Part shown: positions 1 through 64,000 of the stretch, piece after piece
Position numbering within the stretch: position 1 is the stretch's first letter
How the letters are laid out: the number at the start of each line of letters is the position of its first letter
From: Planctomycetaceae bacterium
GTDB lineage: Bacteria > Planctomycetota > Planctomycetia > Planctomycetales > Planctomycetaceae
DNA: 64,000 nucleotides
Reading direction: 5' to 3'
Assembly: GCA_002726205.1 (NCBI GenBank)
Contig: PBSL01000036.1
Span: 62,001-126,000 of the forward strand
Position numbers and translations under genes: made by a program
Notes under the pieces: model-generated
What the model was told of the DNA's origin: nothing
Seen by the model: only the letters and a program-made list of their open reading frames with translations
Databases searched by the model: none

Positions 1-1899
1 CAGGGCAACGTCGAGGAAGCTCATCGCGAATTTGCCGCGCTGGTGGCCGTCAATCCCGAACATGGTTTCGCACTGGCATTGCTGGCGTTGATCCGGCTTT
101 CGGAAGTCGGTTACGGTGATGCCTGTGAGGACATCGAACGGGCATTCCGGAAATGCGTCGTCACCCGTCCCGACCTGGTCTGCAATCTCGCGTTGGGCAT
201 CGCGGCCTGGATGCGACTCGAAGGAGAGTTGCTGGCCTCGCGACAGCACCTGGTCCTGGCCCTGCAATTGGCCCCGACCGCCGAACAGCAACAGCAAATC
301 TTCATGCGGCTGGTCGAATTCGACGGCACCCACGAGATTCCCTGTCTCTTCCGCAGCGGTTACACGCTGGTTGAGGAAGGGGATGAGGAAGTCCTGGCGG
401 TGGCCGGGTGTGGCTGCTGGTCGGAAGCCGCCCGTCGCTACGAGGCGATGGCCGACGAGAGTCCCGGAAGTTGGGGGTTGCGTTACAACGAAGGGCTCTG
501 CCGGGCATGGTCGGGGCAGGGACTGGCTGCCGTCGAGGTCCTGAAGCGGGCGGCGGATCTGGTCGAGGACACCGACGCGGCCCAGGACTGCCAGGCACTG
601 GCCCAGTTGCTGGAACTGGGGCACCGCGAGGACGGGATTCAACTGGTCAGCCGTCGATTCGGGATCGAGAGCGCGTCGAAGTGGCTGACCGATCTGGATC
701 AGCACGAGCGATTTGTTCGCGTCGATGGCCCCGATGAACAGCAGGAGGGAGAGCCGGTCGGGTTGTTTCACCTGGTCGACCGATCAATCGTTGCCGACAG
801 CGACGACCCGCTGACGCTGGAGACGGTGCCCTGCGTTTCGGGGCGCCTGCTGGTCAATGCCGCGTTGGAAGAAACCGGCGCGTCGATTCAACTGGTGGGG
901 CGCAGCGGCGAGGAGATCGCCGCTGCCGAGGCGGCATTGCGTGAAGTCGGCAGTGACCTGGTGCAATCCGAGGGAGAAGGAGACGCCGAGGAAGTTGTCG
1001 AGCTGATCCCACGCGATTTTCAGTCTCTGTACGTGACCTGGCACTTCACCCCGAAGACACCAGTCGGAGTCAAGCGGCAACTGCATCGTGATCACGTCGA
1101 GCAGTTTGTCACAACCACCTGGCCGAACACTGCCCTGGCGGCGTTGGGCGGTCGGACCCCCAGGGAAGTCGCCGGCGACCCGGAAATGATTGCTGCCCTC
1201 GGTGGGGCCGTGCGGGTGCTCGAGACGCACTGCGAACAAAATCAGTTGTCGATCGATGTCGCGGCTGTCCGCCAGGCACTGCAACTGCCCGAGTCGGCAA
1301 CGATCGTGGTCGAATCCGATGACCAATTGGCGACGATGTCGCTGCTGCAGTTGTTGAGGACCGTTCCGGCCGACCTCGACGACGAACTGCTGGCCGCATT
1401 GCTCAACCGGGTGTTGCTGGTCCGCCACAGCCGCCTGCTGTTTGACGTGTTGCACGAGTTCATCGGACGTGACGAGTTTGGGCAGGGCGAGGACTTTCAT
1501 CGTGCCGTTGTCGCCCTGGCCGAATTGTCGCAACAGCGGCACGACCGCGAGGCGGCTCTCGAGTGGCTGGCCCGGGGTCGGGACGCCGTGGCCGGACTCG
1601 AGAACGAGTTCGAACGGTCGCTGCAATACGAGATGCAGGAATTGATGTTGAGGATCGAAACACCGGATGATCCCAAGCTTCGTGACCTGATGGGCCGGTT
1701 GTGGAACGTTTACGGCAACAAGATTCCTCAACTTCGCGAACAGCTGCAGATGATGGCCGAGACCTACGCGATCGTGCCGCCGTGGGATGACGAGGGTGGC
1801 AATGTTTCCGCCTCGGGACTTTGGACCCCCGGCGAAACAACCACCGCAACCGATGGCGAAGGTGAAGAGAAGAAACTCTGGATTCCCGGGCAGGATTGA
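1..1899 (+). CDS. TPR-like protein of unknown function, 5' truncated
   Basis: The reading frame is open from the first base of the window, so the true start lies upstream; an internal GTG at 43 is not a convincing start because helical repeat sequence continues before it. The protein is rich in Ala/Leu/Glu helices with a TPR-like pattern in its first 200 residues and again near residues 480-560. Near residue 370 a stretch reading W-P-N-T-A-L-A-A-L-G-G-R-T-P-R-E resembles the W-x-N-x3-LGGxTP pattern of MbcA/ParS/Xre-type or SEC-C-associated domains; this is a resemblance only. The tail carries two similar short motifs, GLWTPGE and KLWIPGQD. It lies 28 bp upstream of ribD on the same strand and may be cotranscribed with it. 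No catalytic residues were recognised, and the function is unknown. Confidence 0.75.
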   Translation, partial: QGNVEEAHREFAALVAVNPEHGFALALLALIRLSEVGYGDACEDIERAFRKCVVTRPDLVCNLALGIAAWMRLEGELLASRQHLVLALQLAPTAEQQQQIFMRLVEFDGTHEIPCLFRSGYTLVEEGDEEVLAVAGCGCWSEAARRYEAMADESPGSWGLRYNEGLCRAWSGQGLAAVEVLKRAADLVEDTDAAQDCQALAQLLELGHREDGIQLVSRRFGIESASKWLTDLDQHERFVRVDGPDEQQEGEPVGLFHLVDRSIVADSDDPLTLETVPCVSGRLLVNAALEETGASIQLVGRSGEEIAAAEAALREVGSDLVQSEGEGDAEEVVELIPRDFQSLYVTWHFTPKTPVGVKRQLHRDHVEQFVTTTWPNTALAALGGRTPREVAGDPEMIAALGGAVRVLETHCEQNQLSIDVAAVRQALQLPESATIVVESDDQLATMSLLQLLRTVPADLDDELLAALLNRVLLVRHSRLLFDVLHEFIGRDEFGQGEDFHRAVVALAELSQQRHDREAALEWLARGRDAVAGLENEFERSLQYEMQELMLRIETPDDPKLRDLMGRLWNVYGNKIPQLREQLQMMAETYAIVPPWDDEGGNVSASGLWTPGETTTATDGEGEEKKLWIPGQD

Positions 1900-1927
1900 C
1901 ATCCGGCCCTGCGGCGAGACGGCATCG

Positions 1928-3061
1928 ATGCCCGAGTCATTTGAAAGCCTTGAAGCGGCGATGAGGTACGCCGCCACGCTGGCGGCGGGCGGGGAAGGTC
2001 TTGTCGAGCCGAACCCGGCCGTGGGTGCGGTGGTCGTCGATGATCAACTGCGACTGCTGGGTGAGGGCTGGCACAGGCGGTTTGGGGCCTCGCATGCCGA
2101 GGTCGACGCACTGGCGTCTGCCGGCGAGGCTGCCGCCGGTGCCACGCTGGTCGTCACGCTCGAACCGTGTTGCCACCAGGGCCAGACGCCGGCGTGCACC
2201 GACATGGTGATCGGCTCGGGAGTCAACCGCGTGGTCGTGGGAATCGAGGATCCGTCGCCGCATGCCGCTGGCGCGGGCATCGCGATCCTCAGGCAGGCGG
2301 GATTGACCGTCGAGGTGGGGCGAGCCGCCGACGAAGTCCGCAGGCTCAACGCGGCATTCCTGCAACTGGTGACAACCGGCCGGCCCTGGGTTCACGCCAA
2401 GTGGGCCATGACGCTGGATGGGCGGATCGCCGCCGCCGGCGGCCATTCGCAGTGGATCTCCAACGACGAGTCTCGCCAACTGGTTCATCGGCTTCGTGGT
2501 CGCGTCGATGCCATCCTGGTCGGTATCGGTACGGCACTGGCCGACGATCCCCTGTTGACGGCTCGGCCGGAGGGTCCGCGGGTGGCCACCCGCGTCGTAC
2601 TCGATTCCCACGCGAGACTCCCGTCCGAATCCCGGCTGGTGCAGTCGGCCGAGCGTGTGCCGTTGATGGTGGTTTGCAGCGACGCCGCCGAAGCGGTTCG
2701 TGTGGAAGCCCTCAGGGAAGCCGGGGTCGAAGTCCTGCAATGTGTCGGAGATGCCAGTGGACGGATCGACCTTGCCGGCCTGCTGCAGGAATGCGGGACA
2801 CGGCGATGGACGCACATACTCGCCGAGGGCGGCAGCGAGGTCCTGGGATCATTGGCCGACGGGGATTGGATCGATGAGGTCCACGTCTTCCTGGCGCCGA
2901 AACTGGTCGGAGGTCGCCGGGCGATTGCGGCCGTCGGCGGAGACGGCCTGTCGCAAATTCCCGAGACGGCCGCTTTCGAGTGCCGCGAATGCCGCAGCGT
3001 CGGCGACGACGTTTACTGGCGAGGTGTTCGTCGGGGCGCTGTCGAAAGCCGGGACTGCTGA
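1928..3061 (+). CDS. ribD: Bifunctional riboflavin deaminase/reductase RibD
   Basis: This is a 377-residue two-domain enzyme of riboflavin synthesis: an N-terminal diaminohydroxyphosphoribosyl-aminopyrimidine deaminase and a C-terminal 5-amino-6-(5-phosphoribosylamino)uracil reductase. The deaminase zinc site is visible as HAE at residues 56-58 and PCCHQGQTPAC at 80-90, giving ligands His56, Cys81 and Cys90 with Glu58 as proton shuttle. The reductase starts near residue 155 (HAKWAMTLDGRIA) and carries DAILVGIGTALADDP and, near the end, EGGSEVLGSL. Length is normal for RibD. The ATG at 1928 was chosen because the longer frame opening at 1787 begins inside the preceding gene, with residues that do not resemble the family. 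The 3' end overlaps the convergent metallopeptidase gene by 49 bp. Confidence 0.95.
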   Translation: MPESFESLEAAMRYAATLAAGGEGLVEPNPAVGAVVVDDQLRLLGEGWHRRFGASHAEVDALASAGEAAAGATLVVTLEPCCHQGQTPACTDMVIGSGVNRVVVGIEDPSPHAAGAGIAILRQAGLTVEVGRAADEVRRLNAAFLQLVTTGRPWVHAKWAMTLDGRIAAAGGHSQWISNDESRQLVHRLRGRVDAILVGIGTALADDPLLTARPEGPRVATRVVLDSHARLPSESRLVQSAERVPLMVVCSDAAEAVRVEALREAGVEVLQCVGDASGRIDLAGLLQECGTRRWTHILAEGGSEVLGSLADGDWIDEVHVFLAPKLVGGRRAIAAVGGDGLSQIPETAAFECRECRSVGDDVYWRGVRRGAVESRDC

Positions 3062-4614
3062 TCGGCGAGGTGACGTCGGTATTGACGGTCGAGTTCAGCA
3101 GCGTCAACTCCGGTCAGTGACTCGAGCGACCGAACCTCGATCCTCTGACCGGGCGTGTAGATCTGCATGAGATGACGGATCAGGGAGTCGCGGTAGCGGC
3201 CCCCGTCGTAGTGCAGGAAAAAGTGGGCAAGTCCGGATGCCTGGGAGTAATTGCGGGTAATGTTGGGGTCATTCTGAAAGGCCCGCATGCCCATCGCGGC
3301 GAATTTCTGTAGCGGTATGTAGTAATTCTCTTCGAGCAAGCGTTGACGGGCCCAGTAGAACCGCAGGTACCGCGGGTTGCCGATGTGATATCCACGCCCG
3401 GTCGGAAGAAACGACTCCATGTAGCAGGCAATCCCCTCGACAATCCAGAAATGCTCGCTACGGGCAATCGGCCTTTGCTTGGGACGGCTTCCGTAGAACA
3501 ACTGGTGCGTGGCTTCGTGGAACAGCGTCGCTCGTGGATAGTCGCGATCGGGAGGCTCGTTACCGTGGAAGAAATAGACGATCCGATCGTCGGTCATGTA
3601 GAGGCCGTTGGTGATGTCGATCTGGGCGATCCGCGGACGGAGCGTTCGCCGGTACTCGTCGCGATCGCGGAAAAAATGGACGACGTGGGGTCGCGGTGTC
3701 GTCGTCGAACGACCGCGTGATCGCCGGCCTTCGAAGAGTTGCTTGATCTGGTCGGGCGTGTTGAAGAAACCGGCAAACGAACGATGGAAAAACCGGTGAA
3801 AGGTCTCGAGATCCACGGCCAGGCTGACTCCCCGCTCCAGGCTGTGGTTGGTCCGCACCAGGTAGTGATCGGTCCGAACCTCCCAGGCATTGCGGAAGTC
3901 GCGACGCAGTTCCTTTTCGCGTGCCAGTGAAACCCACTGCCGCTTGAAGTAGCGTTGACCCTGTTCGTAGCGTTGGACATGGGACGCCGGCAACCAGCCG
4001 AAATCCTTGTGCCAGGTGAAACGACGGCGTTTCTGTGACGCCGCAAACGGCGTGGTCCACTCGTTGCCGAATCGTACGAAACCGAGCAACCGCCGTGCCG
4101 ACCGGGAATCGGGATCGCTGCTGGCGGTTTCGCGGACCAGGTCGTAGGCGTAACTGGTCTGCCCGGTCTTGAGCACACGACGACTGAGCAGGTACAGCGC
4201 CCGGCCGTGGTTGCGACGCAGCGTCCGCAACTGGCTTTGCCAATGCCGCTGGTCGGCCGACAGATCCGGCGAGAGGTCCGGTGAGACCGTGGTGGGCAAC
4301 CGGAGATCACCACCTTCGGCAGGCACGGCCGACCGAATCACTGCCTCGACGGTTCCGGAGGCCTTGTCGAGGTCGTGGTCAGTGCACCAGGTCTTGAGCT
4401 TCGTCAACGCGGCGAGATAGTCCTTCCGCAACTTCTCGTGCTGCTTGCGGAACAGTTCAAGTTGGCCACTCGATCGGGTCTGACCGTTGGCACGACCGGG
4501 TGTTCCAGCCAGCAACGGGAGCAGCAACAACAGCAGCACAAAACAACGCCCGGGTGACACAAACCACGATCCAGGTTGTTTGGCCGCCGGGAACCAGTTC
4601 CGAGAAGAGAACAT
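3013..4614 (-). CDS. Secreted zinc metallopeptidase-like protein (DUF1570 type)
   Basis: This is a 533-residue exported protein. The N-terminus has a basic segment followed by a hydrophobic core rich in leucine and an Ala-Gly-Thr cleavage-like region, so secretion is likely; a GTG at 4560 would give a more compact signal peptide. The gluzincin signature HEATH sits at residues 366-370, and a third-ligand glutamate is plausible in the downstream segment WIVEGIACYMESF, as in DUF1570 proteins. The central region is basic and aromatic-rich and probably helical. Family knowledge suggests an extracytoplasmic peptidase; the substrate is unknown. It is convergent with ribD, overlapping it by 49 bp. 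A second protein with the same HExxH logic is encoded at 37860-39095, but the two are not obviously close relatives. Confidence 0.75.
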   Translation of the reverse strand: MFSSRNWFPAAKQPGSWFVSPGRCFVLLLLLLPLLAGTPGRANGQTRSSGQLELFRKQHEKLRKDYLAALTKLKTWCTDHDLDKASGTVEAVIRSAVPAEGGDLRLPTTVSPDLSPDLSADQRHWQSQLRTLRRNHGRALYLLSRRVLKTGQTSYAYDLVRETASSDPDSRSARRLLGFVRFGNEWTTPFAASQKRRRFTWHKDFGWLPASHVQRYEQGQRYFKRQWVSLAREKELRRDFRNAWEVRTDHYLVRTNHSLERGVSLAVDLETFHRFFHRSFAGFFNTPDQIKQLFEGRRSRGRSTTTPRPHVVHFFRDRDEYRRTLRPRIAQIDITNGLYMTDDRIVYFFHGNEPPDRDYPRATLFHEATHQLFYGSRPKQRPIARSEHFWIVEGIACYMESFLPTGRGYHIGNPRYLRFYWARQRLLEENYYIPLQKFAAMGMRAFQNDPNITRNYSQASGLAHFFLHYDGGRYRDSLIRHLMQIYTPGQRIEVRSLESLTGVDAAELDRQYRRHLADQQSRLSTAPRRTPRQ

Positions 4615-4691
4615 GGCGGCATTCTAGAGGGCACGCCCAAGCCGTCCTAGGTCGAAACAGGCACCGCGGTCGGTGGCCCGGCGACCGCGGC

Positions 4692-5243
<552 letters not shown>

Positions 5244-5350
5244 GACCTCCCCGGTGATGCCGGGACAGAATAGAAGAGTGAAAAAGTCCAGCCGGCATTT
5301 TCTCGTAGCCGCCGCCTGTTTACCAGAGTCGGTGAGAATTTCGATCCAGT

Positions 5351-5372
5351 CGGTGGCCCGGAGGGGCCACCG
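5351..5372 (-). terminator. Perfect stem-loop after the multidomain cytochrome gene
   Basis: Nine-base arms CGGTGGCCC and GGGCCACCG flank a four-base loop, 44 bp past the stop of the 1271-residue gene on the minus strand. There is no clear T-run after it on either strand, so it is either a weak terminator, a processing site or an mRNA end stabiliser. Confidence 0.45.
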
Positions 5373-5415
5373 GGCAGGCCAGGCCCGTTGCCGGATCAGG
5401 GATTGGTCCCGGTGG

Positions 5416-9231
<3,816 letters not shown>

Positions 9232-9318
9232 CTGCGGTCCCACTCTCTGTTCGGTCAAAGGCCGTGATTCCAGTTCACTCGATTATCAGTTGGCTCCCAA
9301 CGAAAAGGAAGCGGCTGA

Positions 9319-9669
9319 TCAGGGCAGGCTGACCAATGGCGAGTCCAGCAGCAGCGTGACGGCCAGGAAGATCAGCAGCGCCAGGTGTTCCTTGGCGTGA
9401 AGGTCGGATTCGGTCGCCGGCAGGTCGTGGTGCCAGATGAACTCGTCGAGACTGCCGACGACGAGGAAGCAGAACAGGCTGACGAGCAGGACGGTCTGGT
9501 TGCCGGTGGCCGCCGCGGCGAAAACGATCGCCAGTGTCAGGCCGATGGCGACGTGGACCAGGTGTTCGGCCAGGCTGACACGGCGGCCCCGGAAGTGAAA
9601 GATGCCATCCAGCGTCGCGTAGTACATGAACGGAACCAACGACACGGCGATGATCGCTGCCCGCATCAC
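9319..9669 (-). CDS. Small four-helix membrane protein, unknown function
   Basis: This 116-residue protein is almost entirely hydrophobic, with about four transmembrane segments (around residues 2-22, 34-54, 59-78 and 92-112) separated by short charged loops. Histidines occur in the loops and helices (HFRGRR, HLVHVAI, IWHHDL, HAKEHL). The spacing of histidines near helix ends is suggestive of metal or heme ligands, but no known family was recognised. Tandem ATG codons open the frame at 9669 and 9666. It precedes the cytochrome gene on the same strand with an 87-bp gap, so cotranscription is possible. Confidence 0.65.
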   Translation of the reverse strand: MMRAAIIAVSLVPFMYYATLDGIFHFRGRRVSLAEHLVHVAIGLTLAIVFAAAATGNQTVLLVSLFCFLVVGSLDEFIWHHDLPATESDLHAKEHLALLIFLAVTLLLDSPLVSLP

Positions 9670-9825
9670 GATTCCTTCCCGGTTCGAACGACGGTTGCCG
9701 GGTTATCGATCACGCTGGAACGCCACTCTCGGCCGGCAACCGATGAGTGGCACTGGGAAAATGCTCAGCGGGCCGGACCCGTCCAGAACAGGCCGGGCAT
9801 CCGGTCCTGGAACTGGCGGGGAAAG

Positions 9826-9899
9826 TACACCCGGAGGGATTCGAACCCCCAACCCTCGGTTCCGAAGACCGATGCTCTATCCAGTTGAGCTACGGGTGC
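9826..9899 (-). tRNA. tRNA-Arg (anticodon UCG)
   Basis: Reading the minus strand from 9899, a full cloverleaf can be drawn. The 7-bp acceptor GCACCCG/CGGGTGT closes with a G-U pair. The D stem is GCTC/GAGC. The anticodon stem TCGGT/ACCGA encloses the loop CTTCGGA, which gives anticodon TCG for CGA arginine codons. The T arm contains GGTTCGAATCC. The 74-nt gene ends in discriminator A and CCA is not encoded. It stands alone between the membrane protein gene and the Ldh2-type gene. Confidence 0.97.
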
Positions 9900-9943
9900 A
9901 GGTGGCTGTTGACGATTATTGTCGATGGCGGACGATTTGACCA

Positions 9944-11020
9944 TCAGGACTGGGACCACGGTCCTGGAATTCCGGTCTGTTCGGCAACCGCCTGCAGCGA
10001 CTCGACCTGTTCCAGGTGCATTGGCAGGCCCTCATCCTGCCAGGCGGTGATCCGTTCGGCTTCCAGGTCGCCGGGCAGGCAAACCCGTGAGAAACCCTCG
10101 GCGGGTTCGAGTTGTCGGATATCGGCGATCGTGGCATTGATCTGGGTGTAGTACTCGTCGGGATCGACGAATGCCTTGATGTCGATGGCGTAGAAGAAGT
10201 GTTCGGATCCGTCGGTGGCGATTTCCCAGGTCTTGTGCAACGGCATGCGGGCACCGACCAGGGGGCCGGCGAGCACCGAGCTGAAGAAGGCCAGTCCGTA
10301 TCCTCGTGGGCCGGCCGCTGGCAACAGCGTCTTGGATGCCTCGGCACTGGTTGTCGGTTCGCCGTCGGCATCGACGGCCCAGCCCTCGGGGATCTCCTGG
10401 CCGTACATGCCCATCGAGTGGACCTTGCCCCAACTGGAGACGGCACAGGCCATGTCGAGGACCACCGGGTGACCGTCGCGGGTCGGGGCGGCCCAGGCCA
10501 GCGCGTTGTTGGCGACCGCCGGGTGACGGCTGCCGTAGGCGGCCACGGTGGCCGGTCCGGTGCTGGTCGTGGCGTAACCGATCATGCCCTCGCGGGCGGC
10601 CATCGTGGCATAGATCGCCGCCGCTCCGAAGTGTTGACTGGCCTTGACGGCCACTGTTCCCGTCCCCATCTCGCCAGCCTTGGCAATCGCGAGTTCCATT
10701 CCTCGAGTCGAGGCGACATGGCCCATGCCCTTGCCGCCGTTGAGTACGGCTGTCGCCGGGGTTTCCCGCTCGGTCAGGATGACCGCCCGTGGGTCAATCC
10801 CGCCCTCTCGTATCTGCTCGAGATAGCGAGGCAGTGCCCGGGTACCGTGAGACGGGATTCCACGCAGATCGGCCTCGATCAAGCGGGCCGCTGCGATTTC
10901 GGCTTCCACGCGGATCATCTTCTCGTGGCACAGCACGTCCACGACCCACTGCCGCAGTGGTTCGACCGGGACCCGCTGTTCCTGTTCTGCATCGGTCGGG
11001 TAGCCGGGGATGATCGTCAT
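9944..11020 (-). CDS. Ldh2/malate dehydrogenase-type NAD(P)-dependent oxidoreductase
   Basis: This 358-residue protein belongs to the Ldh2 family, which includes malate/L-lactate, ureidoglycolate and delta1-piperideine-2-carboxylate reductases/dehydrogenases. The conserved catalytic motif IPSHGTRALPRYLEQI is at about residues 55-70. The family nucleotide-binding regions follow, including KASQHFGAAAIYATMAAREGM-like sequence near 125-145 and the NALAWAAPT segment near 190. Length is normal for the family. It is the last gene of a reverse-strand run with a flavin oxidase and a propeller protein (57-bp gap). Its neighbour suggests oxidation of an amino or hydroxy acid, and a cyclic imino acid reductase role is as likely as malate. 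The exact substrate is not predictable. Confidence 0.88.
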   Translation of the reverse strand: MTIIPGYPTDAEQEQRVPVEPLRQWVVDVLCHEKMIRVEAEIAAARLIEADLRGIPSHGTRALPRYLEQIREGGIDPRAVILTERETPATAVLNGGKGMGHVASTRGMELAIAKAGEMGTGTVAVKASQHFGAAAIYATMAAREGMIGYATTSTGPATVAAYGSRHPAVANNALAWAAPTRDGHPVVLDMACAVSSWGKVHSMGMYGQEIPEGWAVDADGEPTTSAEASKTLLPAAGPRGYGLAFFSSVLAGPLVGARMPLHKTWEIATDGSEHFFYAIDIKAFVDPDEYYTQINATIADIRQLEPAEGFSRVCLPGDLEAERITAWQDEGLPMHLEQVESLQAVAEQTGIPGPWSQS

Positions 11021-11077
11021 TCGGGTGTTCCTGGAGTGTTGGGTGGGGGCAGGGCGGGGTAGGGCGGGGCGGGTGTT

Positions 11078-12223
11078 TCAGTCTTGTGGAGCCAGTCCGG
11101 GGCGGGTGGCCGAGAGAAACTCGATTCGGCGATCGGTGACGCCGTCAAGAGCCAGGTCGGCCAGCGTGGCACCGATGGCCGGGGTGAACTTGAAGCCGTG
11201 GCCGGAAAACCCCGCGGCGATGGCGACGTGAGAATGCTCGGGATGACGATCGACGACGAAATGGCGGTCGGGGGTGCGGGTATAGAAGCAAACGGCGTGG
11301 CGGTCCGGCGTGGTCGAGAGTGAGGGCATGTAGGTTTCCAGGTACTCGACCAGCGGCGGCAGGTCCGCGTCGACGACGTCACGATCGACTGCCAGCGGAT
11401 CCTCGATACTGAGTCCGGCGGAATGCTCGGCGAGCTTGACGGTTTGCCCGTCGAGTGACGGGAACCCGTAGAAATCACCACCGGGCGTTTCGAGAAAGAA
11501 TACGCCGGACCCATTTGCCCGGTCATAGTGGTCGTTGGTGGCCGGAAACCAGAAGAGTGGTTTGCGGACGATGTCCCAGTGAATCGGCAGGCCGGGGATC
11601 AGGTCCGGTGCCCAGGCACCAGGTGCCAGGATCAACGCTCCGGCCTGGTAACGTCCCCGGTCGGTCGTGACCTCGACTGCGCCATTGTCGGCGGTCCAGG
11701 AGATGACGGTCTCGTCGGTCTTGAGCACTGCACCGCGATCGACGGCACGGCGGATGTGTGCCGTCACCGCGTCCTCGACAAACAGGAATCCACCGGCCGC
11801 TTCCCAGACCGCTTCGAATTCCTCGGGGATGGCAAATCCGGGAAAGTCGTCTTCGAGCCGCTTGCGGGACACGTCCTCCAGCGTCAGGCCGTGTTCGGCG
11901 GCGGCAAAACGGGTGCCGGAAACCGCCGGGCCATCGGGATGCCCGGCCAGCAGCAGTCCGCAGCGGTCCAGCAGCGGTTGCCCGAAGTCCTCGGCGAGTT
12001 CGTCCCACAATCGATAGGATTCGATCAACAACGGGACGTAATCGGGATGTTCGAAATACGCCTGGCGGGTGACACGGGTGTGGCCGTGAGAACTGCCGCG
12101 ATCGTGGGCGATACCGAATCGCTCCAGCCCCAGCACGTTCAGGCCACGGGAAGCGACGCTGTCCAGGGCGCCGCTACCGAAGCCACCGACTCCAACAACG
12201 ATGCAATCGAATTGTTCGCTCAT
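11078..12223 (-). CDS. Monomeric sarcosine oxidase / N-methyltryptophan oxidase family flavoenzyme
   Basis: This 381-residue flavoprotein resembles the MSOX/SolA branch of the DAO family. The FAD dinucleotide fold is seen as VVGVGGFGSGALDSVASRG at about residues 10-28, followed by a Glu in GLERF that binds ribose. The covalent flavin attachment motif of the family, C-x-Y-T-x-T-P-D, is intact with Cys312 (CFYTRTPDRHF). The C-terminal GFSGHGFKFTPAIG flavin loop is also intact. It should oxidise an N-methyl or secondary amine with release of hydrogen peroxide. Its ATG overlaps the stop of the upstream propeller gene as ATGA, implying coupled translation. Substrate identity is open; annotation as solA would be too specific. 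Confidence 0.9.
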   Translation of the reverse strand: MSEQFDCIVVGVGGFGSGALDSVASRGLNVLGLERFGIAHDRGSSHGHTRVTRQAYFEHPDYVPLLIESYRLWDELAEDFGQPLLDRCGLLLAGHPDGPAVSGTRFAAAEHGLTLEDVSRKRLEDDFPGFAIPEEFEAVWEAAGGFLFVEDAVTAHIRRAVDRGAVLKTDETVISWTADNGAVEVTTDRGRYQAGALILAPGAWAPDLIPGLPIHWDIVRKPLFWFPATNDHYDRANGSGVFFLETPGGDFYGFPSLDGQTVKLAEHSAGLSIEDPLAVDRDVVDADLPPLVEYLETYMPSLSTTPDRHAVCFYTRTPDRHFVVDRHPEHSHVAIAAGFSGHGFKFTPAIGATLADLALDGVTDRRIEFLSATRPGLAPQD

Positions 12224-13512
12224 CGATCGGCTGCCAGGCTGACACGGACCAGTTCCTTGTCATTGCGGGCGAAGACGCTCTTGTGGGCGAATGCCGGATG
12301 GGACCAGATGGTCATCCGGCGACGGACCTTCCGGGTCGGCTCGACGAGCTTGGCCCGGCTGATCTCGTGGTAGCCCTTCGGGCTCAACTTGGCGATGATC
12401 AGTTCACCCTGCTCGTTGTGAATGAAGAAGCGGTCTTCGTGTGGAACCAGGAAGGCGTTCCACCAGCGGTCTTTGCCGGTAGCGGCCAGCGATTCCCAGA
12501 CTCGTTTTCCCGTGCGGGCATCCAGGCAGCGAAGTTCTCCGTAGCTGCACACGCCGTAGATGTGTCCCGCGGTGAAGACCGGGGTCGAGATGATCGAGTG
12601 CAGTCCGTCGGTGCGGATCTCGCTGTCGCTTTTTCCCTTCCAGGCGACCTTGGCCGTGCGACCGTCGGAGGCGACCTCGATCATCAACGGGCCGTTGTAG
12701 AAGGCGGTCACGAAGAGCTGATTGCCGACTCGACGCGGTGTCGAAATCGTCAGCCCGGCGCGAACCCGGAACGGGACCTGCCAGATCAACTGGCCATTGG
12801 ACGGGTCGAGACTGCTGACCGCATCGGGGTGCCAGATGATCATCTGGCGGGTCTTGCCGAAAGTGAAGATGACAGGGGGCGAGTAGCCGATCATCGCGTC
12901 CTCGAGGCTTCGCCACAGTTCCTTGCCGGTCAGCTTGTCGAAACTGACGACCAGCGATCCCTTGGTGCCGCCGACAAGCGTGATCAGTTGCCGACCGTCG
13001 ATCAGCGGAGAGGCGACCATGCCCCAGATCGGCAGCTTGGTTCCGAAGTCGCTGACGAAGTTTTTTTTCCAGAGGACCGAGCCGTCGGCGGTCGACAGGC
13101 AGAACATGTGTCCCATGCCGCCAATCGTGTAGACCCTGTCGTTCTCGATGACCGGTGTCATCCGCGGCCCGGCGGGATAGCTGATGCTGTAGCGGACCGG
13201 ATAGCTGTGAGTCCAGATGATCTTGCCGGTCGCGGCATCGAGTGCGTGGATGCGTTCCTGGCGGCTGTCGGGAAGGAAATCGGTAATGTAGACCCGGTTG
13301 CCGGCAACGGCCGGTCCCGAGTATCCCTCGCCAATCGGCGTTGACCAGACCCGTGGCAACAAGCCCTTGGTGGGAAGCGTGCGGACGATTCCTTTTTCCC
13401 GCCAGACGAGGTCACGTTGAGGTCCGCCCCATTGTGGCCAGTCGTCGGCGGTGGTTGTCCCGGAAATCGCGGCAAGTGTGAGCAGGGTCGCCAGGCGGAG
13501 TGAGGTGGGCAT
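12220..13512 (-). CDS. Secreted PQQ-type beta-propeller protein
   Basis: This is a 430-residue exported protein. The ATG at 13512 gives a standard signal peptide (MPTSLRLATLLTLAAISGTTTA region) and fits better than the longer frame from 13545. The mature part begins with DDWPQWGGPQRD, a typical opening of planctomycete PQQ-like propellers, and carries repeated blades of the type G-x-V-W and A-x-T-G-K-x-W (LDAATGKIIWTH, KLTGKELWRS, LDARTGKRVWES). Catalytic PQQ dehydrogenase residues were not identified, so it may be a scaffold or binding protein rather than an enzyme. It is the first gene of the run with the sarcosine-oxidase-like gene, which it overlaps by 4 bp. Confidence 0.85.
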   Translation of the reverse strand: MPTSLRLATLLTLAAISGTTTADDWPQWGGPQRDLVWREKGIVRTLPTKGLLPRVWSTPIGEGYSGPAVAGNRVYITDFLPDSRQERIHALDAATGKIIWTHSYPVRYSISYPAGPRMTPVIENDRVYTIGGMGHMFCLSTADGSVLWKKNFVSDFGTKLPIWGMVASPLIDGRQLITLVGGTKGSLVVSFDKLTGKELWRSLEDAMIGYSPPVIFTFGKTRQMIIWHPDAVSSLDPSNGQLIWQVPFRVRAGLTISTPRRVGNQLFVTAFYNGPLMIEVASDGRTAKVAWKGKSDSEIRTDGLHSIISTPVFTAGHIYGVCSYGELRCLDARTGKRVWESLAATGKDRWWNAFLVPHEDRFFIHNEQGELIIAKLSPKGYHEISRAKLVEPTRKVRRRMTIWSHPAFAHKSVFARNDKELVRVSLAADR

Positions 13513-13617
13513 CGACAGGACTCCTGTGTGGGGGGATCTTGCCATTCTGCCACTCCGATGGCTGGTTGACTAGGGGACACTTGGAGCTGGCGATGGCAGA
13601 GCCACCTGTCGGGGCAG

Positions 13618-13623
13618 TATAAT
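13618..13623 (+). promoter_or_regulatory. Consensus -10 box (TATAAT) upstream of the PD40 propeller gene
   Basis: A perfect TATAAT lies 50 bp before the GTG start at 13674. No good -35 hexamer is found at 16-18 bp (GGCAGA at best). The complementary strand of the same bases, AGTATA at 13616, also reads as TATACT toward the divergent gene, so this short stretch could serve both directions. Confidence 0.5.
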
Positions 13624-13673
13624 TCCACCGTCGAAAGAGACTGGTTCTGCGGGTTTTTGGTGAGGGTGGAGAC

Positions 13674-14813
13674 GTGATACGGTTGCTCAGTGGACTGATG
13701 GTGTTGACCCTGGTCGTGCAACAGACCACGCTGCTCGCAGCTGACAAGAAGGCAGCCGAGAAGAAAGCGGCCGAGAAGAAAGCGGCCGAGAAGAAAGCGG
13801 CCGAGAAGAAAGCGGCCGGTCCGGGGCCGTTGGAGGCCAAACACCTGGGCAACGTGAAGCGGGTGACCCACGGGCTGCCGCGTGCCGGGGAAGGGTATTT
13901 TTCTCCCGACGGTCAATGGGTTGTCTTCCAGGCCTACCCGGTGGGCTATCCCTTCTACCAGATCTACGTGCAGAAGCTTGGCGAGAGGACTCCCCGCCGG
14001 GTCAGTCCCGGTCGCGGGCGGACCACCTGCAGTTATTTCACGATCGACGGCAAGCGGATTCTGTTTGCTTCGAGCCACACCGATCCGCGGATCGACCAGA
14101 CCGAGCACAAGGCCCGCGTTCTTGCCGCGCAGGGTGGCCGGCGCCGCTACCAGTGGGATTTTGATCCTCACATGGACATCTACATCTCCGAGTTCAACGG
14201 AACCGGCATGAAGCGGTTGACCAATTCTCCCGGTTACGATGCCGAGGGATCCTACTCGGCCGACGGCAAGCACATCGTGTTCACCTCGAGCCGTGACGGT
14301 GATCCCGACCTCTTCATCATGGACGCCGACGGCAGCAATGTTCGCCAGATCGTCAACAAGCCAGGTTACGACGGGGGACCGTTTTTCTCGCCCGACGGGC
14401 GCTGGGTGATCTTTCGCAGCGATCGGCAAAAGGAGCACATGCTGCAGATCTTTGCCGTCAGTGTTGACGGCAAGCACGAGGTGCAACTGACCGACGACCT
14501 GGGGACGGTCAACTGGGCACCGTATTTCCACCCGTCGGGGAAGTACATCGTCTGGACGCGGGCTGATTATTCACGCGGTCCACGCGGCGCGCACTTCAAC
14601 CTGTTCACGATGGAACTGGAACTGGGCAAGACCACCGTCAAGGGGGGCAAGGTCCGGCAGGTGACCGATCATGTTGCCGCTGACGTGTTGCCGGTCTTCA
14701 GTCCCGACGGCAAGAAGCTGATGTGGACATCGGCTCGAAGTCGCGACCGCAGCAGCCAGTTGTGGATCGCCGACTGGTTGCGGGCTCTGCCCAAGTCGGC
14801 AGCGAAGAAGTAG
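13674..14813 (+). CDS. TolB-like PD40 beta-propeller exported protein
   Basis: This 379-residue protein starts at a GTG preceded by GGTGGA and has a signal peptide ending near the Ala-Ala-Asp at residues 22-24. A low-complexity KKAAE repeat (about 20 residues) links it to a six-blade WD40-like (PD40) propeller. Blades are marked by repeated F-S-P-D-G-x-W/K-x-V/L-x-F motifs (YFSPDGQWVVFQA, SYSADGKHIVFTS, FFSPDGRWVIFRS, VFSPDGKKLMWTS). Such domains are shared with TolB, but no TolB N-terminal domain is present and no tol-pal genes are nearby. A related PD40 protein is encoded at 59687-60715. It is convergent with pyk. Confidence 0.85.
   Translation: MIRLLSGLMVLTLVVQQTTLLAADKKAAEKKAAEKKAAEKKAAEKKAAGPGPLEAKHLGNVKRVTHGLPRAGEGYFSPDGQWVVFQAYPVGYPFYQIYVQKLGERTPRRVSPGRGRTTCSYFTIDGKRILFASSHTDPRIDQTEHKARVLAAQGGRRRYQWDFDPHMDIYISEFNGTGMKRLTNSPGYDAEGSYSADGKHIVFTSSRDGDPDLFIMDADGSNVRQIVNKPGYDGGPFFSPDGRWVIFRSDRQKEHMLQIFAVSVDGKHEVQLTDDLGTVNWAPYFHPSGKYIVWTRADYSRGPRGAHFNLFTMELELGKTTVKGGKVRQVTDHVAADVLPVFSPDGKKLMWTSARSRDRSSQLWIADWLRALPKSAAKK
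13755..13814 (+). repeat. Four tandem 15-bp repeats coding A-E-K-K-A units
   Basis: The 15-mer gccgagaagaaagcg is repeated four times without change from 13755 to 13814, preceded by a related degenerate unit. It encodes a lysine/alanine/glutamate linker directly after the signal peptide of the PD40 protein. Identity at the DNA level points to recent expansion. Confidence 0.95.
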
Positions 14814-14834
14814 GGCCGTTGCCGCGGCAGGGTA

Positions 14835-16307
14835 TCAATCGGCGGCCGGGACCGCGTGCACCATGACCAGGTCGTGTCCGGCGGCCGACCAGTTGGAACT
14901 GCCGACCAGGACCAGCCGTTGGCCGGTTTCGAGCACGCCCTGCCGACGGCCCCAGTTGCAGACGGCGTCGAGCAGTCGTCGCGGGCTGGTATCGGTTTCC
15001 AGCGAATGCAGCGAGCGGATTCCCCAGTAGAGGTTCATTTTTCGCGCGGTGCCGATGGCATCCGAGAGCGCCAGCACCGGCACGGGACAGCGTTCCTTGG
15101 AAACCGCCAGGGCGGTGCGACCGCTGACGGTGGGAATCACCAGCAGGGCGGCTTCCAGTTGTTCGGCGACCGTCACCGCACCGACGGTAATTGCCTCGGT
15201 GACCTCGAGTGCTCGGCCACGGGCATTGGGTTCGAACATCCGTGGCGCGTCTCCATCGACCAGCAATTCGGCCTCGCAGACAATCCGGCTCATCATCGCC
15301 ACGGTGGTCACGGGGTTCACGCCGATTGCGGTTTCGCCCGAGAGCATCACGGCGTCGGTGCCGTCGAGCACGGCATTGGCCACGTCGCTGGCCTCGGCTC
15401 TCGTGGGCAGCTCGCTGTTGGTCATGCTGTCGAGCATCTGGGTGGCCGTGATGACCGGGACCCGATGGGCGTTGGCCATGCGGATGATCTGTTTCTGCAG
15501 GATCGGCACGCGGGCCAGATCCATCTCGACTCCCAGGTCACCGCGGGCGACCATCACGGCGTCGGTGACATCGATGATTGCATCGAGGTCGTCGATGGCT
15601 TCCTCCTTTTCAATCTTGGCCACGATGTGAGGAGCGTGTTCGCCGGGATGAGCGTCGATTGCCGCCCGCAATTCGCGGATGTCGCTGCTGCTGCGGACGA
15701 AACTGAGTCCGACGAAGTCGATGTGATGTTCGAGAGCCCAGGCCAGGTCCTCGCGGTCCTTCTCCGTCAGACTGGGCGTGCTCAGGGACACGCCGGGGAG
15801 ATTCACTCCCTGGCGACTGCGGATTGTCCCCGCTCGCACGACCCGGCACGTGATGCGATTGGCCGACTCTTCTTCGCTTTCCACGGTCAGTGCCACGATG
15901 CCATCGGCCAACAGGATGCGATCGCCGGGAGTGACATCGTCGATCAGTTGGTCGTAGGTGCAGGTCAACTCGTCATCCGCACCGGACGACTCGCGCACGA
16001 AGGTCACCGTCTCCCCTTCCTGGCAGAGCATGCTGCCGGAGGCGATTTCGCCGAGCCGGATCTTGGGCCCGGCCAGGTCGGCGAGGACACCGATCGGTCG
16101 TCCCAGTTCTGCTTCGAGTTCACGGATCGAGGCCAGGACCCCTGACAGCCAGTCGTGAGTGCCGTGGGCAAAGTTCAGGCGGAAGACATCGACCCCGGCC
16201 AGGACAAGTTTCTGCAGTTGTGTCTTTTCGCGGCAGGCCGGACCGACCGTCGCGATGATCTTCGTCTTGACCAGGGGGGGTTCGATATTGGTTGCGTCGG
16301 CTGTCAT
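14835..16307 (-). CDS. pyk: Pyruvate kinase
   Basis: This 490-residue glycolytic enzyme converts phosphoenolpyruvate and ADP to pyruvate and ATP. The N-terminal barrel starts with KTKIIATVGPA and RLNFAHG (the usual NFSHG has Ala for Ser). The substrate and metal site is seen in LADLAGPKIRLG, IEKEEAIDDLD (catalytic Lys) and MVARGDLGVEM. The family signature continues in TRAEASDVANAVLDGTDAVMLSGETA. The C-terminal regulatory domain reads TVSGRTALAVSKERCPVPVLAL. It is the last gene of a reverse-strand run ispG-xylB-ocd-pyk, 41 bp behind the ocd gene. Confidence 0.96.
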   Translation of the reverse strand: MTADATNIEPPLVKTKIIATVGPACREKTQLQKLVLAGVDVFRLNFAHGTHDWLSGVLASIRELEAELGRPIGVLADLAGPKIRLGEIASGSMLCQEGETVTFVRESSGADDELTCTYDQLIDDVTPGDRILLADGIVALTVESEEESANRITCRVVRAGTIRSRQGVNLPGVSLSTPSLTEKDREDLAWALEHHIDFVGLSFVRSSSDIRELRAAIDAHPGEHAPHIVAKIEKEEAIDDLDAIIDVTDAVMVARGDLGVEMDLARVPILQKQIIRMANAHRVPVITATQMLDSMTNSELPTRAEASDVANAVLDGTDAVMLSGETAIGVNPVTTVAMMSRIVCEAELLVDGDAPRMFEPNARGRALEVTEAITVGAVTVAEQLEAALLVIPTVSGRTALAVSKERCPVPVLALSDAIGTARKMNLYWGIRSLHSLETDTSPRRLLDAVCNWGRRQGVLETGQRLVLVGSSNWSAAGHDLVMVHAVPAAD

Positions 16308-16348
16308 GGAGTCGTGATCCGTCGAATTGTCGGGATTGGTGCCATTGA

Positions 16349-17317
16349 TCAGGTGGGTCCATCGAGGGGGATGTCCTGGCCCAGTCCTCGGTCACGGGCC
16401 CGTCGAATCAACTCGGCCGCCATTGCCACGTCCTCGATGGCCAGTCCGACCGATTTGAACACGGTTCGGTCGTCGTCGCCACGACGTCCGGGGATCGAAC
16501 CGGCCACGACGTCGGCCAGCTCGACGCTTGATTCCCACTGCCAACGGCCCGAGTCGACCGCCGCGGCCAGTTCTCCTGCCTCGATTCGGCATTGATCGAT
16601 TCGATCGCAGGCGAGGAGATCGGCCTGGGCAATCGCGGCCACATCGACTTCGGCTTTTGCCAGTTGATTGGAGCCGATGATGTTCAGGTGGCTGCCAGGG
16701 GCGAGCAATTGACCGTCGAAAAGTGGTGACGGGGCGGTGGTTGCCGTTGACACGATTTCCGCACCAGCGACGGCCTGCTCGGCCGAGGTGACCGCGGTGA
16801 CATTGATCTCGAGTCGCCGGCTCATCATCTCGGAGAATTCCCGTCGACGTGATTCATCACGCGAGTAGACCCGGACCGTCCGAAGTTCGCGAACAGCAGC
16901 CACGGCTTCCAATTGGCTTTGAGCCTGCCAGCCGGTGCCGAGCAGACCCATCGTGGCGGCATCGTCGCGGGCCAGGTGACGGGTGGCAACACCGCTGGCG
17001 GCCCCGGTTCGCAATTGGCCGAGTCGGTCGGCCTGGATCAGGGCGACCATCCGGCCGGAGTTCAGGTCGTAGGCGGCAACGTGAAAACGGGCCCCGGCAG
17101 TGGTGGTCGTGTAGGCCTTCCATCCGGCCAGGCCGAGGTAGGAAGCAGTGGCCGACATTGTGTGCAGGATCAGTCCCGATGCCCGGGCCCGGGTTCGTGG
17201 AACATTGGCCGCGGTTCCCTCGGCCAGCGCGGCGAAGGCACGTTCGACGACCTCGATCGAAGTCGTCATGTCGATCAGTGCTTCGACATCGGACTCGGTC
17301 AGAAACAGGACCGGCAT
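16349..17317 (-). CDS. Ornithine cyclodeaminase / mu-crystallin family protein
   Basis: The ATG at 17317 gives a 322-residue protein with the family opening VLFLTESDVEALIDM. A TTG at 17368 overlapping the xylB stop as TTGA would add 17 residues unlike the family. The Rossmann segment MGLLGTGWQAQSQLEAV (about residues 120-136) binds NAD(P)H, and conserved elements such as ADRLGQLRTGAASGVAT and GSHLNIIGSNQ-like sequence are present. Members include ornithine cyclodeaminase, alanine dehydrogenase, ketimine reductases and many uncharacterised enzymes, so the substrate is undetermined. It lies between xylB and pyk. A ketimine or imino-acid reductase role is possible. Confidence 0.88.
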   Translation of the reverse strand: MPVLFLTESDVEALIDMTTSIEVVERAFAALAEGTAANVPRTRARASGLILHTMSATASYLGLAGWKAYTTTTAGARFHVAAYDLNSGRMVALIQADRLGQLRTGAASGVATRHLARDDAATMGLLGTGWQAQSQLEAVAAVRELRTVRVYSRDESRRREFSEMMSRRLEINVTAVTSAEQAVAGAEIVSTATTAPSPLFDGQLLAPGSHLNIIGSNQLAKAEVDVAAIAQADLLACDRIDQCRIEAGELAAAVDSGRWQWESSVELADVVAGSIPGRRGDDDRTVFKSVGLAIEDVAMAAELIRRARDRGLGQDIPLDGPT

Positions 17318-17364
17318 GATCGCGAACTCGACGGCGGGGACGGGAACAGGTTGAGAATCGAAGT

Positions 17365-18897
17365 TCAATCGACGAGCTGGGACATCCTGTCGAAGTCATC
17401 CTTGAGTGACCGGTACAGCCGACCGTACTGGGGATACAGCCGGTTGTAGCGTCGACGGGTCGGTGAGTGAACCGGTGTGCCGGAGACGACGCGGATCGTG
17501 GCGCGGCAGGCTTCGACCACATCCTTGTAGGCGCCGGTTCCGGCGGCGGCCAGCAGGGCAACCCCGAAGGCCGGACCTTCCTCGGCGTTGATCGTGACGA
17601 CCTTGTGCCCGTAGACATCAGCCTGCACCTGCCGCCAGAACTCGCTGCGAGCTCCTCCGCCGGAGAGCCGGATCTCGCGAACCGGGATGTTCATGCCCTT
17701 GATGATCTCCAGCGAGTCTCGCATCGCGTAGGTGGCGCCTTCGATCACACTGCGGGCCAGGTGCGCGCGGCCGTGTCTCAAGCTCAGGCCGATCCATGCG
17801 CCCCGGGCGTGAGGATCGGCGTGCGGCGTGCGTTCACCGGTCAGGTACGGCAGGAAATAAAGGCCCTCGGAACCCGCCGGTGCCGTGGCGGCTTCGGCGG
17901 TGATCAGTTCGTAGGGGTCCACCTTCTTTCGCCTGGCGGCAGAGACGGCGGCTTCTGCGAGCTGGTTGCGGTACCACTGCAGGCTGCCGCCGGCGGCCAG
18001 GACAACACCCATCACGTGCCATTGGCCACGGACCGCATGGCAGAAGGTGTGCACACGACCCCCGGGATCGATTTCGATTCCGTCGCTGTGAGCGAAGACG
18101 ACGCCGCTGGTTCCCATCGTGGCCGAGATGACGCCTCGGCGGACAATCCCGTTTCCGACCGCTCCGGCTGCCTGGTCGCCTCCGCCACCAACCACGGGGA
18201 CTCCCTGCGGTAGCCCCAGCGCGGAGGCGGCGATACCGGAAAGTCGACCGCTGACTTCTTCGGACTCGTAGACTGCAGGCAACAGGTCCGGATCGAGTTC
18301 GAGCTTTTGCAGCAGCGAACGGCTCCAGCGTCGTCGCCTGACATCCAGCAGCAATGTTCCCGAGGCATCGCTGACCTCGGTTGCGAATTCACCGGTCAGG
18401 CGAAATCGGACGTAATCCTTGGGCAACAGTACCTGCCGGGTGCGATCGAAATGACGTGGTTCGTGGTTTCGCAGCCAGAGAATCTTGGGGGCGGTGAACC
18501 CGGTCAGGGCCGGATTGGCGACCATCCGGATCAGCTTGCTTCGTCCACCGGCGAGACGTTCGATCTCGTCGCATTCGGCCGCCGTTCTCTGATCGTTCCA
18601 GAGCAGCGCCGGACGGATGACGCGTTGGCGGCTGTCGAGAAACACGCTGCCGTGCATCTGTCCGGAGAGTCCGATCCCGGCGACGGAGGTGGGCTTGATC
18701 TTTCCGTCCCGCAGGACTCGTCGTACGCTCTTTTTCGCCGCATCCCACCAGTGCTCGGGGTCCTGCTCGGACCAGCCCGGCCGGGGACTCGAGAGCGGAT
18801 ACTCGATCGTGGCACTGGCGAGGATCTTGCCATTGCCTCGGATGGCCAGGGTCTTGGTGCCACTGGTCCCGATGTCGATTCCCAGGTAGACGCCCAT
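17365..18897 (-). CDS. xylB: Xylulokinase-type FGGY sugar kinase
   Basis: This 510-residue FGGY-family kinase begins with [15 protein letters not shown], the phosphate-1 loop of the actin-like ATPase fold, and has [13 protein letters not shown], a xylulokinase hallmark, near residue 75. The catalytic aspartate lies in [14 protein letters not shown] near residue 240. The C-terminal domain has the FGGY-type [18 protein letters not shown] and [13 protein letters not shown]. The expected reaction is D-xylulose to xylulose 5-phosphate. No xylA or transporter is in the window; instead the gene follows ispG by 55 bp. E. coli XylB is known to phosphorylate 1-deoxy-D-xylulose, so a link to the MEP isoprenoid pathway is a reasonable inference. 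Confidence 0.92.
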
Positions 18898-18952
18898 CGC
18901 ACTTCTCCAGGATGGTCTGGTTGTCGGTGAACCGGGGCCTGTCGCGCCACGG

Positions 18953-20176
18953 TCATTTTCCGGCAGCCTGTTCGGTGATCAGGAGGTCGAGTTCCTGTCG
19001 CAGTCGAGGAAGGATCTCATCATAGGGGAAGGCACCCAGGCTCTGTTCGCCCTTCTTCAGATTGACGAAGTTCGGGGCACACCACAGGCCCAGGTCGGCA
19101 CCGTCGGTTTCCCCCGGGCCGTTGACCCGGCAACCCATCACGGCAATTGTCAGGGCATGGTCTTTCGCGTAGCGGGTCATCTCGCGGACCTGTTCGGCCA
19201 ACTCGACAAACGCCTCGTTCTCGACACGCGAGCAGCTGGGACAACTGATGATGTTGAGTGTTTCGAGCCCAAAATCGACCACCGAGCGGACCCGACCGGC
19301 GGCAATGTCGGCCAGGATCTCCTGCCCCGCATCGATCTCCTCGTGCTTGCGGTCGTTGGGGACGGTCAGCGAGACGCGGATCGTGTCGCCGATGCCCTGC
19401 GAGATCAACTGTTCGAAGGCGATCCGCGTCTTGATGACTCCGTCGGGGGGCAAACCAGCTTCGGTCACTCCCAGGTGCAACGCCACGTCGGGTCGCCGTT
19501 GAGCGAATTGTCGGTTGACCTCGATGACCCTGGAGGGATCGGAGTCTTTCAACGAGACACAGTAGTTGGTGAAACCGAGCGAGTCGACCAGGTCGCAGTG
19601 TTCCCAGGCGCTGTCGAGCATCGGCGAGATCGAGTCATCCGCGAGGTAGCTGTCGGCCTTGGCGGGATCGACCGATCCGCAGTTGACGCCGACACGCAGA
19701 GCACATCCGTTCTCGGCCGCAGTTGCCACGAGGCCCCGGACCTTCTCCTGCCACGGCTTGTTTCGTTCGTGGTGATACAGGTGGCCGGGGTTGTAGCGGA
19801 GCTTGGCGACGTGGGGTGCGACGACCTTGCCGAGCTGGTAGTTCTCCTGAAGATCGACGGCGATGTTGGCGTCGGTTTCGGAGCTGATGTCGATGACGGC
19901 CTGAGCTTCGGCACGGTTGTCGATGGCGATCCTGACAACATCGGCCCCGGCCTCGTGGAGATCGCGAACCTGGCCGGCCGTGGCTTCGACATCACGCGTC
20001 GGAGTGGCGGTCATGCTCTGGACGGCAATCGGTTGACCGCTGCCGATCGTGATCGTCCCGATGGTCACCAGGCGAGTTGGGTTGCGAGGCAATTCCACGG
20101 TGGGGAGGCTCGTTGCGGAAGCAGGATGTTGAGCGATCGAGTGAAGATCGGACCACCTGATCCGGATTGTAGTCAC
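18953..20176 (-). CDS. ispG: (E)-4-hydroxy-3-methylbut-2-enyl-diphosphate synthase IspG
   Basis: This is the Fe-S enzyme for the penultimate step of the MEP isoprenoid pathway. The TIM-barrel part opens with [21 protein letters not shown]-type sequence. The C-terminal half carries the 4Fe-4S region [14 protein letters not shown] and [10 protein letters not shown], both diagnostic for IspG/GcpE. The annotated GTG at 20176 gives 407 residues, with an extra N-terminal segment of about 26; a GTG at 20098 would begin at [10 protein letters not shown], closer to typical IspG starts. It heads the reverse run with xylB, ocd and pyk. Isoprenoid units made here feed hopanoid squalene synthesis, whose hpnC and hpnD genes lie at 62.4-64 kb. 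Confidence 0.95.
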
Positions 20177-20213
20177 GTCCGCCAGGACACTCCAGCAGCA
20201 GAGGTGTTCGGGA

Positions 20214-20243
20214 TTGACACCCGTGGTCGACCAGGACTAAAAG
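20214..20243 (+). promoter_or_regulatory. Putative sigma70-type promoter of the TPR lipoprotein gene
   Basis: TTGACA at 20214-20219 and TAAAAG at 20238-20243 are separated by 18 bp and lie 54 bp before the ATG at 20297. The -35 box is perfect and the -10 box is moderate. Confidence 0.5.
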
Positions 20244-20296
20244 CCGCCGGATCATTCCAGGACCCCCCGCGGGTTGAAGTTTTCAGGAGGCGGTCG

Positions 20297-21628
20297 ATGC
20301 GAGGATGTCAGTGGGTTTCGATGATTGCCATCGCCTTGATGTTGGCCGGCTGCGGGGGCAGCGAGAATTCTCCGGTGTCGCGAACAGATCCGGCCGGCCA
20401 GGATTCGGCGACGGGTTCCGCCCGGGAAGTGGGGGTGGACACGACCGCCAAGGCCACCGATCGGCTATTTGACCAGGCACGGGCGCGGATTGCCGCCGGG
20501 GACGCCAAGGCCGCCGTCGAACTGCTCAGCCAGGTCCTGGGCAACGACCCCGACAATGCCAGGGCTTACGCCTTGCGAGCCGACGTCTATGCGCGGCGTC
20601 GACTCGACGCGAATGCCCTGGCCGATTTTTCCGCGGCCGTCCGCGTTGATCCCAAGAATCCTCGCTGGCTGAACTCACGTGGCTACTTCCTGATCACCCG
20701 TGGTCGTCGTGTCGAGGCTCTGCGGGATCTCGATGCGGCGATTGCCCTGAAGGCTGATTATGCCGAGGCACTGAATAACCGGGGCCTGGCACACGTCGGG
20801 GCCCAGGACTACAAGCGGGCGATTGCCGATTTCGATGCGGCGGTTGCCGCACGGCCGAAATTTTCCGATGCCTGGAACAACCGTGGTTTTGCCTACTTCC
20901 GCAGCAACGACGATGCGCAGGCCCTGGCAGATTTTAATCAGGCACTGAAGTGCAATCCCGGGTTCGTGATGGCATACAACAACCGGGCGTTGCTGAGGAT
21001 GGATCGGAAGGAATACCGCAAGGCGGTGGCCGATTGTACCGAGGCCATCAAGCGGGAAACCGACAATCCGCGCTTCTATCATCTGCGACGCGAGGCTTAC
21101 CGCAAGCTGGGCAAGTCGAAGGAGGCGCTGGCCGACGGGATGCGATTGATCTGGTTGTTGAAACACGAGCAGCTCTCGCGTCGAATTGCCGACGCTCCGG
21201 GCAAGGCGGAGGGCTACATCCAACGCGCCGATCACCTGGCGATCGACGGTCGAAGCGGGGCCGCCCTGGCGGATTACGAACGGGCGATCGCCGTCGAACC
21301 GGCCAAGTCGGTCACGGCATACCTGGCACGCGCCGAATACTGGATCGCCCGTCAGCAATGGGACAGGGCGCTTACCGATTGCGAGGCCGGGGTGAAGGCA
21401 GGTGCCAAGCAACGTGGCTGGTCGTTGCGGGGCGAAGCCTGGCGTGGCAAGGGTGAATGGGACAAGGCCATCGCCGACTTCGTGCGGGCCCGGCGGTTCG
21501 ATGACGTGGTGGCCGAGACGTACGCCAGGCGAGGAGAAGTCCACCGCAAAGCGGGACGCGAGCAGGCCGCCGTCGCCGACTTCAAGAGAGCCGCGGAACT
21601 GGATCCCCAGCGGTTCGGCGGGCCCTAG
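20297..21628 (+). CDS. TPR repeat lipoprotein
   Basis: The ATG at 20297 is set by a perfect AGGAGG at 20285-20290. The frame itself is open far upstream, but that part is antisense to ispG. The 443-residue protein has a lipoprotein signal (MIAIALMLAGCGGSEN) with lipobox L-A-G-C. It then has about ten tetratricopeptide units, each with the A-Y/L-x-x-R-A or N-N-R-G-x-A pattern (RAYALRADVYARR, EALNNRGLAHVGAQ, DAWNNRGFAYFRSN, MAYNNRALLRMDRK). TPR arrays bind other proteins or peptides, so an outer-membrane or inner-membrane attached assembly role is likely. Its stop overlaps the convergent zinc-ribbon gene, sharing CTAG. Confidence 0.9.
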   Translation: MRGCQWVSMIAIALMLAGCGGSENSPVSRTDPAGQDSATGSAREVGVDTTAKATDRLFDQARARIAAGDAKAAVELLSQVLGNDPDNARAYALRADVYARRRLDANALADFSAAVRVDPKNPRWLNSRGYFLITRGRRVEALRDLDAAIALKADYAEALNNRGLAHVGAQDYKRAIADFDAAVAARPKFSDAWNNRGFAYFRSNDDAQALADFNQALKCNPGFVMAYNNRALLRMDRKEYRKAVADCTEAIKRETDNPRFYHLRREAYRKLGKSKEALADGMRLIWLLKHEQLSRRIADAPGKAEGYIQRADHLAIDGRSGAALADYERAIAVEPAKSVTAYLARAEYWIARQQWDRALTDCEAGVKAGAKQRGWSLRGEAWRGKGEWDKAIADFVRARRFDDVVAETYARRGEVHRKAGREQAAVADFKRAAELDPQRFGGP

Positions 21629-22587
21629 CGGGTGCCGGTCTTCAGGTTCGGAGGGGGAGGAGTCGAGCCGGCTGGCTCGGAGGCCAACTCGAAATCGATC
21701 GTGTTCGACCCCGCCTTGACTTCCTTCTTTAATTCGGTCTTGAGGTGGTATTTCTTCGGCAGGATCTCGAGTCCGGTCTTATCGTCGGTTTTGTTGATCC
21801 GGATGATGTGTGTGCCGACCACCGCTCCCTCCGCGACCTCGACACCCGGGTAAGTCAGCGTGTAACTGCCCTGGTCGTTTGTCCGGCCCATGCTGGCCGA
21901 GACCGTCTTGCCTTCGCTTTTTTCCATGCTCAGGTCCGGCTGAAAGACGACGGTTGCCAGATTCAGGGGTTTGCCGTCGAGGGTGATGGTGCCGGTGACG
22001 TTTGACAGCGGAGGCGCACCGGAACCGCCAACCCAGCCGGAGCCGACGGCGTAGGCCACGTAGCAGATCAGTGACATGGCAAGGATTCCACCGATGAGCG
22101 GAACTTGACGGCTGGCGACCTGCTTCATCCCGGCAAGATCGATCCGTGGCTCTTCGGCGGGTTTCTCTTTCGCGACGGCCGCCCGAGCCGACTCGGTACT
22201 GGACAGCAAGTCCCCGGCGGCACTGGCCGTGTCGGCTGTGCTGGCCTGGGGCCTGACTGGTGGCCGACGCAGTTCGCGTTCCGCTGGGTCGGGTCGTGAG
22301 GGGGGCGGTTCGTCGTTGGAATCAAGCGAGGTGGAGGCTGCCGCCGGAGCCGTGGGCGGGGAGGTGTCACCCCCGTCGAGCAGGAATGCCAGCGCGTCTT
22401 CTTCCTCGTCGCCGGTTTGACCGATCGCGGCAGGTGTCGACGAATCCTGCTCGGGACCGTCATCCTCGTTCGGCTCGGGGATAAGGAAGTCGGTCTTGCA
22501 CTTGGGGCAACGGCCCTGGCCGCCGGCCTTGTCGTCCCGGATCTTCAGGACCGAATCGCACTCGGTACATTGGTAGCGAATGGTCAT
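21625..22587 (-). CDS. Zinc-ribbon membrane protein with carboxypeptidase-regulatory-like domain
   Basis: This 320-residue protein starts with a zinc ribbon, YQCTECDSVLKIRDDKAG then GRCPKCKTDFLIP, with two C-x2-C pairs at about residues 7-10 and 27-30. A long low-complexity acidic and Ser/Pro linker follows. A transmembrane helix lies at about 165-185 (PLIGGILAMSLICYVAYAVG). The C-terminal region at about 195-310 begins VTGTITLDGKPLNLATVVFQPD, typical of planctomycete carboxypeptidase-regulatory-like beta-sandwich domains. The topology puts the ribbon in the cytoplasm and the sandwich outside. Function is unknown. It precedes no obvious partner and is convergent with the TPR lipoprotein gene. 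Confidence 0.8.
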   Translation of the reverse strand: MTIRYQCTECDSVLKIRDDKAGGQGRCPKCKTDFLIPEPNEDDGPEQDSSTPAAIGQTGDEEEDALAFLLDGGDTSPPTAPAAASTSLDSNDEPPPSRPDPAERELRRPPVRPQASTADTASAAGDLLSSTESARAAVAKEKPAEEPRIDLAGMKQVASRQVPLIGGILAMSLICYVAYAVGSGWVGGSGAPPLSNVTGTITLDGKPLNLATVVFQPDLSMEKSEGKTVSASMGRTNDQGSYTLTYPGVEVAEGAVVGTHIIRINKTDDKTGLEILPKKYHLKTELKKEVKAGSNTIDFELASEPAGSTPPPPNLKTGTR

Positions 22588-22680
22588 CGGCTCTTGGATC
22601 TGCCCTGGCAGGCGTTGGGGGGTCCGGGAGGCATCGGCGTCGCACGAGTCGGGATCGAAAACCGTAGTCTGTCCTGGCGG

Positions 22681-23709
22681 TTAGTTCGGGATCGTCACCG
22701 GGATCTTGCGACGCATGTTGCCGAGGTTCTGGAAGATCGACAGGTTGATGTTCTGGCTGAGACTTCTCACGCTTCCATCGACCAGGACAAAGTTGACCGA
22801 ACCCGTATGAGCACTGCCGGCGTTGTCGTAGTGGATCTTCTGGTTGGGGCCATAACGGGTGCTGAGCAGGGTGGCCGGTCCACCCCAGGCCCAGCCGTCA
22901 CTGCTTTGTCGCAGCGGATCGCCGACGATGGTGAACCGTTCGATCTCACCGACGAGCAACGTCTGGGTATAACCGTCAATGACGTCGCGCATCCGCGTCG
23001 AACTGTTGACGCTGAAAACACCGATGTGGATGTTGTTCGGGAGTCGCGAGAGCGTGGGATCGTTGATCGTCTGGTCGGGCGTCAGCGCCCAGGTTCCGTA
23101 GTTGGCGTCGTTGAATGCCACGCCCGAACCGGTCACGCCGGCATAGTCGTTGCCACCACGGGTCCAGGCGGGGTTGACCAGTCTCAGCGAAGGAAACTGG
23201 CCACGGTCAACCGTGTTCCGCCGTGACGGACAGTAGTAGCCGGGAATGTCGGTTTGCGCCGGTTGCATGACAATCTGCAGACCGGTGACCGGATCCATGG
23301 CCAGGTTCATGCCGTTTCCGTTCATCTGGACGTTCATCTTCGGTTCCCAGAGATCGAACTGTCGTCCCTGGTTCATCTGGGGCAGAAGGTGCAGCATCCA
23401 GCTTGTGCCGTGGAGTCCGTTTCCACTGGCCATGGTCGGTTCGGACGGATCGGAGTGTTGAAAACCACCCTGGCCAACGCCGCCGATCAACAACTGGTTG
23501 ATCTGTCCGGGCGGAAAGCAGCTGTGCGTGGTGTGGTAGTTGTGCAACGCCAGACCGATCTGCTTGAGATGGTTGCGGCACTGGGTGCTGCGGGCAGCCT
23601 CGCGGGCATTCTGGACAGCCGGCAGCAACAGCGCCACCAGGATGGCAATAATCGCGATGACGACCAGCAACTCAACCAGAGTGAATCCCGGACGGCGGCG
23701 GCGAATCAT
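22681..23709 (-). CDS. DUF1559 pseudopilin-like protein with H-X9-DG tail
   Basis: This 342-residue protein has a type IV prepilin-like N-terminus: a short basic leader (MIRRRRPG), then [20 protein letters not shown], with cleavage expected before Phe and a Glu at +5. The DUF1559 body follows, with [26 protein letters not shown] near residues 30-60. Near the C-terminus the planctomycete H-X9-DG motif is intact ([14 protein letters not shown]). These proteins occur in large paralogous families in Planctomycetes and are thought to be exported by a type II/IV-pilus-like system; their role is unknown. A sigma70-like promoter lies 164 bp upstream. Confidence 0.95.
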
Positions 23710-24073
23710 GTCGGAACTCCTCGAAACCAGTGGTCATGCGTCAGGCACGCAGAGAAACAGCCACGGGTCTGGAATCGTCGAGCAGAATCCAAGCCAGTTT
23801 TCGGCAACAATCGGTGGAAACCACCCATCGTTGACAGCGTCCCGTGACAGTGGTCTCCCATCCCCGTTGCGTACTCTACTTGCGTTGCGCGAAAAGCGTC
23901 AAGAACAATCATCGGTAAAGGAAAGGCAGCGACTCAGGTCCGTTCACGTGTTCTGCATACAGGAGCAAGAAACTTGCTGGCGGAAACCCGAACAGGGTGG
24001 CCATGTCGGTGATGCCAGTGACAGCGACGATTCCTCGAGTGCCGATCATGGATTCGTTCCGGTTGTGCCGATA
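23710..24073. other. 364-bp intergenic region between divergent genes
   Basis: This space separates the DUF1559 gene (minus) from the P-loop-like gene (plus). It holds the minus-strand promoter at 23873-23902 and no convincing small gene. A GATAAT just before the plus-strand ATG at 24074 could be a -10 element only if translation starts further downstream. The remaining sequence shows no repeat or strong hairpin. Confidence 0.6.
23873..23902 (-). promoter_or_regulatory. Putative sigma70-type promoter of the DUF1559 gene
   Basis: On the minus strand, TTGACG (23897-23902) and TAGAGT (23873-23878) are spaced by 18 bp. The predicted start of transcription would give a leader of about 157 nt before the ATG at 23709. 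Confidence 0.5.
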
Positions 24074-24649
24074 ATGCAGGATAGGTTGACCAGTCAATCC
24101 GGGAGGCGATTGGAGATTGGTGTGGCAGCGGTGGAACCGGAAGAAGCCTGGGCGAGGATGAACTGGCTGGCTGGCCGCGGGGGGCATGTCGTCTGGTTGG
24201 ACGGTCCCGACGATGTCGACAAGTCGTCCCTGATCGCGGCGGCGATTTCCAGCTGGCAGGTCGAAGGACACCAGGTGTTGTTCAGCGACCTCTCGGTACT
24301 CGGTGACGGCAGCAATGGAACCGACGATGGCCAGGGCCGTGTTCTGCGTCAACTGATGGGGACCCACGCTGGAACCGCCCGATCAACCGCGGCCTTATGG
24401 CGGCGTTTGGTCCGGATCCTGGAACACGACGCGCATTCGATTCGCATGATTCTCGACCGGGCCGACCGTTGTCCGGCAGCCGGTCATCGGCTGGTATCGA
24501 CGCTCAAACACCACGCGATCATCAACGGGGCGACGGTCATCATTTCGGCACATCGCGACGATTCGTGGTGGTCGGCCGTGCTGACGGAATGGGCGGACCT
24601 GGCAATCGGTCCGGTCGGGTCGCCGACCGCCCAGGGGCGGGCGGCCTGA
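24074..24649 (+). CDS. Degenerate P-loop NTPase-like protein
   Basis: The ATG at 24074 gives 191 residues; the frame is open upstream but that sequence looks non-coding. A hydrophobic strand followed by LDGPDDVDKSSLIAAA (residues 43-57) looks like a Walker A strand-loop-helix in which the Gly normally before Lys is Asp. IRMILDRADRC near residue 137 resembles a Walker B strand, and GATVIISAHRDD near 160 a sensor strand. The order fits an ExeA/AAA-type ATPase fold reduced to a short core. Whether it binds nucleotide is doubtful. Its stop overlaps the start of the next gene as TGATG (atg at 24649), so the two are translationally coupled. Start choice is uncertain. Confidence 0.55.
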   Translation: MQDRLTSQSGRRLEIGVAAVEPEEAWARMNWLAGRGGHVVWLDGPDDVDKSSLIAAAISSWQVEGHQVLFSDLSVLGDGSNGTDDGQGRVLRQLMGTHAGTARSTAALWRRLVRILEHDAHSIRMILDRADRCPAAGHRLVSTLKHHAIINGATVIISAHRDDSWWSAVLTEWADLAIGPVGSPTAQGRAA

Positions 24650-25338
24650 TGCGGGTCTGCCTGTTTGACATCGATGGAACGCTGGTCAACACCGGTGGTG
24701 CCGGCCAGGCAGCGATGGAAGCCGGGCTGGCCCGCAATTTCGGTGTTTCAGGTCCGGCCGAGGGAATCTCGACCGCCGGTCGAACCGACCGGGCCATCAC
24801 AGAGGATCTGTTGGCCTTTCATGGCCTGCCGGTAGGCGAGGCGGCGATTGCGAGATTCCTGGATTCGTATCTCGAAGGTCTGCCCGGCGAGTTGGCCCGG
24901 CTCGATGGCCGTCCCCTTCCAGGCGTGCGCGAACTGTTGTCGGGACTCTCGGCTCGTGAGGACGTGGTCCTGGGGCTGCTGACAGGAAACTTCATCCGTG
25001 GAGCTCGTCACAAGCTGTCACACTTTGGCCTCGACACGTTTTTCGATCTCGATGAAGAATTGTTCGGGGGGTTCGGCGATCATGACCGCAACCGCGACGA
25101 CGTGGCCCGGCGGGGACGCGAGGCGGTCCGCTCCCGGTTGCAGGGCTGGGATCCGGCAGAGGTCTGGGTGATCGGTGACACGCCGTTGGATGTGCAGTGT
25201 GCTCGGGCGATATCGGTCCGTGTCCTCGCGGTTGCAACCGGGATGTTTTCGAAGGATGAACTGGCACGGTCTCGACCGGACGTGCTGCTTGATGACTTGT
25301 CGTCGACCGGGGATGTCGTCTCAGTCCTTCTCGAATAG
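24649..25338 (+). CDS. HAD-superfamily phosphatase, phosphoglycolate phosphatase-like
   Basis: This is a 229-residue HAD hydrolase. Motif I is FDIDGTLVNTGGAG at residues 5-18, with nucleophile and acid/base aspartates. A helical cap follows, motif II is LGLLTGN near residue 105, and motif IV is VWVIGDTPLDVQCARA near 170. The ending VLAVATGMFSKDEL is typical of the Gph/PGP-like subfamily. The likely reaction is dephosphorylation of a small sugar-phosphate such as 2-phosphoglycolate. It starts within the stop of the P-loop-like gene and its own stop overlaps the convergent SRAP gene by 18 bp. Confidence 0.88.
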   Translation: MRVCLFDIDGTLVNTGGAGQAAMEAGLARNFGVSGPAEGISTAGRTDRAITEDLLAFHGLPVGEAAIARFLDSYLEGLPGELARLDGRPLPGVRELLSGLSAREDVVLGLLTGNFIRGARHKLSHFGLDTFFDLDEELFGGFGDHDRNRDDVARRGREAVRSRLQGWDPAEVWVIGDTPLDVQCARAISVRVLAVATGMFSKDELARSRPDVLLDDLSSTGDVVSVLLE

Positions 25339-26058
25339 CCTGGGACGGGAGCGGTCCGACGTGTTCACATCGTCTGTTTCGGGGGCGGCCCGCAGGCAGT
25401 CGGGACCCTCGTTGGACGGGCGATTGACGTGTGTGTCGATCCTGTCAGTCACCAGCGTGCCGTCGGGGCAGGGGACCAGCAGCGATTCGAGTGCGGCGGT
25501 CTGGTTGTTGCCGGGGTCGAGCCAGGACCCGAAGTCTTCGGAAGCCAGGATCACCGGCATGCGGTCGTGGATCGGTGCCATCTTCGTGTTGGCCCGGGTG
25601 GTGATGATCGCGCAGGTTTCCATCGCCGATCCATCGGCCGCCTCCCAGGGCTCCCAGATTCCAGCGAAGGCGAATGGGGCATCATCGGGGCGGTGCACGT
25701 GCCAGGGTTGCTTCTGGGATCGATTGGTTTTCTGCCACTCGTAGAAGCCGCTGGCGGGGACCAGGCACCGCCTGCGTTGGAAGGCGGCCCGGAACGAAGG
25801 TTTTTCGGCCACGGTTTCTCCACGGGCATTGATCATCCGGTTTCCGGTCTCCGGGTCGCGGGCCCATCCGGGCACCAGTCCCCAGCGGACCAGTGCCGGC
25901 CGGGCCTGATCCGATTCGACACGGACGATCAGCACCGGTTGTGTTGGTGCGATGTTGTAGCGTGGAGCCAGTTGGGAGAGCAGGGGCGGGTCGAACACGA
26001 TGTCGAAGAACATCGCGAGCTCTGATGCCGAGGCCCTGAGATTGAATCGTCCGCACAT
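25321..26058 (-). CDS. SRAP domain protein (YedK/HMCES family)
   Basis: The family requires Cys at position 2, exposed after Met removal, for covalent capture of abasic sites in single-stranded DNA. The ATG at 26058 gives MCGRFNLRAS, so it was chosen over the longer frame from 26154. The 245-residue protein also has the conserved NIAPTQPV, MINARGETV, RCLVPASGFYEW and HDRMPVIL segments that supply the Asn, Glu and His of the active site. The role inferred from HMCES and YedK is protection of abasic sites during replication. A -10-like TAGCAT ends 8 bp before the ATG, with no ribosome binding site, suggesting a leaderless mRNA. Confidence 0.93.
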   Translation of the reverse strand: MCGRFNLRASASELAMFFDIVFDPPLLSQLAPRYNIAPTQPVLIVRVESDQARPALVRWGLVPGWARDPETGNRMINARGETVAEKPSFRAAFQRRRCLVPASGFYEWQKTNRSQKQPWHVHRPDDAPFAFAGIWEPWEAADGSAMETCAIITTRANTKMAPIHDRMPVILASEDFGSWLDPGNNQTAALESLLVPCPDGTLVTDRIDTHVNRPSNEGPDCLRAAPETDDVNTSDRSRPRLFEKD

Positions 26059-26142
26059 CGAGTCCATGCTAGCCGAGCCGTGATCCCGAGGCGAATGCCG
26101 GGTTGCTGGGCGCCGGGGTCTGGGCCGGTATGCTGGTCGGGC

Positions 26143-27117
26143 ATGACTGATCAATTCAACAAGCGCGAGATCGGATCGACGGGGATCCTGGTAACCCCGG
26201 TGGCGATGGGCTGCTGGCCGATCAGCGGGGTGACGACACTTGACGTGACCGAGACCGACGGGTTGTCGACGCTCGATGCCGCCCTGGATGCCGGGATCAA
26301 TTTCTTCGACACCGCTTACTGTTACGGTTACCAGGGGGAGAGCGAGCGTTTACTGGGACGGGCATTTGCCGGGCGGCGCGACGAGGTGGTGATTGCCACG
26401 AAGGGAGGGATCCACTGGGAGAACCGTCGCCAGCACAAAGACGCTCGTCCCGAGACGCTGCGCCGGCAGTGCGAGGAGAGCCTGCAGCGGCTGGGGACGG
26501 ATCACATCGACCTGTATTTCCTGCATGCACCGGATCCGGCCGTTCCCGTGGCCGAATCGGCCGGCGGGCTTCGCGATCTGCTGGACGCGGGCAAGGTCCG
26601 CAGTGTCGGTGTGTCGAATTTCAGCGTTGCCCAGATGGAAGAGTTTCAGGTGGTCTGTCCCATTTCCGCTTCGCAGCCTCACTTCAACATGTTGCAGCGG
26701 GAAATCGAAGTCGATCATCTGCCGTGGTGTCAGGAGCACGGTGTGGCGGTGACGGCCTACTGGGTTTTGCTGAAAGGCCTGCTGGCCGGCGGGTTGGCCC
26801 GTGATCGAGAATTTGATCCGCGAGACGGTCGGGCCAAGTACCCGATGTTCCAGGGAAAGGAGTTCCAACGGAACCTGGACTTCGTGGATTCGCTTCGGTT
26901 GCTAGCCGTCGAGGAGGGCTTGACGGTCTCTCAACTGGTGATCGCCTGGACACTGGCTCGCCCGGGAATCACCGTGGCGCTGTGCGGTGGACGTCGTCCG
27001 CAGCAGGTCAGGGAATCGGCTGACGCGATGCGGGCCGATGTCACCCCCGCAATGCTGGACCGTGTCGATGCGGAGATCACCGTGCGTGGAGCCGCAGCCT
27101 CACGGCCGCCCGTCTGA
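26143..27117 (+). CDS. Aldo/keto reductase
   Basis: This is a 324-residue NADP-dependent oxidoreductase of the AKR superfamily. The start MTDQFNKREIGSTGI fits the family's N-terminus, and the frame upstream of 26143 does not. Catalytic residues are visible: Asp and Tyr in FFDTAYCYGYQGESE, Lys in VVIATKGGIHW, and His in DLYFLHAPDP. The VRSVGVSNFSVAQMEEF strand and the C-terminal cofactor region (ITVALCGGRRPQQVRES) complete the TIM barrel. The substrate is not predictable. A -10-like TATGCT lies just upstream of the ATG and no ribosome binding site is seen. It is divergent from the SRAP gene and convergent with the thioesterase (18-bp overlap). Confidence 0.92.
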   Translation: MTDQFNKREIGSTGILVTPVAMGCWPISGVTTLDVTETDGLSTLDAALDAGINFFDTAYCYGYQGESERLLGRAFAGRRDEVVIATKGGIHWENRRQHKDARPETLRRQCEESLQRLGTDHIDLYFLHAPDPAVPVAESAGGLRDLLDAGKVRSVGVSNFSVAQMEEFQVVCPISASQPHFNMLQREIEVDHLPWCQEHGVAVTAYWVLLKGLLAGGLARDREFDPRDGRAKYPMFQGKEFQRNLDFVDSLRLLAVEEGLTVSQLVIAWTLARPGITVALCGGRRPQQVRESADAMRADVTPAMLDRVDAEITVRGAAASRPPV

Positions 27118-27576
27118 GGCGATGCCGCCGGGCGCGTGGTCGTCGTCGAGGATCTCGAAGGCGCTGGAGAGTTCCACCGGAATGCGGCGAGGCATGCGGA
27201 CCGCGAACCCGATGTGGACCCAGTTGGTCGCCGCTGTGGCCAGCACCGTTTCGACCGGCTCGAGGGGGCCGTCGGCCGGTTCGCGACGGATGATCCGGTA
27301 CCGTCGCAGCGAGGTCAGTTTCTTGAAGTCGGCAACCCAGGTCTGGACAACGATCCGGTCATTCTCCCAGGCCGGCTGCAGGTACTCGATCTCGTGACTT
27401 CGAACGACCCAGCCGGCTTCGCTTTGCTGGTAGCGTTGTGGAGGCCATCCCTGGGCGGTCGAGTGTGCGACGGCGGCCTGTTGCATCCAGTCAACGTAGA
27501 CCACGTTCCCGGCATGACCTTGCCCGTCGATTTCCTCGGGCGTGACCGTGTGCGGGTACTCGAACAACGCGGGCAT
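27100..27576 (-). CDS. Acyl-CoA thioesterase of the 4HBT/YbgC type
   Basis: The ATG at 27576 gives a 158-residue hot-dog fold protein. The characteristic active-site stretch is DGQGHAGNVVYVDWMQQAAVAHS at about residues 17-39, where H-x-x-N and a helix-start Asp match the 4-hydroxybenzoyl-CoA thioesterase group. Later strands (VVRSHEIEYLQPAWENDRIVVQTWV) fit the same fold. It would cleave a short-chain or aromatic acyl-CoA. Neighbours, an aldo/keto reductase and an aminotransferase, do not fix the substrate. The 3' end overlaps the convergent aldo/keto reductase gene by 18 bp. Confidence 0.88.
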   Translation of the reverse strand: MPALFEYPHTVTPEEIDGQGHAGNVVYVDWMQQAAVAHSTAQGWPPQRYQQSEAGWVVRSHEIEYLQPAWENDRIVVQTWVADFKKLTSLRRYRIIRREPADGPLEPVETVLATAATNWVHIGFAVRMPRRIPVELSSAFEILDDDHAPGGIASDGRP

Positions 27577-27708
27577 GGTTCGACCGTGTTGGTGGGGAGG
27601 TCGGCTGTTGTGTGGCGATTGGCTGACGCAGACAGACATGATCGCTTGCCAGCCGTGTCACGGCAATCGACAATGTGGCCTGTCGATCACGAGAAAAAGG
27701 GTGTGGCG

Positions 27709-28842
27709 ATGACCGTTTGTGATTTCAGCAGTGGCCGGCCTGATCCGGCGACCTTTCCCGTTGGTGATCTGGTGGCGGCAGCGAGTCGGCGATTGACTGC
27801 CGAGGGACCCGACCTGGTCCTGTATCCGGATCCCCAGGGGTATCCGGCGTTGCGGCGACTGGCCGTCGAACGGTTCCGGCAGCGGGAAGGCGTCGATCTG
27901 GACCCGGACTCCTTTCTGCTCGGCACCGGATCGACTCAGCCATTGGCCCTGCTGGCCGAGGCGTTGACCGAGCCTGGCGATGTCGTGATCACCGAAGAAT
28001 TCAGCTACACGGGAACGCTGGGCATTCTGCGACGATTCGGTTTGACGATCGAGGGAGTGAAGATCGACGAGGAAGGACTGTGTCCAGAGGCGCTTGATCG
28101 GGCACTGGAGACGCTGGCAATGGCGGGGACTCCCGCCAGGTTCATCTATGCCATTCCCACCTACCAGAATCCGACCGGCGCCATCCTGTCACTGGAACGT
28201 CGCCGGGCCATCCTGGAATTGTCGCGTCGACACGATGTGCCGCTGATCGAGGACAATTGTTACGCGGACCTGCACTTCGAATCCGAGAAACCGCCCGCAT
28301 CGATTCGTGCGCTGCCCGGTGCCGATGAAGTGATCTACGTGGCCTCCTGGTCGAAGATCCTCGGTCCAGGAGCAAGGCTGGGATACGTGTCGGCCGGCCC
28401 GGAACTGCTGGAACGACTGCTCGACCTCAAACGGGATGCGGGGACCAGCAACCTGGCGGCGATGATCGTGGCCGAGTACATGGAGCATCATCGCGAGTCG
28501 CACACGGCGGTGCTGTGCGACGTGCTGCGACGAAAACGCGATGTGCTCGTTGCCGCTCTCGGCGAGGAACTTGGAGATCTCTGCGGTTGGACGGTTCCGC
28601 TGGGCGGCATGTTCCTCTGGGTGCGGTTGCCCGACGAGATCGACAACGCGGTCCTGGCGAAGTCGGCTGAACAGGAAGGCGTGTTGTATCACCCCGGCCG
28701 CAACTTCCACAGCGGTGACCGGGACATTCCCTACCTGAGACTGGCTTTTGGTTACCCGTCCGACGAGGAGATCGTCACGGGGGTCAGGCACCTGGCGCGG
28801 GCGATTCGCACCGCTGTTCCCACCGTCGCCGGCAATGCCTAG
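27709..28842 (+). CDS. PLP-dependent class I/II aminotransferase (2-aminoadipate/MocR-like catalytic type)
   Basis: This is a 377-residue fold type I aminotransferase without an HTH domain. AAGGG before the ATG at 27709 supports this start over an upstream ATG at 27673. Features include YPDPQGYPALRRLA at the N-terminus, GTGSTQPLALLAEAL near residue 75, the PLP-contacting AIPTYQNPTGAILS, and the lysine-bearing YVASWSKILGPGARLGYV near residue 215. The C-terminus has GGMFLWVRLPDE and YLRLAFGY. The subgroup contains LysN 2-aminoadipate aminotransferase, valine-pyruvate and kynurenine aminotransferases, so the amino acid is unspecified. Its stop shares CTAG with the convergent thioredoxin-like gene. 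Confidence 0.9.
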   Translation: MTVCDFSSGRPDPATFPVGDLVAAASRRLTAEGPDLVLYPDPQGYPALRRLAVERFRQREGVDLDPDSFLLGTGSTQPLALLAEALTEPGDVVITEEFSYTGTLGILRRFGLTIEGVKIDEEGLCPEALDRALETLAMAGTPARFIYAIPTYQNPTGAILSLERRRAILELSRRHDVPLIEDNCYADLHFESEKPPASIRALPGADEVIYVASWSKILGPGARLGYVSAGPELLERLLDLKRDAGTSNLAAMIVAEYMEHHRESHTAVLCDVLRRKRDVLVAALGEELGDLCGWTVPLGGMFLWVRLPDEIDNAVLAKSAEQEGVLYHPGRNFHSGDRDIPYLRLAFGYPSDEEIVTGVRHLARAIRTAVPTVAGNA

Positions 28843-29186
28843 GTGGCGAGGCTCAGCCTGCGGAGCCGATTGACGAGTCGATCGACCCCGGAGCCGAGAA
28901 AGTCCTTGACCTTTTCACCGTCGATGTAGATCAGGTTCATCGGCAGGTCTTCGAGTTCCGCTAACCAGGGATTGGTCTTCTTGAAACCACCCAGGCCGGG
29001 TTGATCGAGCAGCATCTTGCCGAACCGAACCCTGGCCCACTCGCCGTCGGACTCCAGGAACGTCTCCAGGTCCTTGGTCCACGCCGCGCAGGCCGGGCAG
29101 TCGCTCTTGCCGAGCATCAGGACGGCCGAGGGGGCCGAGAGAAAGTCCTCCCAGTTCCCCCCTGCGATCGTCTCGAGACGACTCAC
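28839..29186 (-). CDS. Thioredoxin-like protein with CPAC motif
   Basis: This is a 115-residue single-domain thioredoxin-fold protein. The redox motif CPAC sits at residues 30-33 in VLMLGKSDCPACAAW, in the usual place at the start of helix 1. A later segment DLPMNLIYIDGEKVKDFLG corresponds to the cis-Pro strand region (Leu-Pro). No signal peptide is present, so it is cytoplasmic. It lies 60 bp downstream of a peroxiredoxin gene on the same strand, which suggests it is the reductant of that peroxidase. It shares its TAG stop with the convergent aminotransferase through a CTAG overlap. Confidence 0.85.
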   Translation of the reverse strand: MSRLETIAGGNWEDFLSAPSAVLMLGKSDCPACAAWTKDLETFLESDGEWARVRFGKMLLDQPGLGGFKKTNPWLAELEDLPMNLIYIDGEKVKDFLGSGVDRLVNRLRRLSLAT

Positions 29187-29246
29187 GCCGATCCCCCTCT
29201 GCTACTGCCACGGCACCCGAAAAATGTCCGGGCCCGGTTGGCGAGG

Positions 29247-29771
29247 TCAGCCAACGAAGTCGTCGCCCTTGCTCCAGTCCGCACCGCACAGTCCCCCACT
29301 TTGCAGGGCCTGCAGGGTCCGCAGGACTTCCCTGGGGCTGCGACCGGCACTGAGGTCGTTGACGCTGAGCGAGCGGACGATGCCCTCGTTGTCGACGATG
29401 ACCGTACCGCGGAAGGCGACGCCCATGTCTTCTTTGAGCACACCGAAGGCACGGCTGACGGCATGGTTGGTGTCCCCGATGACCGGGTGAGTGATTTCCT
29501 GCGGGAAGATCTCGCGGTCCGCGAACCACGCCTTGTGGCTGAAGAAACTGTCGGTACTGACACCGATCACGCTTGCCCCATCATCGGCGAAATCGCCGGC
29601 GAGTTCCTGGAAACTGCAGATCTCCGTGGGGCAGACAAACGTGAAGTCCAGCGGGTACCAGTACATCACGTACCATTTTCCCGCGTAGTCGCTGCTGCTG
29701 ATCGTCTGGTCTTCGCCGTTAACGCAGGCCTGTGCACTCCACTCGGGTGCGGCTTGTCCCACCAGTGTCAT
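29247..29771 (-). CDS. Typical 2-Cys peroxiredoxin (AhpC/TSA family)
   Basis: The ATG at 29771 follows AAGGAGA and gives 174 residues; the longer frame runs through the tRNA-His gene and is false. The peroxidatic cysteine is Cys47 in FTFVCPTEICSF. The resolving cysteine is Cys162 in the C-terminal segment GGLCGADWSKGDDFVG, which lacks the Cys-Pro of classic AhpC. The middle holds the conserved VSTDSFFSHKAW and HPVIGDTNH segments. It reduces hydrogen peroxide and alkyl hydroperoxides. The next gene encodes a CPAC thioredoxin-like protein that could recycle it. Confidence 0.93.
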   Translation of the reverse strand: MTLVGQAAPEWSAQACVNGEDQTISSSDYAGKWYVMYWYPLDFTFVCPTEICSFQELAGDFADDGASVIGVSTDSFFSHKAWFADREIFPQEITHPVIGDTNHAVSRAFGVLKEDMGVAFRGTVIVDNEGIVRSLSVNDLSAGRSPREVLRTLQALQSGGLCGADWSKGDDFVG

Positions 29772-29864
29772 TTTTCGTCTCCTTGGTGTTCGTGGTTTCC
29801 CGGCAAGAAACCGGGTCTCTTGGATTCTCTGACCATGGCCACCGGTCACGCGGCGACCACGAGG

Positions 29865-29939
29865 GGTGGATAACCGGATTTGAACCGGCGACCTCCAGAA
29901 CCACAATCTGGCGCTCTAACCAACTGAGCTATATCCACC
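29865..29939 (-). tRNA. tRNA-His (anticodon GUG)
   Basis: The minus strand gives a complete cloverleaf: acceptor GTGGATA/TATCCAC, D stem GCTC/GAGC, anticodon stem CCAGA/TCTGG with loop TTGTGGT (anticodon GTG), and T arm GCCGG/CCGGT around TTCAAAT. An extra G at 29939 faces the discriminator C, the G-1:C73 pair unique to tRNA-His. CCA is not encoded. Confidence 0.97.
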
Positions 29940-30074
29940 ACACGGTACGAACCGGCCAGAATAGCCGACCGTTTCGGGGCTTGCAACAGACGCGATTTGA
30001 CGGTTTCCAACCCGTGTGGCGCCGGTTATCTTGAACACCGGTTTGCGGTGAGACATCCACCCGGAGAAACAACC

Positions 30075-30749
30075 ATGCGACGTCTGAAGCTGATGCTGCC
30101 GGTGCTGTCCGGAATTGGTCTGTGGCTGGGTGTGTCGATTGGTGCCCTCGCCGGTGACCTGTCGAAGGCGGAGAAGGCCGAGGGGTTCGTGTCCCTGTTC
30201 AACGGCAAGACACTGGATGGCTGGATTGGTTCGACGAAGGGCTACATCGCCGAAAATGGTCTCCTGGTCTGCCGGAAAAAGGGTGGCGGCAACCTGCTGA
30301 CCGCCAAGCAGTACGCTGATTTTGTGCTGAGGTTTGAATTCCGCTTGCCACCGGGGGGCAACAACGGCTTGGCCATTCGGACTCCCAGGAAAGGCAATCC
30401 TGCCTACGTCGGCATGGAACTGCAGATCCTGGACAATACGTCCAAGAGGTACGCCAAGCTCAAGCCCTACCAGTACCACGGTTCGATTTACGGTGTGGTG
30501 GCAGCCCTGCGCGGCCACCTGAAGCCGGTCGGTGAGTGGAACCAGCAGGAGGTGATCGCCCGCGGCACGAAAATCAGGGTGGTTCTCAACGGCACCACGA
30601 TCGTCGACGCCGACCTCAAGGGCATCAAGCCGCTCGACGGCAGGAAGCACGCCGGCCTGTCGCGGAAGTCCGGACATCTCGGTTTCATGGGACACGGTGC
30701 CCGGATCGATTTCCGCCACATCCGCCTGAAGGATCTCGCGGCCAAGTGA
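30075..30749 (+). CDS. Secreted DUF1080 (3-keto-disaccharide hydrolase type) protein
   Basis: This 224-residue protein has a signal peptide (MRRLKLMLPVLSGIGLWLGV region) and a single concanavalin-like DUF1080 domain. Diagnostic stretches are GFVSLFNGKTLDGWIGS near residue 37, YADFVLRFEFRLPPGGNNGLAIR near 80, and ELQILDN near 115. The fold ends with GHLGFMGHGARIDFRHIRLKDL, as usual. GGAG at 30063 precedes the ATG. Family knowledge assigns hydrolysis of 3-keto-glucosides to some members; many planctomycete copies are untested. No partner oxidoreductase of the Gfo/Idh type lies next to it here. Confidence 0.92.
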   Translation: MRRLKLMLPVLSGIGLWLGVSIGALAGDLSKAEKAEGFVSLFNGKTLDGWIGSTKGYIAENGLLVCRKKGGGNLLTAKQYADFVLRFEFRLPPGGNNGLAIRTPRKGNPAYVGMELQILDNTSKRYAKLKPYQYHGSIYGVVAALRGHLKPVGEWNQQEVIARGTKIRVVLNGTTIVDADLKGIKPLDGRKHAGLSRKSGHLGFMGHGARIDFRHIRLKDLAAK

Positions 30750-30764
30750 CCGGCAGGCCGGTCA
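30747..30764. terminator. Inverted repeat at the convergent gene junction
   Basis: TGACCGGC-AG-GCCGGTCA is a perfect palindromic stem beginning with the stop codon of the DUF1080 gene; in RNA it would form a 7-bp stem with a CAGG tetraloop. It lies between convergent genes but has no T-run, so termination is only suggested. Confidence 0.45.
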
Positions 30765-30831
30765 ACGGGGGGGCAACAAGTCGACGGTGGTGCGAGCAAA
30801 CCCGGTCGCTGCGACGGGGGCCGGGAATTGC

Positions 30832-32691
30832 TCAGGCGGCGGCCGGCATCGACTGGTCGTCAGCGACGGATTCGGAATCAGTCACGAGTGCGGCGACGAC
30901 CGCTCGTAATGTTTCGATCGCTTCGCTGCGCGTCCCACCGAGAGCCTGGTCGAGTCGTGTGAGTTCGCTTTCGATTCGTTCTCGGGAAGAGGGGATCATT
31001 CCCGGAGCGCGGTAAATCTGCTCGTGGATTTTTCGTGCGCCGTGCTCGCGCTGGTAGAACAGGGTCTCGGTCAGCTTTTCACCGGGCCTGGTACCGCTGA
31101 AGACGATGTCGATGTCGTCGGGGTACTTCAATCCCGACAGCTCGATCATGTCTCGTGCGAGGTCGACGATCTTGACCGGTTCTCCCATGTCCAGGATCAG
31201 CACGTCACCGGTTTCTCCGATGGCGCCGGCCTGCAGGACCAGTTGCACCGCTTCGGGGATCGTCATGAAGAAGCGTTCCATGTCCGGATGCGTCACCGTC
31301 AGTGGTCCGCCAGCGACGATCTGGCGGCGGAATGTTGGAACGACACTGCCGGCCGAATCGAGGACGTTGCCGAAGCGGACGATCATCATCCGGGTCAGCG
31401 AATCGATGGTGGCCGCCTGGAGATACTTTTCGGACACCAGTTTCGTGGCGCCCATGATGCTGGAGGGATCGACGGCCTTGTCGGTCGAGATCAATACGAA
31501 CCCGTCGACGCCGAAGCGGTTGGAGAGATCAACCATCAACCGCGTGCCACCGACATTGTTGGCGATCGCCGCCTGGGGATTGTGTTCCATCAGGGGGACG
31601 TGCTTGTAGGCGGCGGCGTGGAAGACAAGATGGGGGCGGTGTTCGATCATCACCTGGGTCATTGCCCGTTCGTCAACGACACTGCAGACGACCGGGTGCA
31701 GCGGGATGGTGCAGTCGATCAGTTCCTGTTCGACAAGGAACAACCCGGTTTCGGAATGATCGACAAGGACGAGTGACTCCGGCGACAGTGCGGCAATCTG
31801 TCGACAAAGTTCCGAGCCGATACTCCCGGCCGCTCCGGTCACCAGGACGCGGCGATCGGTGATCAACTCGTCGATGGCCTCGCGGTCCAACTGCGCCGGT
31901 TCCCGCCGGAGCAGGTCGGCGATCGTCACGTCGCGGACGTTGAGGCGATCTCGCTGTGTGAGCAGGTCGCCGACGGTCGGCATGACCTGGACTCGAACGC
32001 TGGTGCCGGCAAACAGCCGGATCAACTCGCGAACCGTGTCGCCTTCGACAGTACTTGGCACGAGCACGAAATCGGCTTGCCGCCGTCGGGCCAGGCTCTT
32101 CAAGTCGGCCACCGGTTCTCCATCGATGGCCAGCGGAAATACGGGGATCCCGGCAATCAGTGTGTTTCTCGCCCGGGGGCAGTCATCAACGAAACCGACG
32201 ACCCGGAATGGCCGTGATCCCGACTGCAGGCTGCGGGCAATCCCGACCGCGTCGGGATCGGCTCCCATGATCAGTGCCCGGCCATCGTCTCCGGCCCGTT
32301 TGGCACCTTCGCTGACAACACGGATCCCGACGCGAAGCAGGCCGACGGCGAACAGGGTCAGCATCGCATCGAGCACCAGCACGCTGCGGGGCAGGGGAAG
32401 TCCCGTCAGCAACGTCGAAAGCAACAGGTAACTTGCACCGGCGGCCACGACAACACCGGCGATCAGGCTGAACAGGTCGGTAACGGTCGTGTAACGAAAC
32501 GTCCGTTTCCACTCGCCGGTCACCATGCAGACGGTGAACTTGATCGAGAGAACCAGGGGCAAGCTGATCAGGGCGACTTGCTGGTAGATCTCCGGGAGTC
32601 GGAAATCAAACCGCAGCAGAAACGCGGCCAGAAAACACAGCGAGTAGACCGCCGCGTAGGTCGGCAGGATGGCTGCCAGACGATTCCGCAT
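30832..32691 (-). CDS. FlaA1/CapD/WbpM-type nucleoside-diphosphate-sugar epimerase/dehydratase
   Basis: This is a 619-residue membrane-bound sugar nucleotide enzyme. Four transmembrane helices fill about residues 8-125. A Rossmann segment GRALIMGADPDAVGIARSL follows near 140. The catalytic SDR domain opens with VLVTGAAGSIGSELCRQIA near 283, then FHAAAYKHVPLMEHNPQAAI, and LISTDKAVDPSSIMGATKLVSE, where the Tyr of the usual YxxxK is replaced by Met, as in the large FlaA1-like 4,6-dehydratases. It probably converts UDP-GlcNAc to a 4-keto-6-deoxy sugar for surface polysaccharide or glycan. No glycosyltransferase is adjacent. An 8-bp inverted repeat lies 26 bp upstream of its start. Confidence 0.93.
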   Translation of the reverse strand: MRNRLAAILPTYAAVYSLCFLAAFLLRFDFRLPEIYQQVALISLPLVLSIKFTVCMVTGEWKRTFRYTTVTDLFSLIAGVVVAAGASYLLLSTLLTGLPLPRSVLVLDAMLTLFAVGLLRVGIRVVSEGAKRAGDDGRALIMGADPDAVGIARSLQSGSRPFRVVGFVDDCPRARNTLIAGIPVFPLAIDGEPVADLKSLARRRQADFVLVPSTVEGDTVRELIRLFAGTSVRVQVMPTVGDLLTQRDRLNVRDVTIADLLRREPAQLDREAIDELITDRRVLVTGAAGSIGSELCRQIAALSPESLVLVDHSETGLFLVEQELIDCTIPLHPVVCSVVDERAMTQVMIEHRPHLVFHAAAYKHVPLMEHNPQAAIANNVGGTRLMVDLSNRFGVDGFVLISTDKAVDPSSIMGATKLVSEKYLQAATIDSLTRMMIVRFGNVLDSAGSVVPTFRRQIVAGGPLTVTHPDMERFFMTIPEAVQLVLQAGAIGETGDVLILDMGEPVKIVDLARDMIELSGLKYPDDIDIVFSGTRPGEKLTETLFYQREHGARKIHEQIYRAPGMIPSSRERIESELTRLDQALGGTRSEAIETLRAVVAALVTDSESVADDQSMPAAA

Positions 32692-32716
32692 GATGTGGGA
32701 CGACGACTGGGCTTGC

Positions 32717-32735
32717 GGTTCCCGAACCGGGAACC
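32717..32735. promoter_or_regulatory. 8-bp inverted repeat upstream of the CapD-like gene
   Basis: GGTTCCCG-AAC-CGGGAACC forms perfect 8-bp arms with a 3-base centre, 26 bp before the start codon at 32691. It could be an operator or a leader hairpin. No other copy was noticed in the window. Confidence 0.45.
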
Positions 32736-32779
32736 GGGCTGCGTCGCGTGTTTTCAGGGACGGGAGACGTGAGAGCGAG

Positions 32780-32802
32780 GGCGGTTGATAGTTGAAACCG
32801 CC
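32780..32802 (-). terminator. Stem-loop after the large secreted protein gene
   Basis: GGCGGTT and AACCGCC arms (7 bp) around a 9-base loop lie 14 bp past the stop at 32816 of the upstream minus-strand gene. No T-run follows; a weak terminator is possible. Confidence 0.35.
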
Positions 32803-32815
32803 AGGCCCGTCCAGA

Positions 32816-34627
32816 TCAGTCCCGGTCCCAGGGCAGCCGCATCGAGGGGGCGTTGACGTAACGTTTCATTGCCAACACAAGCCGTCCCCCGGCTCCGGGA
32901 GCCAGTCGCACCGTCACCGTCTGGGAATCGGAGGCGGTCTTGGTGTTGCCGACGCTGACGCCATGGAACTGGTGCTCGGCGTAACCACCGGCCTGGATGA
33001 TGAGAGTCTTTGGCCGGAGTTGGTCGGTGTTGACCAGTGTCAGGGTCACCGATGTGTTCGAGAGTCTCTCGACGAGTGCCGCGACACCATCGGGAATGCC
33101 GGCGCGTCGTGTCACGGGGTCGAAGTAGCGGACGCGAGCGTGCAGCACCTGGCCACGGTGGCCGGGGTGAACGCCTCCCAGCATCAATTGAATCAGCGAA
33201 CTCACGCTGGCTGGATTGAAACGCATCGGGTCATCGGCCAGGCGGGTATCGGGGGTTGTCGTGTCGGCACGCAGGCCGGCGACACGCTGGCGGACGCGTT
33301 CGAGATCTCCTCGCAGGGCGGATTCCGGGAAACCGGTATTCTTGCCCTCGAGAAACCTCGTCCAGCCATTTTCACTGAACAGTTTCCGATCCGAGTCCTT
33401 CATCGAGTGATACCAGGTCTCGTAGCCGCCGGCGGTGTAGGGGGAGGGAGAAAACGCATACCAGCCCTTGTCGCCGAACATCCGGGGCGTCATCCGTCGC
33501 CCGTCGATGACCTTCGACTGGGCATTGACCTGCTTGATCTGCTGCCGCCAGATATCGAGGTACTTGTCGTCGCCGGTCAGCATGAAGGCGTTGGTGAACC
33601 CGGTGTGGCCGAGGTAGTGCGTGTTTCGGTGGGCGATGGCTCCGGTTTGCGGAACGGTGACCGAGAAGGCCCAGCCGTAGACCCCCCCGTACCATTTCCC
33701 ATCGGTCGCGCCGCCGATCTTGCCATCGAGTCCGATGTTGGTCGGGATGATGCCGTTGTTGTCGAGGGTCCGCTGCCGCCAGGCATCGACGTATTCGAGC
33801 AGCCATTTCCGGTACTTCGGCAGGCCGGTCAGCATGTAGGCATTCAGGGCCAGTGAGGTGGCGCCCATGTTCTGAGGATGGTCACCGATAATGTCATTGT
33901 AGTCCTTGAAGTGGTCGAGCATCTCCTGGTAGCTGCGTTCGCCGTGCCCCAGTGAGAATCGATTGGCCACTTCGATCCGATCTCCGGCCCAGTCCAGTCC
34001 CGTGGCCTTGCGGAGCAGCGGACCACGGCTGCCGTTGAAGAGGCTCTTGATGATCTTGTGTTTCGAGTCGTAGTTGGGCGCACCGGGATCTTCGTTGAGA
34101 TAGAAGCCGGCGAAGCGGCGGACCCGGTGGCCGAAGGCGATGTTGTTGGGATCAGAGAGTCCCTGCAGGTTGAAGACTGTCAGACCCTCGCCGTTGTGCA
34201 CCCAGTCGAACGTGACCGGGAACTCCTTGTAGTACATCCCGTCACGGGCAAAAGGGACCTCGCTGGTCTTGGCGAGCGTGAACTGCCGGAGATGGCCTTC
34301 CCAGGCCTGCTTGTACAGGTTCAGTACATCATCGTGAGCACCGAGGGCGTGAAGGATCGGCCAGTCGTTGCAGTTTTCGATCGCATCATCCGGGCCGTCA
34401 TCGCCGCCCCAGCGTTCCACGCACAGGAGGAACCCCCGTTGGTCGAAGTACTTGGTGAAGAATTCGCGGCAGGCGGCCTCGTTGGCACGCAGCAGGTCAC
34501 GCTCGAGCAGTGCCCAGGCCGGTGGCGACATGGTGTCGTTGAGCCGAACGACGGGAGAATCGGCGGCGACCAGGAGAAGCGGGGCTGCGGTCAGCAGGCA
34601 GAGAACGATCGGCAGACGGCGGGACAT
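32816..34627 (-). CDS. Large secreted protein of unknown function
   Basis: The ATG at 34627 gives 603 residues with a clean signal peptide (MSRRLPIVLCLLTAAPLLLVAA). The body is rich in Trp, Tyr and His and in Gly-Asp loops. Segments such as CVERWGGDDGPDDAIENCNDW, LYKQAWEGHLRQFT, YYKEFPVTFDWVHNGEGL and MLTGLPKYRKWLLEYVDAWRQR repeat a helical hairpin pattern that fits an alpha/alpha-toroid as in glycoside hydrolases and polysaccharide lyases. The C-terminal 100 residues look like a beta-sandwich. No catalytic motif was identified. A polysaccharide-active role is an inference only. It lies upstream of the CapD-like gene on the same strand. Confidence 0.75.
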   Translation of the reverse strand: MSRRLPIVLCLLTAAPLLLVAADSPVVRLNDTMSPPAWALLERDLLRANEAACREFFTKYFDQRGFLLCVERWGGDDGPDDAIENCNDWPILHALGAHDDVLNLYKQAWEGHLRQFTLAKTSEVPFARDGMYYKEFPVTFDWVHNGEGLTVFNLQGLSDPNNIAFGHRVRRFAGFYLNEDPGAPNYDSKHKIIKSLFNGSRGPLLRKATGLDWAGDRIEVANRFSLGHGERSYQEMLDHFKDYNDIIGDHPQNMGATSLALNAYMLTGLPKYRKWLLEYVDAWRQRTLDNNGIIPTNIGLDGKIGGATDGKWYGGVYGWAFSVTVPQTGAIAHRNTHYLGHTGFTNAFMLTGDDKYLDIWRQQIKQVNAQSKVIDGRRMTPRMFGDKGWYAFSPSPYTAGGYETWYHSMKDSDRKLFSENGWTRFLEGKNTGFPESALRGDLERVRQRVAGLRADTTTPDTRLADDPMRFNPASVSSLIQLMLGGVHPGHRGQVLHARVRYFDPVTRRAGIPDGVAALVERLSNTSVTLTLVNTDQLRPKTLIIQAGGYAEHQFHGVSVGNTKTASDSQTVTVRLAPGAGGRLVLAMKRYVNAPSMRLPWDRD

Positions 34628-34741
34628 CGTGGGCCTCCGGGCTCGACTTGGGAGGCCACATCGTATCGCCACGACCGCACGATCGCGAGTCGCAGAGAAT
34701 CGTTGTCCGGGACCTGCCCCGACAGCCGGGCCGCGGGCGGG

Positions 34742-34888
34742 TCAGGGAGCCATGTCCCAACCGTAGCGGTTCAGTTCCAGCACGAGCAGGCTGATGCCGG
34801 CCACAAGTGCCGCGACCGAGACAAACAACAGGCCGACAAAGACGTCGGGGCTGGGACTGGGTCCAGATCTAGAGCTTCGAGGTGACAT
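34742..34888 (-). CDS. 48-residue single-pass membrane peptide, overlapping start
   Basis: The minus strand from ATG at 34888 to TGA at 34742 encodes 48 residues: a Ser/Pro/Arg-rich head of 14, then one strong transmembrane helix (VFVGLLFVSVAALVAGISLL), then a short polar tail ending LNRYGWDMAP. The start lies inside the last codons of the upstream coiled-coil gene, overlapping it by 20 bp in another frame, so translation is probably coupled. The hydrophobic block with charged borders and the coherent stop are hard to explain by chance, but no homologue can be checked here. It may be a small subunit that works with the two preceding membrane-anchored coiled-coil proteins. Confidence 0.72.
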   Translation of the reverse strand: MSPRSSRSGPSPSPDVFVGLLFVSVAALVAGISLLVLELNRYGWDMAP

Positions 34889-35735
34889 TGTCGCCCTTTG
34901 CAATCACGCCGTTCTTTGCCTTCTCTCTGATGGTGCCAACGGCCTTGTCAGGGAAGACATGGATGATACGAACTCTGCCGAGATACTTTGTCTGTCGTCG
35001 CTTGGCGATTCCGGGACGCCACACGGTCAGTAACTGTCCTTCCTTGATTCCGTCGTCACCGCCGATAGAGAGTTCGATGTAGAGGATACGATTCCCGATG
35101 CCGTAGCGGGCCGAGAGTACCTTGCCGGAAATCGGCGGGGGCGGTGTGATATCCTTGCTGGGCAAGGCGCCCAGCCCACCGCCCTTGCGGCGGGCCAACG
35201 CCCGGGTGGTCTTCAATTCATCGAGAACCACCAGGTTGCGTTGCTCCTGTGCCCCGAGCTTCAATTCCAACGTGAATCTATCGTCCTCGAGGCTCCGGTT
35301 CTTCTTGACCAGTTCGACCTGCTTCTCGTGCAGAGCCTTGTTGATCTCACGTTGCTCAAGCGCCTCGTCCAGGCGAAACTGAGACTCGGTGATTTCGAGT
35401 TTCGCCACGGCCCGTTGTACACCTTCCTCGGTCTTCTTGAGCTCGTAGTCCTGCTTCAGGTTGTCAGTGGACGTCTTCAACTGCTCGTAGTTGCTTTTCC
35501 ACTTCTTCGACTCGCCACTGAGACTTGCGATCTGGTCGGTCGAGTCGGTCTTGAGCTTGTTGAAGTCCTTGCGAGTGGCGGCGTGCGACTCCTTTTCGGA
35601 ACTGAGTTCTTGCTGGACATCGTCACGGGCCGTCTTCCAGTTCTGTTCGACAGAGAACACCGCGCCGGCGAACGTCATGAACAGCAGGCTGAGGACGAGT
35701 TGAACGACGACCAGGATTTTCCCGACAAAGGTCAT
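34869..35735 (-). CDS. MreC-like membrane-anchored coiled-coil protein
   Basis: This 288-residue protein has one N-terminal transmembrane helix at about residues 6-28 (ILVVVQLVLSLLFMTFAGAVF). A heptad-rich coiled coil runs at about 30-185, with Lys, Glu, Gln and Leu dominating. The C-terminal beta region at about 200-285 contains ISGKVLSARYGIGNRILYIEL, SIGGDDGIKEGQLLTVW, YLGRVRIIHVFPDKAVGTI and IAKGDNV. The order TM, coiled coil, small beta domain, and the G-x-D-D-G-I-x-x-G motif, are those of MreC, the elongasome scaffold; sequence identity cannot be measured here. It is the second gene of a run below mraZ, 52 bp after the first coiled-coil gene, and it overlaps the 48-residue peptide gene. 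Confidence 0.75.
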   Translation of the reverse strand: MTFVGKILVVVQLVLSLLFMTFAGAVFSVEQNWKTARDDVQQELSSEKESHAATRKDFNKLKTDSTDQIASLSGESKKWKSNYEQLKTSTDNLKQDYELKKTEEGVQRAVAKLEITESQFRLDEALEQREINKALHEKQVELVKKNRSLEDDRFTLELKLGAQEQRNLVVLDELKTTRALARRKGGGLGALPSKDITPPPPISGKVLSARYGIGNRILYIELSIGGDDGIKEGQLLTVWRPGIAKRRQTKYLGRVRIIHVFPDKAVGTIREKAKNGVIAKGDNVTSKL

Positions 35736-35787
35736 GGTAGTTCTCCACTCGGGGACATCGTCCCCGGTTTGGTGTCAGGACTCTCTA

Positions 35788-36516
35788 TTACTTGGATTTC
35801 CGCTGGGGAGCCGGCTTGGCACCCGGCGTTGCGGGCACGGCCTTGTCATCTTCGTACTGGCCACGGGCTCCCGACTTGACGAGTTGTTGTTGACGGCGTT
35901 TCAGGCGACTGACCACCCCGCTGGTCCGCACGAGCAGGTTTCTCAGTCGCTTTTGTTGTTCCTTGATCTGAAAGAGATCGATCTGGATCTCTTCAAGTTG
36001 TGACACCAGCCGATAAATCTCCTCACGACGTGATTCATTGGTCGTGAGTGTTTTCTGCGTCCCCTGAACAAGCTCGATGTTCTTCTTCGAGATGGCGTCG
36101 ATTTTCTTGCGAATTGCAGCCAGTTCTACGTCAAGTTTGTCGGATCGGGCCGTCATCGCCGCCTGGTCGATCTGCAGTGGTTTCTCCCAGAAGGCCTTTT
36201 CCTTGTTGAGCTGCTCGGTCTTTGCCTGCAGATCCTTGATCTGATTGTCTTGCTGAGCGACCATGTCGGCGCGGGCTTTGGTGACCACCGCTGCCAGGCT
36301 CTTGGTTCCCGACGCCAACGCGCGATCCCCTCGTCGTGCCTTGACGCTGTAAGTGGTTGTTTCTCCCACGGCCTTGTCGAAAACGTAGTCTCCGGTCAAC
36401 TCGTCCCTCTCGACCCGCCAGTTGACCCCGCCCATCGTCGTCAGCGAGGCGACGCCGAGGAAGGCGAGGCTGCCAACGAGCAAAGCGACACAGAGAATCT
36501 TACTGAGTTTCGTCAT
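35788..36516 (-). CDS. Membrane-anchored coiled-coil protein
   Basis: This 242-residue protein has an N-terminal transmembrane helix (ILCVALLVGSLAFLGVASL) and a short region with beta-like sequence up to residue 70. A long coiled coil at about 85-215 is rich in Gln, Lys, Glu, Leu and Ile (MVAQQDNQIKDLQAKTEQLN, REEIYRLVSQLEEIQIDLF). The tail is basic and Pro/Ala-rich. No family was recognised. Its own sigma70-like promoter lies just upstream. It stands between mraZ and the MreC-like gene and shares topology with the latter, suggesting that the two could form a membrane-attached heteromer. Confidence 0.8.
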   Translation of the reverse strand: MTKLSKILCVALLVGSLAFLGVASLTTMGGVNWRVERDELTGDYVFDKAVGETTTYSVKARRGDRALASGTKSLAAVVTKARADMVAQQDNQIKDLQAKTEQLNKEKAFWEKPLQIDQAAMTARSDKLDVELAAIRKKIDAISKKNIELVQGTQKTLTTNESRREEIYRLVSQLEEIQIDLFQIKEQQKRLRNLLVRTSGVVSRLKRRQQQLVKSGARGQYEDDKAVPATPGAKPAPQRKSK

Positions 36517-36555
36517 CGGGAAAATCCCGTCACCAGATCACGCTATTCCATCCGA

Positions 36556-36585
36556 AGTATAGGCTCGGAATTTTCGATCGGTCAA
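36556..36585 (-). promoter_or_regulatory. Sigma70-type promoter of the coiled-coil operon
   Basis: On the minus strand, TTGACC (36580-36585) and TATACT (36556-36561) are spaced by 18 bp; transcription would start about 33 nt before the ATG at 36516. This is one of the best promoter matches in the window. Confidence 0.65.
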
Positions 36586-36670
36586 TTCGGAACTTTCCGA
36601 GATGTCGATCTGGCGGCATTGCAGCTGTTTTTTTCGCTATAACCGCGCAAACCCTCCGCGCATTAAAAGA

Positions 36671-36794
36671 GCATGCCCGGCCGATCGGGGGGAAAGAAGA
36701 AGTGGCATCCATGCCTGAGGACCGTCCCTGGAATGTTCACGTGTGACTGATTAAGTGAACGACAGCCTCTTTCTACGTCCGTGGCCGGGCATGC
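36671..36794. repeat. 12-bp inverted repeat with 100-bp spacer
   Basis: GCATGCCCGGCC at 36671-36682 and its exact reverse complement GGCCGGGCATGC at 36783-36794 enclose 100 bp. Inside lie a second inverted pair, GTTCAC (36735-36740) and GTGAAC (36755-36760), and a local hairpin GGCATCCATGCC. The whole could fold as a branched RNA or be the ends of a miniature element. Confidence 0.7.
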
Positions 36795-36843
36795 AAGGGC
36801 AGATTCTGCCTGGGCTGAAGAACACGACCTCCGGATCGTCCGG

Positions 36844-37326
36844 TCAGTCGGTGAGTTCGATGAACAGCGGCCCGAATTCGGGCATGTCCTCACGAAGCAC
36901 GTCGACCCAGGACTCGAGGTTCCAGATCTCGACGCAGATCGCCGCACCGACCAACATGACCTCCTGGTTGGGACGAACGCCGAGAAATTCGCGGAATTCG
37001 TCGGGAACCAGCAAGCGGGACCGGTTGGCCAATCGAACGGTCTGGTGTCGGGTCGAGAGCAGGCGTCCCAGCCGCTGCACGTCCCCGTAGCGTCGCTCCA
37101 TCCGTCCCGCTTCGATCTTCTGACGAATCAGGTTCACACCGGCTTCAATCCGTTCCCGCCAGTCCGAGGCCCGCCACAAACTCACACACCCGTAACGCTC
37201 CTTGGAGACAATCGTCTCGCCGTTGGCGTCGGTGACTGCCTCGGCCATCTCCGAAGGCAATGACACCCGGTAGCGTTCATCGACGGTCCGTCGAATCTCA
37301 CCGGTGATGAACGTCGATGTCGCCAT
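36844..37326 (-). CDS. mraZ: MraZ-type transcriptional regulator
   Basis: This 160-residue protein has two AbrB/SpoVT-like halves. The first holds [17 protein letters not shown] (about residues 15-31), matching the DxxxR motif. The second holds [19 protein letters not shown] (about 98-116), where the motif's Asp is replaced by Asn. The following [22 protein letters not shown] is characteristic of MraZ. In most bacteria MraZ represses the division and cell wall (dcw) cluster that it heads. Here rsmH, ftsL, ftsI and mur genes are absent, and the nearest downstream genes encode membrane coiled-coil proteins. No clear ribosome binding site precedes the ATG. The leader predicted from the upstream promoter is about 264 nt. 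Confidence 0.9.
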
Positions 37327-37596
37327 GTGTGGACGGTCGTGTGAATGAAAATCAAAGCGTCTGGCCGTAACCCATCCAGGCTCAATCCTTCCGGACTCCC
37401 GGCTCGTCCCTGAGCCGCCATTTCCTCGTGTCTGTCACTCTTGCACTCTTGTCGCAAACCCCGGTCTCGTTGCTCGGTCGATCGAGTTGGAATGGGGATG
37501 AGTTGACAGGAGAAGTCGGAGTGCCGGTCGGATTGAATCGCGAGCGGTCGTCGGACGGTGTCCTTGCCGACCGACCCTTGCCCGCGGGTCGCATCC

Positions 37597-37625
37597 AGCA
37601 TAATGGGCAGAAAACCCACATGCAA
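37597..37625 (-). promoter_or_regulatory. Sigma70-type promoter of mraZ with operator-like spacer
   Basis: On the minus strand TTGCAT (37620-37625) and TATGCT (37597-37602) are spaced by exactly 17 bp, and the spacer is filled by the motif TGTGGGTTTTCTGCCCA. A protein bound there would block RNA polymerase. The leader to the ATG at 37326 would be about 264 nt. Confidence 0.6.
37604..37620. promoter_or_regulatory. 17-bp operator-like repeat, copy 1
   Basis: TGGGCAGAAAACCCACA. The core TGGG-N7-CCCA is an inverted repeat. It occupies the spacer of the mraZ promoter. Confidence 0.65.
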
Positions 37626-37645
37626 CCGAATTGTAAAAGAACGTT

Positions 37646-37662
37646 TGGGCAAAAAACCCACA
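37646..37662. promoter_or_regulatory. 17-bp operator-like repeat, copy 2
   Basis: TGGGCAAAAAACCCACA. It starts 42 bp from copy 1, about four helical turns, so both copies face the same side of the DNA. Confidence 0.65.
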
Positions 37663-37820
37663 AATCAGACTGTAGTGACGCACAGCCGGGATGGCAAATG
37701 GAAAAGCCGGTATCTCCGGAAAAAACCGAAAAAACACACCAGCCCAACGCACGGTCTTCGGACCGGACGTTTGCTGGTGGTTTTCGGCGGCGGCGTGGAT
37801 CACAACAGGCAAGAAGTGAC

Positions 37821-37837
37821 TGGGCAGGAAACCCACA
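37821..37837. promoter_or_regulatory. 17-bp operator-like repeat, copy 3
   Basis: TGGGCAGGAAACCCACA. It lies 175 bp upstream of copy 2, close to the 3' end of the preceding metallopeptidase gene. All three copies match TGGGCARRAAACCCACA. Confidence 0.6.
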
Positions 37838-37859
37838 CGCGGCTGCCGTGACACTGCGG

Positions 37860-39095
37860 TCAGCGTCGATTGTTGGGCGGTTTGGTGTCGGACTCGGCAG
37901 ACTTCGGGTCCAGCGTCACGCTGACGGTGATCCGTCCCGAGTTGTCCGCCAGGCTGCCCCAGTCGTCGCCGCAACGCAGAAACAACTTCCCATCCTGGCT
38001 GGGGCGGAAAGTCGCCTTGGTGCCCAGTCCGGCCGTCGCGGTCAGCCGGTAATCGTCGAGAATGACCGCCTGCAATTTCCCGCGTCCCTGCTTGTCGCCA
38101 TTTGCATCGACTGGTTTGTCCTCGCTGCCGAGTTGCCAGGTGCCACTGGTTGTCAGGGAATAGGTGCGACCGGCCTGTACGGTCAATCGGCTCGCCTGCC
38201 AGCCACGGCCGGCGTCGACGGTCACCTTCGACGTTCGTCCTTTCCTGGGTCGTCGAAAACGGGTCTTCCAGTCCCACGCGCAGAGGTCGACCCGGTATCC
38301 CGGCGCGAGGTCTTTGAGAAAGACCCGGAATTCGAACGAGATCTCCCGGTCCATGGACCCGAAGACAGACCGGTAGTTGGCGCCGGGACGTTGGCTGAGC
38401 AGTCCCAGGCCAAGCAGGCGGAACCGCTGCCCGTAGTTGGGATTGTTGGCCAGGAGATGACAGAGCGCCCATCGCTGAGCGTAGTTCTGCCACGAGTCGG
38501 CTGTTTTTCCGGAGCGGGTCAGGACACGAAGTGCGGGAGGGGGCGTGGACTGCAGGTACCGGATCACGGCCGGTTTGGCCCGCACGCTGCGATCGTTCTC
38601 GCTTTCCCAGTACTTTCCCATTTCCGCCATTCCCTCGCTGTACCACACCGGTCCGGATGTCCCGAACATCTGGTGGGCGAAGGCGTGGACGGCCTCGTGT
38701 TGGGTGGTCTGGTTATCGGCGGTGGCATAGACAAGACTCTTGGTGACAAAGGCCTTGCCCCGCATGCGTTTCACGCTGATGGTGATGCCCGCCCGCTGGC
38801 GGAGTCTCTCGAGGGCCCGCGGGGGCAGGCGGTCCGGGGGCCAGGCCTTCAGATCCTTGACGACACAGCACTCGATAATCTGCCGGTTAGGGCGTTTCCA
38901 GTAGGCCGCGATGATCCCCAACATTCGTTCGAGTCGTTCGAGCAACGCCCGGGCCTTCGCCGGCTCGTCGTCGGTGTGAACGAGGAAGTTGCGGGAGCGG
39001 TAGGAGGCAATCTCCCCGTTGGCCTGCACCGGCATGGCGACCGGAAGTACAAGCATCACCAGAACGCACAGCAATGCACGGCGGGGATCGGACAC
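37860..39095 (-). CDS. Secreted gluzincin-type metallopeptidase-like protein
   Basis: This 411-residue exported protein starts with MSDPRRALLCVLVMLVLPVAMPVQA, a signal peptide. The mature start SYRSRNFLVHTDDEPAKARALLERL is common to planctomycete HExxH proteins of the peptidase MA/DUF1570 clan. The zinc motif is HEAVH near residue 133 (TTQHEAVHAFAHQMF), with the third ligand Glu in VWYSEGMAEMGKYW. The C-terminal half from about residue 285 is a beta-rich domain with a GRTYSLTTSGTWQLG strand pattern, probably a carbohydrate- or ligand-binding sandwich. Substrate unknown. It precedes the mraZ upstream region and follows the helicase gene (26-bp gap from it). Confidence 0.82.
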   Translation of the reverse strand: MSDPRRALLCVLVMLVLPVAMPVQANGEIASYRSRNFLVHTDDEPAKARALLERLERMLGIIAAYWKRPNRQIIECCVVKDLKAWPPDRLPPRALERLRQRAGITISVKRMRGKAFVTKSLVYATADNQTTQHEAVHAFAHQMFGTSGPVWYSEGMAEMGKYWESENDRSVRAKPAVIRYLQSTPPPALRVLTRSGKTADSWQNYAQRWALCHLLANNPNYGQRFRLLGLGLLSQRPGANYRSVFGSMDREISFEFRVFLKDLAPGYRVDLCAWDWKTRFRRPRKGRTSKVTVDAGRGWQASRLTVQAGRTYSLTTSGTWQLGSEDKPVDANGDKQGRGKLQAVILDDYRLTATAGLGTKATFRPSQDGKLFLRCGDDWGSLADNSGRITVSVTLDPKSAESDTKPPNNRR

Positions 39096-39121
39096 GGCAG
39101 ACGATGGCCAAAGAGAGTGGG

Positions 39122-41191
39122 CTACCAGAGGTCCTTGATTCTACGCCGGATATCGGCCACCGTCACGTCGGCGGTGATTTGCTCGGCGCCAGGTTCGTCG
39201 TCGGCACACGCCCGGGCGTTTCGTCGTTCGCACCAGGCCAGGACATCCTCGTTGAGGAACCGGCTGCGTTGCGAGAGCCCGTGCGCGTCGCCCCGATAAC
39301 GTCCGTGAAAGTAGTAACGGTGAGGATGGCAGATGAACAGGCGATTCTTGGCACGGGTCATCGCCACGTAAAGCAGTCGTCGTTCTTCTTCGATTTCCTC
39401 GGCATCCCCGGTCGCCATGTCGGAAGGGATGTTCCCGTCGGCGGCATGGATCACGAAGACGCTGTCCCACTCGAGTCCCTTGGCGGAGTGAATCGTCGAG
39501 AGGATCAGGAAGTCGTCGTCGAGGACCGGTTCGCCGGCGAGGTCCTGGGTGGAGGAGGGGGGGTCGAGCGTGATTTCGGCCAGGAAGCGGGTCCGGTTGG
39601 TGTAGCGGGTGGCCAGCTGTTCGAGTTGTTCGAGGTCACGGAGACGGGATGCGGCGTGATCGTAGCGGTCCTTGAGCAGCGGCGTGTAGAACTGCCGAAC
39701 CAGGTGCAGTTGGGCCGACACGTTCTGCTCGGCCCCGTCGTCCCGGGCCAGTCGCTTCAGCAGTTCGAGCAATCGCCCCCAGGTCTCCAGGGCCGCCGCC
39801 GGTGGTTTGACGTCATCCCAGGCCGTCAGCTTGCCTGCGGCCTCGAGCAGTGTCGCCACCAATCGCCCGGCCCGTGTGGGACCGATTCCCGGCAACAGCA
39901 TCAGCATTCGGGTTGCCGCGACACCGTCACGGGGATTGTCGGCCAGTCGCAGGAATGACATCAGGTCCTTGACGTGGGCGGTTTCCAGGAAACGCAGGCC
40001 GCCGTACTTGTGGAACGGGATGTTGCGTTGTGCGAGTTCGACTTCCAGGGCAACGCTGTGGTGTGACGCCCGGAACAGCACGGCCTGGTCCCTCAGGGCG
40101 ATTCCCTGTTCGCGACGCGCCAGGATCTCCTCCACCACGAAATCACTCTGTTCGTCCTCGTCGGTGCAATCGACCAGGACCGGTTGCTCGCCCTCGACTC
40201 GTTCCGACCACAGCGTCTTGTCGTGCCGTTGTCGGGCCTGTCCGATCACGCGGTTGGTCACCTCGAGAATCGGCTGCGTGCTGCGGTAGTTCTGTTCGAG
40301 CGGGATCACCGACGTCCCTGGATGCTGCTCGGGAAAGTCCAGGATGTTGCGGACCGTGGCGGCGCGGAACGAGTAGATCGATTGCGCGTCGTCGCCGACA
40401 GCCGTCAGACCGTGACCGCCGGGACTCAGGCCGTCGAGAAGATCGGCCTGCAGCCGATTGGTGTCCTGGTACTCGTCGACCAGCACGCAGTCGAATTGCC
40501 TGCGGACCGACGGACCCGCCTGGGCGTCGGCCAGCAACGCGTCCCAGAAGACCAGCAGGTCGTCGAAGTCCAGGCAATACTGGTCCTGCTTGCGATCGAC
40601 GTAGGCCGCGAACAACCCGGCCAGCCCCTCGGCATCCTCGGCACACCAGGGAAAGGCCGTCTCCAGGATGTCCTGCAGGCTCGTCTGCGTGTTGACCATA
40701 CGGCTGTAGATGGCCACGCAGGGGCCTTTTCTCGGGAAGCGGCGTCCGCTGTCACCCAGTCCCAGTTCGGTTCGCAGCGTCGCCATCAGGTCTTCGGCGT
40801 CGCCGCGATCGAGAATCGAGAATTCCGGCTGGAGATCGATCATCTTGCCGAACCGCCGCAGCAACCTGGCGGCGACCGAGTGAAACGTGCCTCCCCAGAC
40901 GCGCTGCGATGCCGAGCGGGCGGCCTGTCCGGCCTGGGTCTGCTGCAGGATCGCATCGACCCGGCGCAGCATCTCGGCTGCAGCCCGCCGCGTGAATGTC
41001 AGCAGCAGGATTCGCGAGGGATCGGTGCCCTGGTGAATCAGCCAGGCCACGCGATGCGCCAGCGTCGTCGTCTTGCCCGTGCCTGCTCCGGCGACGATCA
41101 GCAGCGGGGACATGTCGTGGCAGGTGGCCTCGCGCTGCGGCCCGTTGAGTTCGGCCAGCACGGTCTCGATCGGTGTCGGCGTCTTACTCAT
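39122..41191 (-). CDS. UvrD/PcrA/Rep-family DNA helicase
   Basis: This is a 689-residue superfamily 1A helicase; the ATG at 41191 gives the usual short N-terminus before LNGPQREATCHD. Motifs are seen in order: I AGAGTGKTTTLAHRV, Ia LLLTFTRRAAAEML, II VLVDEYQDTNRLQADLL, III LTAVGDDAQSIYSFRAA, IV LEQNYRSTQPIL, V LSTIHSAKGLEWDSVFV, VI LYVAMTRAKNRLFI. It would unwind DNA in the 3'-to-5' direction with ATP during repair or replication restart. The motif II ending DEYQD and short C-terminus are closer to the Rep/PcrA branch than to RecB or AddA. The exact orthologue (uvrD, pcrA or rep) is not settled. Confidence 0.94.
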   Translation of the reverse strand: MSKTPTPIETVLAELNGPQREATCHDMSPLLIVAGAGTGKTTTLAHRVAWLIHQGTDPSRILLLTFTRRAAAEMLRRVDAILQQTQAGQAARSASQRVWGGTFHSVAARLLRRFGKMIDLQPEFSILDRGDAEDLMATLRTELGLGDSGRRFPRKGPCVAIYSRMVNTQTSLQDILETAFPWCAEDAEGLAGLFAAYVDRKQDQYCLDFDDLLVFWDALLADAQAGPSVRRQFDCVLVDEYQDTNRLQADLLDGLSPGGHGLTAVGDDAQSIYSFRAATVRNILDFPEQHPGTSVIPLEQNYRSTQPILEVTNRVIGQARQRHDKTLWSERVEGEQPVLVDCTDEDEQSDFVVEEILARREQGIALRDQAVLFRASHHSVALEVELAQRNIPFHKYGGLRFLETAHVKDLMSFLRLADNPRDGVAATRMLMLLPGIGPTRAGRLVATLLEAAGKLTAWDDVKPPAAALETWGRLLELLKRLARDDGAEQNVSAQLHLVRQFYTPLLKDRYDHAASRLRDLEQLEQLATRYTNRTRFLAEITLDPPSSTQDLAGEPVLDDDFLILSTIHSAKGLEWDSVFVIHAADGNIPSDMATGDAEEIEEERRLLYVAMTRAKNRLFICHPHRYYFHGRYRGDAHGLSQRSRFLNEDVLAWCERRNARACADDEPGAEQITADVTVADIRRRIKDLW

Positions 41192-41311
41192 CCCTGCCCC
41201 GATTTCCACGACCGCCGCTCCCGGCGACCTCATCCCGATTTCCACCCGTGGTGGCTCCGCCGGCCCATCATCTCCGATCACCATCAGCAGGGGAAGTCCC
41301 GTCGCAGCGGA

Positions 41312-41341
41312 TTGGTCGTCTCATCGCCGGGGCGGTAGGAT
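41312..41341 (+). promoter_or_regulatory. Promoter giving a likely leaderless transcript
   Basis: TTGGTC (41312-41317) and TAGGAT (41336-41341) are spaced by 18 bp, and the -10 box ends 7 bp before the ATG at 41348. The predicted first nucleotide is at or next to the A of the start codon; no ribosome binding site is present. Confidence 0.5.
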
Positions 41342-41347
41342 ACGGCC

Positions 41348-42235
41348 ATGAATGCGGGGATCGTCTCGAACTGCTGGCAGGCCCAGATCCAACAGGGAGT
41401 GTCCCTGGAGAGCCTGGTTGTCCAGGCACGTGACCGTGGGTACGTGGCGATCGAACTAAGACAGGGATGCCTGGGTGATTGTGAATCGTCAGATGACCTG
41501 GTTCCCGACGTTGAGCGGTTGTCCGAACTCGCCGCGGCCTGCGACGGCCTGACCTGGGATCTGGCGCTGGGCTACCCCTGCTTCGCACCGGGCAATGCCG
41601 GCGACGACGCGGTCTTTACCGCCGGCTGCCAGGCGATCGGTCCCCTGGCAGCCGGCCGAACCCCTCACCTGCGGCTGGTTGATCTGCAGACCGACCACAC
41701 CCGCGTGGCAACTGCCGAGGCCGCCGACACGGTGCTGCGGTTGTTGACGGCGGTCCGCCGGGTGGGCGGATTGCTGTCGATCGAGCACGCCCGGGAAGAC
41801 TGGGGCTGGTTCCGCGAGGTTTTTGATCGGGCCCGCACGGCGGCCGGTCCCGACCGCGACTGGCTGAAAATCTGCTTTGACCCCTGCAACCTGCTTCTGG
41901 CTCCCGGGGAGCCGGACCCGGCCACGGTCACGGCCGGCCTGGCGCCCGCCGAGATCTCGATGATCCATTTCAAGCAGCGTCGTGACGGTCAACCGTGGCC
42001 GGCGGTGGTCGAGGGCGAGGTCGACTGGGCCGCGGTGGTCAGGGCGATCAACGGGATGGGTGATGGCCAGGGTTTTCCCGGACCGTACCTGTTCGAGATC
42101 GCCCCGTCCCCGGAGGTATGGGAATGTCTCGACGGGAGCCGTGTTTTCCTTGACCGGCTGGGTCTGGAGATGGGTCTGGGCGGGGGCCGGAATGATCGGA
42201 CTGACCCGGAGGAGTTTGTGGAGACATCGTCGTGA
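41348..42235 (+). CDS. Sugar phosphate isomerase/epimerase-like TIM barrel protein
   Basis: This 295-residue protein has the xylose isomerase-like TIM barrel pattern of the IolE/IolI/UlaE group. Signature parts are VIELRQGCLGD-type sequence after strand 2 (YVAIELRQG), LLSIEHAREDWGW near residue 140, ICFDPCNLLL near 178, MIHFKQRRDG near 208 and YLFEIAPS near 250. The Glu, Asp, His and Glu at these strand ends are the expected metal ligands. It would isomerise or epimerise a sugar, sugar acid or inosose. It is the first gene of a carbohydrate-related forward run that includes GH105 and KdgF-like genes. Confidence 0.8.
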   Translation: MNAGIVSNCWQAQIQQGVSLESLVVQARDRGYVAIELRQGCLGDCESSDDLVPDVERLSELAAACDGLTWDLALGYPCFAPGNAGDDAVFTAGCQAIGPLAAGRTPHLRLVDLQTDHTRVATAEAADTVLRLLTAVRRVGGLLSIEHAREDWGWFREVFDRARTAAGPDRDWLKICFDPCNLLLAPGEPDPATVTAGLAPAEISMIHFKQRRDGQPWPAVVEGEVDWAAVVRAINGMGDGQGFPGPYLFEIAPSPEVWECLDGSRVFLDRLGLEMGLGGGRNDRTDPEEFVETSS

Positions 42236-42258
42236 TCAAACCAGGTGGAGGAGATCGG

Positions 42259-44064
42259 ATGCGGGGTTTCGGGACCGGGATCGTTGGACTGATCATCGGC
42301 TTGATGTTCTGCGGGGGGCCGGCGACCGTGGCTGCCGAGCAAACCGAAGCCAGTCGGAAGGTCGATCGTTTGATCGCCGCGGTCCGGATTCCCGGACTCA
42401 GTCGGCTGGACATCGGGGTCACGCGTCACGGGACGCGGATCCCGGCGCTGGTCACCGCCGACGATCTGGACTTCGCCACGAAGAAGACACGGATCCTGCT
42501 GGTTGGCTTCTCTGTGTCACCGCGGCCGGAGGAGTCGATCCTGGCGGTGCTGCGATGGTTTTATACGTCCGGGGACGCGGCCGGTTACCGGGACCGCTTT
42601 GTCCTGTCGGCCGTGCCGATCGCCAATCCCGACGGTTGGGCTGCCGGTCAGTCGGGCGGCAACCTCTCGGGTGGCCGACCCCGCCAGGCGTTCCCACCCA
42701 AGGGAACCGCCTACAGTGATCCAAAGAACCCCGAGTCTCACTACCTGTGGCGGTGGATCGGCATCTCGGCTCCGGACCTCGTCATCGAAGTCGGCCCCCC
42801 GGGCAAGCCGGCGTTGCTCGTACCTCGTGCCGGACTGAGAGGAATGGCCTCGCTCGAGAAACTCGGGCCGCCACTGGTGGCCACGACCGATCTTTCGTCG
42901 AGTCTGCCGCGGCACAAGCCCTGCGGAACCGGTTCGATTCCCGCGTTGCGGCTGGTCGTGGGAGCCGATTCGGCCGGGAAGGACGCGACGAGGCAGTTGC
43001 TGAAGATTTTCGGTTCGGGATTTTCGGGGCCTTCACCGGCTCGCCGCGAGATCCAGCGGCGGCAGACCCGGACGCCGATCCAGATCGCCGGCCAGCTGGT
43101 TCGTCGATACGGTCAGCAGCTCAACCAGGTGGCCTATATCCCGGCGCTGGCGCTGGTCGGCCGGATTCGACTCGGACAACTGACCGGCGATCCCTCGCAT
43201 CTGAAAGATGTCGAGAGGATCGTGGCCCCTTATGCCGAGGGCAAGAAACCGACAATTCCCAAGGGAAGAGTGTCCGGAAGCAACCACTCGGGACACCTGA
43301 TCTTTGCAGAACTGGCCCGCGTGACCGGCAAGCCCGTCTATCTTCGATTGGCGCGGCGTGCTGCCGAGGTGGCCTTCGACAAGCAGGGACGCCCGCTGGC
43401 AGCGATGCCCGGGCATGTCGAGATGAGCGATTCGGTTTTCATGGCCTGTCCGATCCTGGTCGAGACCGGTGCGTTGACCGGGGACGATCGTTTTCCGGCG
43501 ATGGCGTTGCGGCACCTGCGTTTCATGCTGGGCAAGAACCTCCGCCCGGACGGTCTCCACGCCCACTCGCCCCTGGACCCGGCTCCGTGGGGTCGCGGCA
43601 ACGGGTTCCCGGCGCTGGGGTTGGCCTGGTGCCTTTCGCATCTCCCCGCGGCGGCGCCGGAGCGGTCCGAGATCCTGGCCGCCCATCGGGCGCACCTGAA
43701 GGCCCTGGTCGGATTCCAGGATCCGACCGGCACCTGGCACCAGGTCGTCGATCACAGCGGCAGTTACCGGGAATTCACGAGCACCTGCATGATCACCTAC
43801 GCGATGATCCGCGGAATCCGGCGGGGATGGTTGGATGAGAAGACCTATTCGGCGGTGGTTGCCCGCGCGTGGCCGGCGATCCAGTCACGGATCGCCACCG
43901 ACGCGACGCTGGTTGATGTCTGCACCGGCACCGGCAAGCAGAAGAACCTGCGGGCCTATTTCGACCGACCGGCCATCCTCGGGGCCGACAATCGGGGCGG
44001 GGCGATGGCCTTGCTGGTGACGACCGAGATGGCCCGCTGGCGGCGTGAAAAGCGGCAGCCATGA
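42259..44064 (+). CDS. Secreted fusion of degenerate M14-like and GH105-type domains
   Basis: GGAGGAG at 42247-42253 fixes the ATG at 42259; a GTG at 42232 overlapping the previous stop is less likely. The 601-residue protein has a signal peptide (GIVGLIIGLMFCGGPATVA). Residues about 35-230 look like a zinc carboxypeptidase/M14 fold with AVPIANPDGW and VIEVGPPG, but the usual H-x-x-E zinc motif is replaced by SVSPRPEES, so it is probably inactive. The part after about residue 280 is GH105/GH88-like: MSDSVFMACPIL keeps the catalytic Asp region, WGRGNGFPALGLAW and GTWHQVVD match unsaturated rhamnogalacturonyl hydrolases. It should release 4,5-unsaturated uronic acid from oligosaccharides. It overlaps the next gene by ATGA. 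Confidence 0.82.
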   Translation: MRGFGTGIVGLIIGLMFCGGPATVAAEQTEASRKVDRLIAAVRIPGLSRLDIGVTRHGTRIPALVTADDLDFATKKTRILLVGFSVSPRPEESILAVLRWFYTSGDAAGYRDRFVLSAVPIANPDGWAAGQSGGNLSGGRPRQAFPPKGTAYSDPKNPESHYLWRWIGISAPDLVIEVGPPGKPALLVPRAGLRGMASLEKLGPPLVATTDLSSSLPRHKPCGTGSIPALRLVVGADSAGKDATRQLLKIFGSGFSGPSPARREIQRRQTRTPIQIAGQLVRRYGQQLNQVAYIPALALVGRIRLGQLTGDPSHLKDVERIVAPYAEGKKPTIPKGRVSGSNHSGHLIFAELARVTGKPVYLRLARRAAEVAFDKQGRPLAAMPGHVEMSDSVFMACPILVETGALTGDDRFPAMALRHLRFMLGKNLRPDGLHAHSPLDPAPWGRGNGFPALGLAWCLSHLPAAAPERSEILAAHRAHLKALVGFQDPTGTWHQVVDHSGSYREFTSTCMITYAMIRGIRRGWLDEKTYSAVVARAWPAIQSRIATDATLVDVCTGTGKQKNLRAYFDRPAILGADNRGGAMALLVTTEMARWRREKRQP

Positions 44065-45659
44065 GCGGAGCCTGGGACGGTATCGTGCTGGGGACCGGGC
44101 ACAACGCCCTGGTTCTGCAGGCCTACCTCTGCCGGGCCGGTCACCGCGTGCTGTCGGTCGACCGGGCCGACGAGCCCGGCGGGGGGCTCGAGACGATAAA
44201 GAACCCGCGTCACCCCGGGTTCCTGCACAACACGCACGGGTTCTTTCACCGGGCCCTGACCGCCATGCCCTGGTACAGCGACCTCGAACTCAACCGGCAC
44301 GGGGCCCGCTACATCGAGCCCGAGTTGAACGTCGCGATGATCTGCCCCGACGGACGGGCGATCAAGTGGTGGACCGATCCGGAGCGGACACTCGCGTCGG
44401 TCGCCGAGTTCTCACGGCGCGACGCCGGGGTGCTGGGTTCCTGGATCGAGCGTTTCGGGCCGATCGTCGAGACGATCCTGGTTCCCGAGGCCCAGTCGCC
44501 GCCGTTGATGCCAGAGAGACGGCAAGCCTGGCTCGAGAGCACCAGCGAGGGACGGTTGTTGCTGGACGTGTCGCGTCGGTCGCCGCTGGAGTTCGTCCGC
44601 GAGGAGTTCGAACACCCGGCGGTGCGGGCCGGCCTGCTGTTCTTCAACGGCCTGCGGGAGGTTGACCTGAGGTTGCCTGGATTCGGGCATTCGATTCCCG
44701 CCCTGATGGCCGGGCGCCACAAGGCGCAGATGTGCCTGGGAGGTGCCGTCGAACTCGCCCGGGCACTTGTCAGCGACATCACCGAGCACGGTGGCGAGGT
44801 GAGGTGCGGCGTGTCGATCGACGGGATCCTGGTCGAAGACGGTCGCGCGACGGGTATCGCTCTGGCCGATGGCGAGCGGATCGAAGGCGCCTCGTTCGTT
44901 GTTTCCGGCCTGAACCCCCAGCAGACGCTCCTCGAACTCCTGGATGCCGACGCGGTTGCCCCGCCGCTGCGCGAGCGTGCAGGCAGTTTTCGCTACAACC
45001 TGTTGGCACCGCTTTTTGCACTCAATCTGGCGCTGACCGAGCCGCCCGGTTACCGGGCGGCCCAGGACGATCCGGAACTCGACGAGGCTTTCATGGTCAT
45101 CCTGGGACTGTCCGATGACGGCCAGTTCGAGCAGATCGTCCAGGCCCACGAGCAGGGGACGATTCCGCCGACGGTGATGTGGGGCTGCTGTCCCACACGA
45201 TTTGATCCGAGCCAGGCCCCGCCGGGATCGCACACGGCCTTCATGTGGGAGAAGCTCCCGTATCGGCTGTCCGGGGATCCACTGCGGTGGGACGAGATGG
45301 GGCGTGAGCACGGCGAGAAGATGCTGGCCGAGTGGACGCGCGAGGCACCCAATCTCGTCGACGCGGTTCTTGACTGGTTTGTGCGAACACCGCTGGACAC
45401 CGTTCGCCGGCTGCCGAACATGCGCGAGGGAGACCTGCTGGTCGGTTCTTTTGCCAACGACCAGGTGGGGTACCACCGCCCGTTTCCCGGGGCCGGTCAT
45501 TATCGCAGCGGCGTCGACGGTCTCTACCTGTGCGGCGGTTCGTGCCATCCCGGTGGCAACATCACCGGATTGTGCGGTTACAACGCCGCCCGTGTCGTGG
45601 TCGCCGACCGTGGCGAGAGTCCGTGGTGGAATCCGTCGGAGATTTCCGGAGCGAGTTGA
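44061..45659 (+). CDS. CrtI/PYROXD2-like FAD-dependent oxidoreductase
   Basis: This is a 532-residue flavoprotein of the phytoene-desaturase-like family. The FAD site GTGHNALVLQAYLCRAGHRVL at the N-terminus ends with an acidic residue in SVDRADEPGGGLET. The C-terminal cofactor region GLYLCGGSCHPGGNITGLCGYNAAR is typical. Family members desaturate carotenoids, oxidise amines or act on unknown substrates. No phytoene synthase pairing is seen here, since hpnC and hpnD are 17 kb away. The gene lies in a carbohydrate run and overlaps the GH105-type gene (ATGA), so a sugar- or glycan-related oxidation is inferred. Confidence 0.85.
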   Translation: MSGAWDGIVLGTGHNALVLQAYLCRAGHRVLSVDRADEPGGGLETIKNPRHPGFLHNTHGFFHRALTAMPWYSDLELNRHGARYIEPELNVAMICPDGRAIKWWTDPERTLASVAEFSRRDAGVLGSWIERFGPIVETILVPEAQSPPLMPERRQAWLESTSEGRLLLDVSRRSPLEFVREEFEHPAVRAGLLFFNGLREVDLRLPGFGHSIPALMAGRHKAQMCLGGAVELARALVSDITEHGGEVRCGVSIDGILVEDGRATGIALADGERIEGASFVVSGLNPQQTLLELLDADAVAPPLRERAGSFRYNLLAPLFALNLALTEPPGYRAAQDDPELDEAFMVILGLSDDGQFEQIVQAHEQGTIPPTVMWGCCPTRFDPSQAPPGSHTAFMWEKLPYRLSGDPLRWDEMGREHGEKMLAEWTREAPNLVDAVLDWFVRTPLDTVRRLPNMREGDLLVGSFANDQVGYHRPFPGAGHYRSGVDGLYLCGGSCHPGGNITGLCGYNAARVVVADRGESPWWNPSEISGAS

Positions 45660-45693
45660 CCGATCGGGTCCTGGCAATCGAGGAGAGGCAGCG

Positions 45694-47151
45694 ATGACGA
45701 TCGAGGTACTGGGTGGGGATATCCACCTGATCGACCTGAAGACGCGGCTGCCGTTTCGCTACGGCATCGCCACGATGACCGAGGCACCGCATGCGTTTGT
45801 CCGCCTGCACGTGCGGGTTGATGATCGCGAGGCGTCGGGGGTGGCGGCTGACTTGCTGCCGCCCAAGTGGTTCACCAAGGTGCCGGAAACACCGTTGGAC
45901 GACGAAATCGACGAGATGCTGACGACGATCGAGCAGGCCGTCACCCTGGCCGAGGGCTGCCGGGGCGAAACCGCGTTCGATCTCTGGCGGGAGCTCTACG
46001 ATCGGCAATCCGCGTGGGGGCATCAACGGGGCTGGCCGCCACTGCTCGTCAATTTCGGCATGACGCTTGTCGAACGAGCCATGATCGAGGCCGTGGCGCG
46101 GGCGAAAGGCAGTTCCTGGTCGCAACTGCTGCACTCCGGAGAACTGGGCCTGCGGTTGGGCGAATGCGAAGCCCGGCTCGAAGGGCTGCAGGTCGGGGAT
46201 CTTCTGCCGCGTGAACTTCCCGACCGCGTGATTGCCCGGCACACCGTGGGAATGGCCGACCCGCTGACCGACGAGGAAATTGACGAGTCCTCGCGGCTCG
46301 GGGACGGGCTGCCGCAGTCGCTGGCCGCCTGCCTGGACGTCTATGGACTCTGCCATCTGAAGATCAAGGTCAACGGCGATCTCGATGCCGACCGGCAACG
46401 GTTGCGAGACATTGCCGCGCTGGTCGATGCGGCCGGGGTCGGGGGTTTCGGGTTCACGCTCGACGGCAACGAGCAGTTCCGCGACCTGGACACGTTTCGC
46501 GGTTACTGGGAGACGCTCTCGTCACAAGCGGACCTGGGGGAATTCCTGTCGCGGTTGATGTTCGTCGAACAGCCGTTTCATCGTGACGTGGCGTTGGACG
46601 AGAGTGTCCTGGGAGGGGACGATGGGCTGGCCGGCTGGTCGCAGCGGCCACGGATGATCATCGACGAATCCGATGCCGAGACCGACAGCCTGGCCCGGGC
46701 GCTGGCCCTGGGTTACCACGGCACGAGTCACAAGAACTGCAAGGGTGTCTTCCGTGGTGTCATCAACGCCTGCCTGTTGGCCCGGCTCAACCAGCAGTCA
46801 GTGTCAGAGGCGGGGCCGGGATACATCATGAGCGGCGAGGACCTGGCCAACATCGGCCCGGTGGCCTTGCTCCAGGACCTGGCCGTGGCATCGACACTGG
46901 GTGTGACGAGCATCGAGCGTAACGGGCACCATTATTTTTCCGGCCTGGAGGCGTTCCCCGGAGCCGTCGGCGATCAGATCCTCGCCGCTCACCCCGACCT
47001 CTACCATCGCAGCTCCCGAGGGTGGCCGACCCTGGATGTCCGCGGGGGCCGCGTGTCGCTGGGCAGCCTGCACCGTGCTCCACTGGGTGTCGGCTTCGAA
47101 CTGGATGTCGAGCAATTCACGCCCTCGTCGGCCTGGCGGAATGCGCGGTGA
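45694..47151 (+). CDS. Enolase-superfamily (mandelate racemase/muconate lactonizing type) enzyme
   Basis: AGGAGAGG at 45681 precedes the ATG at 45694. The 485-residue protein starts with a capping domain (IHLIDLKTRLPFRYGIATM). The barrel then has LKIKVNG near residue 225, with the K-x-K pair of the muconate lactonizing and related groups. Metal ligands appear in FTLDGNEQF, MFVEQPFHRD and MIIDESDAE on successive strands. It is longer than the usual 350-400 residues, with extra sequence in the N-terminal half. Such enzymes abstract an alpha-proton from a carboxylate, most often dehydrating acid sugars. In this locus an aldonate or uronate-derived acid is the likely substrate, but this is inference. 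Confidence 0.85.
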   Translation: MTIEVLGGDIHLIDLKTRLPFRYGIATMTEAPHAFVRLHVRVDDREASGVAADLLPPKWFTKVPETPLDDEIDEMLTTIEQAVTLAEGCRGETAFDLWRELYDRQSAWGHQRGWPPLLVNFGMTLVERAMIEAVARAKGSSWSQLLHSGELGLRLGECEARLEGLQVGDLLPRELPDRVIARHTVGMADPLTDEEIDESSRLGDGLPQSLAACLDVYGLCHLKIKVNGDLDADRQRLRDIAALVDAAGVGGFGFTLDGNEQFRDLDTFRGYWETLSSQADLGEFLSRLMFVEQPFHRDVALDESVLGGDDGLAGWSQRPRMIIDESDAETDSLARALALGYHGTSHKNCKGVFRGVINACLLARLNQQSVSEAGPGYIMSGEDLANIGPVALLQDLAVASTLGVTSIERNGHHYFSGLEAFPGAVGDQILAAHPDLYHRSSRGWPTLDVRGGRVSLGSLHRAPLGVGFELDVEQFTPSSAWRNAR

Positions 47152-47208
47152 CCGCCTCAGCGGGTGCCCGGCGCTGTTCCGGGTCGATCGCAAGGCTATC
47201 ATGAAACG

Positions 47209-48219
47209 ATGACCTCACCGATCAAGACCACTGTCGTCGGCAGTTACCCCGTCCCCGAGTGGTTGAGGGCCTATCCGACGGCCGCTCATCTGCGTGACGC
47301 GACGATGGTCGTATTGAAATCCCAGGAGCTTGCCGGCCTGGACGTGATCAGCGACGGCGAGTTGTCCCGGTTCGATGTCAACCATCCCGAGACCAACGGG
47401 ATGATCGATTACTTTGTCGGGCCCCTGGAGGGCGTGAGCACCGAGTTGTCCGGTGAGGAGTTGGCGAGGTTTCGCGCGTTGCCGGATTTCGAGTTTCGTT
47501 CGCGGCCGGCCGGCGTGGTGCGAACCGCCCTGGGACCGGGGCGGCTGGACCTGCTCGAGGACTTCACCTGGGTCCGCGATCTGTCAGCGGCGCCGCTGAA
47601 ATTCACCGTGACCAGTCCGTACATGCTCGCGCGAACCCTGCTCGACTCCCACTACGGGGATCTCGAGCCGTTGGTTCTTGCCCTCGGCGACGTGCTGGCC
47701 GGCCAGGTGGCCGGGATTGATGCCGACGTGGTCCAGGTCGATGAAGCCAACCTGCCGGGACGGCCCGGGGACGCGGCACTGGCCGCGGCTGGGATCAACC
47801 GTGTGCTGGCCGGGGTCACGACGCAACGTGCCGTTCACCTCTGCTTCGGCAATTACGGGGGCCAGACGATCCAGCAGGGGACCTATGCCGATCTGCTGCC
47901 GTTCCTGAATGCCCTGGAATGCGACCACCTGGTGTTGGAGTTCGCTCGACGGGGTGACGCCGAGTTGGAGGTCTTTGGCGAGTTGAAGCCGGAGATCTCG
48001 CTGGGGATCGGCGTGATCGACATCAAGGACAACGAGGTCGAGTCGGTCGACGTGGTGGCGTCGCGGATCGAGCGGGCGATTGATGTGTTGGGGGAGGACC
48101 GGATCGGGTGGGTCCATCCCGATTGCGGATTCTGGATGTTGCCGCGGAGCGTGGCCGACCGGAAAATCGAGGCTCTGGTCGCCGGTCGAGACAAGGTGTG
48201 TGGTGCGGGAGGGACCTGA
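47209..48219 (+). CDS. MetE C-terminal-like methyltransferase
   Basis: This 336-residue protein matches the zinc-dependent C-terminal domain of cobalamin-independent methionine synthase without the N-terminal duplicate. It starts with TTVVGSYPVPEWL. Probable zinc ligands are all present: His210 and Cys212 (AVHLCFGNYGG), Glu244 (LVLEFARRGD) and Cys306 (VHPDCGFWML). The motif VQVDEANL near residue 176 lines the active site. Such short forms use alternative methyl donors or thiol acceptors; true methionine synthesis is not implied. No ribosome binding site is seen; TATCAT ends 7 bp before the ATG. It sits between the enolase-superfamily and KdgF-like genes. Confidence 0.85.
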   Translation: MTSPIKTTVVGSYPVPEWLRAYPTAAHLRDATMVVLKSQELAGLDVISDGELSRFDVNHPETNGMIDYFVGPLEGVSTELSGEELARFRALPDFEFRSRPAGVVRTALGPGRLDLLEDFTWVRDLSAAPLKFTVTSPYMLARTLLDSHYGDLEPLVLALGDVLAGQVAGIDADVVQVDEANLPGRPGDAALAAAGINRVLAGVTTQRAVHLCFGNYGGQTIQQGTYADLLPFLNALECDHLVLEFARRGDAELEVFGELKPEISLGIGVIDIKDNEVESVDVVASRIERAIDVLGEDRIGWVHPDCGFWMLPRSVADRKIEALVAGRDKVCGAGGT

Positions 48220-48223
48220 GGCG

Positions 48224-48583
48224 ATGCCCCATATCAATATCAATGATGTCGAACCGCTCGAGATTCTGCCGGGGTGCCGGATGCGGACGCCCTACGGTGA
48301 GAACCTGATGCTGAGCTACCTGGAGATGGACGAGGGGGCCGTTGTGCCCCTGCACAGTCATCCTCACGAGCAGGGGGGGATGTTGCTCGAAGGGCGGATG
48401 GAGTTGACGATCGGCGAGGAGGTGCGGGTCTGCGAGGCGGGTGAGTTGTTCATCATCCCGCCGGGAACGCCGCACAAGGCCGTCGCCGTCGGTGGGCCAG
48501 CCCGGGTGCTGGACGTGTTCAGCCCGGTTCGAGAGGATTACGCCGAGCTGTACAACAAGTACATTCCCGCGACCGACGGGTGA
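48224..48583 (+). CDS. KdgF-like cupin, unsaturated monouronate metabolism
   Basis: This is a 119-residue single cupin domain. Metal ligands are His44, His46, Gln50 and His84 in VPLHSHPHEQGG and PPGTPHKAVA. The combination of HSHPHEQ with the ending VLDVFSPVREDY is typical of KdgF, which opens the ring of 4,5-unsaturated galacturonate or mannuronate to 5-keto-4-deoxyuronate after GH88/GH105 or lyase action. The gene follows the MetE-like gene by 4 bp, after a GGGAGG site. The GH105-type and GH88-type genes in the same locus support the assignment. Many related small cupins are uncharacterised, so the activity needs testing. Confidence 0.75.
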   Translation: MPHININDVEPLEILPGCRMRTPYGENLMLSYLEMDEGAVVPLHSHPHEQGGMLLEGRMELTIGEEVRVCEAGELFIIPPGTPHKAVAVGGPARVLDVFSPVREDYAELYNKYIPATDG

Positions 48584-48589
48584 GCCGGT

Positions 48590-49369
48590 TCAGAGTCGCT
48601 GGATCATCAGGCCGCCGTCGATGGTGAGTACCTGTCCGGTGGCGTAAGGCAGGTCGCCCCGGACGAGCATCGCAACGGCGCGGCCGACGTCCTCGGGTTC
48701 ACCCCAGCGACCCTCGACCGTCAGGCCTTCGGCAATCAGTCGATCGTATTTCTCGGTGACCCCGGCGGTCATGTCGCTGTGGATGATCCCGGGCTGGACC
48801 TCGTAGACCGAGACGCCGTGAGGGGCCATTCGCACGGCCCAGAGGCGAGTGGCCATGCGGGTGGCCGACTTGCTGAGGCAGTAGTCACCTCGCCCGACCG
48901 AGACGACGTCTCCCGAGACCGACGAGATGTTGACGACCGTGCCCCGGTAGGCCGGGTCGGCTTCCTGCTGCTCGATCATCCAGCGGGCGCACGCCTGTGT
49001 CAGAAAGAAGGGCCCCTGCAGGTTGACTGCCAGTACCCGTTCGAACGATTCCTCGTCAGCCTCGAGGATATCCCGGCGTCCCGGCGAGGTGATGCCCGCG
49101 TTGTTGACGAGCACGTGCAACGCCTTGAATCGATCGCGAACCTGCTCGAGGATCGCCTGGCGATCCTCGCTGCTGGCGATATCGCCGCGGCAGTAGCAGA
49201 TCTCGGCTCCGGTCTGTTCGAGTGAATCCAGGACCGAGGCAACCTCGGCATCGGGTCGCAGCCCGTTGACGGCCAACCGGCATCCCCCGGCAGCCAATTC
49301 CCGGGCGATGCCCAGCCCGATGCCTCGCGTGCCTCCGGTGATCAGTGCGACCGGCCGTCGATCATCCAT
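48590..49369 (-). CDS. Short-chain dehydrogenase/reductase
   Basis: The ATG at 49369 gives a 259-residue classical SDR. The NAD(P) site is ALITGGTRGIGLGIARELA at residues 8-26. NNAG is at about residue 90, the catalytic Ser lies in NISSVSG near 145, and YCLSK supplies Tyr and Lys near 160. The ending ATGQVLTIDGG is typical. Automated pipelines would call it FabG, but its overlap with the GH88 gene (8 bp) and the facing KdgF-like gene make a KduD-like oxidation or reduction of a deoxy-keto-uronate more likely. It is translated after the GH88 gene on the minus strand. Confidence 0.88.
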   Translation of the reverse strand: MDDRRPVALITGGTRGIGLGIARELAAGGCRLAVNGLRPDAEVASVLDSLEQTGAEICYCRGDIASSEDRQAILEQVRDRFKALHVLVNNAGITSPGRRDILEADEESFERVLAVNLQGPFFLTQACARWMIEQQEADPAYRGTVVNISSVSGDVVSVGRGDYCLSKSATRMATRLWAVRMAPHGVSVYEVQPGIIHSDMTAGVTEKYDRLIAEGLTVEGRWGEPEDVGRAVAMLVRGDLPYATGQVLTIDGGLMIQRL

Positions 49370-50756
49370 CCCGGCTGTCCCCGGTTGACCCGAAAAACGT
49401 GTAATCCCGGCCCCCGGCCAGTCGTTGGACATGCAGGGCGGCTTCGCGGAGATGGTAGTCACCCCAGAGACACGATTCGCCACGTGGTATGGCCGATCCG
49501 TCGGGCACGTGATCCCAGCCATTGGGGCGATGGTAGATGGCGTGGAGCAGCAGCCCCTGGTGCTCGGGGTCGGTCGAGAGGTAGGGTTCCTCCAACAGCG
49601 TGGACAACACCGCCAGCCCCGCCTGCGTGTAACGCTCCGACGCGGTCGGGTCGGTCGAGGCCAGGACCTGTCCGAGTCGTATCAGTCCCTGGCAGGCAAT
49701 CGCCGCCGCCGAACTGTCGACGGGCTCGTGGTCGTTGAAGGGATCGGCCGGCCGGTCGCGATGATCGGGCAGGGCGGCCAACCCGGGTGCGGCGGTGTCC
49801 CAGTAGGGTATTCCGTCGGTGGGCGTCGATTCGATGTAGAAGTCACAACTGGCCGTCGCGGCCCGCAACATCATCTCGCGGATCGCCGCACGTCCTCCCA
49901 GCGAATCGAGTTCCTCGTCACTGACGCTGGGCAGGTATTCCAGCAACTCGGCGTATCCGAGCATGATCCAGGCCAGCCCCCTGGTCCAGGTGGAAAACGG
50001 GGAGTAGCCCTGCTGAGTCGAGGCACAGCGGTAACGGCCGTCGCTGGTGTTGAACAGGCTCTCGTGGGCCACGCGTCCCCGGGTGTCGTACCGGTCCCGG
50101 CCCTCGCCGTAATAGACGTTGTAACGGGCGGTGGTCCGCGCGTGTTGTACCAGCCGGTCGAGCAGGCTGATCGGCTGGTCGTGTTCGCCGATCAACTGGT
50201 GTTCGAGTTGGTGGGCCAGTGCGAGTGAACGGAGGCTGCGGATGGTGTCGGCAAACAGCGAGTGGGGTCCGTTGAACGAGCAGATGAAGCCGTCGCCGTC
50301 GGCGGTTGTCGTCCAGCGGGCCGCCTGGACGGCGCCGCTGACCTTCAGCGCCAGTTCGAAGTGGTCTTTTTCTGCCGGTGACGCCTCGAAACGGCTCTCA
50401 CCCGCCAGTCTCCAGAGGTGGCCGTAGGTGCTGACGATGTTGAAGCCGTGGTCATGAACGCCGGTGTGGGTCAGGTGCGACGTCATCTGGGCCAGGGTGG
50501 CCTCGCGACCCGAGTCAAGAAATCGCCTCTCCTCGGTGGCATCGAACTGCAGCAGCGACGAGCCGAACTGGAAGCCCCGGGTCCAATCGGTCCATCCACG
50601 CGACGTGTAACGACCCCCGACGGTGTAGACCGGCGATGCGGTGTCGGGTCGCGCGTGGCCGGTCAGCAGGTCGAGCGAACGGGCCGAGACCTCCCAGAAC
50701 CGGCCGGTTGCGGCCAGCAGATCAGCCGCGCAGCGGCGGGTCTCCAGGTCAATCAT
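49362..50756 (-). CDS. Glycoside hydrolase family 88-like unsaturated glucuronyl hydrolase
   Basis: This 464-residue protein starts at ATG 50756; a TTG at 50774 is also in frame. Family features are HDHGF near residue 105, with the first catalytic Asp; QGYSPFSTWTRGLAW near 250, matching StWaRGqAW; DSSAAAIACQGLIRLG near 350; and SCLWGDYHLREA near the end, matching iwGDYyflEaL. At the place of the second catalytic Asp (usually IDNMMNL) the sequence reads ICSFNGPHSL, so that residue may be missing. No signal peptide is visible, so it would act on imported oligosaccharides. It overlaps the SDR gene by 8 bp and faces the forward carbohydrate run. Confidence 0.85.
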   Translation of the reverse strand: MIDLETRRCAADLLAATGRFWEVSARSLDLLTGHARPDTASPVYTVGGRYTSRGWTDWTRGFQFGSSLLQFDATEERRFLDSGREATLAQMTSHLTHTGVHDHGFNIVSTYGHLWRLAGESRFEASPAEKDHFELALKVSGAVQAARWTTTADGDGFICSFNGPHSLFADTIRSLRSLALAHQLEHQLIGEHDQPISLLDRLVQHARTTARYNVYYGEGRDRYDTRGRVAHESLFNTSDGRYRCASTQQGYSPFSTWTRGLAWIMLGYAELLEYLPSVSDEELDSLGGRAAIREMMLRAATASCDFYIESTPTDGIPYWDTAAPGLAALPDHRDRPADPFNDHEPVDSSAAAIACQGLIRLGQVLASTDPTASERYTQAGLAVLSTLLEEPYLSTDPEHQGLLLHAIYHRPNGWDHVPDGSAIPRGESCLWGDYHLREAALHVQRLAGGRDYTFFGSTGDSRDG

Positions 50757-50820
50757 GACCGTACACTCTCTCAAGCCCCGGCGATGCCGATCCGACAGGT
50801 CTTGTGAGCGACCGCCGGAG

Positions 50821-51102
50821 TCAGACCATCGGCTCTTTCTTTTCGGTTATGACCGGCAGCGGTGGATCCTTCTCACACATCTCGGCGTTGAGTGCGGTGA
50901 ACCCATTCCATTCCTCGGGAAGGTTGTCCTCGTGGAAGATCGCCTCCACCGGGCACTCGATCACACAGGCCTCGCAGTCAATGCACTCGTCCGGATGGAT
51001 GTAGAGCATCGACTGGCCTTCGTAGAAACACTCGACGGGGCAAACCGGCACGCAGTCGGTGTACTTACAGTTGAAACACGGTTCAGCAACGACGTGCGTC
51101 AT
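50821..51102 (-). CDS. fdxA: 7Fe ferredoxin (3Fe-4S plus 4Fe-4S)
   Basis: This is a 93-residue bacterial-type ferredoxin. The first cluster region holds Cys9, Cys17 and Cys21 ([16 protein letters not shown], with an extra Cys12). The second holds Cys40, Cys43, Cys46 and Cys50 ([12 protein letters not shown]). The spacing C-x7-C-x3-C-P with the acidic tail [15 protein letters not shown] is characteristic of FdxA-type ferredoxins. It is a small electron carrier of the cytoplasm. AAGGGA precedes the ATG. Its promoter lies at 51196-51225, back to back with that of the ECF sigma factor. Confidence 0.96.
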
Positions 51103-51195
51103 CAGGATCCCTTTTTGTTCAAGACGCCACGCAAGGATCCGGGTCGCATCAGCGTGAGCAGGCGATCCCGGAGTGAATTGACGAGCTAAGTGCGG

Positions 51196-51225
51196 ATGTT
51201 AGTAGTGGCTGCGTCCAAGTGTCAA
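51196..51225 (-). promoter_or_regulatory. Sigma70-type promoter of the ferredoxin gene
   Basis: On the minus strand TTGACA (51220-51225) and TAACAT (51196-51201) are spaced by 18 bp, giving a leader of roughly 87 nt to the ATG at 51102. Confidence 0.65.
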
Positions 51226-51301
51226 GTGGCCACGTGGCCGGTTCTTGAATATCAAGACCCTGTGATGACAGCGGTTGCATCGGTACCAGCGAAGACCCAT
51301 C

Positions 51302-51330
51302 TTGCCTCAGGTCTGGTCCCCGACTACAGT
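51302..51330 (+). promoter_or_regulatory. Sigma70-type promoter of the ECF sigma factor gene
   Basis: TTGCCT (51302-51307) and TACAGT (51325-51330) are spaced by 17 bp, with a predicted leader of about 46 nt to the TTG at 51383. Its position inside the longer upstream frame argues against a start at 51275. Confidence 0.55.
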
Positions 51331-51382
51331 TTGCGCCGGAGCGGCCTGGGCGTGTTTCCCGATCTCCAACAAACGCAGTTCT

Positions 51383-51991
51383 TTGGCACTGACCGAAGTC
51401 GATCGCAGTTTGCTTGATCGCTGCCTGGCCCATCAGCCCGGTGCGTGGGAGGACTTTGTTGATCGCTTTATTGGGCTGTTCGTCCACGTGATCAACCACA
51501 CCGGGCACGTCCGCAGCGTCCGGCTGGCGAAGCCGGATGTCGATGACCTGTGTGCCGAGATTTTCCTGGCGCTGTTGGCCGACGATTTTTCCGTCCTCAG
51601 GCGATTCAAGGGGAAGTGTTCCTTGGCGACCTATCTGACGGTCATCGCCCGGCGTCTCGTTGTTCGGGAGATGGCGCGACGCCGCAAGGCCGAGGCCTTC
51701 GGACACGTCTCGGCGCACCATGGCGGCGGCGGTCCGAGCCAGCCCCGGGCACCGCACGAAAGTCGGATCGATGATCGCGACGAAGTGGATGCGATGCTGG
51801 CGGGCCTGTCAGCCCGCGATGCCGAGATCGTACGGCAATTTCACCTGGAAGGCCGAAGCTACGGCGAGATCAGCCAGCGGTTGGAGATCCCGGAAAACTC
51901 GATCGGACCCACGCTGGCCCGTGCCCGGGAACAGCTGAGACGCCGCAGCGGTTCTTCCCAGCCAGACCACCCGACTCCGGCAGGCGGCTAG
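51383..51991 (+). CDS. Planctomycete-type ECF sigma-70 family RNA polymerase sigma factor
   Basis: The TTG at 51383 gives 202 residues beginning ALTEVDRSLLDRCLAHQPGAWEDF, the opening expected of this planctomycete group. Region 2 spans about residues 10-95, with FVDRFIGLFVHVINHTG and the helix DVDDLCAEIFLALLADDF that contacts core polymerase, then CSLATYLTVIARRLVVREM. Region 4 is the HTH LSARDAEIVRQFHLEGRSYGEISQRL near 140-165. It directs transcription of an unknown regulon. No anti-sigma factor is adjacent. It shares its stop (CTAG) with the convergent DUF1501 gene. Confidence 0.9.
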   Translation: MALTEVDRSLLDRCLAHQPGAWEDFVDRFIGLFVHVINHTGHVRSVRLAKPDVDDLCAEIFLALLADDFSVLRRFKGKCSLATYLTVIARRLVVREMARRRKAEAFGHVSAHHGGGGPSQPRAPHESRIDDRDEVDAMLAGLSARDAEIVRQFHLEGRSYGEISQRLEIPENSIGPTLARAREQLRRRSGSSQPDHPTPAGG

Positions 51992-53313
51992 ACCAACTCG
52001 TTGATCAGCCGGCGTTCCTCGAGCAGGTAACGTGGCCGGCCGTTGTGGTCGGGAAACTTCAGCGACGGATCGATGCCCAGATGGCGATAGATCATCGCCA
52101 GCACGTTTTCGGGCCGGTAGGGCCGATCCTTGGGCACGGCCCCGTTGGCATCCGAGGATCCCACCACCTGTCCGGTTCTCAGGTTGCCGCCGGCCAGCAC
52201 CACGCTCATCACCCGGCCCCAGTGGTCACGGCCGGCATTGCCGTTGATCCGGGGTGTCCGGCCAAACTCACCCATGCAAACCACCAGGGTCCGGGCAGCC
52301 AGGCCGCGATCGTGCAGGTCGTCGACCAGGGTGGCGACACCCTGGTCGAAGGAGGGGCCCTTGGCCCGCATTCGTTTCTCGACGCCGTTGTGGTCGTCCC
52401 AGCTGCCGAGGCTGTTGGCACGGACCGAGATGAAGGTCACGCCATTCTCGACGAGACGGCGAGCCAGCAGCATGTTCTGGCCCATGGCGTGGTTGCCATA
52501 ACGAGCCCGGGTCGCAGCAGACTCGCGACCGATGTCAAATGCTCTCCGGGCACCCTCGCCGGTGACCATCTCGAAGGCGTCCTCGGTGAACTGGTCGATT
52601 GCTTCCGAGACCCCGTGATTGTCGATGGTCCGTCGGGCGGCGTCGAAACCGGTCAGCAGGCTCCGGCGGTCTCGCAGTCGGGTTGCCGTCAGTCCCTTGA
52701 GCAGGCTGAGATTCGGGACACTGAAGTTCTTCACGTGGGCGTCCTTGCCACTGTTGAACGGGTTGTAGCCCTTGCCGAGCCAGCCAGCGCGGCCAAACCG
52801 CATGCTGTTGGGCAGCGAGACGAACGGCGGCATCCCGGGGCTGTTGGCACCACGGACTTTTGCCGTCAGTGATCCAATGCAGGGCATGTCGTTGTCACGG
52901 TTTTGTCGATCGCGGAGATAGTATCCCGTCTGTGTCAGGTGGCTGCTGGTGCCGTGGCTGCCCGAGTCGTGATGGATCGATCGGATCACCGCCAGCTTGT
53001 CCATGATCGCGGCCTGGCCGGTCATCAACTGGCTGAACACGACACCGGAAACGTTGGTGGCGATCGGTTCGAGCGGACCCCGATACTCCGTCGCCGCATC
53101 CGGCTTGGGATCGTAGGTCTCGTGCTGCGTCGGTCCACCGGCCATCTCGACGTAGATCACGGCGGTGTCGGGAACCGCGGTGCCGGCTTTCCTGGAATTG
53201 GCGGCCTGGAGTCGGAGGATCTCGGGGACGGAAAGCCCGATCGTCCCGGCCAGTCCGGCTTGCAGCAGCGTCCGTCGTGAAAGGCGGTCACAAAATTCGT
53301 TGTCTGACGACAT
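51988..53313 (-). CDS. DUF1501 (sulfatase-like fold) Tat-exported protein
   Basis: The ATG at 53313 gives 441 residues. A twin-arginine motif is present (SRRTLLQAGLAGTIGLSVPEI near residues 12-32), so folded export is likely. The DUF1501 body has IYVEMAGGPTQHETYDPKPDA, IRSIHHDSGSHGTSSHLTQTG, and near the C-terminus CMGEFGRTPRINGNAGRDHW, all family hallmarks that resemble metal sites of the alkaline phosphatase/sulfatase superfamily. In Planctomycetes these usually pair with a DUF1549/DUF1553 cytochrome gene; none is adjacent here. Function is unknown. A promoter lies at 53421-53449. Confidence 0.95.
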   Translation of the reverse strand: MSSDNEFCDRLSRRTLLQAGLAGTIGLSVPEILRLQAANSRKAGTAVPDTAVIYVEMAGGPTQHETYDPKPDAATEYRGPLEPIATNVSGVVFSQLMTGQAAIMDKLAVIRSIHHDSGSHGTSSHLTQTGYYLRDRQNRDNDMPCIGSLTAKVRGANSPGMPPFVSLPNSMRFGRAGWLGKGYNPFNSGKDAHVKNFSVPNLSLLKGLTATRLRDRRSLLTGFDAARRTIDNHGVSEAIDQFTEDAFEMVTGEGARRAFDIGRESAATRARYGNHAMGQNMLLARRLVENGVTFISVRANSLGSWDDHNGVEKRMRAKGPSFDQGVATLVDDLHDRGLAARTLVVCMGEFGRTPRINGNAGRDHWGRVMSVVLAGGNLRTGQVVGSSDANGAVPKDRPYRPENVLAMIYRHLGIDPSLKFPDHNGRPRYLLEERRLINELV

Positions 53314-53420
53314 TAGCGATTCCCGTGAAACCAATCCCGACTCGGAACAACGCGGCCAGAACGCCTCAGATCACCATCCCGGTCGCCGGGGATCAACACC
53401 CGTGAAAGTCAGCTCAAGCG

Positions 53421-53449
53421 ATGGTATCGGCCCTCTTCGGGGGGGTCAA
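53421..53449 (-). promoter_or_regulatory. Putative sigma70-type promoter of the DUF1501 gene
   Basis: On the minus strand TTGACC (53444-53449) and TACCAT (53421-53426) are spaced by 17 bp, about 100 bp before the ATG at 53313. Confidence 0.5.
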
Positions 53450-53482
53450 TGAGTTTCATCGGGACGGTTCTTCAATGACTTG

Positions 53483-53511
53483 TTGACAGCCCGTGGCGGT
53501 GCGGGTAACAG
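53483..53511 (+). promoter_or_regulatory. Sigma70-type promoter of the esterase-like gene
   Basis: TTGACA (53483-53488) and TAACAG (53506-53511) are spaced by 17 bp, giving a leader of about 60 nt to the ATG at 53579. It is divergent from the DUF1501 promoter. Confidence 0.6.
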
Positions 53512-53578
53512 GGAGGGGTGCGGGGAATTGAATTGATGGGTTTTCTGCACGTTCAAGGGTCAACACGAGGGGCTGGGA

Positions 53579-56239
53579 ATGGGGATCGGTTGTCGAACTG
53601 GTGGGTGGTTTCGGGATGGTCGGACGCCAGAAACCGCCTGGAACTGGTTGGGGATGATCGTTGTGATGGCGGTCACGGCGACGTGGCTGTCGGTGGTTTC
53701 GGCGCAGGAGAAGGTCTCGCAGGGGCAGGAGCGGGAGGAACGGCCGGCGGGCCGGTTCGTTGCAAAGGTCTACAAGGACGGTGACGGGACACACAAGTAC
53801 CAGGTGTTCCTGCCGGCCGGCTACGATGCCAACCGTCGCTACCCGGTCATCATGTACCTGCACGGGGCCGACGAGTGCGGTCGCGATGGGATCAAGCCGA
53901 CGCAGATCGGGCTGGGTCCTTACGTGCGGGCCCGGGCCGCGGAGTTTCCCTTTCTGGTGGTCTTTCCGCAGTGCGAGACAACCCGGGGACGACGATTCCT
54001 GGAACGCTGGCAGGCCGGTTCTCCGGATGGCCAGCGGGCGTTGAAGATTCTCGACGAGGTCGAGAAGGACTACAGCGTGGATCGCAGTCGTGAGATCCTG
54101 ACCGGTTGGTCGATGGGAGGATACGGGACGTGGAGCCTGGCGATCGCCCATCCGGAGCGGTGGGCGGCCGTGGTGCCGGTGGCCGGTGGCGGTGATGTCA
54201 CCAAAGTCGCCGCGGTCCGCGAAACGCCCGTCTGGGTGATCCACGGGCCGGGTGACCGAACTGTTTATCCCGAACAGTCGCGGCGGATGGTCGACGCCCT
54301 GAAACGGGCCGGCGGGCTCGTGCGTTACGACGAACCAAGGGACGAGACGCACTCGGTCTGGCAGCGAGCCTATGACAGTGCTGTCCTCGAGAAGTGGTTG
54401 CTGGATCCCCGTCAGCCGTTGCCGGAAAAATCCGTGGCTTTGGTGGCGCGAGGCACCAGGTTGCCGGTTGACCTGTCCCCGTTCGTCCCGGTGGCTCATA
54501 TCGGTGGCGCGGCGTACCTGCGGATCGGGACCGAGGTCCTGGATGCGATTGCCGGCGCGATCCCCTCGGCCATTCCCAAGGACATTATTTCCGGGACGCT
54601 CGAACCACTGGTCTTCAAGGACGTCGAGGGAAAGAAGAAGTACTACGAGGCGACTCTCGACAACATCTCCTACACGGGAGAAATCCAGGAGGTCTCGCTG
54701 GAGACCCAGGCCGATGCAAGCCTGCGTGCACGATTGGCTCTCAGGAACCTGACGGTGAAGTTTGGCCGGACGGTAATCGATCGGGTCAAGCTTGATGACA
54801 GGAAGGTCAACGGACGGCGAGAGTACTTCGAGAAGGATCGGGACAGGAAGTTCAGCACGGGCTTGACCGAGATTCGTGTCGCTCACGAGCGACCGGTCAT
54901 GCTGGAAATCGTGGTGCGGCCGACGATCAAGGACCGACGAGCCCGCCTGTCGCTGGTGAAGTCCTCTTTCTCGATTGACGAGGATCAATTCGTCGTCGTC
55001 GGTCCGAACAAGTCGGCGATCGAGGCGTCGGGGCTGTTCAAGGGACTCAAGCAGAACCGCGTCTACGACGAAATTGTCAACGGCCTGTCGGCGCAGCGGG
55101 GATTGTTTGAGGAGAAGGTTCGGGATGTTGTCCCGATGTTGCTGGAGGAAATGGAAGCGAAGCTGGATTTCGCGGATTCCTCGGACCTGTTTCGCAGTCT
55201 CTGGCCGCTGCCGGTCTTCCAGCCGCGGGTGCGGATTTGGCCCGAAGCGCTGACAGTGGAAAAAAGCGGCATTTCGGTGGCGATCGGGATGACCGTCGCG
55301 GCAGCCGATCCCGAGAAGGCACCCCGGAAACCTCGCGAGTTGACATTGGTCAAGGATCTGATCAACCAGATCCCGCGCACCGGGAACATGCGGATCGGGT
55401 TTGCCCCGGCATTGTTGCAGCCGTTGACGTCGTTGCTGATCGAGTCGGGTGTGGCCCGGGTCGATGTGAGGGACACGCCCGAGGAACTGGTACGAGAGCT
55501 GGGCAGCCGCAGCCGGCTGGTGAAGGTGATCCCGGCGCTGGCCGCGTTGCCGGCGACCACCGACGTGCGGACCGAACTGGTTTTGACGCGATCGATCGCC
55601 GTCATCCCGTCCGACGATTCGCCCTTGGCCTCGCGGGCCCCGATGAAATTTCGATTTTCGGTTCCCGGACTCGAGCTGGCCGTATCGACCCGCGAGAGTC
55701 GTGAGGGGCCGAACTGGCAGCCACTGGCCAGCTTCGCCGTGACTCTCGAACACATGGCCACGATGCAACTGTTGCCGCCCGAGAAGGGCGAACGACGACT
55801 GAAAGTCGGATTTGCTGCACCGCCAAAGATCACCGTCGTTGGCCGCTGGGCAAAGGGAGTCAGTGTCGCTGACCGGTCGTTGCACGACGACGTGTTTCAC
55901 CGGCAGTTCGACCGGGCCTGGCGGGCGTTTGCCGGCAAGGCGCTGGAGGCAACCGTGGCGGTCAGTGATTTTCAGTTCGGTGACGTGTCGCTGCCGCTGT
56001 TTGACATCGGGTGGGCCTCACCGATGATGTACGTTGAGTTTGGCCTGGCGAGTCGGACGAAGGCGGCTTCGCGGAAGGTCGGCCAGGCCGGTTTCGAACG
56101 ACCCGTCCCGAAGGCATCGGATTCGGGCAGGTCGAGACCGGCGGGAAGTGTCGCTCCTGCCGAGTTCTCTCGCCGCCGAGGCCTGCCGGGCACTCGATCC
56201 AGAAAAACGCGGCGTTCGCGGGAAGAACGTCGCCCCTAG
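53579..56239 (+). CDS. Alpha/beta hydrolase fused to a large domain of unknown function
   Basis: This is an 886-residue exported protein. A hydrophobic segment at about residues 23-41 acts as a signal or anchor. Residues about 60-280 form a phospholipase/carboxylesterase-type alpha/beta hydrolase: VIMYLHGADECGRDG (oxyanion loop), GWSMGGYGTW with nucleophile Ser178, VWVIHGPGDRTVYPEQ with the Asp, and DETHSVW with the His near 262. The remaining 600 residues are unlike any family recognised. They contain two or more long beta stretches with alternating hydrophobic residues (YYEATLDNISYTGEIQEVSL, ASLRARLALRNLTVKFG) and amphipathic helices, a pattern seen in tubular lipid-binding (TULIP/BPI) proteins. 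The C-terminal 60 residues are Arg/Ser-rich and disordered. Confidence 0.8.
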   Translation: MGIGCRTGGWFRDGRTPETAWNWLGMIVVMAVTATWLSVVSAQEKVSQGQEREERPAGRFVAKVYKDGDGTHKYQVFLPAGYDANRRYPVIMYLHGADECGRDGIKPTQIGLGPYVRARAAEFPFLVVFPQCETTRGRRFLERWQAGSPDGQRALKILDEVEKDYSVDRSREILTGWSMGGYGTWSLAIAHPERWAAVVPVAGGGDVTKVAAVRETPVWVIHGPGDRTVYPEQSRRMVDALKRAGGLVRYDEPRDETHSVWQRAYDSAVLEKWLLDPRQPLPEKSVALVARGTRLPVDLSPFVPVAHIGGAAYLRIGTEVLDAIAGAIPSAIPKDIISGTLEPLVFKDVEGKKKYYEATLDNISYTGEIQEVSLETQADASLRARLALRNLTVKFGRTVIDRVKLDDRKVNGRREYFEKDRDRKFSTGLTEIRVAHERPVMLEIVVRPTIKDRRARLSLVKSSFSIDEDQFVVVGPNKSAIEASGLFKGLKQNRVYDEIVNGLSAQRGLFEEKVRDVVPMLLEEMEAKLDFADSSDLFRSLWPLPVFQPRVRIWPEALTVEKSGISVAIGMTVAAADPEKAPRKPRELTLVKDLINQIPRTGNMRIGFAPALLQPLTSLLIESGVARVDVRDTPEELVRELGSRSRLVKVIPALAALPATTDVRTELVLTRSIAVIPSDDSPLASRAPMKFRFSVPGLELAVSTRESREGPNWQPLASFAVTLEHMATMQLLPPEKGERRLKVGFAAPPKITVVGRWAKGVSVADRSLHDDVFHRQFDRAWRAFAGKALEATVAVSDFQFGDVSLPLFDIGWASPMMYVEFGLASRTKAASRKVGQAGFERPVPKASDSGRSRPAGSVAPAEFSRRRGLPGTRSRKTRRSREERRP

Positions 56240-56379
56240 TTGACCATCCGGGCAGCTTGAATCGGCCCATCGACGGTGCCACAATGAACCCTCGTTTTCC
56301 GAGGTGTGGTTTGTTTTACGAATGACTCGGAGGCGTTTCCGACTGTAGAGTTCGCCTTTCGAGAGATAAGGGACACAGC

Positions 56380-57966
56380 ATGGCTACGATCACGCTCCAG
56401 GAAGGTCACACGGTCGGTATCGACCTGGGGACCACGTTTTCCTCGATCGCACAACTCGACGACGAGGGAAATCCCCAGGCGATTGTTAACACCGAGGGTG
56501 AGACGATCACCCCGTCGGTCGTGTTGCTCGGCGATGAAGAACGCGTGGTGGTCGGCCCGACGTTCGAGCGGATTGCGCAAGAGGCCCCGGATCGCATCGT
56601 CGAGGCGATCAAGCGGGAGATGGGGAACAAGGATTTTCACGTCATCTACCAGGACCGCAAGCTCACTCCCGAGTTCGTCTCCGCTTTGATCATCAAGAAA
56701 CTCAAGCAGGACGCCGAGAAGGTCATTGGCCCGATCGCCAACGCCGTGCTCACCGTGCCCTATTACTTCAACGACATTCGCCGGAAGGCGACTCAGGATG
56801 CGGGGCGAATCGCGGGGCTGAACGTCATTGACATCATCAACGAACCGACCGCGGCGACGTTGGCCTATGCCTGGGAAATGGGCGAGCTGGGACGGACGGA
56901 TCTCGAACAGGCCGAACGAACGATTCTCGTGTACGACCTTGGCGGCGGAACATTCGACGTGACCGTCGTGCGGTACACGCCGACCAACTTCAAGGTCCTG
57001 GCCACCGACGGAGACGTGATGCTGGGTGGGCTTGACTGGAGCCGCCGGATGGTCGATCACGTGTCCGACGAGTTCCAGAAGAAGTTCGAGATGGATCCGC
57101 GGGAGGATGCCGAGAGCCTGAGGGACCTGACGCAGGACTGCGAAGAGGCAAAGCGGCAACTCTCCGAGAGCGCCCAGGTGCGGATCGACGCCTACTACCA
57201 GGGCAACGAACTGACAGTCTCGATCACCCGTGGGGATTTCGAACGGCTGACCAGTGACCTGCTGCAGCGGACCAAGGACACCACCGAACTGGTGCTCAAG
57301 CAGGCCGACGTGGGTTCCGGTCAACTCGATGAACTGGTCCTCGTGGGGGGCTCGACACACATGCCCGTTGTTGAACAGATGTTGAGAGAGATCTGCGGTC
57401 GCGAGCCATCCCGTGCCGTGCATCCTGAGAAGGCTGTTGGCCACGGGGCGGCGATCCACGCGGCGATTCTCGAAGCCCGCGCCACCGGTGGTGAGTCGCG
57501 GATGGGCAAGGCGATCATCAACCGGCTCCGCGCGGTTTCGACCGCCGATGTCAACTCGCACTCGCTGGGTACCAAGATCACCAATCCCGCCGACCGTACC
57601 AGCAAGATCAACCACATCATGATCCCTCGTAACAACGAGTTGCCCTTCAACGTGACACAGAAATTCGTGACCACGTCGGACAACCAGCAACGGATCCACG
57701 TCTCGGTGCTCGAGGGTGAAGTTGCCGATCCCGATGCCTGTGCGACGATCGGTGATTTCTGGATCACCAACCTGCCACCGAACCTGCCCAAGGGGTCGCC
57801 CCTGGAGGTGACCTACGCCTACGATGCCGCCGGTCGCATCAACTGCTCGGCGAAAGAACTGACCGGTAACGCCGCCGCATCGATCGAGATTGTCCGGGAT
57901 TCGGGACTGGACGCCGATGGCGTCACTTCGTTTGAGAGTCTTGCCGAGAGTTACGTGGTCGAGTGA
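56380..57966 (+). CDS. Hsp70 family protein lacking the lid
   Basis: This 528-residue protein has a complete Hsp70 ATPase domain: HTVGIDLGTTFSSIAQL (phosphate 1), IANAVLTVPYYFNDIRRKAT, NEPTAATLAYAW, VYDLGGGTFDVTVVRY (phosphate 2) and LVLVGGSTHMPVVEQML (adenosine). A substrate-binding beta domain follows from about residue 390 (VNSHSLGTKI, IMIPRNNELPFNV). The helical lid and EEVD-type tail of DnaK (about 638 residues) are absent. AAGGGA precedes the ATG. It is therefore a DnaK paralogue with a specialised role rather than the housekeeping chaperone. The next gene, 78 bp away, encodes a J-like membrane protein that may be its partner. Confidence 0.93.
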   Translation: MATITLQEGHTVGIDLGTTFSSIAQLDDEGNPQAIVNTEGETITPSVVLLGDEERVVVGPTFERIAQEAPDRIVEAIKREMGNKDFHVIYQDRKLTPEFVSALIIKKLKQDAEKVIGPIANAVLTVPYYFNDIRRKATQDAGRIAGLNVIDIINEPTAATLAYAWEMGELGRTDLEQAERTILVYDLGGGTFDVTVVRYTPTNFKVLATDGDVMLGGLDWSRRMVDHVSDEFQKKFEMDPREDAESLRDLTQDCEEAKRQLSESAQVRIDAYYQGNELTVSITRGDFERLTSDLLQRTKDTTELVLKQADVGSGQLDELVLVGGSTHMPVVEQMLREICGREPSRAVHPEKAVGHGAAIHAAILEARATGGESRMGKAIINRLRAVSTADVNSHSLGTKITNPADRTSKINHIMIPRNNELPFNVTQKFVTTSDNQQRIHVSVLEGEVADPDACATIGDFWITNLPPNLPKGSPLEVTYAYDAAGRINCSAKELTGNAAASIEIVRDSGLDADGVTSFESLAESYVVE

Positions 57967-58044
57967 TCACGCCGTGTGTTTGATGGGTCGGGGTTCATCG
58001 GCTGCTGAACCCGCTGTTTCCTGTTCTGACAATTGAGACACCGC

Positions 58045-59055
58045 GTGGCCTTGGACGTCTACAAGGACTGGCTGGGAATTTCCGAGGAGATCCCTCGACC
58101 GCCGGATCTCTATTCCCTGTTGCGGTTGTCCCGCTTCGAGGACGAAGCCGACAAGATCCGTGCACACTACAAGAAACTCAATGCCCACGTCCGCAAGTAC
58201 GCCACGGGAACCTACCAGCTGGAGTCCCAGGAACTGCTCAACGAGCTTGCCAAGGGCATGCTCTGCCTGACCGATCCCGAGCGAAAACGCGAGTACGACG
58301 AAGGGCTCGGCCGGACATTCGAGGACGAGGACGATGTCCGACCGACGATCTCCCAGACCCTGGTGCGGCGGGGGATCGCGACGCGGGAACAGATGACCGA
58401 GGCGAAGGACTTTGCCGAGAAGCGAGGACTCTCGATTCGTGATGCTGTGGTGCAGATGAAGTTGACCGATGCCGAGACGGCGACCGAGGCGCTGGCCGGC
58501 GAACTCGGACTCCCCTACGTCGATCTCGAACAGCTCATTCCCGACGATTCGATTCTGGCAAAAGTCCCCCGCAACGTCGCCCGCCGAAATTCGGTGCTGC
58601 CGCTGTTTGTTGACGACGACATGCTGCTGGTCGCCTGCGTCGACGAACCGACGCATGAAATCGAGGACGAACTGAGACTGCGGGTCGGGGTGTCGATGCG
58701 GCGGGTGATCGCCAGTCCATTGGCGATCAACCAGGCGATCGCCAAGTACTACGCGGGTCTGGAGGCCGGCGCATCGGACAAGGCGGAACCGGAAGCGAAA
58801 AAGACCAAAGAGCCGAGGAAAAAAACGCCGCGGGCGGGCGAGGCTGGTGAGGACTTTGCCGAGACGCACCAGAGGAAACAGCTGGGGATCATCCTGATGT
58901 GCTGGAGCATCGCGTTGCCGGTGGTGCTGGATATCTGGGTTGTTCCCGGCACGGTCACGCGAATCATGCCCGCCTGGTTTCCCTACGTGGTCTCGCCACT
59001 GGTGTCGCCGGTCGCGTTGTTCCTGGTCTGGTCGCGGTTTTTCCGGAAGCGGTAG
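58045..59055 (+). CDS. J-like/MshEN membrane protein paired with Hsp70
   Basis: A GTG at 58045 gives MALDVYKDWLGI, the expected opening; a TTG at 58033 is also possible. The 336-residue protein starts with a J-domain-like helical hairpin at about residues 20-92 (DLYSLLRLSRF, IRAHYKKLNAHVRKY, LTDPERKREYDEGLG), but the HPD tripeptide needed to stimulate Hsp70 is missing. Residues about 100-245 are a MshEN/GspE N-terminal-like domain (ALAGELGLPYVDLEQL, VARRNSVLPLFVDDDMLLVA). A basic linker follows, then two C-terminal transmembrane helices. The tandem with Hsp70 suggests a membrane-tethered, perhaps nucleotide-signal-responsive, chaperone module. Confidence 0.85.
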   Translation: MALDVYKDWLGISEEIPRPPDLYSLLRLSRFEDEADKIRAHYKKLNAHVRKYATGTYQLESQELLNELAKGMLCLTDPERKREYDEGLGRTFEDEDDVRPTISQTLVRRGIATREQMTEAKDFAEKRGLSIRDAVVQMKLTDAETATEALAGELGLPYVDLEQLIPDDSILAKVPRNVARRNSVLPLFVDDDMLLVACVDEPTHEIEDELRLRVGVSMRRVIASPLAINQAIAKYYAGLEAGASDKAEPEAKKTKEPRKKTPRAGEAGEDFAETHQRKQLGIILMCWSIALPVVLDIWVVPGTVTRIMPAWFPYVVSPLVSPVALFLVWSRFFRKR

Positions 59056-59061
59056 CCCCGG

Positions 59062-59670
59062 TCACCAACCACTTCCTGTGGCATTGGTCCAGATCGCCCA
59101 GTAGACCGTCTTGTCGTCGATCTTGTGGTAGCGGTCGACGATTGCCCCGATGTAGTGCTCGTCCAACGGCAGCGTCAACGCCATTCTCTGGGCGTCGCCG
59201 GCACGAAACCTGGTCACGGTTCCGCCCAGGTCGGCGTAGAATTCGTCGGCGACCTTCCCGCGGGGTTTGCGGGGGTTGTAGTGGGCGACGTAGATCGTGT
59301 CGCCGGTCGTTTCGCCTCGGTGCACCAGGTCAACCTTGTATTTCAGGACGAACGCGTAGTTGTACAGCCCGTCGTTGGGCAGGAACTCGCCGGGCAATTC
59401 CACCAGCGTGGCGGTCACCTCGACGCTGCCGGCCGTCGTGACCTGTCCGCCGTCGCCGTAGCGTCCCGCCGGCGTGAATTTCATCTGGATCGCCAACCCC
59501 ACGCCGGCGGTTGCCAGGATCACCAGCCCCAGCAGGGTCCAGCGGACCATGGTGTTTTCGCTGCCGGACGCCCGGGTCCCGCTCGACTTCTCCGGGATCG
59601 AGGCCGAGGACTCCGCTGCCATGGGGTTGGAAGCTGCTGGGTCGGGTCGTGGATCGAGCTTGTCGGACAT
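59062..59670 (-). CDS. Membrane-anchored protein of unknown function
   Basis: The ATG at 59670 gives 202 residues; an ATG at 59706 would overlap the preceding gene by 20 bp. After a 40-residue disordered Ser/Pro/Asp-rich head comes one transmembrane helix (LLGLVILATAGVGLAIQM region). The outside part has beta strands (VEVTATLVELPGEFLP, NYAFVLKYKVDLVHRG, GDTIYVAHYNPRKPRGK) that could form a small barrel or immunoglobulin-like domain. The planctomycete habit of cytoplasmic disordered heads with one TM is seen elsewhere in this window. It follows the PD40 protein gene closely on the minus strand and ends 6 bp from the J-like gene stop. Confidence 0.65.
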   Translation of the reverse strand: MSDKLDPRPDPAASNPMAAESSASIPEKSSGTRASGSENTMVRWTLLGLVILATAGVGLAIQMKFTPAGRYGDGGQVTTAGSVEVTATLVELPGEFLPNDGLYNYAFVLKYKVDLVHRGETTGDTIYVAHYNPRKPRGKVADEFYADLGGTVTRFRAGDAQRMALTLPLDEHYIGAIVDRYHKIDDKTVYWAIWTNATGSGW

Positions 59671-59686
59671 GATCTCGGAGTCGATT

Positions 59687-60715
59687 TCAGCGGGAGGCCG
59701 TGACATCGACAAAGGTCCAGTGAGGCTCCCAGCAGTCGAGTAATGGCAGGACGGGTCCGTCGTGGGCATCGGGATGCTGCTTGCGGAGCGCCGGGCTCTT
59801 GCCGCCGATGATCGGAGCGTCGGCCAGTCTCATCAATCCGCCGGGTGCTCCGTCACGTTCCGAGCCTCCCCCGTCCTTCGGGCAGCGGGTAAACAGCACA
59901 TAGCGGCCGTCCGGCGACAACGCGCCCCCGTAAATGTGGCGACCATCTTCCCCGTAGATCATCCGGCGGCTGGAACCGTCTCCCGGTGCCATCCACAACT
60001 GTGTCCAACCGTACTTGGCCTGGTTGGCCGGCCGGTTGCTGAAGATCACGTGCTTGGAATCGGGGAACCAGTCGGGTGTGCAATTTCGAAAACGACTGAC
60101 CACACTCCAACGACCGCTGGTGACATCCATGCGGACGATGGTCCAGAGTTCCCCGCCGACGTTGGCGGTGCCACAAAACCACTTGCCGTCGGGCGACCAG
60201 AACAACTGTTGAAAGTAACCGGCCCGTTTCATCCGGCGGCGGATCGTTCCGGTGGCCACGTCGATGATCTCGATCCCCTTCAACGACAGGCAGGAGATCT
60301 GCTTTCCATCGGGACTCCAGCATCCCCAGGGGCGGGCGCCCAGGACTCGCGGATTGCGTCCCAGGGCATCGGCCAGGACCAGTTCGCCCTGGAATCCCCA
60401 GCGATCATGGCTGATGACCGTGCCGGTCTTGATGCGCCGGTAGAGCAACCGGCGGCTGTCCGGCGACCACCGCGGCGCCGCCTCGCTCCATTTCGGCGTG
60501 TCGGTCAATTTCCGACGCTGCGACCCGTCGGGCCGCATCAGCACCAGGTCCCAGTCGCCTCGCGGCTGCTTCACGCTGGTGACGACAAATCCTCTGCCGG
60601 CCACTTCTTTCCGCAACACGGTGACCGCGTCGGCCTTGTCGGCGGTGAGGGCCTGTGGAGCGAGTCCAAGCAGCACCAGGGAAAACGGAAGGATGGTCCG
60701 GATCACGGCTGGCAT
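59687..60715 (-). CDS. PD40/TolB-like propeller exported protein
   Basis: This 342-residue protein has a signal peptide (ILPFSLVLLGLAPQALTA) and a propeller with PD40 motifs (PRWSPDSRRLLYRR, GCWSPDGKQISCL, LFWSPDGKWFCGT, PDWFPDSKHVIFSN, ALSPDGRYVLFTR). Cys residues occur in blades. It differs from the PD40 protein at 13674 by lacking the KKAAE linker. TolB-like propellers usually bind peptides or sugars; no function can be given. It is 96 bp downstream of der and followed by a membrane-anchored protein of unknown function. Confidence 0.82.
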   Translation of the reverse strand: MPAVIRTILPFSLVLLGLAPQALTADKADAVTVLRKEVAGRGFVVTSVKQPRGDWDLVLMRPDGSQRRKLTDTPKWSEAAPRWSPDSRRLLYRRIKTGTVISHDRWGFQGELVLADALGRNPRVLGARPWGCWSPDGKQISCLSLKGIEIIDVATGTIRRRMKRAGYFQQLFWSPDGKWFCGTANVGGELWTIVRMDVTSGRWSVVSRFRNCTPDWFPDSKHVIFSNRPANQAKYGWTQLWMAPGDGSSRRMIYGEDGRHIYGGALSPDGRYVLFTRCPKDGGGSERDGAPGGLMRLADAPIIGGKSPALRKQHPDAHDGPVLPLLDCWEPHWTFVDVTASR

Positions 60716-60811
60716 GGGCGGGTCCTTTCGCGGTGGCTTGCGGCAACTCCAAGCCGACTCAGACTAATCCATGCTCCCAGGCGGTGTCCACCAGGTCCAC
60801 TGGCGGGTTCT

Positions 60812-62209
60812 TCAGTCCGCCTCGATCATGTCGGTCTCGGACCATTCGTGCAGAGCCCGTCCGGTTCCCTCGTCCCGCTGTCGCGGCCGCAACAGGATCC
60901 GGATCGGCACCTCCTTGAAGGGCAGCTCCTCGCGGAAGACACCCAGCAGGTACCTTTTCCAGGTTTCATTGAAAAGTTGCGGCAGGTTGCACTTCAGGAC
61001 GATCGTCGGAGGGCAGGTGTCGACCTGGGTGGCGAAGTAGATCTTGGGCCGCTTGTTGCGGCGGAATGGAGGAGCGTTCTTCTTGATCGCGGCCCGGACA
61101 ATGCGATTGAGTTGGCCGGTGCTGACCCGCTGCCGTGACTGCTTGAAGATCGATTGCGACAGGTTGATCAGTTTCTTGGCGTTGCGTCCGGTCAAGGCCG
61201 TGACGAACGCGATCGGTGCATGCCGCAGCATTCCGAACGACTCGACCAGGTACTGCGACCAACGCTCGGTCGTCATCCCGGCCTCCACGGCCAGGTCCCA
61301 CTTGTTGACGACGAAGATGCACGGCGTGTAGTTCTCGACGACGCTCTCGACAAGTTGTTTGTCGACCCGGGAGATCGTCTCCAGTGAGTCAAAGAACATC
61401 AGCACGACATCGGCTTGCTGGATGCTCTGGCGTGAACGGACCAGGCCGTAGAACTCGATGTCGTTGGCGATGCTCTTTCTTTTTCGTACCCCGGGCGTGT
61501 CGATGGCGACGAAAGCCTTCTTGTCCATCTCGAATCGCACGTCGATGCTGTCACGGGTCGTCCCGGGCACCTCGCTGGTGATCACCCGTTCATCGTCGGC
61601 GAGTGCGTTGATGAAGGTGCTCTTGCCGACATTTCTGCGACCGACCAGTGCCAGCTTCAGTTCCGGTTCGGTTGTCAGGTCCTCTCCGCTCTCGACCTCG
61701 TCGGGATCGGCCGGGGGCAGGATCTCGATCAACGATGCCAGCAATTCGCCCCGGTTTCGGTTTCCGATCACGCTGGTGGTAACCAGTGGAGCATCGACGA
61801 GTTCCAGGAAGGCCGGGGCCTCGTACTCGGTGCGAGGCGAGTCACACTTGTTGACGACCAGCAGGATCGGTTTCTGCAGGGGATGCAGCCGCTGGGCCAC
61901 CTCGCGGTCCAGCGGCGTGATTCCCTGCTGTCCATCGACGACGAACATCAGCAGGTCGGCACTCTCGAGTCCCACCTGGATCTGGTGTTCGATTTCCTCT
62001 TCGAGCCGGTCGGTGTCGTTGATGCCGATGCCACCGGTATCGACCAGTTCGAAGTACCGCGGACCGGCCTGCATCAAGTGGGTCACGCGATCGCGCGTGA
62101 CACCGGCTGTCGGATCGACGACGGATATCCTCCGCCGGGCGAGCCAGTTCAGCAGTGAACTCTTGCCGACATTGGGGCGGCCGATGATCGCGACACGAGG
62201 GACGGGCAT
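60812..62209 (-). CDS. der: GTPase Der (EngA)
   Basis: This is a 465-residue protein with two tandem GTPase domains and a KH-like C-terminal domain, the unique architecture of Der/EngA, needed for 50S ribosomal subunit assembly. The first domain has VAIIGRPNVGKSSLLNWLA (G1), a DTGGIG (G3) and NKCD (G4). The second has LALVGRRNVGKSTFINALA, DTPGVRKRK, and NKWDLA. The C-terminal part reads PIRILLRPRQR near the end. Length and motifs are normal. The gene is divergent from hpnC. Confidence 0.97.
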   Translation of the reverse strand: MPVPRVAIIGRPNVGKSSLLNWLARRRISVVDPTAGVTRDRVTHLMQAGPRYFELVDTGGIGINDTDRLEEEIEHQIQVGLESADLLMFVVDGQQGITPLDREVAQRLHPLQKPILLVVNKCDSPRTEYEAPAFLELVDAPLVTTSVIGNRNRGELLASLIEILPPADPDEVESGEDLTTEPELKLALVGRRNVGKSTFINALADDERVITSEVPGTTRDSIDVRFEMDKKAFVAIDTPGVRKRKSIANDIEFYGLVRSRQSIQQADVVLMFFDSLETISRVDKQLVESVVENYTPCIFVVNKWDLAVEAGMTTERWSQYLVESFGMLRHAPIAFVTALTGRNAKKLINLSQSIFKQSRQRVSTGQLNRIVRAAIKKNAPPFRRNKRPKIYFATQVDTCPPTIVLKCNLPQLFNETWKRYLLGVFREELPFKEVPIRILLRPRQRDEGTGRALHEWSETDMIEAD

Positions 62210-62283
62210 GAGTCAGACCGGGAGAGGAGGCCGTGGAATAGACGCTGGGGCGAGTGGTAACCGCGGCGGGGTCACCTGCCCGG

Positions 62284-62312
62284 TTGCAATGTCAACTGTA
62301 GCCAATTATGGG
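62284..62312 (+). promoter_or_regulatory. Possible promoter of hpnC
   Basis: TTGCAA (62284-62289) and TATGGG (62307-62312) are spaced by 17 bp, about 49 bp before the ATG at 62361. The -10 match is poor. Confidence 0.3.
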
Positions 62313-62360
62313 TACAGAACAATTGTCCGATGATGGAACCCGCGGGACACGCTGGCGAGG

Positions 62361-63320
62361 ATGGCTTTGGTGGATGTCGTGACGGGGGGATTTGAGGCCG
62401 AATTGGCACGCTGGAGGCCCGGGGCAGGGCCGGTACCGGTTTGCACGTTACCGCAAGCGCGTGACTATTGTCGGCGGCTGGCGGCGACGCATTACGAGAA
62501 TTTTCCACTGCTGTCCTGGATGCTTCCCCGCCGGCTTCGGCACCCGTTACAGGTTGTCTATGCCTGGTGCCGCTGGGCCGATGACCTGGCCGATGAGGTC
62601 CCAGGGCAGGAGCAATCGCTGGAATTGCTGGCCTGGTGGCGAAGTGAACTGGAAGCCTGTTTCGAGGGTACGCCGACGCATCCGGTGCCTCTGGCGCTGC
62701 AGGAGGTCGTTGGGGAATTCCGGCTCTGTCGCCAGCCCTTCGATGACCTGCTGGACGCGTTCGTCCAGGATCAGCGGGTTGTCGAATACGAGACATTCGA
62801 GCAGTTGCTGGGGTATTGTCGCTTGAGCGCCAACCCGGTCGGGCGAATCGTCCTGGCACTGTGTGAAACAGAAACCGACGAGGCGTTCGTGCATTCCGAT
62901 GCGATCTGTACCGGGTTGCAACTGGCGAACTTCTGGCAGGATCTGCGACGGGACCACGAGAGTGGCCGCGTCTATCTCCCGCTGGAGGATTGTCGCCGGT
63001 TTGGTTATGACCGGACGAGACTGGCGGCGCGGACGACCGATGACGCCTTCCTGTCGCTGATGCAGTTCGAGGTGGATCGTGCCCGCGGCCTGCTCGAGCA
63101 GGGGCGATCCCTGGTGACGTTGATTCCCGGTCGCATGCAGATCGTGATCGACCTGTTTGCCCGGGGTGGCCTGGTGATCCTGGAGCGGGTCCAGCGAACC
63201 GGCTACCGGGTATGGGATCACCGTCCGGTGGTCGGCCGCCGCGATGTGGTGGGGATGGTCCTGGCCGCGTCAGCATCGACGGTCCGGCGCTGGTTGTGCG
63301 GTGGCGGGGGAACGACGTGA
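62361..63320 (+). CDS. hpnC: Squalene synthesis enzyme HpnC (hydroxysqualene synthase)
   Basis: This 319-residue protein belongs to the squalene/phytoene synthase family. Aspartate-rich motifs appear as WADDLADE near residue 75 and NFWQDLRRDHESGRVYLP near 195. It opens with LPQARDYCRRLAATHYENFPL, typical of HpnC. HpnC converts presqualene diphosphate to hydroxysqualene in the HpnCDE route to squalene. The start is uncertain because GAGG abuts the ATG; the GTG at 62370 would have better spacing. Its stop overlaps the hpnD start (GTGA). Hopanoid lipids are characteristic of several planctomycetes. Confidence 0.93.
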   Translation: MALVDVVTGGFEAELARWRPGAGPVPVCTLPQARDYCRRLAATHYENFPLLSWMLPRRLRHPLQVVYAWCRWADDLADEVPGQEQSLELLAWWRSELEACFEGTPTHPVPLALQEVVGEFRLCRQPFDDLLDAFVQDQRVVEYETFEQLLGYCRLSANPVGRIVLALCETETDEAFVHSDAICTGLQLANFWQDLRRDHESGRVYLPLEDCRRFGYDRTRLAARTTDDAFLSLMQFEVDRARGLLEQGRSLVTLIPGRMQIVIDLFARGGLVILERVQRTGYRVWDHRPVVGRRDVVGMVLAASASTVRRWLCGGGGTT

Positions 63321-64000
63321 ACAGATCGCGGCTGGATGATTCGTACCAGGCCTGTCGCCGGTTGACCCGTCGGACGGCCGGGAACTTCTTCGTTTCGTTT
63401 TTCGGGTTGCCCCGTGAACGATTTCGAGGGATGTGTGCCCTGTACGCCTTTCTCAGGCTCTCCGATGATCTCGGCGACGAACCCGGCTGGTCAGCTCCTC
63501 AGCGGCAGCAGCGGCTGCAGGCGTGGCGAGAGCAGCTGGCAGCCGCGTTGGCTGGTCCGACGGTTCCGTGGGTCGAACCCGTCGATGTGTTTCCGGCACT
63601 GGTCGACACCGTGGCGAGGTTCCAGGTCCCTGCCGAATCCCTGGGTGGTGTGCTGGATGGGATTGCCATGGACCTGGTCCCACGGACCTACGAGACGATC
63701 GAGGATCTGCAGGTTTACTGCGACCGTGTCGCGGGTGCCGTGGGCCTGTGTTGCCTGCACATCTGGGGGTTCCACGACCCGGTGGCAAAGGAAACCGCCC
63801 TTGACTGCGGCATGGCCCTGCAATTGACCAACATCCTCAGGGATCTTCAGGAAGATGCTGTCATGGGTCGCATCTACCTGCCCCGGGAAGACCTTCGCCG
63901 GTTCGGTGTGACCACCGATGATCTGGTCGCCGGTCGCGCCGGTGACCGGTTCCGGACAATGATGCGATTCGAAGTCGAGCGGACCCGGGCATATTACGCT
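63317..64000 (+). CDS. hpnD: Presqualene diphosphate synthase HpnD, 3' truncated
   Basis: The frame opens at a GTG inside the hpnC stop (GTGA) and continues to the window end, giving 228 residues without a stop. Motif 1 is LSDDLGDEPG near residue 49 and motif 2 is LTNILRDLQEDAVMGRIYLP near 175, both for binding diphosphate through magnesium. ARG-rich parts and CDRVAGAVGLCCLHIWG match HpnD and phytoene synthase. HpnD joins two farnesyl diphosphates into presqualene diphosphate, the step before HpnC. hpnE is expected downstream, outside the window. Confidence 0.93.
   Translation, partial: MNRSRLDDSYQACRRLTRRTAGNFFVSFFGLPRERFRGMCALYAFLRLSDDLGDEPGWSAPQRQQRLQAWREQLAAALAGPTVPWVEPVDVFPALVDTVARFQVPAESLGGVLDGIAMDLVPRTYETIEDLQVYCDRVAGAVGLCCLHIWGFHDPVAKETALDCGMALQLTNILRDLQEDAVMGRIYLPREDLRRFGVTTDDLVAGRAGDRFRTMMRFEVERTRAYYA

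Follow-up and report, generated by a model that had tools for sequence, protein, structure and literature searches.

The minus strand of the stretch of DNA analysed here (64,000 nt from a member of the Planctomycetaceae, in the following called the window) carries at positions 34742–34888 a gene of 48 codons plus stop, which we named pep48. It is a real protein gene under purifying selection, with conserved frame and sequence, and it codes for a predicted single-helix membrane protein. Its start overlaps the end of a larger gene, cc288 (34869–35735, minus strand), and the arrangement of a small gene directly after cc288 recurs throughout the class and beyond. Since pep48 lies beside cc288 across planctomycetes, and often next to cell-wall-shaping genes, its probable role is that of a small, fixed partner during envelope growth. 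On balance we favour the reading that pep48 is translated into a small bitopic protein which constantly accompanies cc288, and that both probably belong to one inner-membrane complex serving envelope growth.

The frame begins with an ATG at 34888, its last codon ends at 34745 and the stop follows at 34742–34744. The predicted product of 48 residues, MSPRSSRSGPSPSPDVFVGLLFVSVAALVAGISLLVLELNRYGWDMAP, has a head rich in Ser, Pro and Arg followed by a hydrophobic segment, just as described in the original prediction, which named no strand. The best 19 consecutive residues (18–36) reach a mean Kyte-Doolittle value of 2.65, indicating a clear transmembrane helix, and the corresponding value is at least 2.33 in all 46 pep48 sequences compared. 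According to hydropathy and alignment the helix and its C-terminal edge occupy residues 16–38 (34775–34843, minus strand) with the near-invariant Leu20, Leu21 and Leu35. A short C-terminal tail, residues 39–48 (34745–34774, minus strand), contains the near-invariant Leu39 and Tyr42, the latter being invariant among the 41 aligned sequences. The pep48 alignment (A1) omits two loci, L046 and L048, because of a wrong automatic pick; both do carry pep48 beside cc288. With 48 amino acids and one transmembrane helix pep48 belongs among the small bitopic proteins (fewer than about 60 residues, one helix). The charge bias for its topology is weak, with on average 2.3 Lys plus Arg and 2.0 Asp plus Glu before the helix and 0.7 and 1.4, respectively, after it.

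By length alone such an open reading frame is unremarkable, as there are 60 of at least 40 amino acids within 7 kb here. It stands above chance because frame, sequence and position are conserved in relatives, and this also bears out the earlier suggestion of a hidden gene for a small membrane protein, which is found to keep its place. The accompanying remark that common ORF cut-offs would miss so short a frame is fair in part only: the usual minimum of gene finders is lower, ORFs of 90 nt and up being commonly taken. Thus, pep48 may well be annotated already as a hypothetical protein.

A first search among 59 relatives gave a pep48 match in 52 of them at E ≤ 1 and, within the same-family subset, in 35 of 36 genomes, the weakest at 8.5e-4. 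When 16 disjoint pairs of close relatives were pooled and the overlap codons removed, pN/pS was 0.12 for pep48 and 0.23 for cc288; between the window and its nearest relative (L118) dN/dS was 0.18. The differences in pep48 fall on codon positions 1, 2 and 3 in the numbers 40, 19 and 180, that is, 180 of 239 are at the third position. Not a single stop occurs in the coding frame among 1252 codons compared, whereas each of the other five frames holds between 17 and 71. One reverse frame (rc1) has a low ratio as well, 0.20, yet it holds 44 stops; because of these stops, and since it mirrors the wobble position, we read this ratio as an artefact. Stops or frameshifts in relatives which keep the upstream gene would have spoken against a gene; they were looked for and none was found. 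The check for the same position and a bias towards synonymous substitutions in relatives was clearly positive, both by the pN/pS of pep48 and by its location downstream of cc288 in 40 out of 40 genomes.

These 40 class genomes had been chosen by cc288 alone, from those with listed cc288 coordinates, and none of them had trained the pep48 profile; the matching frame lies directly downstream on the same strand in each, with E from 9e-26 to 3e-4. The search for cc288 itself succeeded in 291 of 297 class genomes. Searching 118 class genomes with the pep48 profile gave a match at E ≤ 1e-4 in 107, and the 11 genomes missed all have cc288 followed immediately by a pep48-like helix frame. Likewise, cc288 is just upstream of pep48 in 46 out of 46 named loci, which were picked by pep48. 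These are the confirmed ones among 171 matches to patterns restricted to Planctomycetaceae, and they include Thalassoglobus neptunius, Gimesia, Planctomicrobium and many Planctomycetaceae MAGs. Among L038–L049 there are 11 class loci with cc288, three of which (L041, L043, L047) had trained the pep48 profile. The small gene is always beside that of its larger partner (40 of 40 and 11 of 11), and a few genomes carry additional copies that stand alone. Such paralogues, with no cc288 in the stretch examined, were seen in L042 (4507–4818), L050 (267–434) and L033 (2000–2143), each on the minus strand; the neighbours in L042 and L050 were not informative. Two pep48 matches each occur in several genomes of one class family (f7) and in one genome of f100.

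Over the phylum, cc288 was detected in 132 of 149 genomes at E ≤ 1e-10, mostly at full length. Outside the class we considered 40 genomes from the upper part of the cc288 match list, i.e. those with the best cc288 scores. The class profile of pep48 matches at the right place in 15 of these 40 at E < 0.1, and a small single-helix ORF follows cc288 in 37 of the 40 compared to 16 of 458 control genes (frame of 30–150 residues, hydropathy above 2.0, start between −60 and +300 nt from the cc288 stop, with the cc288 frame taken from coordinates). In an hhalign comparison the class and phylum sets of pep48 match with 96.7% probability, whereas reversed sequences, in which composition and hydrophobic block are kept, reach 12.3%. 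Since the two sets match far above this control, the small protein after cc288 is, as judged from the alignments, very likely one family across Planctomycetota. No pep48 was found in the 11 genomes without detected cc288 (six of the class set and five of the phylum set; G018 was left out of this count since the cc288 search did not cover it), and part of this absence may be due to assembly gaps because several of these genomes are drafts; an empty result of this search means little by itself. In one family (f48), five near-complete genomes (G106, G127, G144, G162, G177) yielded neither cc288 at E ≤ 1e-10 nor pep48.

The 288-residue partner had been called MreC-like. An AlphaFold2 model based on 33 sequences (pLDDT 87.9, pTM 0.38) places the N-terminal transmembrane segment of cc288 in a continuous helix of residues 3–183, followed by a beta domain at residues 203–285, which has a pLDDT of 82 when modelled alone. 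The general plan of MreC is indeed shared: transmembrane anchor, coiled coil and beta domain, the latter two presumably at the periplasmic side, and a gene beside mreB in many planctomycetes. However, the helix of cc288, with 180 residues, is far longer, the protein of the window has no match to the MreC family profile PF04085 up to E 0.1, and MreC is present as a separate gene. PF04085 is also not among the 25 families listed for 33 cc288 members, a list that leaves out three more families with one member each. hhalign against planctomycete MreC gave a probability of 13%, although its E-value was 0.0021 over 65 beta-domain columns. A true PF04085 MreC sits beside MreB at another place (C38) in the same genome. 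By profile we therefore rejected the identity of cc288 with MreC, and likewise the possibility that it is the only MreC candidate of this genome.

Fold searches with the whole cc288 model and with the beta domain alone gave nothing at E ≤ 0.001, and the top matches to cc288 among solved structures were only generic coiled coils such as myosin and tropomyosin. MreC was absent from the fold matches listed, from which nothing follows. The closest fold to the beta domain is the C-terminal domain of FlgT (8z5n, Z 10.6, rmsd 3.1 over 89; 3w1e, Z 9.6, rmsd 5.4 over 89), with the unrelated N-terminal barrels of F1-ATPase (Z 9.5) within about 1 Z of it. The FlgT family PF16538 stays below its cut-off for cc288, with a weak sequence match in two of 33 members (best E 0.0057). 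Because many small barrels resemble it, the beta domain gives no function; it is only safe to say that a common small barrel is predicted. In the same-family operon cc288 is preceded by cc242 (35788–36516, minus strand), by cross matches a coiled-coil paralogue of cc288, which occupies this position in 45 of the 46 named loci. It was not seen beside cc288 in most class families other than that of the window. A possible operon promoter, sigma-70-like at 10 of 12 positions, is located 40 nt before the start codon of cc242 (36556–36585, minus strand); two such elements were found in the region where 0.5 would be expected.

The gene neighbourhood gives a hint to the function. Taking 64 of the class genomes with listed cc288 coordinates, MreB was detected at E ≤ 1e-40 in 40, and in 13 of these 40 mreB starts on the same strand no more than 650 nt downstream of cc288. 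The link is broken in the genome of the window, where the top MreB match and the sole PF04085 MreC lie together on another contig. Outside the class, in 20 loci all taken from the 40 genomes with the best cc288 scores, mreB follows the cc288-pep48 pair at a distance of at most 1.5 kb in 16; within 6 kb, MreC matches in 10 and PBP2 in 11 of the same loci. Upstream of cc288 there is in 10 of them a gene which we take to be lnt; it was named from its sequence, and its model was built on two members. MreB, MreC and PBP2 are firmly identified by Pfam in class examples. In some loci (L235, L236, L241, L245) mreC and PBP2 are separated by an ORF of about 160 residues that would suit mreD by position only. 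Because mreB, mreC, PBP2 and lnt neighbour the pair outside the class, we infer from gene order that lnt-cc288-pep48-mreB-mreC-PBP2 is the ancestral arrangement across the phylum.

On account of this ancestral order the presumed complex would most likely serve envelope growth. pep48 would have its N-terminus in the cytoplasm, span the membrane with one helix and expose a short tail with the conserved Tyr at the periplasmic face. cc288 would send its long helix and the C-terminal beta domain into the periplasm, with pep48 packed beside its membrane anchor in one inner-membrane complex. The genes for this complex would once have been, and in much of the phylum would still be, co-located with those of MreB and PBP2, in some loci with a putative mreD, as judged by its position, between mreC and PBP2.

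An alternative that we take seriously, although we consider it unlikely, is that cc288 and pep48 are a general envelope scaffold or a trans-envelope tether, for example to peptidoglycan or to lipoproteins, which shares the ancestral operon with mreB and lnt by chance. The class genomes in which cc288 is kept with no MreB detected at E ≤ 1e-40 (24 of the 64, in families that also keep pep48) fit well to this, and because of them the function of the pair would not be tied to MreB alone. The position of lnt upstream of cc288 in half of the 20 loci outside the class points in the same direction, and a 180-residue helix with a beta domain is suited to span the periplasm. However, the same-strand linkage to mreB is found phylum-wide and exceeds what neutral drift should leave. 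The envelope-growth complex may also be taken further: cc288 and pep48 could be an ancient, phylum-defining growth module that came from the elongasome operon and has outlived MreB. In lineages without MreB, which like all the others lack FtsZ, it would organise the sites of envelope insertion in budding cells, and pep48 would be a membrane subunit that cannot be spared. To this far-reaching version we give rather little credence.

pep48 might also be a regulator of cc288, that is, an inhibitor, a stabiliser or a protease adaptor, instead of a structural subunit. Small membrane proteins often act as regulators of larger partners, and wherever a class genome with cc288 was examined for pep48, the small gene adjoins that of the presumed target. 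Nevertheless, the constant pairing, together with a constraint that is stronger than on cc288 itself, suits a core subunit better, and a search for a separate promoter between cc288 and pep48 found none. A purely regulatory role appears improbable to us.

The overlap of the pep48 start with the end of cc288 had been given as 20 bp, which is exact: the cc288 stop codon ends at 34869, so that 34869–34888 (minus strand) is shared. A Shine-Dalgarno-like AAAGGG lies inside the cc288 codons (34894–34899, minus strand) and ends 5 nt before the pep48 ATG. Of 62 same-family genomes scored by eye, 49 (30 of 34 and 19 of 28; G013, which lacks cc288, and G028 were not scored) have the two genes overlapping by 20–26 nt, mostly by 20. 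In the selection analysis the class of 26 is inflated, since several starts of the Gimesia type were set automatically to −26 (GTG) although −20 (ATG) would serve as well. An SD-like motif precedes 36 of 40 overlapping starts, against a background of 18% within cc288 at the same phase, but conserved Gly-Asp codons of cc288 contribute to it. The other 13 of the 62 genomes have gaps, ranging from some tens to about 230 nt, in place of the overlap; gapped pep48 genes mostly begin with MA- and not MS-, and some go with a longer cc288 tail. The coupled translation proposed earlier is therefore plausible in the family of the window, where the ribosome would start pep48 from the SD-like motif in the last cc288 codons. 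As a requirement it did not hold up, because relatives with gaps dispense with it, and elsewhere it is clearly unneeded.

The overlapping start with its SD-like motif, and mreB as the next gene downstream in many genomes, might suggest that the frame matters only in cis, coupling or tuning the translation of downstream genes while the peptide itself has no job. We hold this for very improbable: amino acid constraint extends along the helix and the tail, and the frame is kept where the overlap has been lost and also where mreB is not next. A chance open frame conserved through the overlap, in which the first seven codons of pep48 share bases with cc288, is ruled out by selection, by the frame controls and by the presence of pep48 in the 11 profile-missed genomes, as the 41 codons outside the overlap carry constraint and the 13 gapped relatives keep the protein.

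Two known systems are worth comparing with the small partner of cc288. Like MreD, pep48 is encoded as a membrane protein in the same operon. MreD is larger and multi-spanning, whereas pep48 has one helix, and the ORF in the place of mreD exists besides the cc288-pep48 pair. The likeness to CydX, a small membrane subunit encoded in an operon, is one of layout: pep48 also has fewer than 60 residues and one helix, and its gene immediately follows the one for the larger partner. The partner is a different one. In a Pfam and NCBIfam profile search the pep48 of the window matched no family, and the best matches over 41 members were scattered ones with E 0.0024 and 0.0025; cc288 and cc242 of the window do not reach a Pfam or NCBIfam cut-off either. 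A published description of the pair was not found in the literature searched. In terms of sequence, pep48 is thus a new, undescribed protein family, and its setting is of a known kind. Within the family of the window it has fewer than 60 codons in most members, and genes of this sort go unnamed in annotation.

Planctomycetes manage growth and division without FtsZ, and a screen for their essential genes left many phylum-specific proteins unexplained (PMC10632474). For P. limnophila that study reports that mreB and other wall genes are non-essential and counts 135 essential hypothetical proteins (PMC10632474). With its occurrence in nearly every planctomycete examined, and before mreB in much of the phylum, the cc288-pep48 pair is a concrete candidate for the missing growth machinery.

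Some further genes around the operon may be mentioned. Right after pep48, the window codes at 32816–34672 (minus strand) for a predicted protein of 618 residues with a signal-like start, which has no Pfam or NCBIfam match up to E 0.1 and is not found at the corresponding place in relatives. Just upstream of the operon lies a MraZ-like gene (36844–37326, minus strand; PF02381, E 7.8e-10), and three relatives (L059, L069, L070) have a mraZ homologue several kb upstream. In about a dozen relatives, L053, L059, L060, L065, L069 and L070 among them, genes for a STAS-domain protein and an ATPase stand divergently before cc242; by eye, this ATPase resembles those of type II secretion systems or pili.

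Follow-up and report, generated by a model that had tools for sequence, protein, structure and literature searches.

By analogy, the closest working counterpart of the locus described here would be the yeast and human ribosome-associated complex (RAC), in which the lidless Hsp70 Ssz1 is held by the J protein Zuo1 (PMC7083937). Like the Hsp70 that we report, Ssz1 joins an SBD-beta to an aberrant linker, lacks a lid, and is dedicated to a J-type protein that localises it, a dedication that at our locus takes the form of genetic pairing alone. Unlike our protein, which has no HPD and is equipped with a membrane anchor, Zuo1 activates Ssb through a functional J domain and binds to ribosomes. Ssz1 is moreover reported to be unable to hydrolyse ATP, whereas the catalytic residues of our Hsp70 are intact. 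Dedicated pairs of an Hsp70 and a J protein are also known from DnaK-DnaJ, HscA-HscB, and HscC-DjlB/C, and HscC works with membrane-linked J proteins as well (PMC8215388). The J proteins of these systems, however, depend on HPD, and the lidded Hsp70s that we sampled keep Arg167. In DnaK-DnaJ the HPD aspartate bonds with Arg167 and Gln378 and the histidine bonds with the backbone of Leu391, and ATPase stimulation is reported to be lost, in all systems tested, when either the His or the Asp is replaced (PMC8215388). In Hsp70-J pairs generally, HPD and its Arg167 contact are taken for an indispensable lock and key.

Three further systems each resemble a part of the locus. CJD1/ARC6 and Tim16 carry a membrane-associated J-like domain without HPD, but they have neither a gene pairing with a dedicated lidless Hsp70 nor an MshEN domain; CJD1 neither bound chloroplast Hsp70s nor replaced DnaJ (PMC3196505). 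The MshEN receptor of MshE and PilB (PMC5013675) shares the fold of our membrane protein and a significant Pfam match, although our protein has no secretion ATPase domain and its c-di-GMP motif is destroyed. Myxococcus StkA, an Hsp70-like exopolysaccharide regulator whose authors compare it to Ssz1 (PMC4319316), is likewise a divergent Hsp70 with a regulatory role, a likeness that we draw by description; the downstream neighbours of StkA, however, are sterol-carrier-like and PhaE-like proteins, with no J protein. Within the literature that we searched, of which coverage was partial, we found no earlier description of a lidless Hsp70 paired with an HPD-less membrane J-like protein.

The window, by which we mean the whole stretch of 64,000 nucleotides from a Planctomycetaceae bacterium that we analysed, carries such a pair. 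Its features are as follows.

56380 to 57966, plus strand: lidless Hsp70 of 528 aa, ATG start at 56380 and stop at 57966; the domain order is nucleotide-binding domain, altered linker, and SBD-beta, with the SBD-alpha lid absent
56830 to 56832, plus strand: Asp151 of the Hsp70, at the position of DnaK Arg167 (the contact of the HPD aspartate), D in 67 of 67 orthologues
57535 to 57570, plus strand: interdomain linker of the Hsp70, residues 386-397, where VSTADVNSHSLG replaces VLLLDVTPLSLG
57967 to 58044, plus strand: intergenic gap of 78 bp, with a weak terminator-like hairpin at 57991-58012
58045 to 59055, plus strand: J-like/MshEN protein of 336 aa with two transmembrane (TM) helices, GTG start at 58045
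58054 to 58311, plus strand: J-like domain, residues 4-89, with an N-terminal WLGIP..PP extension
58192 to 58200, plus strand: HPD position, occupied by Arg50-Lys51-Tyr52, which are kept in 79/80, 78/80, and 77/80 orthologues, respectively (the best 80 of 215 relatives)
58336 to 58773, plus strand: MshEN domain, residues 98-243, with a degenerate c-di-GMP motif
58888 to 58944, plus strand: TM helix 1, residues 282-300 (hydropathy 2.35; model helix 267-303)
58972 to 59028, plus strand: TM helix 2, residues 310-328 (hydropathy 1.74; model helix 316-332)

We scanned one genome per species with a profile, obtained 215 relatives of the J-like/MshEN protein, and analysed the best 80, which come mainly from the Planctomycetaceae (Gimesia, Schlesneria, Planctomicrobium, Thalassoglobus, Fuerstiella, and others). 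Of these 80 loci, 69 have the Hsp70 immediately upstream in the same orientation; in 9 of the 11 unlinked genomes an Hsp70 orthologue of 64-69% identity is encoded elsewhere, so that the two proteins are present together in 78 of 80. No Hsp70 orthologue was found in the remaining 2 of the 80, both of which are metagenome assemblies. Complete pairs were located in 67 cases, of which 31 are in frame. The sequence-only reading of this DNA had proposed co-occurrence across the Planctomycetota as its check, and the pairing is indeed conserved. The full-length J-MshEN protein was encountered, among 294 sampled genomes of the phylum, only in the window's family and in one genome of another family, and Hsp70s at least 55% identical to the window's have the same range in 199 sampled genomes. 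No other neighbour of the pair is conserved in more than 11 of the 80 loci, and we rejected a wider operon around it on this count. That the two genes are chance neighbours with no functional link is, in our judgment, exceedingly improbable: 11 of the 80 loci are unlinked and a terminator-like hairpin separates the two genes, but no other gene approaches an adjacency of 69/80, the phyletic ranges coincide in the samples searched, and lidless Hsp70s pair again with other J-like proteins in the phylum. A scan for promoters of the pair found none, and terminator-like sites numbered 7 observed against 2.3 expected.

The Hsp70 matches the Pfam HSP70 profile (PF00012) at 395 bits, with the match stopping at profile position 517 of 599. 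A search for an SBD-alpha lid of the canonical DnaK type found none in the window protein, which ends at residue 528, and because all 67 complete orthologues measure 523-528 aa, the absence of the lid is ancestral and not a truncation. The equivalents of all five DnaK ATP-site residues aligned (D8, T11, K70, E171, and T199) are kept, and the Hsp70 therefore likely uses ATP. Its SBD-beta aligns to residue 525; the predicted model superposes on DnaK through residue 528 and fits ATP-state DnaK (4b9q) at 2.3 A over 477 residues. The allosteric linker of canonical DnaK, VLLLD, has become VSTAD in the window Hsp70, and the N-S-H-x-L-G form of the linker is seen again in much of the lidless class. 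The ATPase motifs and missing lid that had been read from the sequence are thus sustained by profile, alignment, and orthologue lengths.

The residues that would receive HPD are lost from this Hsp70 and its kin. Arg167 and Gln378 are invariant in E. coli DnaK (numbering checked against published residues) and in 13 planctomycete DnaKs, and Arg167 is kept in those other lidded Hsp70s that we examined. In every lidless Hsp70 aligned, Arg167 is replaced by Asp, Glu, Ser, or Gly and Gln378 by His, Tyr, or Trp (His in the window Hsp70), and the leucine linker is gone. The acidic J-binding patch of DnaK is also altered, with E206 changed to R and E217 to R or K, while helix II of the J-like domain stays basic. 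Our tree of a Planctomycetota sample places the lidless Hsp70s in one clade with support of 100/100 and the sampled DnaKs outside it, and members paired with J-like genes are scattered over this clade, including a long, uncertain basal branch (L210). Given a single clade over which the paired members are spread, the HPD-contact site was probably lost once, in an ancestor, and not many times independently.

The second gene of the pair was listed as an open reading frame from TTG 58033; the orthologue alignment favours GTG 58045, which is the most likely start because the orthologues begin there. A single-sequence scan with Pfam DnaJ gave 15.5 bits, below the threshold of 27.8. A 13-sequence family profile of the J-like domain, searched against the PDB, recovered 39 matches at E <0.01, of which 39 were J proteins (best 1.8e-6), and hhalign against the DnaJ and CbpA J domains of the same genome returned 95%. 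In the AlphaFold model of the protein (mean pLDDT 82.7), residues 18-94 match the J domains of HscB, dnj-12, Tid1, and DnaJ at Z 5.6 to 7.7, and J-domain entries make up the majority of fold matches over this span; since such Z scores are modest for a helical domain, it is the sequence evidence that carries the claim of J ancestry. Judged by profile, hhalign, and fold model together, the J-like part is a true relative of the J domain, and not the unrelated fold that would have undone the sequence-only reading of a J-like hairpin without HPD. HPD itself occurs in the J region of 0/80 orthologues (the best 80 of 215 relatives). Across the same 80, mean column entropy is 0.67 bits in the J-like domain vs 1.3-2.4 elsewhere, and conservation of the protein peaks in this domain. 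By analogy with RAC, the conserved WLGIP..PP extension is a candidate N-terminal pseudo-substrate for SBD-beta. The two hydrophobic segments (282-300 and 310-328) support the membrane attachment that had been proposed. Because there is no N-terminal signal sequence, the linker is basic in most orthologues, and the C-terminal tail is basic, both soluble domains (J-like and MshEN) most likely lie in the cytoplasm.

The main rival to the docking model that we set out below holds that the J-like domain still activates its own Hsp70 with a new key, the change of HPD to Arg-Lys-Tyr being matched by that of Arg167 to Asp, and the couple being insulated from DnaK/DnaJ. The near-invariant R50, K51, and Y52 would then face an invariant D151, on an Hsp70 whose ATPase residues are intact and through the most conserved part of the partner. 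The classical docking geometry looks unfavourable, however, with E206 and E217 turned basic opposite a basic helix II, and the 167 position is occupied by S or G in other lidless members, which argues against any general charge swap and weakens a simple exchange of Arg167 to Asp for HPD to Arg-Lys. We regard an activator of this kind as possible but unlikely.

The MshEN domain is secure as a fold: Pfam MshEN scores 68.6 bits, well over threshold, and model residues 97-236 superpose on c-di-GMP-bound MshE (5htl) at Z 16.1 and an rmsd of 2.7 over 137 residues, as the sequence-only reading had recognised along with the TM helices. That reading had further suggested that the domain may sense a nucleotide signal and had proposed aligning the c-di-GMP residues, and here it fails. 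Taking the binding residues and motif from PMC5013675, we find Arg9 kept in 1/80, Gln61 in 4/80, and Gln32, Arg38, Gly40, Gly47, and Leu54 each in 0/80 of the best 80 of 215 relatives, and the two RLGxx...LxxxLxxQ motifs of MshEN receptors are absent from the window protein and its orthologues. XpsE, in which several key MshEN residues are changed, is reported to have lost c-di-GMP binding (PMC5013675). A switch in which MshEN senses c-di-GMP and gates the chaperone would have the fold and the Pfam match on its side, but with the key residues gone in essentially all orthologues we consider it very improbable and reject c-di-GMP sensing. The Gly40 position is held instead by an almost invariant Arg132, which argues that this surface is constrained for something other than c-di-GMP.

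Pairing of lidless Hsp70s with J-like genes extends beyond the window's gene pair. The genome itself holds exactly two J-like domains of this class, both beside a lidless Hsp70; the two canonical J proteins that it also has are encoded on other contigs. The second pair (L016; contig C37, 34-36 kb, ~26 kb upstream of the window start) consists of an HPD-less J-like gene, a 254-aa open reading frame with one TM segment and a PEGA-like tail, directly upstream of a lidless Hsp70 of 565 aa; a relative of this pair, an Hsp70 paralogue beside a J-like gene, occurs in another Planctomycetaceae-type genome (L212). Beyond the family, at L210, L213, and L214-L217, lidless Hsp70s with 41-47% identity to the window's adjoin same-strand J-like genes, in the order Hsp70-J-Hsp70 at L210 and J-Hsp70-J at L213. 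The C-termini of these partners vary: some are PEGA-like, some combine a zinc ribbon with propeller-like repeats, and others carry a sulfatase-modifying-factor domain or a coiled coil together with TM helices (we assigned the labels PEGA-like and coiled coil by reading the sequence). Most partners of the distant lidless Hsp70s carry TM segments. As the C-termini differ, it is the J-like part that these partners have in common.

That every lidless Hsp70 has an adjacent J-like gene must be rejected: none was found, with a broader profile included, in the examined flanks of 10 lidless loci (L203-L209, L211, L017, and L018). Nor is it strictly true that no J-like protein keeps HPD, since both J-like proteins of L213 hold the tripeptide displaced by ~four residues, possibly as a relic or an intermediate. 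Two Hsp70 paralogues without a J-like neighbour, L017 (contig C21 of the same genome) and L150, are 51-54% identical to the window's and could share its J-like partner in trans. At L210 the first Hsp70 forms the last part of an open frame of 840 aa, in which ~335 residues precede it.

PilM, protease, WD40, and LRR proteins carry J-like domains of this class too, and so do genomes in which the sole Hsp70 found was DnaK; these domains are therefore not solely docks for Hsp70. They could be a general planctomycete protein-binding module with some other partner, while MshEN, or nothing, holds an Hsp70 that is merely co-regulated. Tim16 binds Tim14, and such a partner might be another J-like protein; GspE-type N domains bind the actin-like GspL, and the fold matches of the MshEN protein include 2bh1 and 4pht. 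The fusions to unrelated domains and the DnaK-only genomes fit this reading, which we nevertheless judge improbable, given that the C-terminal modules differ among the partners of lidless Hsp70s and the J-like domain is what they have in common.

We favour, at what we would call an even chance, a dedicated membrane chaperone unit resembling RAC. Its Hsp70 would retain the ATP site and the client-binding beta-sandwich and have dispensed with the lid, the leucine-rich allosteric linker, and the HPD-binding site; its partner would be anchored by two TM helices, and its two soluble domains would most likely face the cytoplasm. By means of a remodelled surface, the J-like domain would dock the Hsp70 of its own pair at the membrane and would not set off ATP hydrolysis through HPD and Arg167; it is the likeliest Hsp70 contact because it is both the most conserved segment and the part shared by different partners. 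MshEN may serve as a protein-protein adaptor that chooses the membrane site or the client, and client exchange should be fast and only loosely coupled to ATP, given that lid and allosteric linker are missing (data on lidless DnaK are cited in PMC7083937). The earlier suggestion that the J-like part anchors rather than activates Hsp70 gains from the remodelled HPD-binding site, which fits docking without classical activation. The intact ATPase residues mean that an activator could still exist, and CJD1, an HPD-less J-like protein tested by experiment, bound no Hsp70 (PMC3196505). We also folded both proteins as one linked chain, which a code-4 reading allows because the three in-frame stops between the genes are all TGA. 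This pseudo-cofold had a pTM of 0.57 and a J-region pLDDT of ~65 vs ~82 alone, with the Hsp70 in an ATP-like open state (matching 4b9q and 5nro).

To judge from the sequences, what is new here is that the lidless Hsp70s form one clade, that the loss of Arg167 and Gln378 is clade-wide, and that distant members stand beside J-like genes with other C-termini. Although HPD and its Hsp70 contacts have been lost on both sides, conservation of the pairing and of the J-like surface is strong, and this suggests a chaperone system private to the pair, with contacts other than those of the textbook Hsp70-J couple. The locus offers a natural system in which to ask how a J-type domain serves an Hsp70 other than by HPD-driven ATP hydrolysis, and whether bacteria have built RAC-like complexes. 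More broadly, the Planctomycetota may carry a further type of bacterial Hsp70, a lidless clade in which the HPD-binding site has been rebuilt and whose docking partners are J-like proteins without HPD, with location or client determined by the C-terminal modules of these partners, in a network parallel to and insulated from DnaK/DnaJ; on this generalisation our opinion is evenly divided.

Several minor observations accompany these results. In two genomes of another family, a J-like domain with a double zinc ribbon is fused to a PilM-type actin-like ATPase (L146, 644-3253, minus strand; L148, 1430-4084, plus strand), which recalls the association of J-like domains with actin-fold ATPases. At L136-L147 the same N-terminal module (WLGIP..PP..Y.LLG) is followed by trypsin-like, WD40, LRR, or other C-terminal regions, usually with a TM segment between, and no Pfam model exceeded threshold over it. 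Within the window, an 886-aa protein (53579-56239, plus strand) joins an esterase/alpha-beta hydrolase domain at its N-terminus to a long C-terminal region with no Pfam match, and a relative lies upstream of the pair in 11 of the best 80 of 215 loci. Convergent with the pair is a 235-aa protein (59062-59769, minus strand) that matches no Pfam model, has a single apparent TM segment, and recurs in 3 of the same 80 loci, those of the closest relatives.
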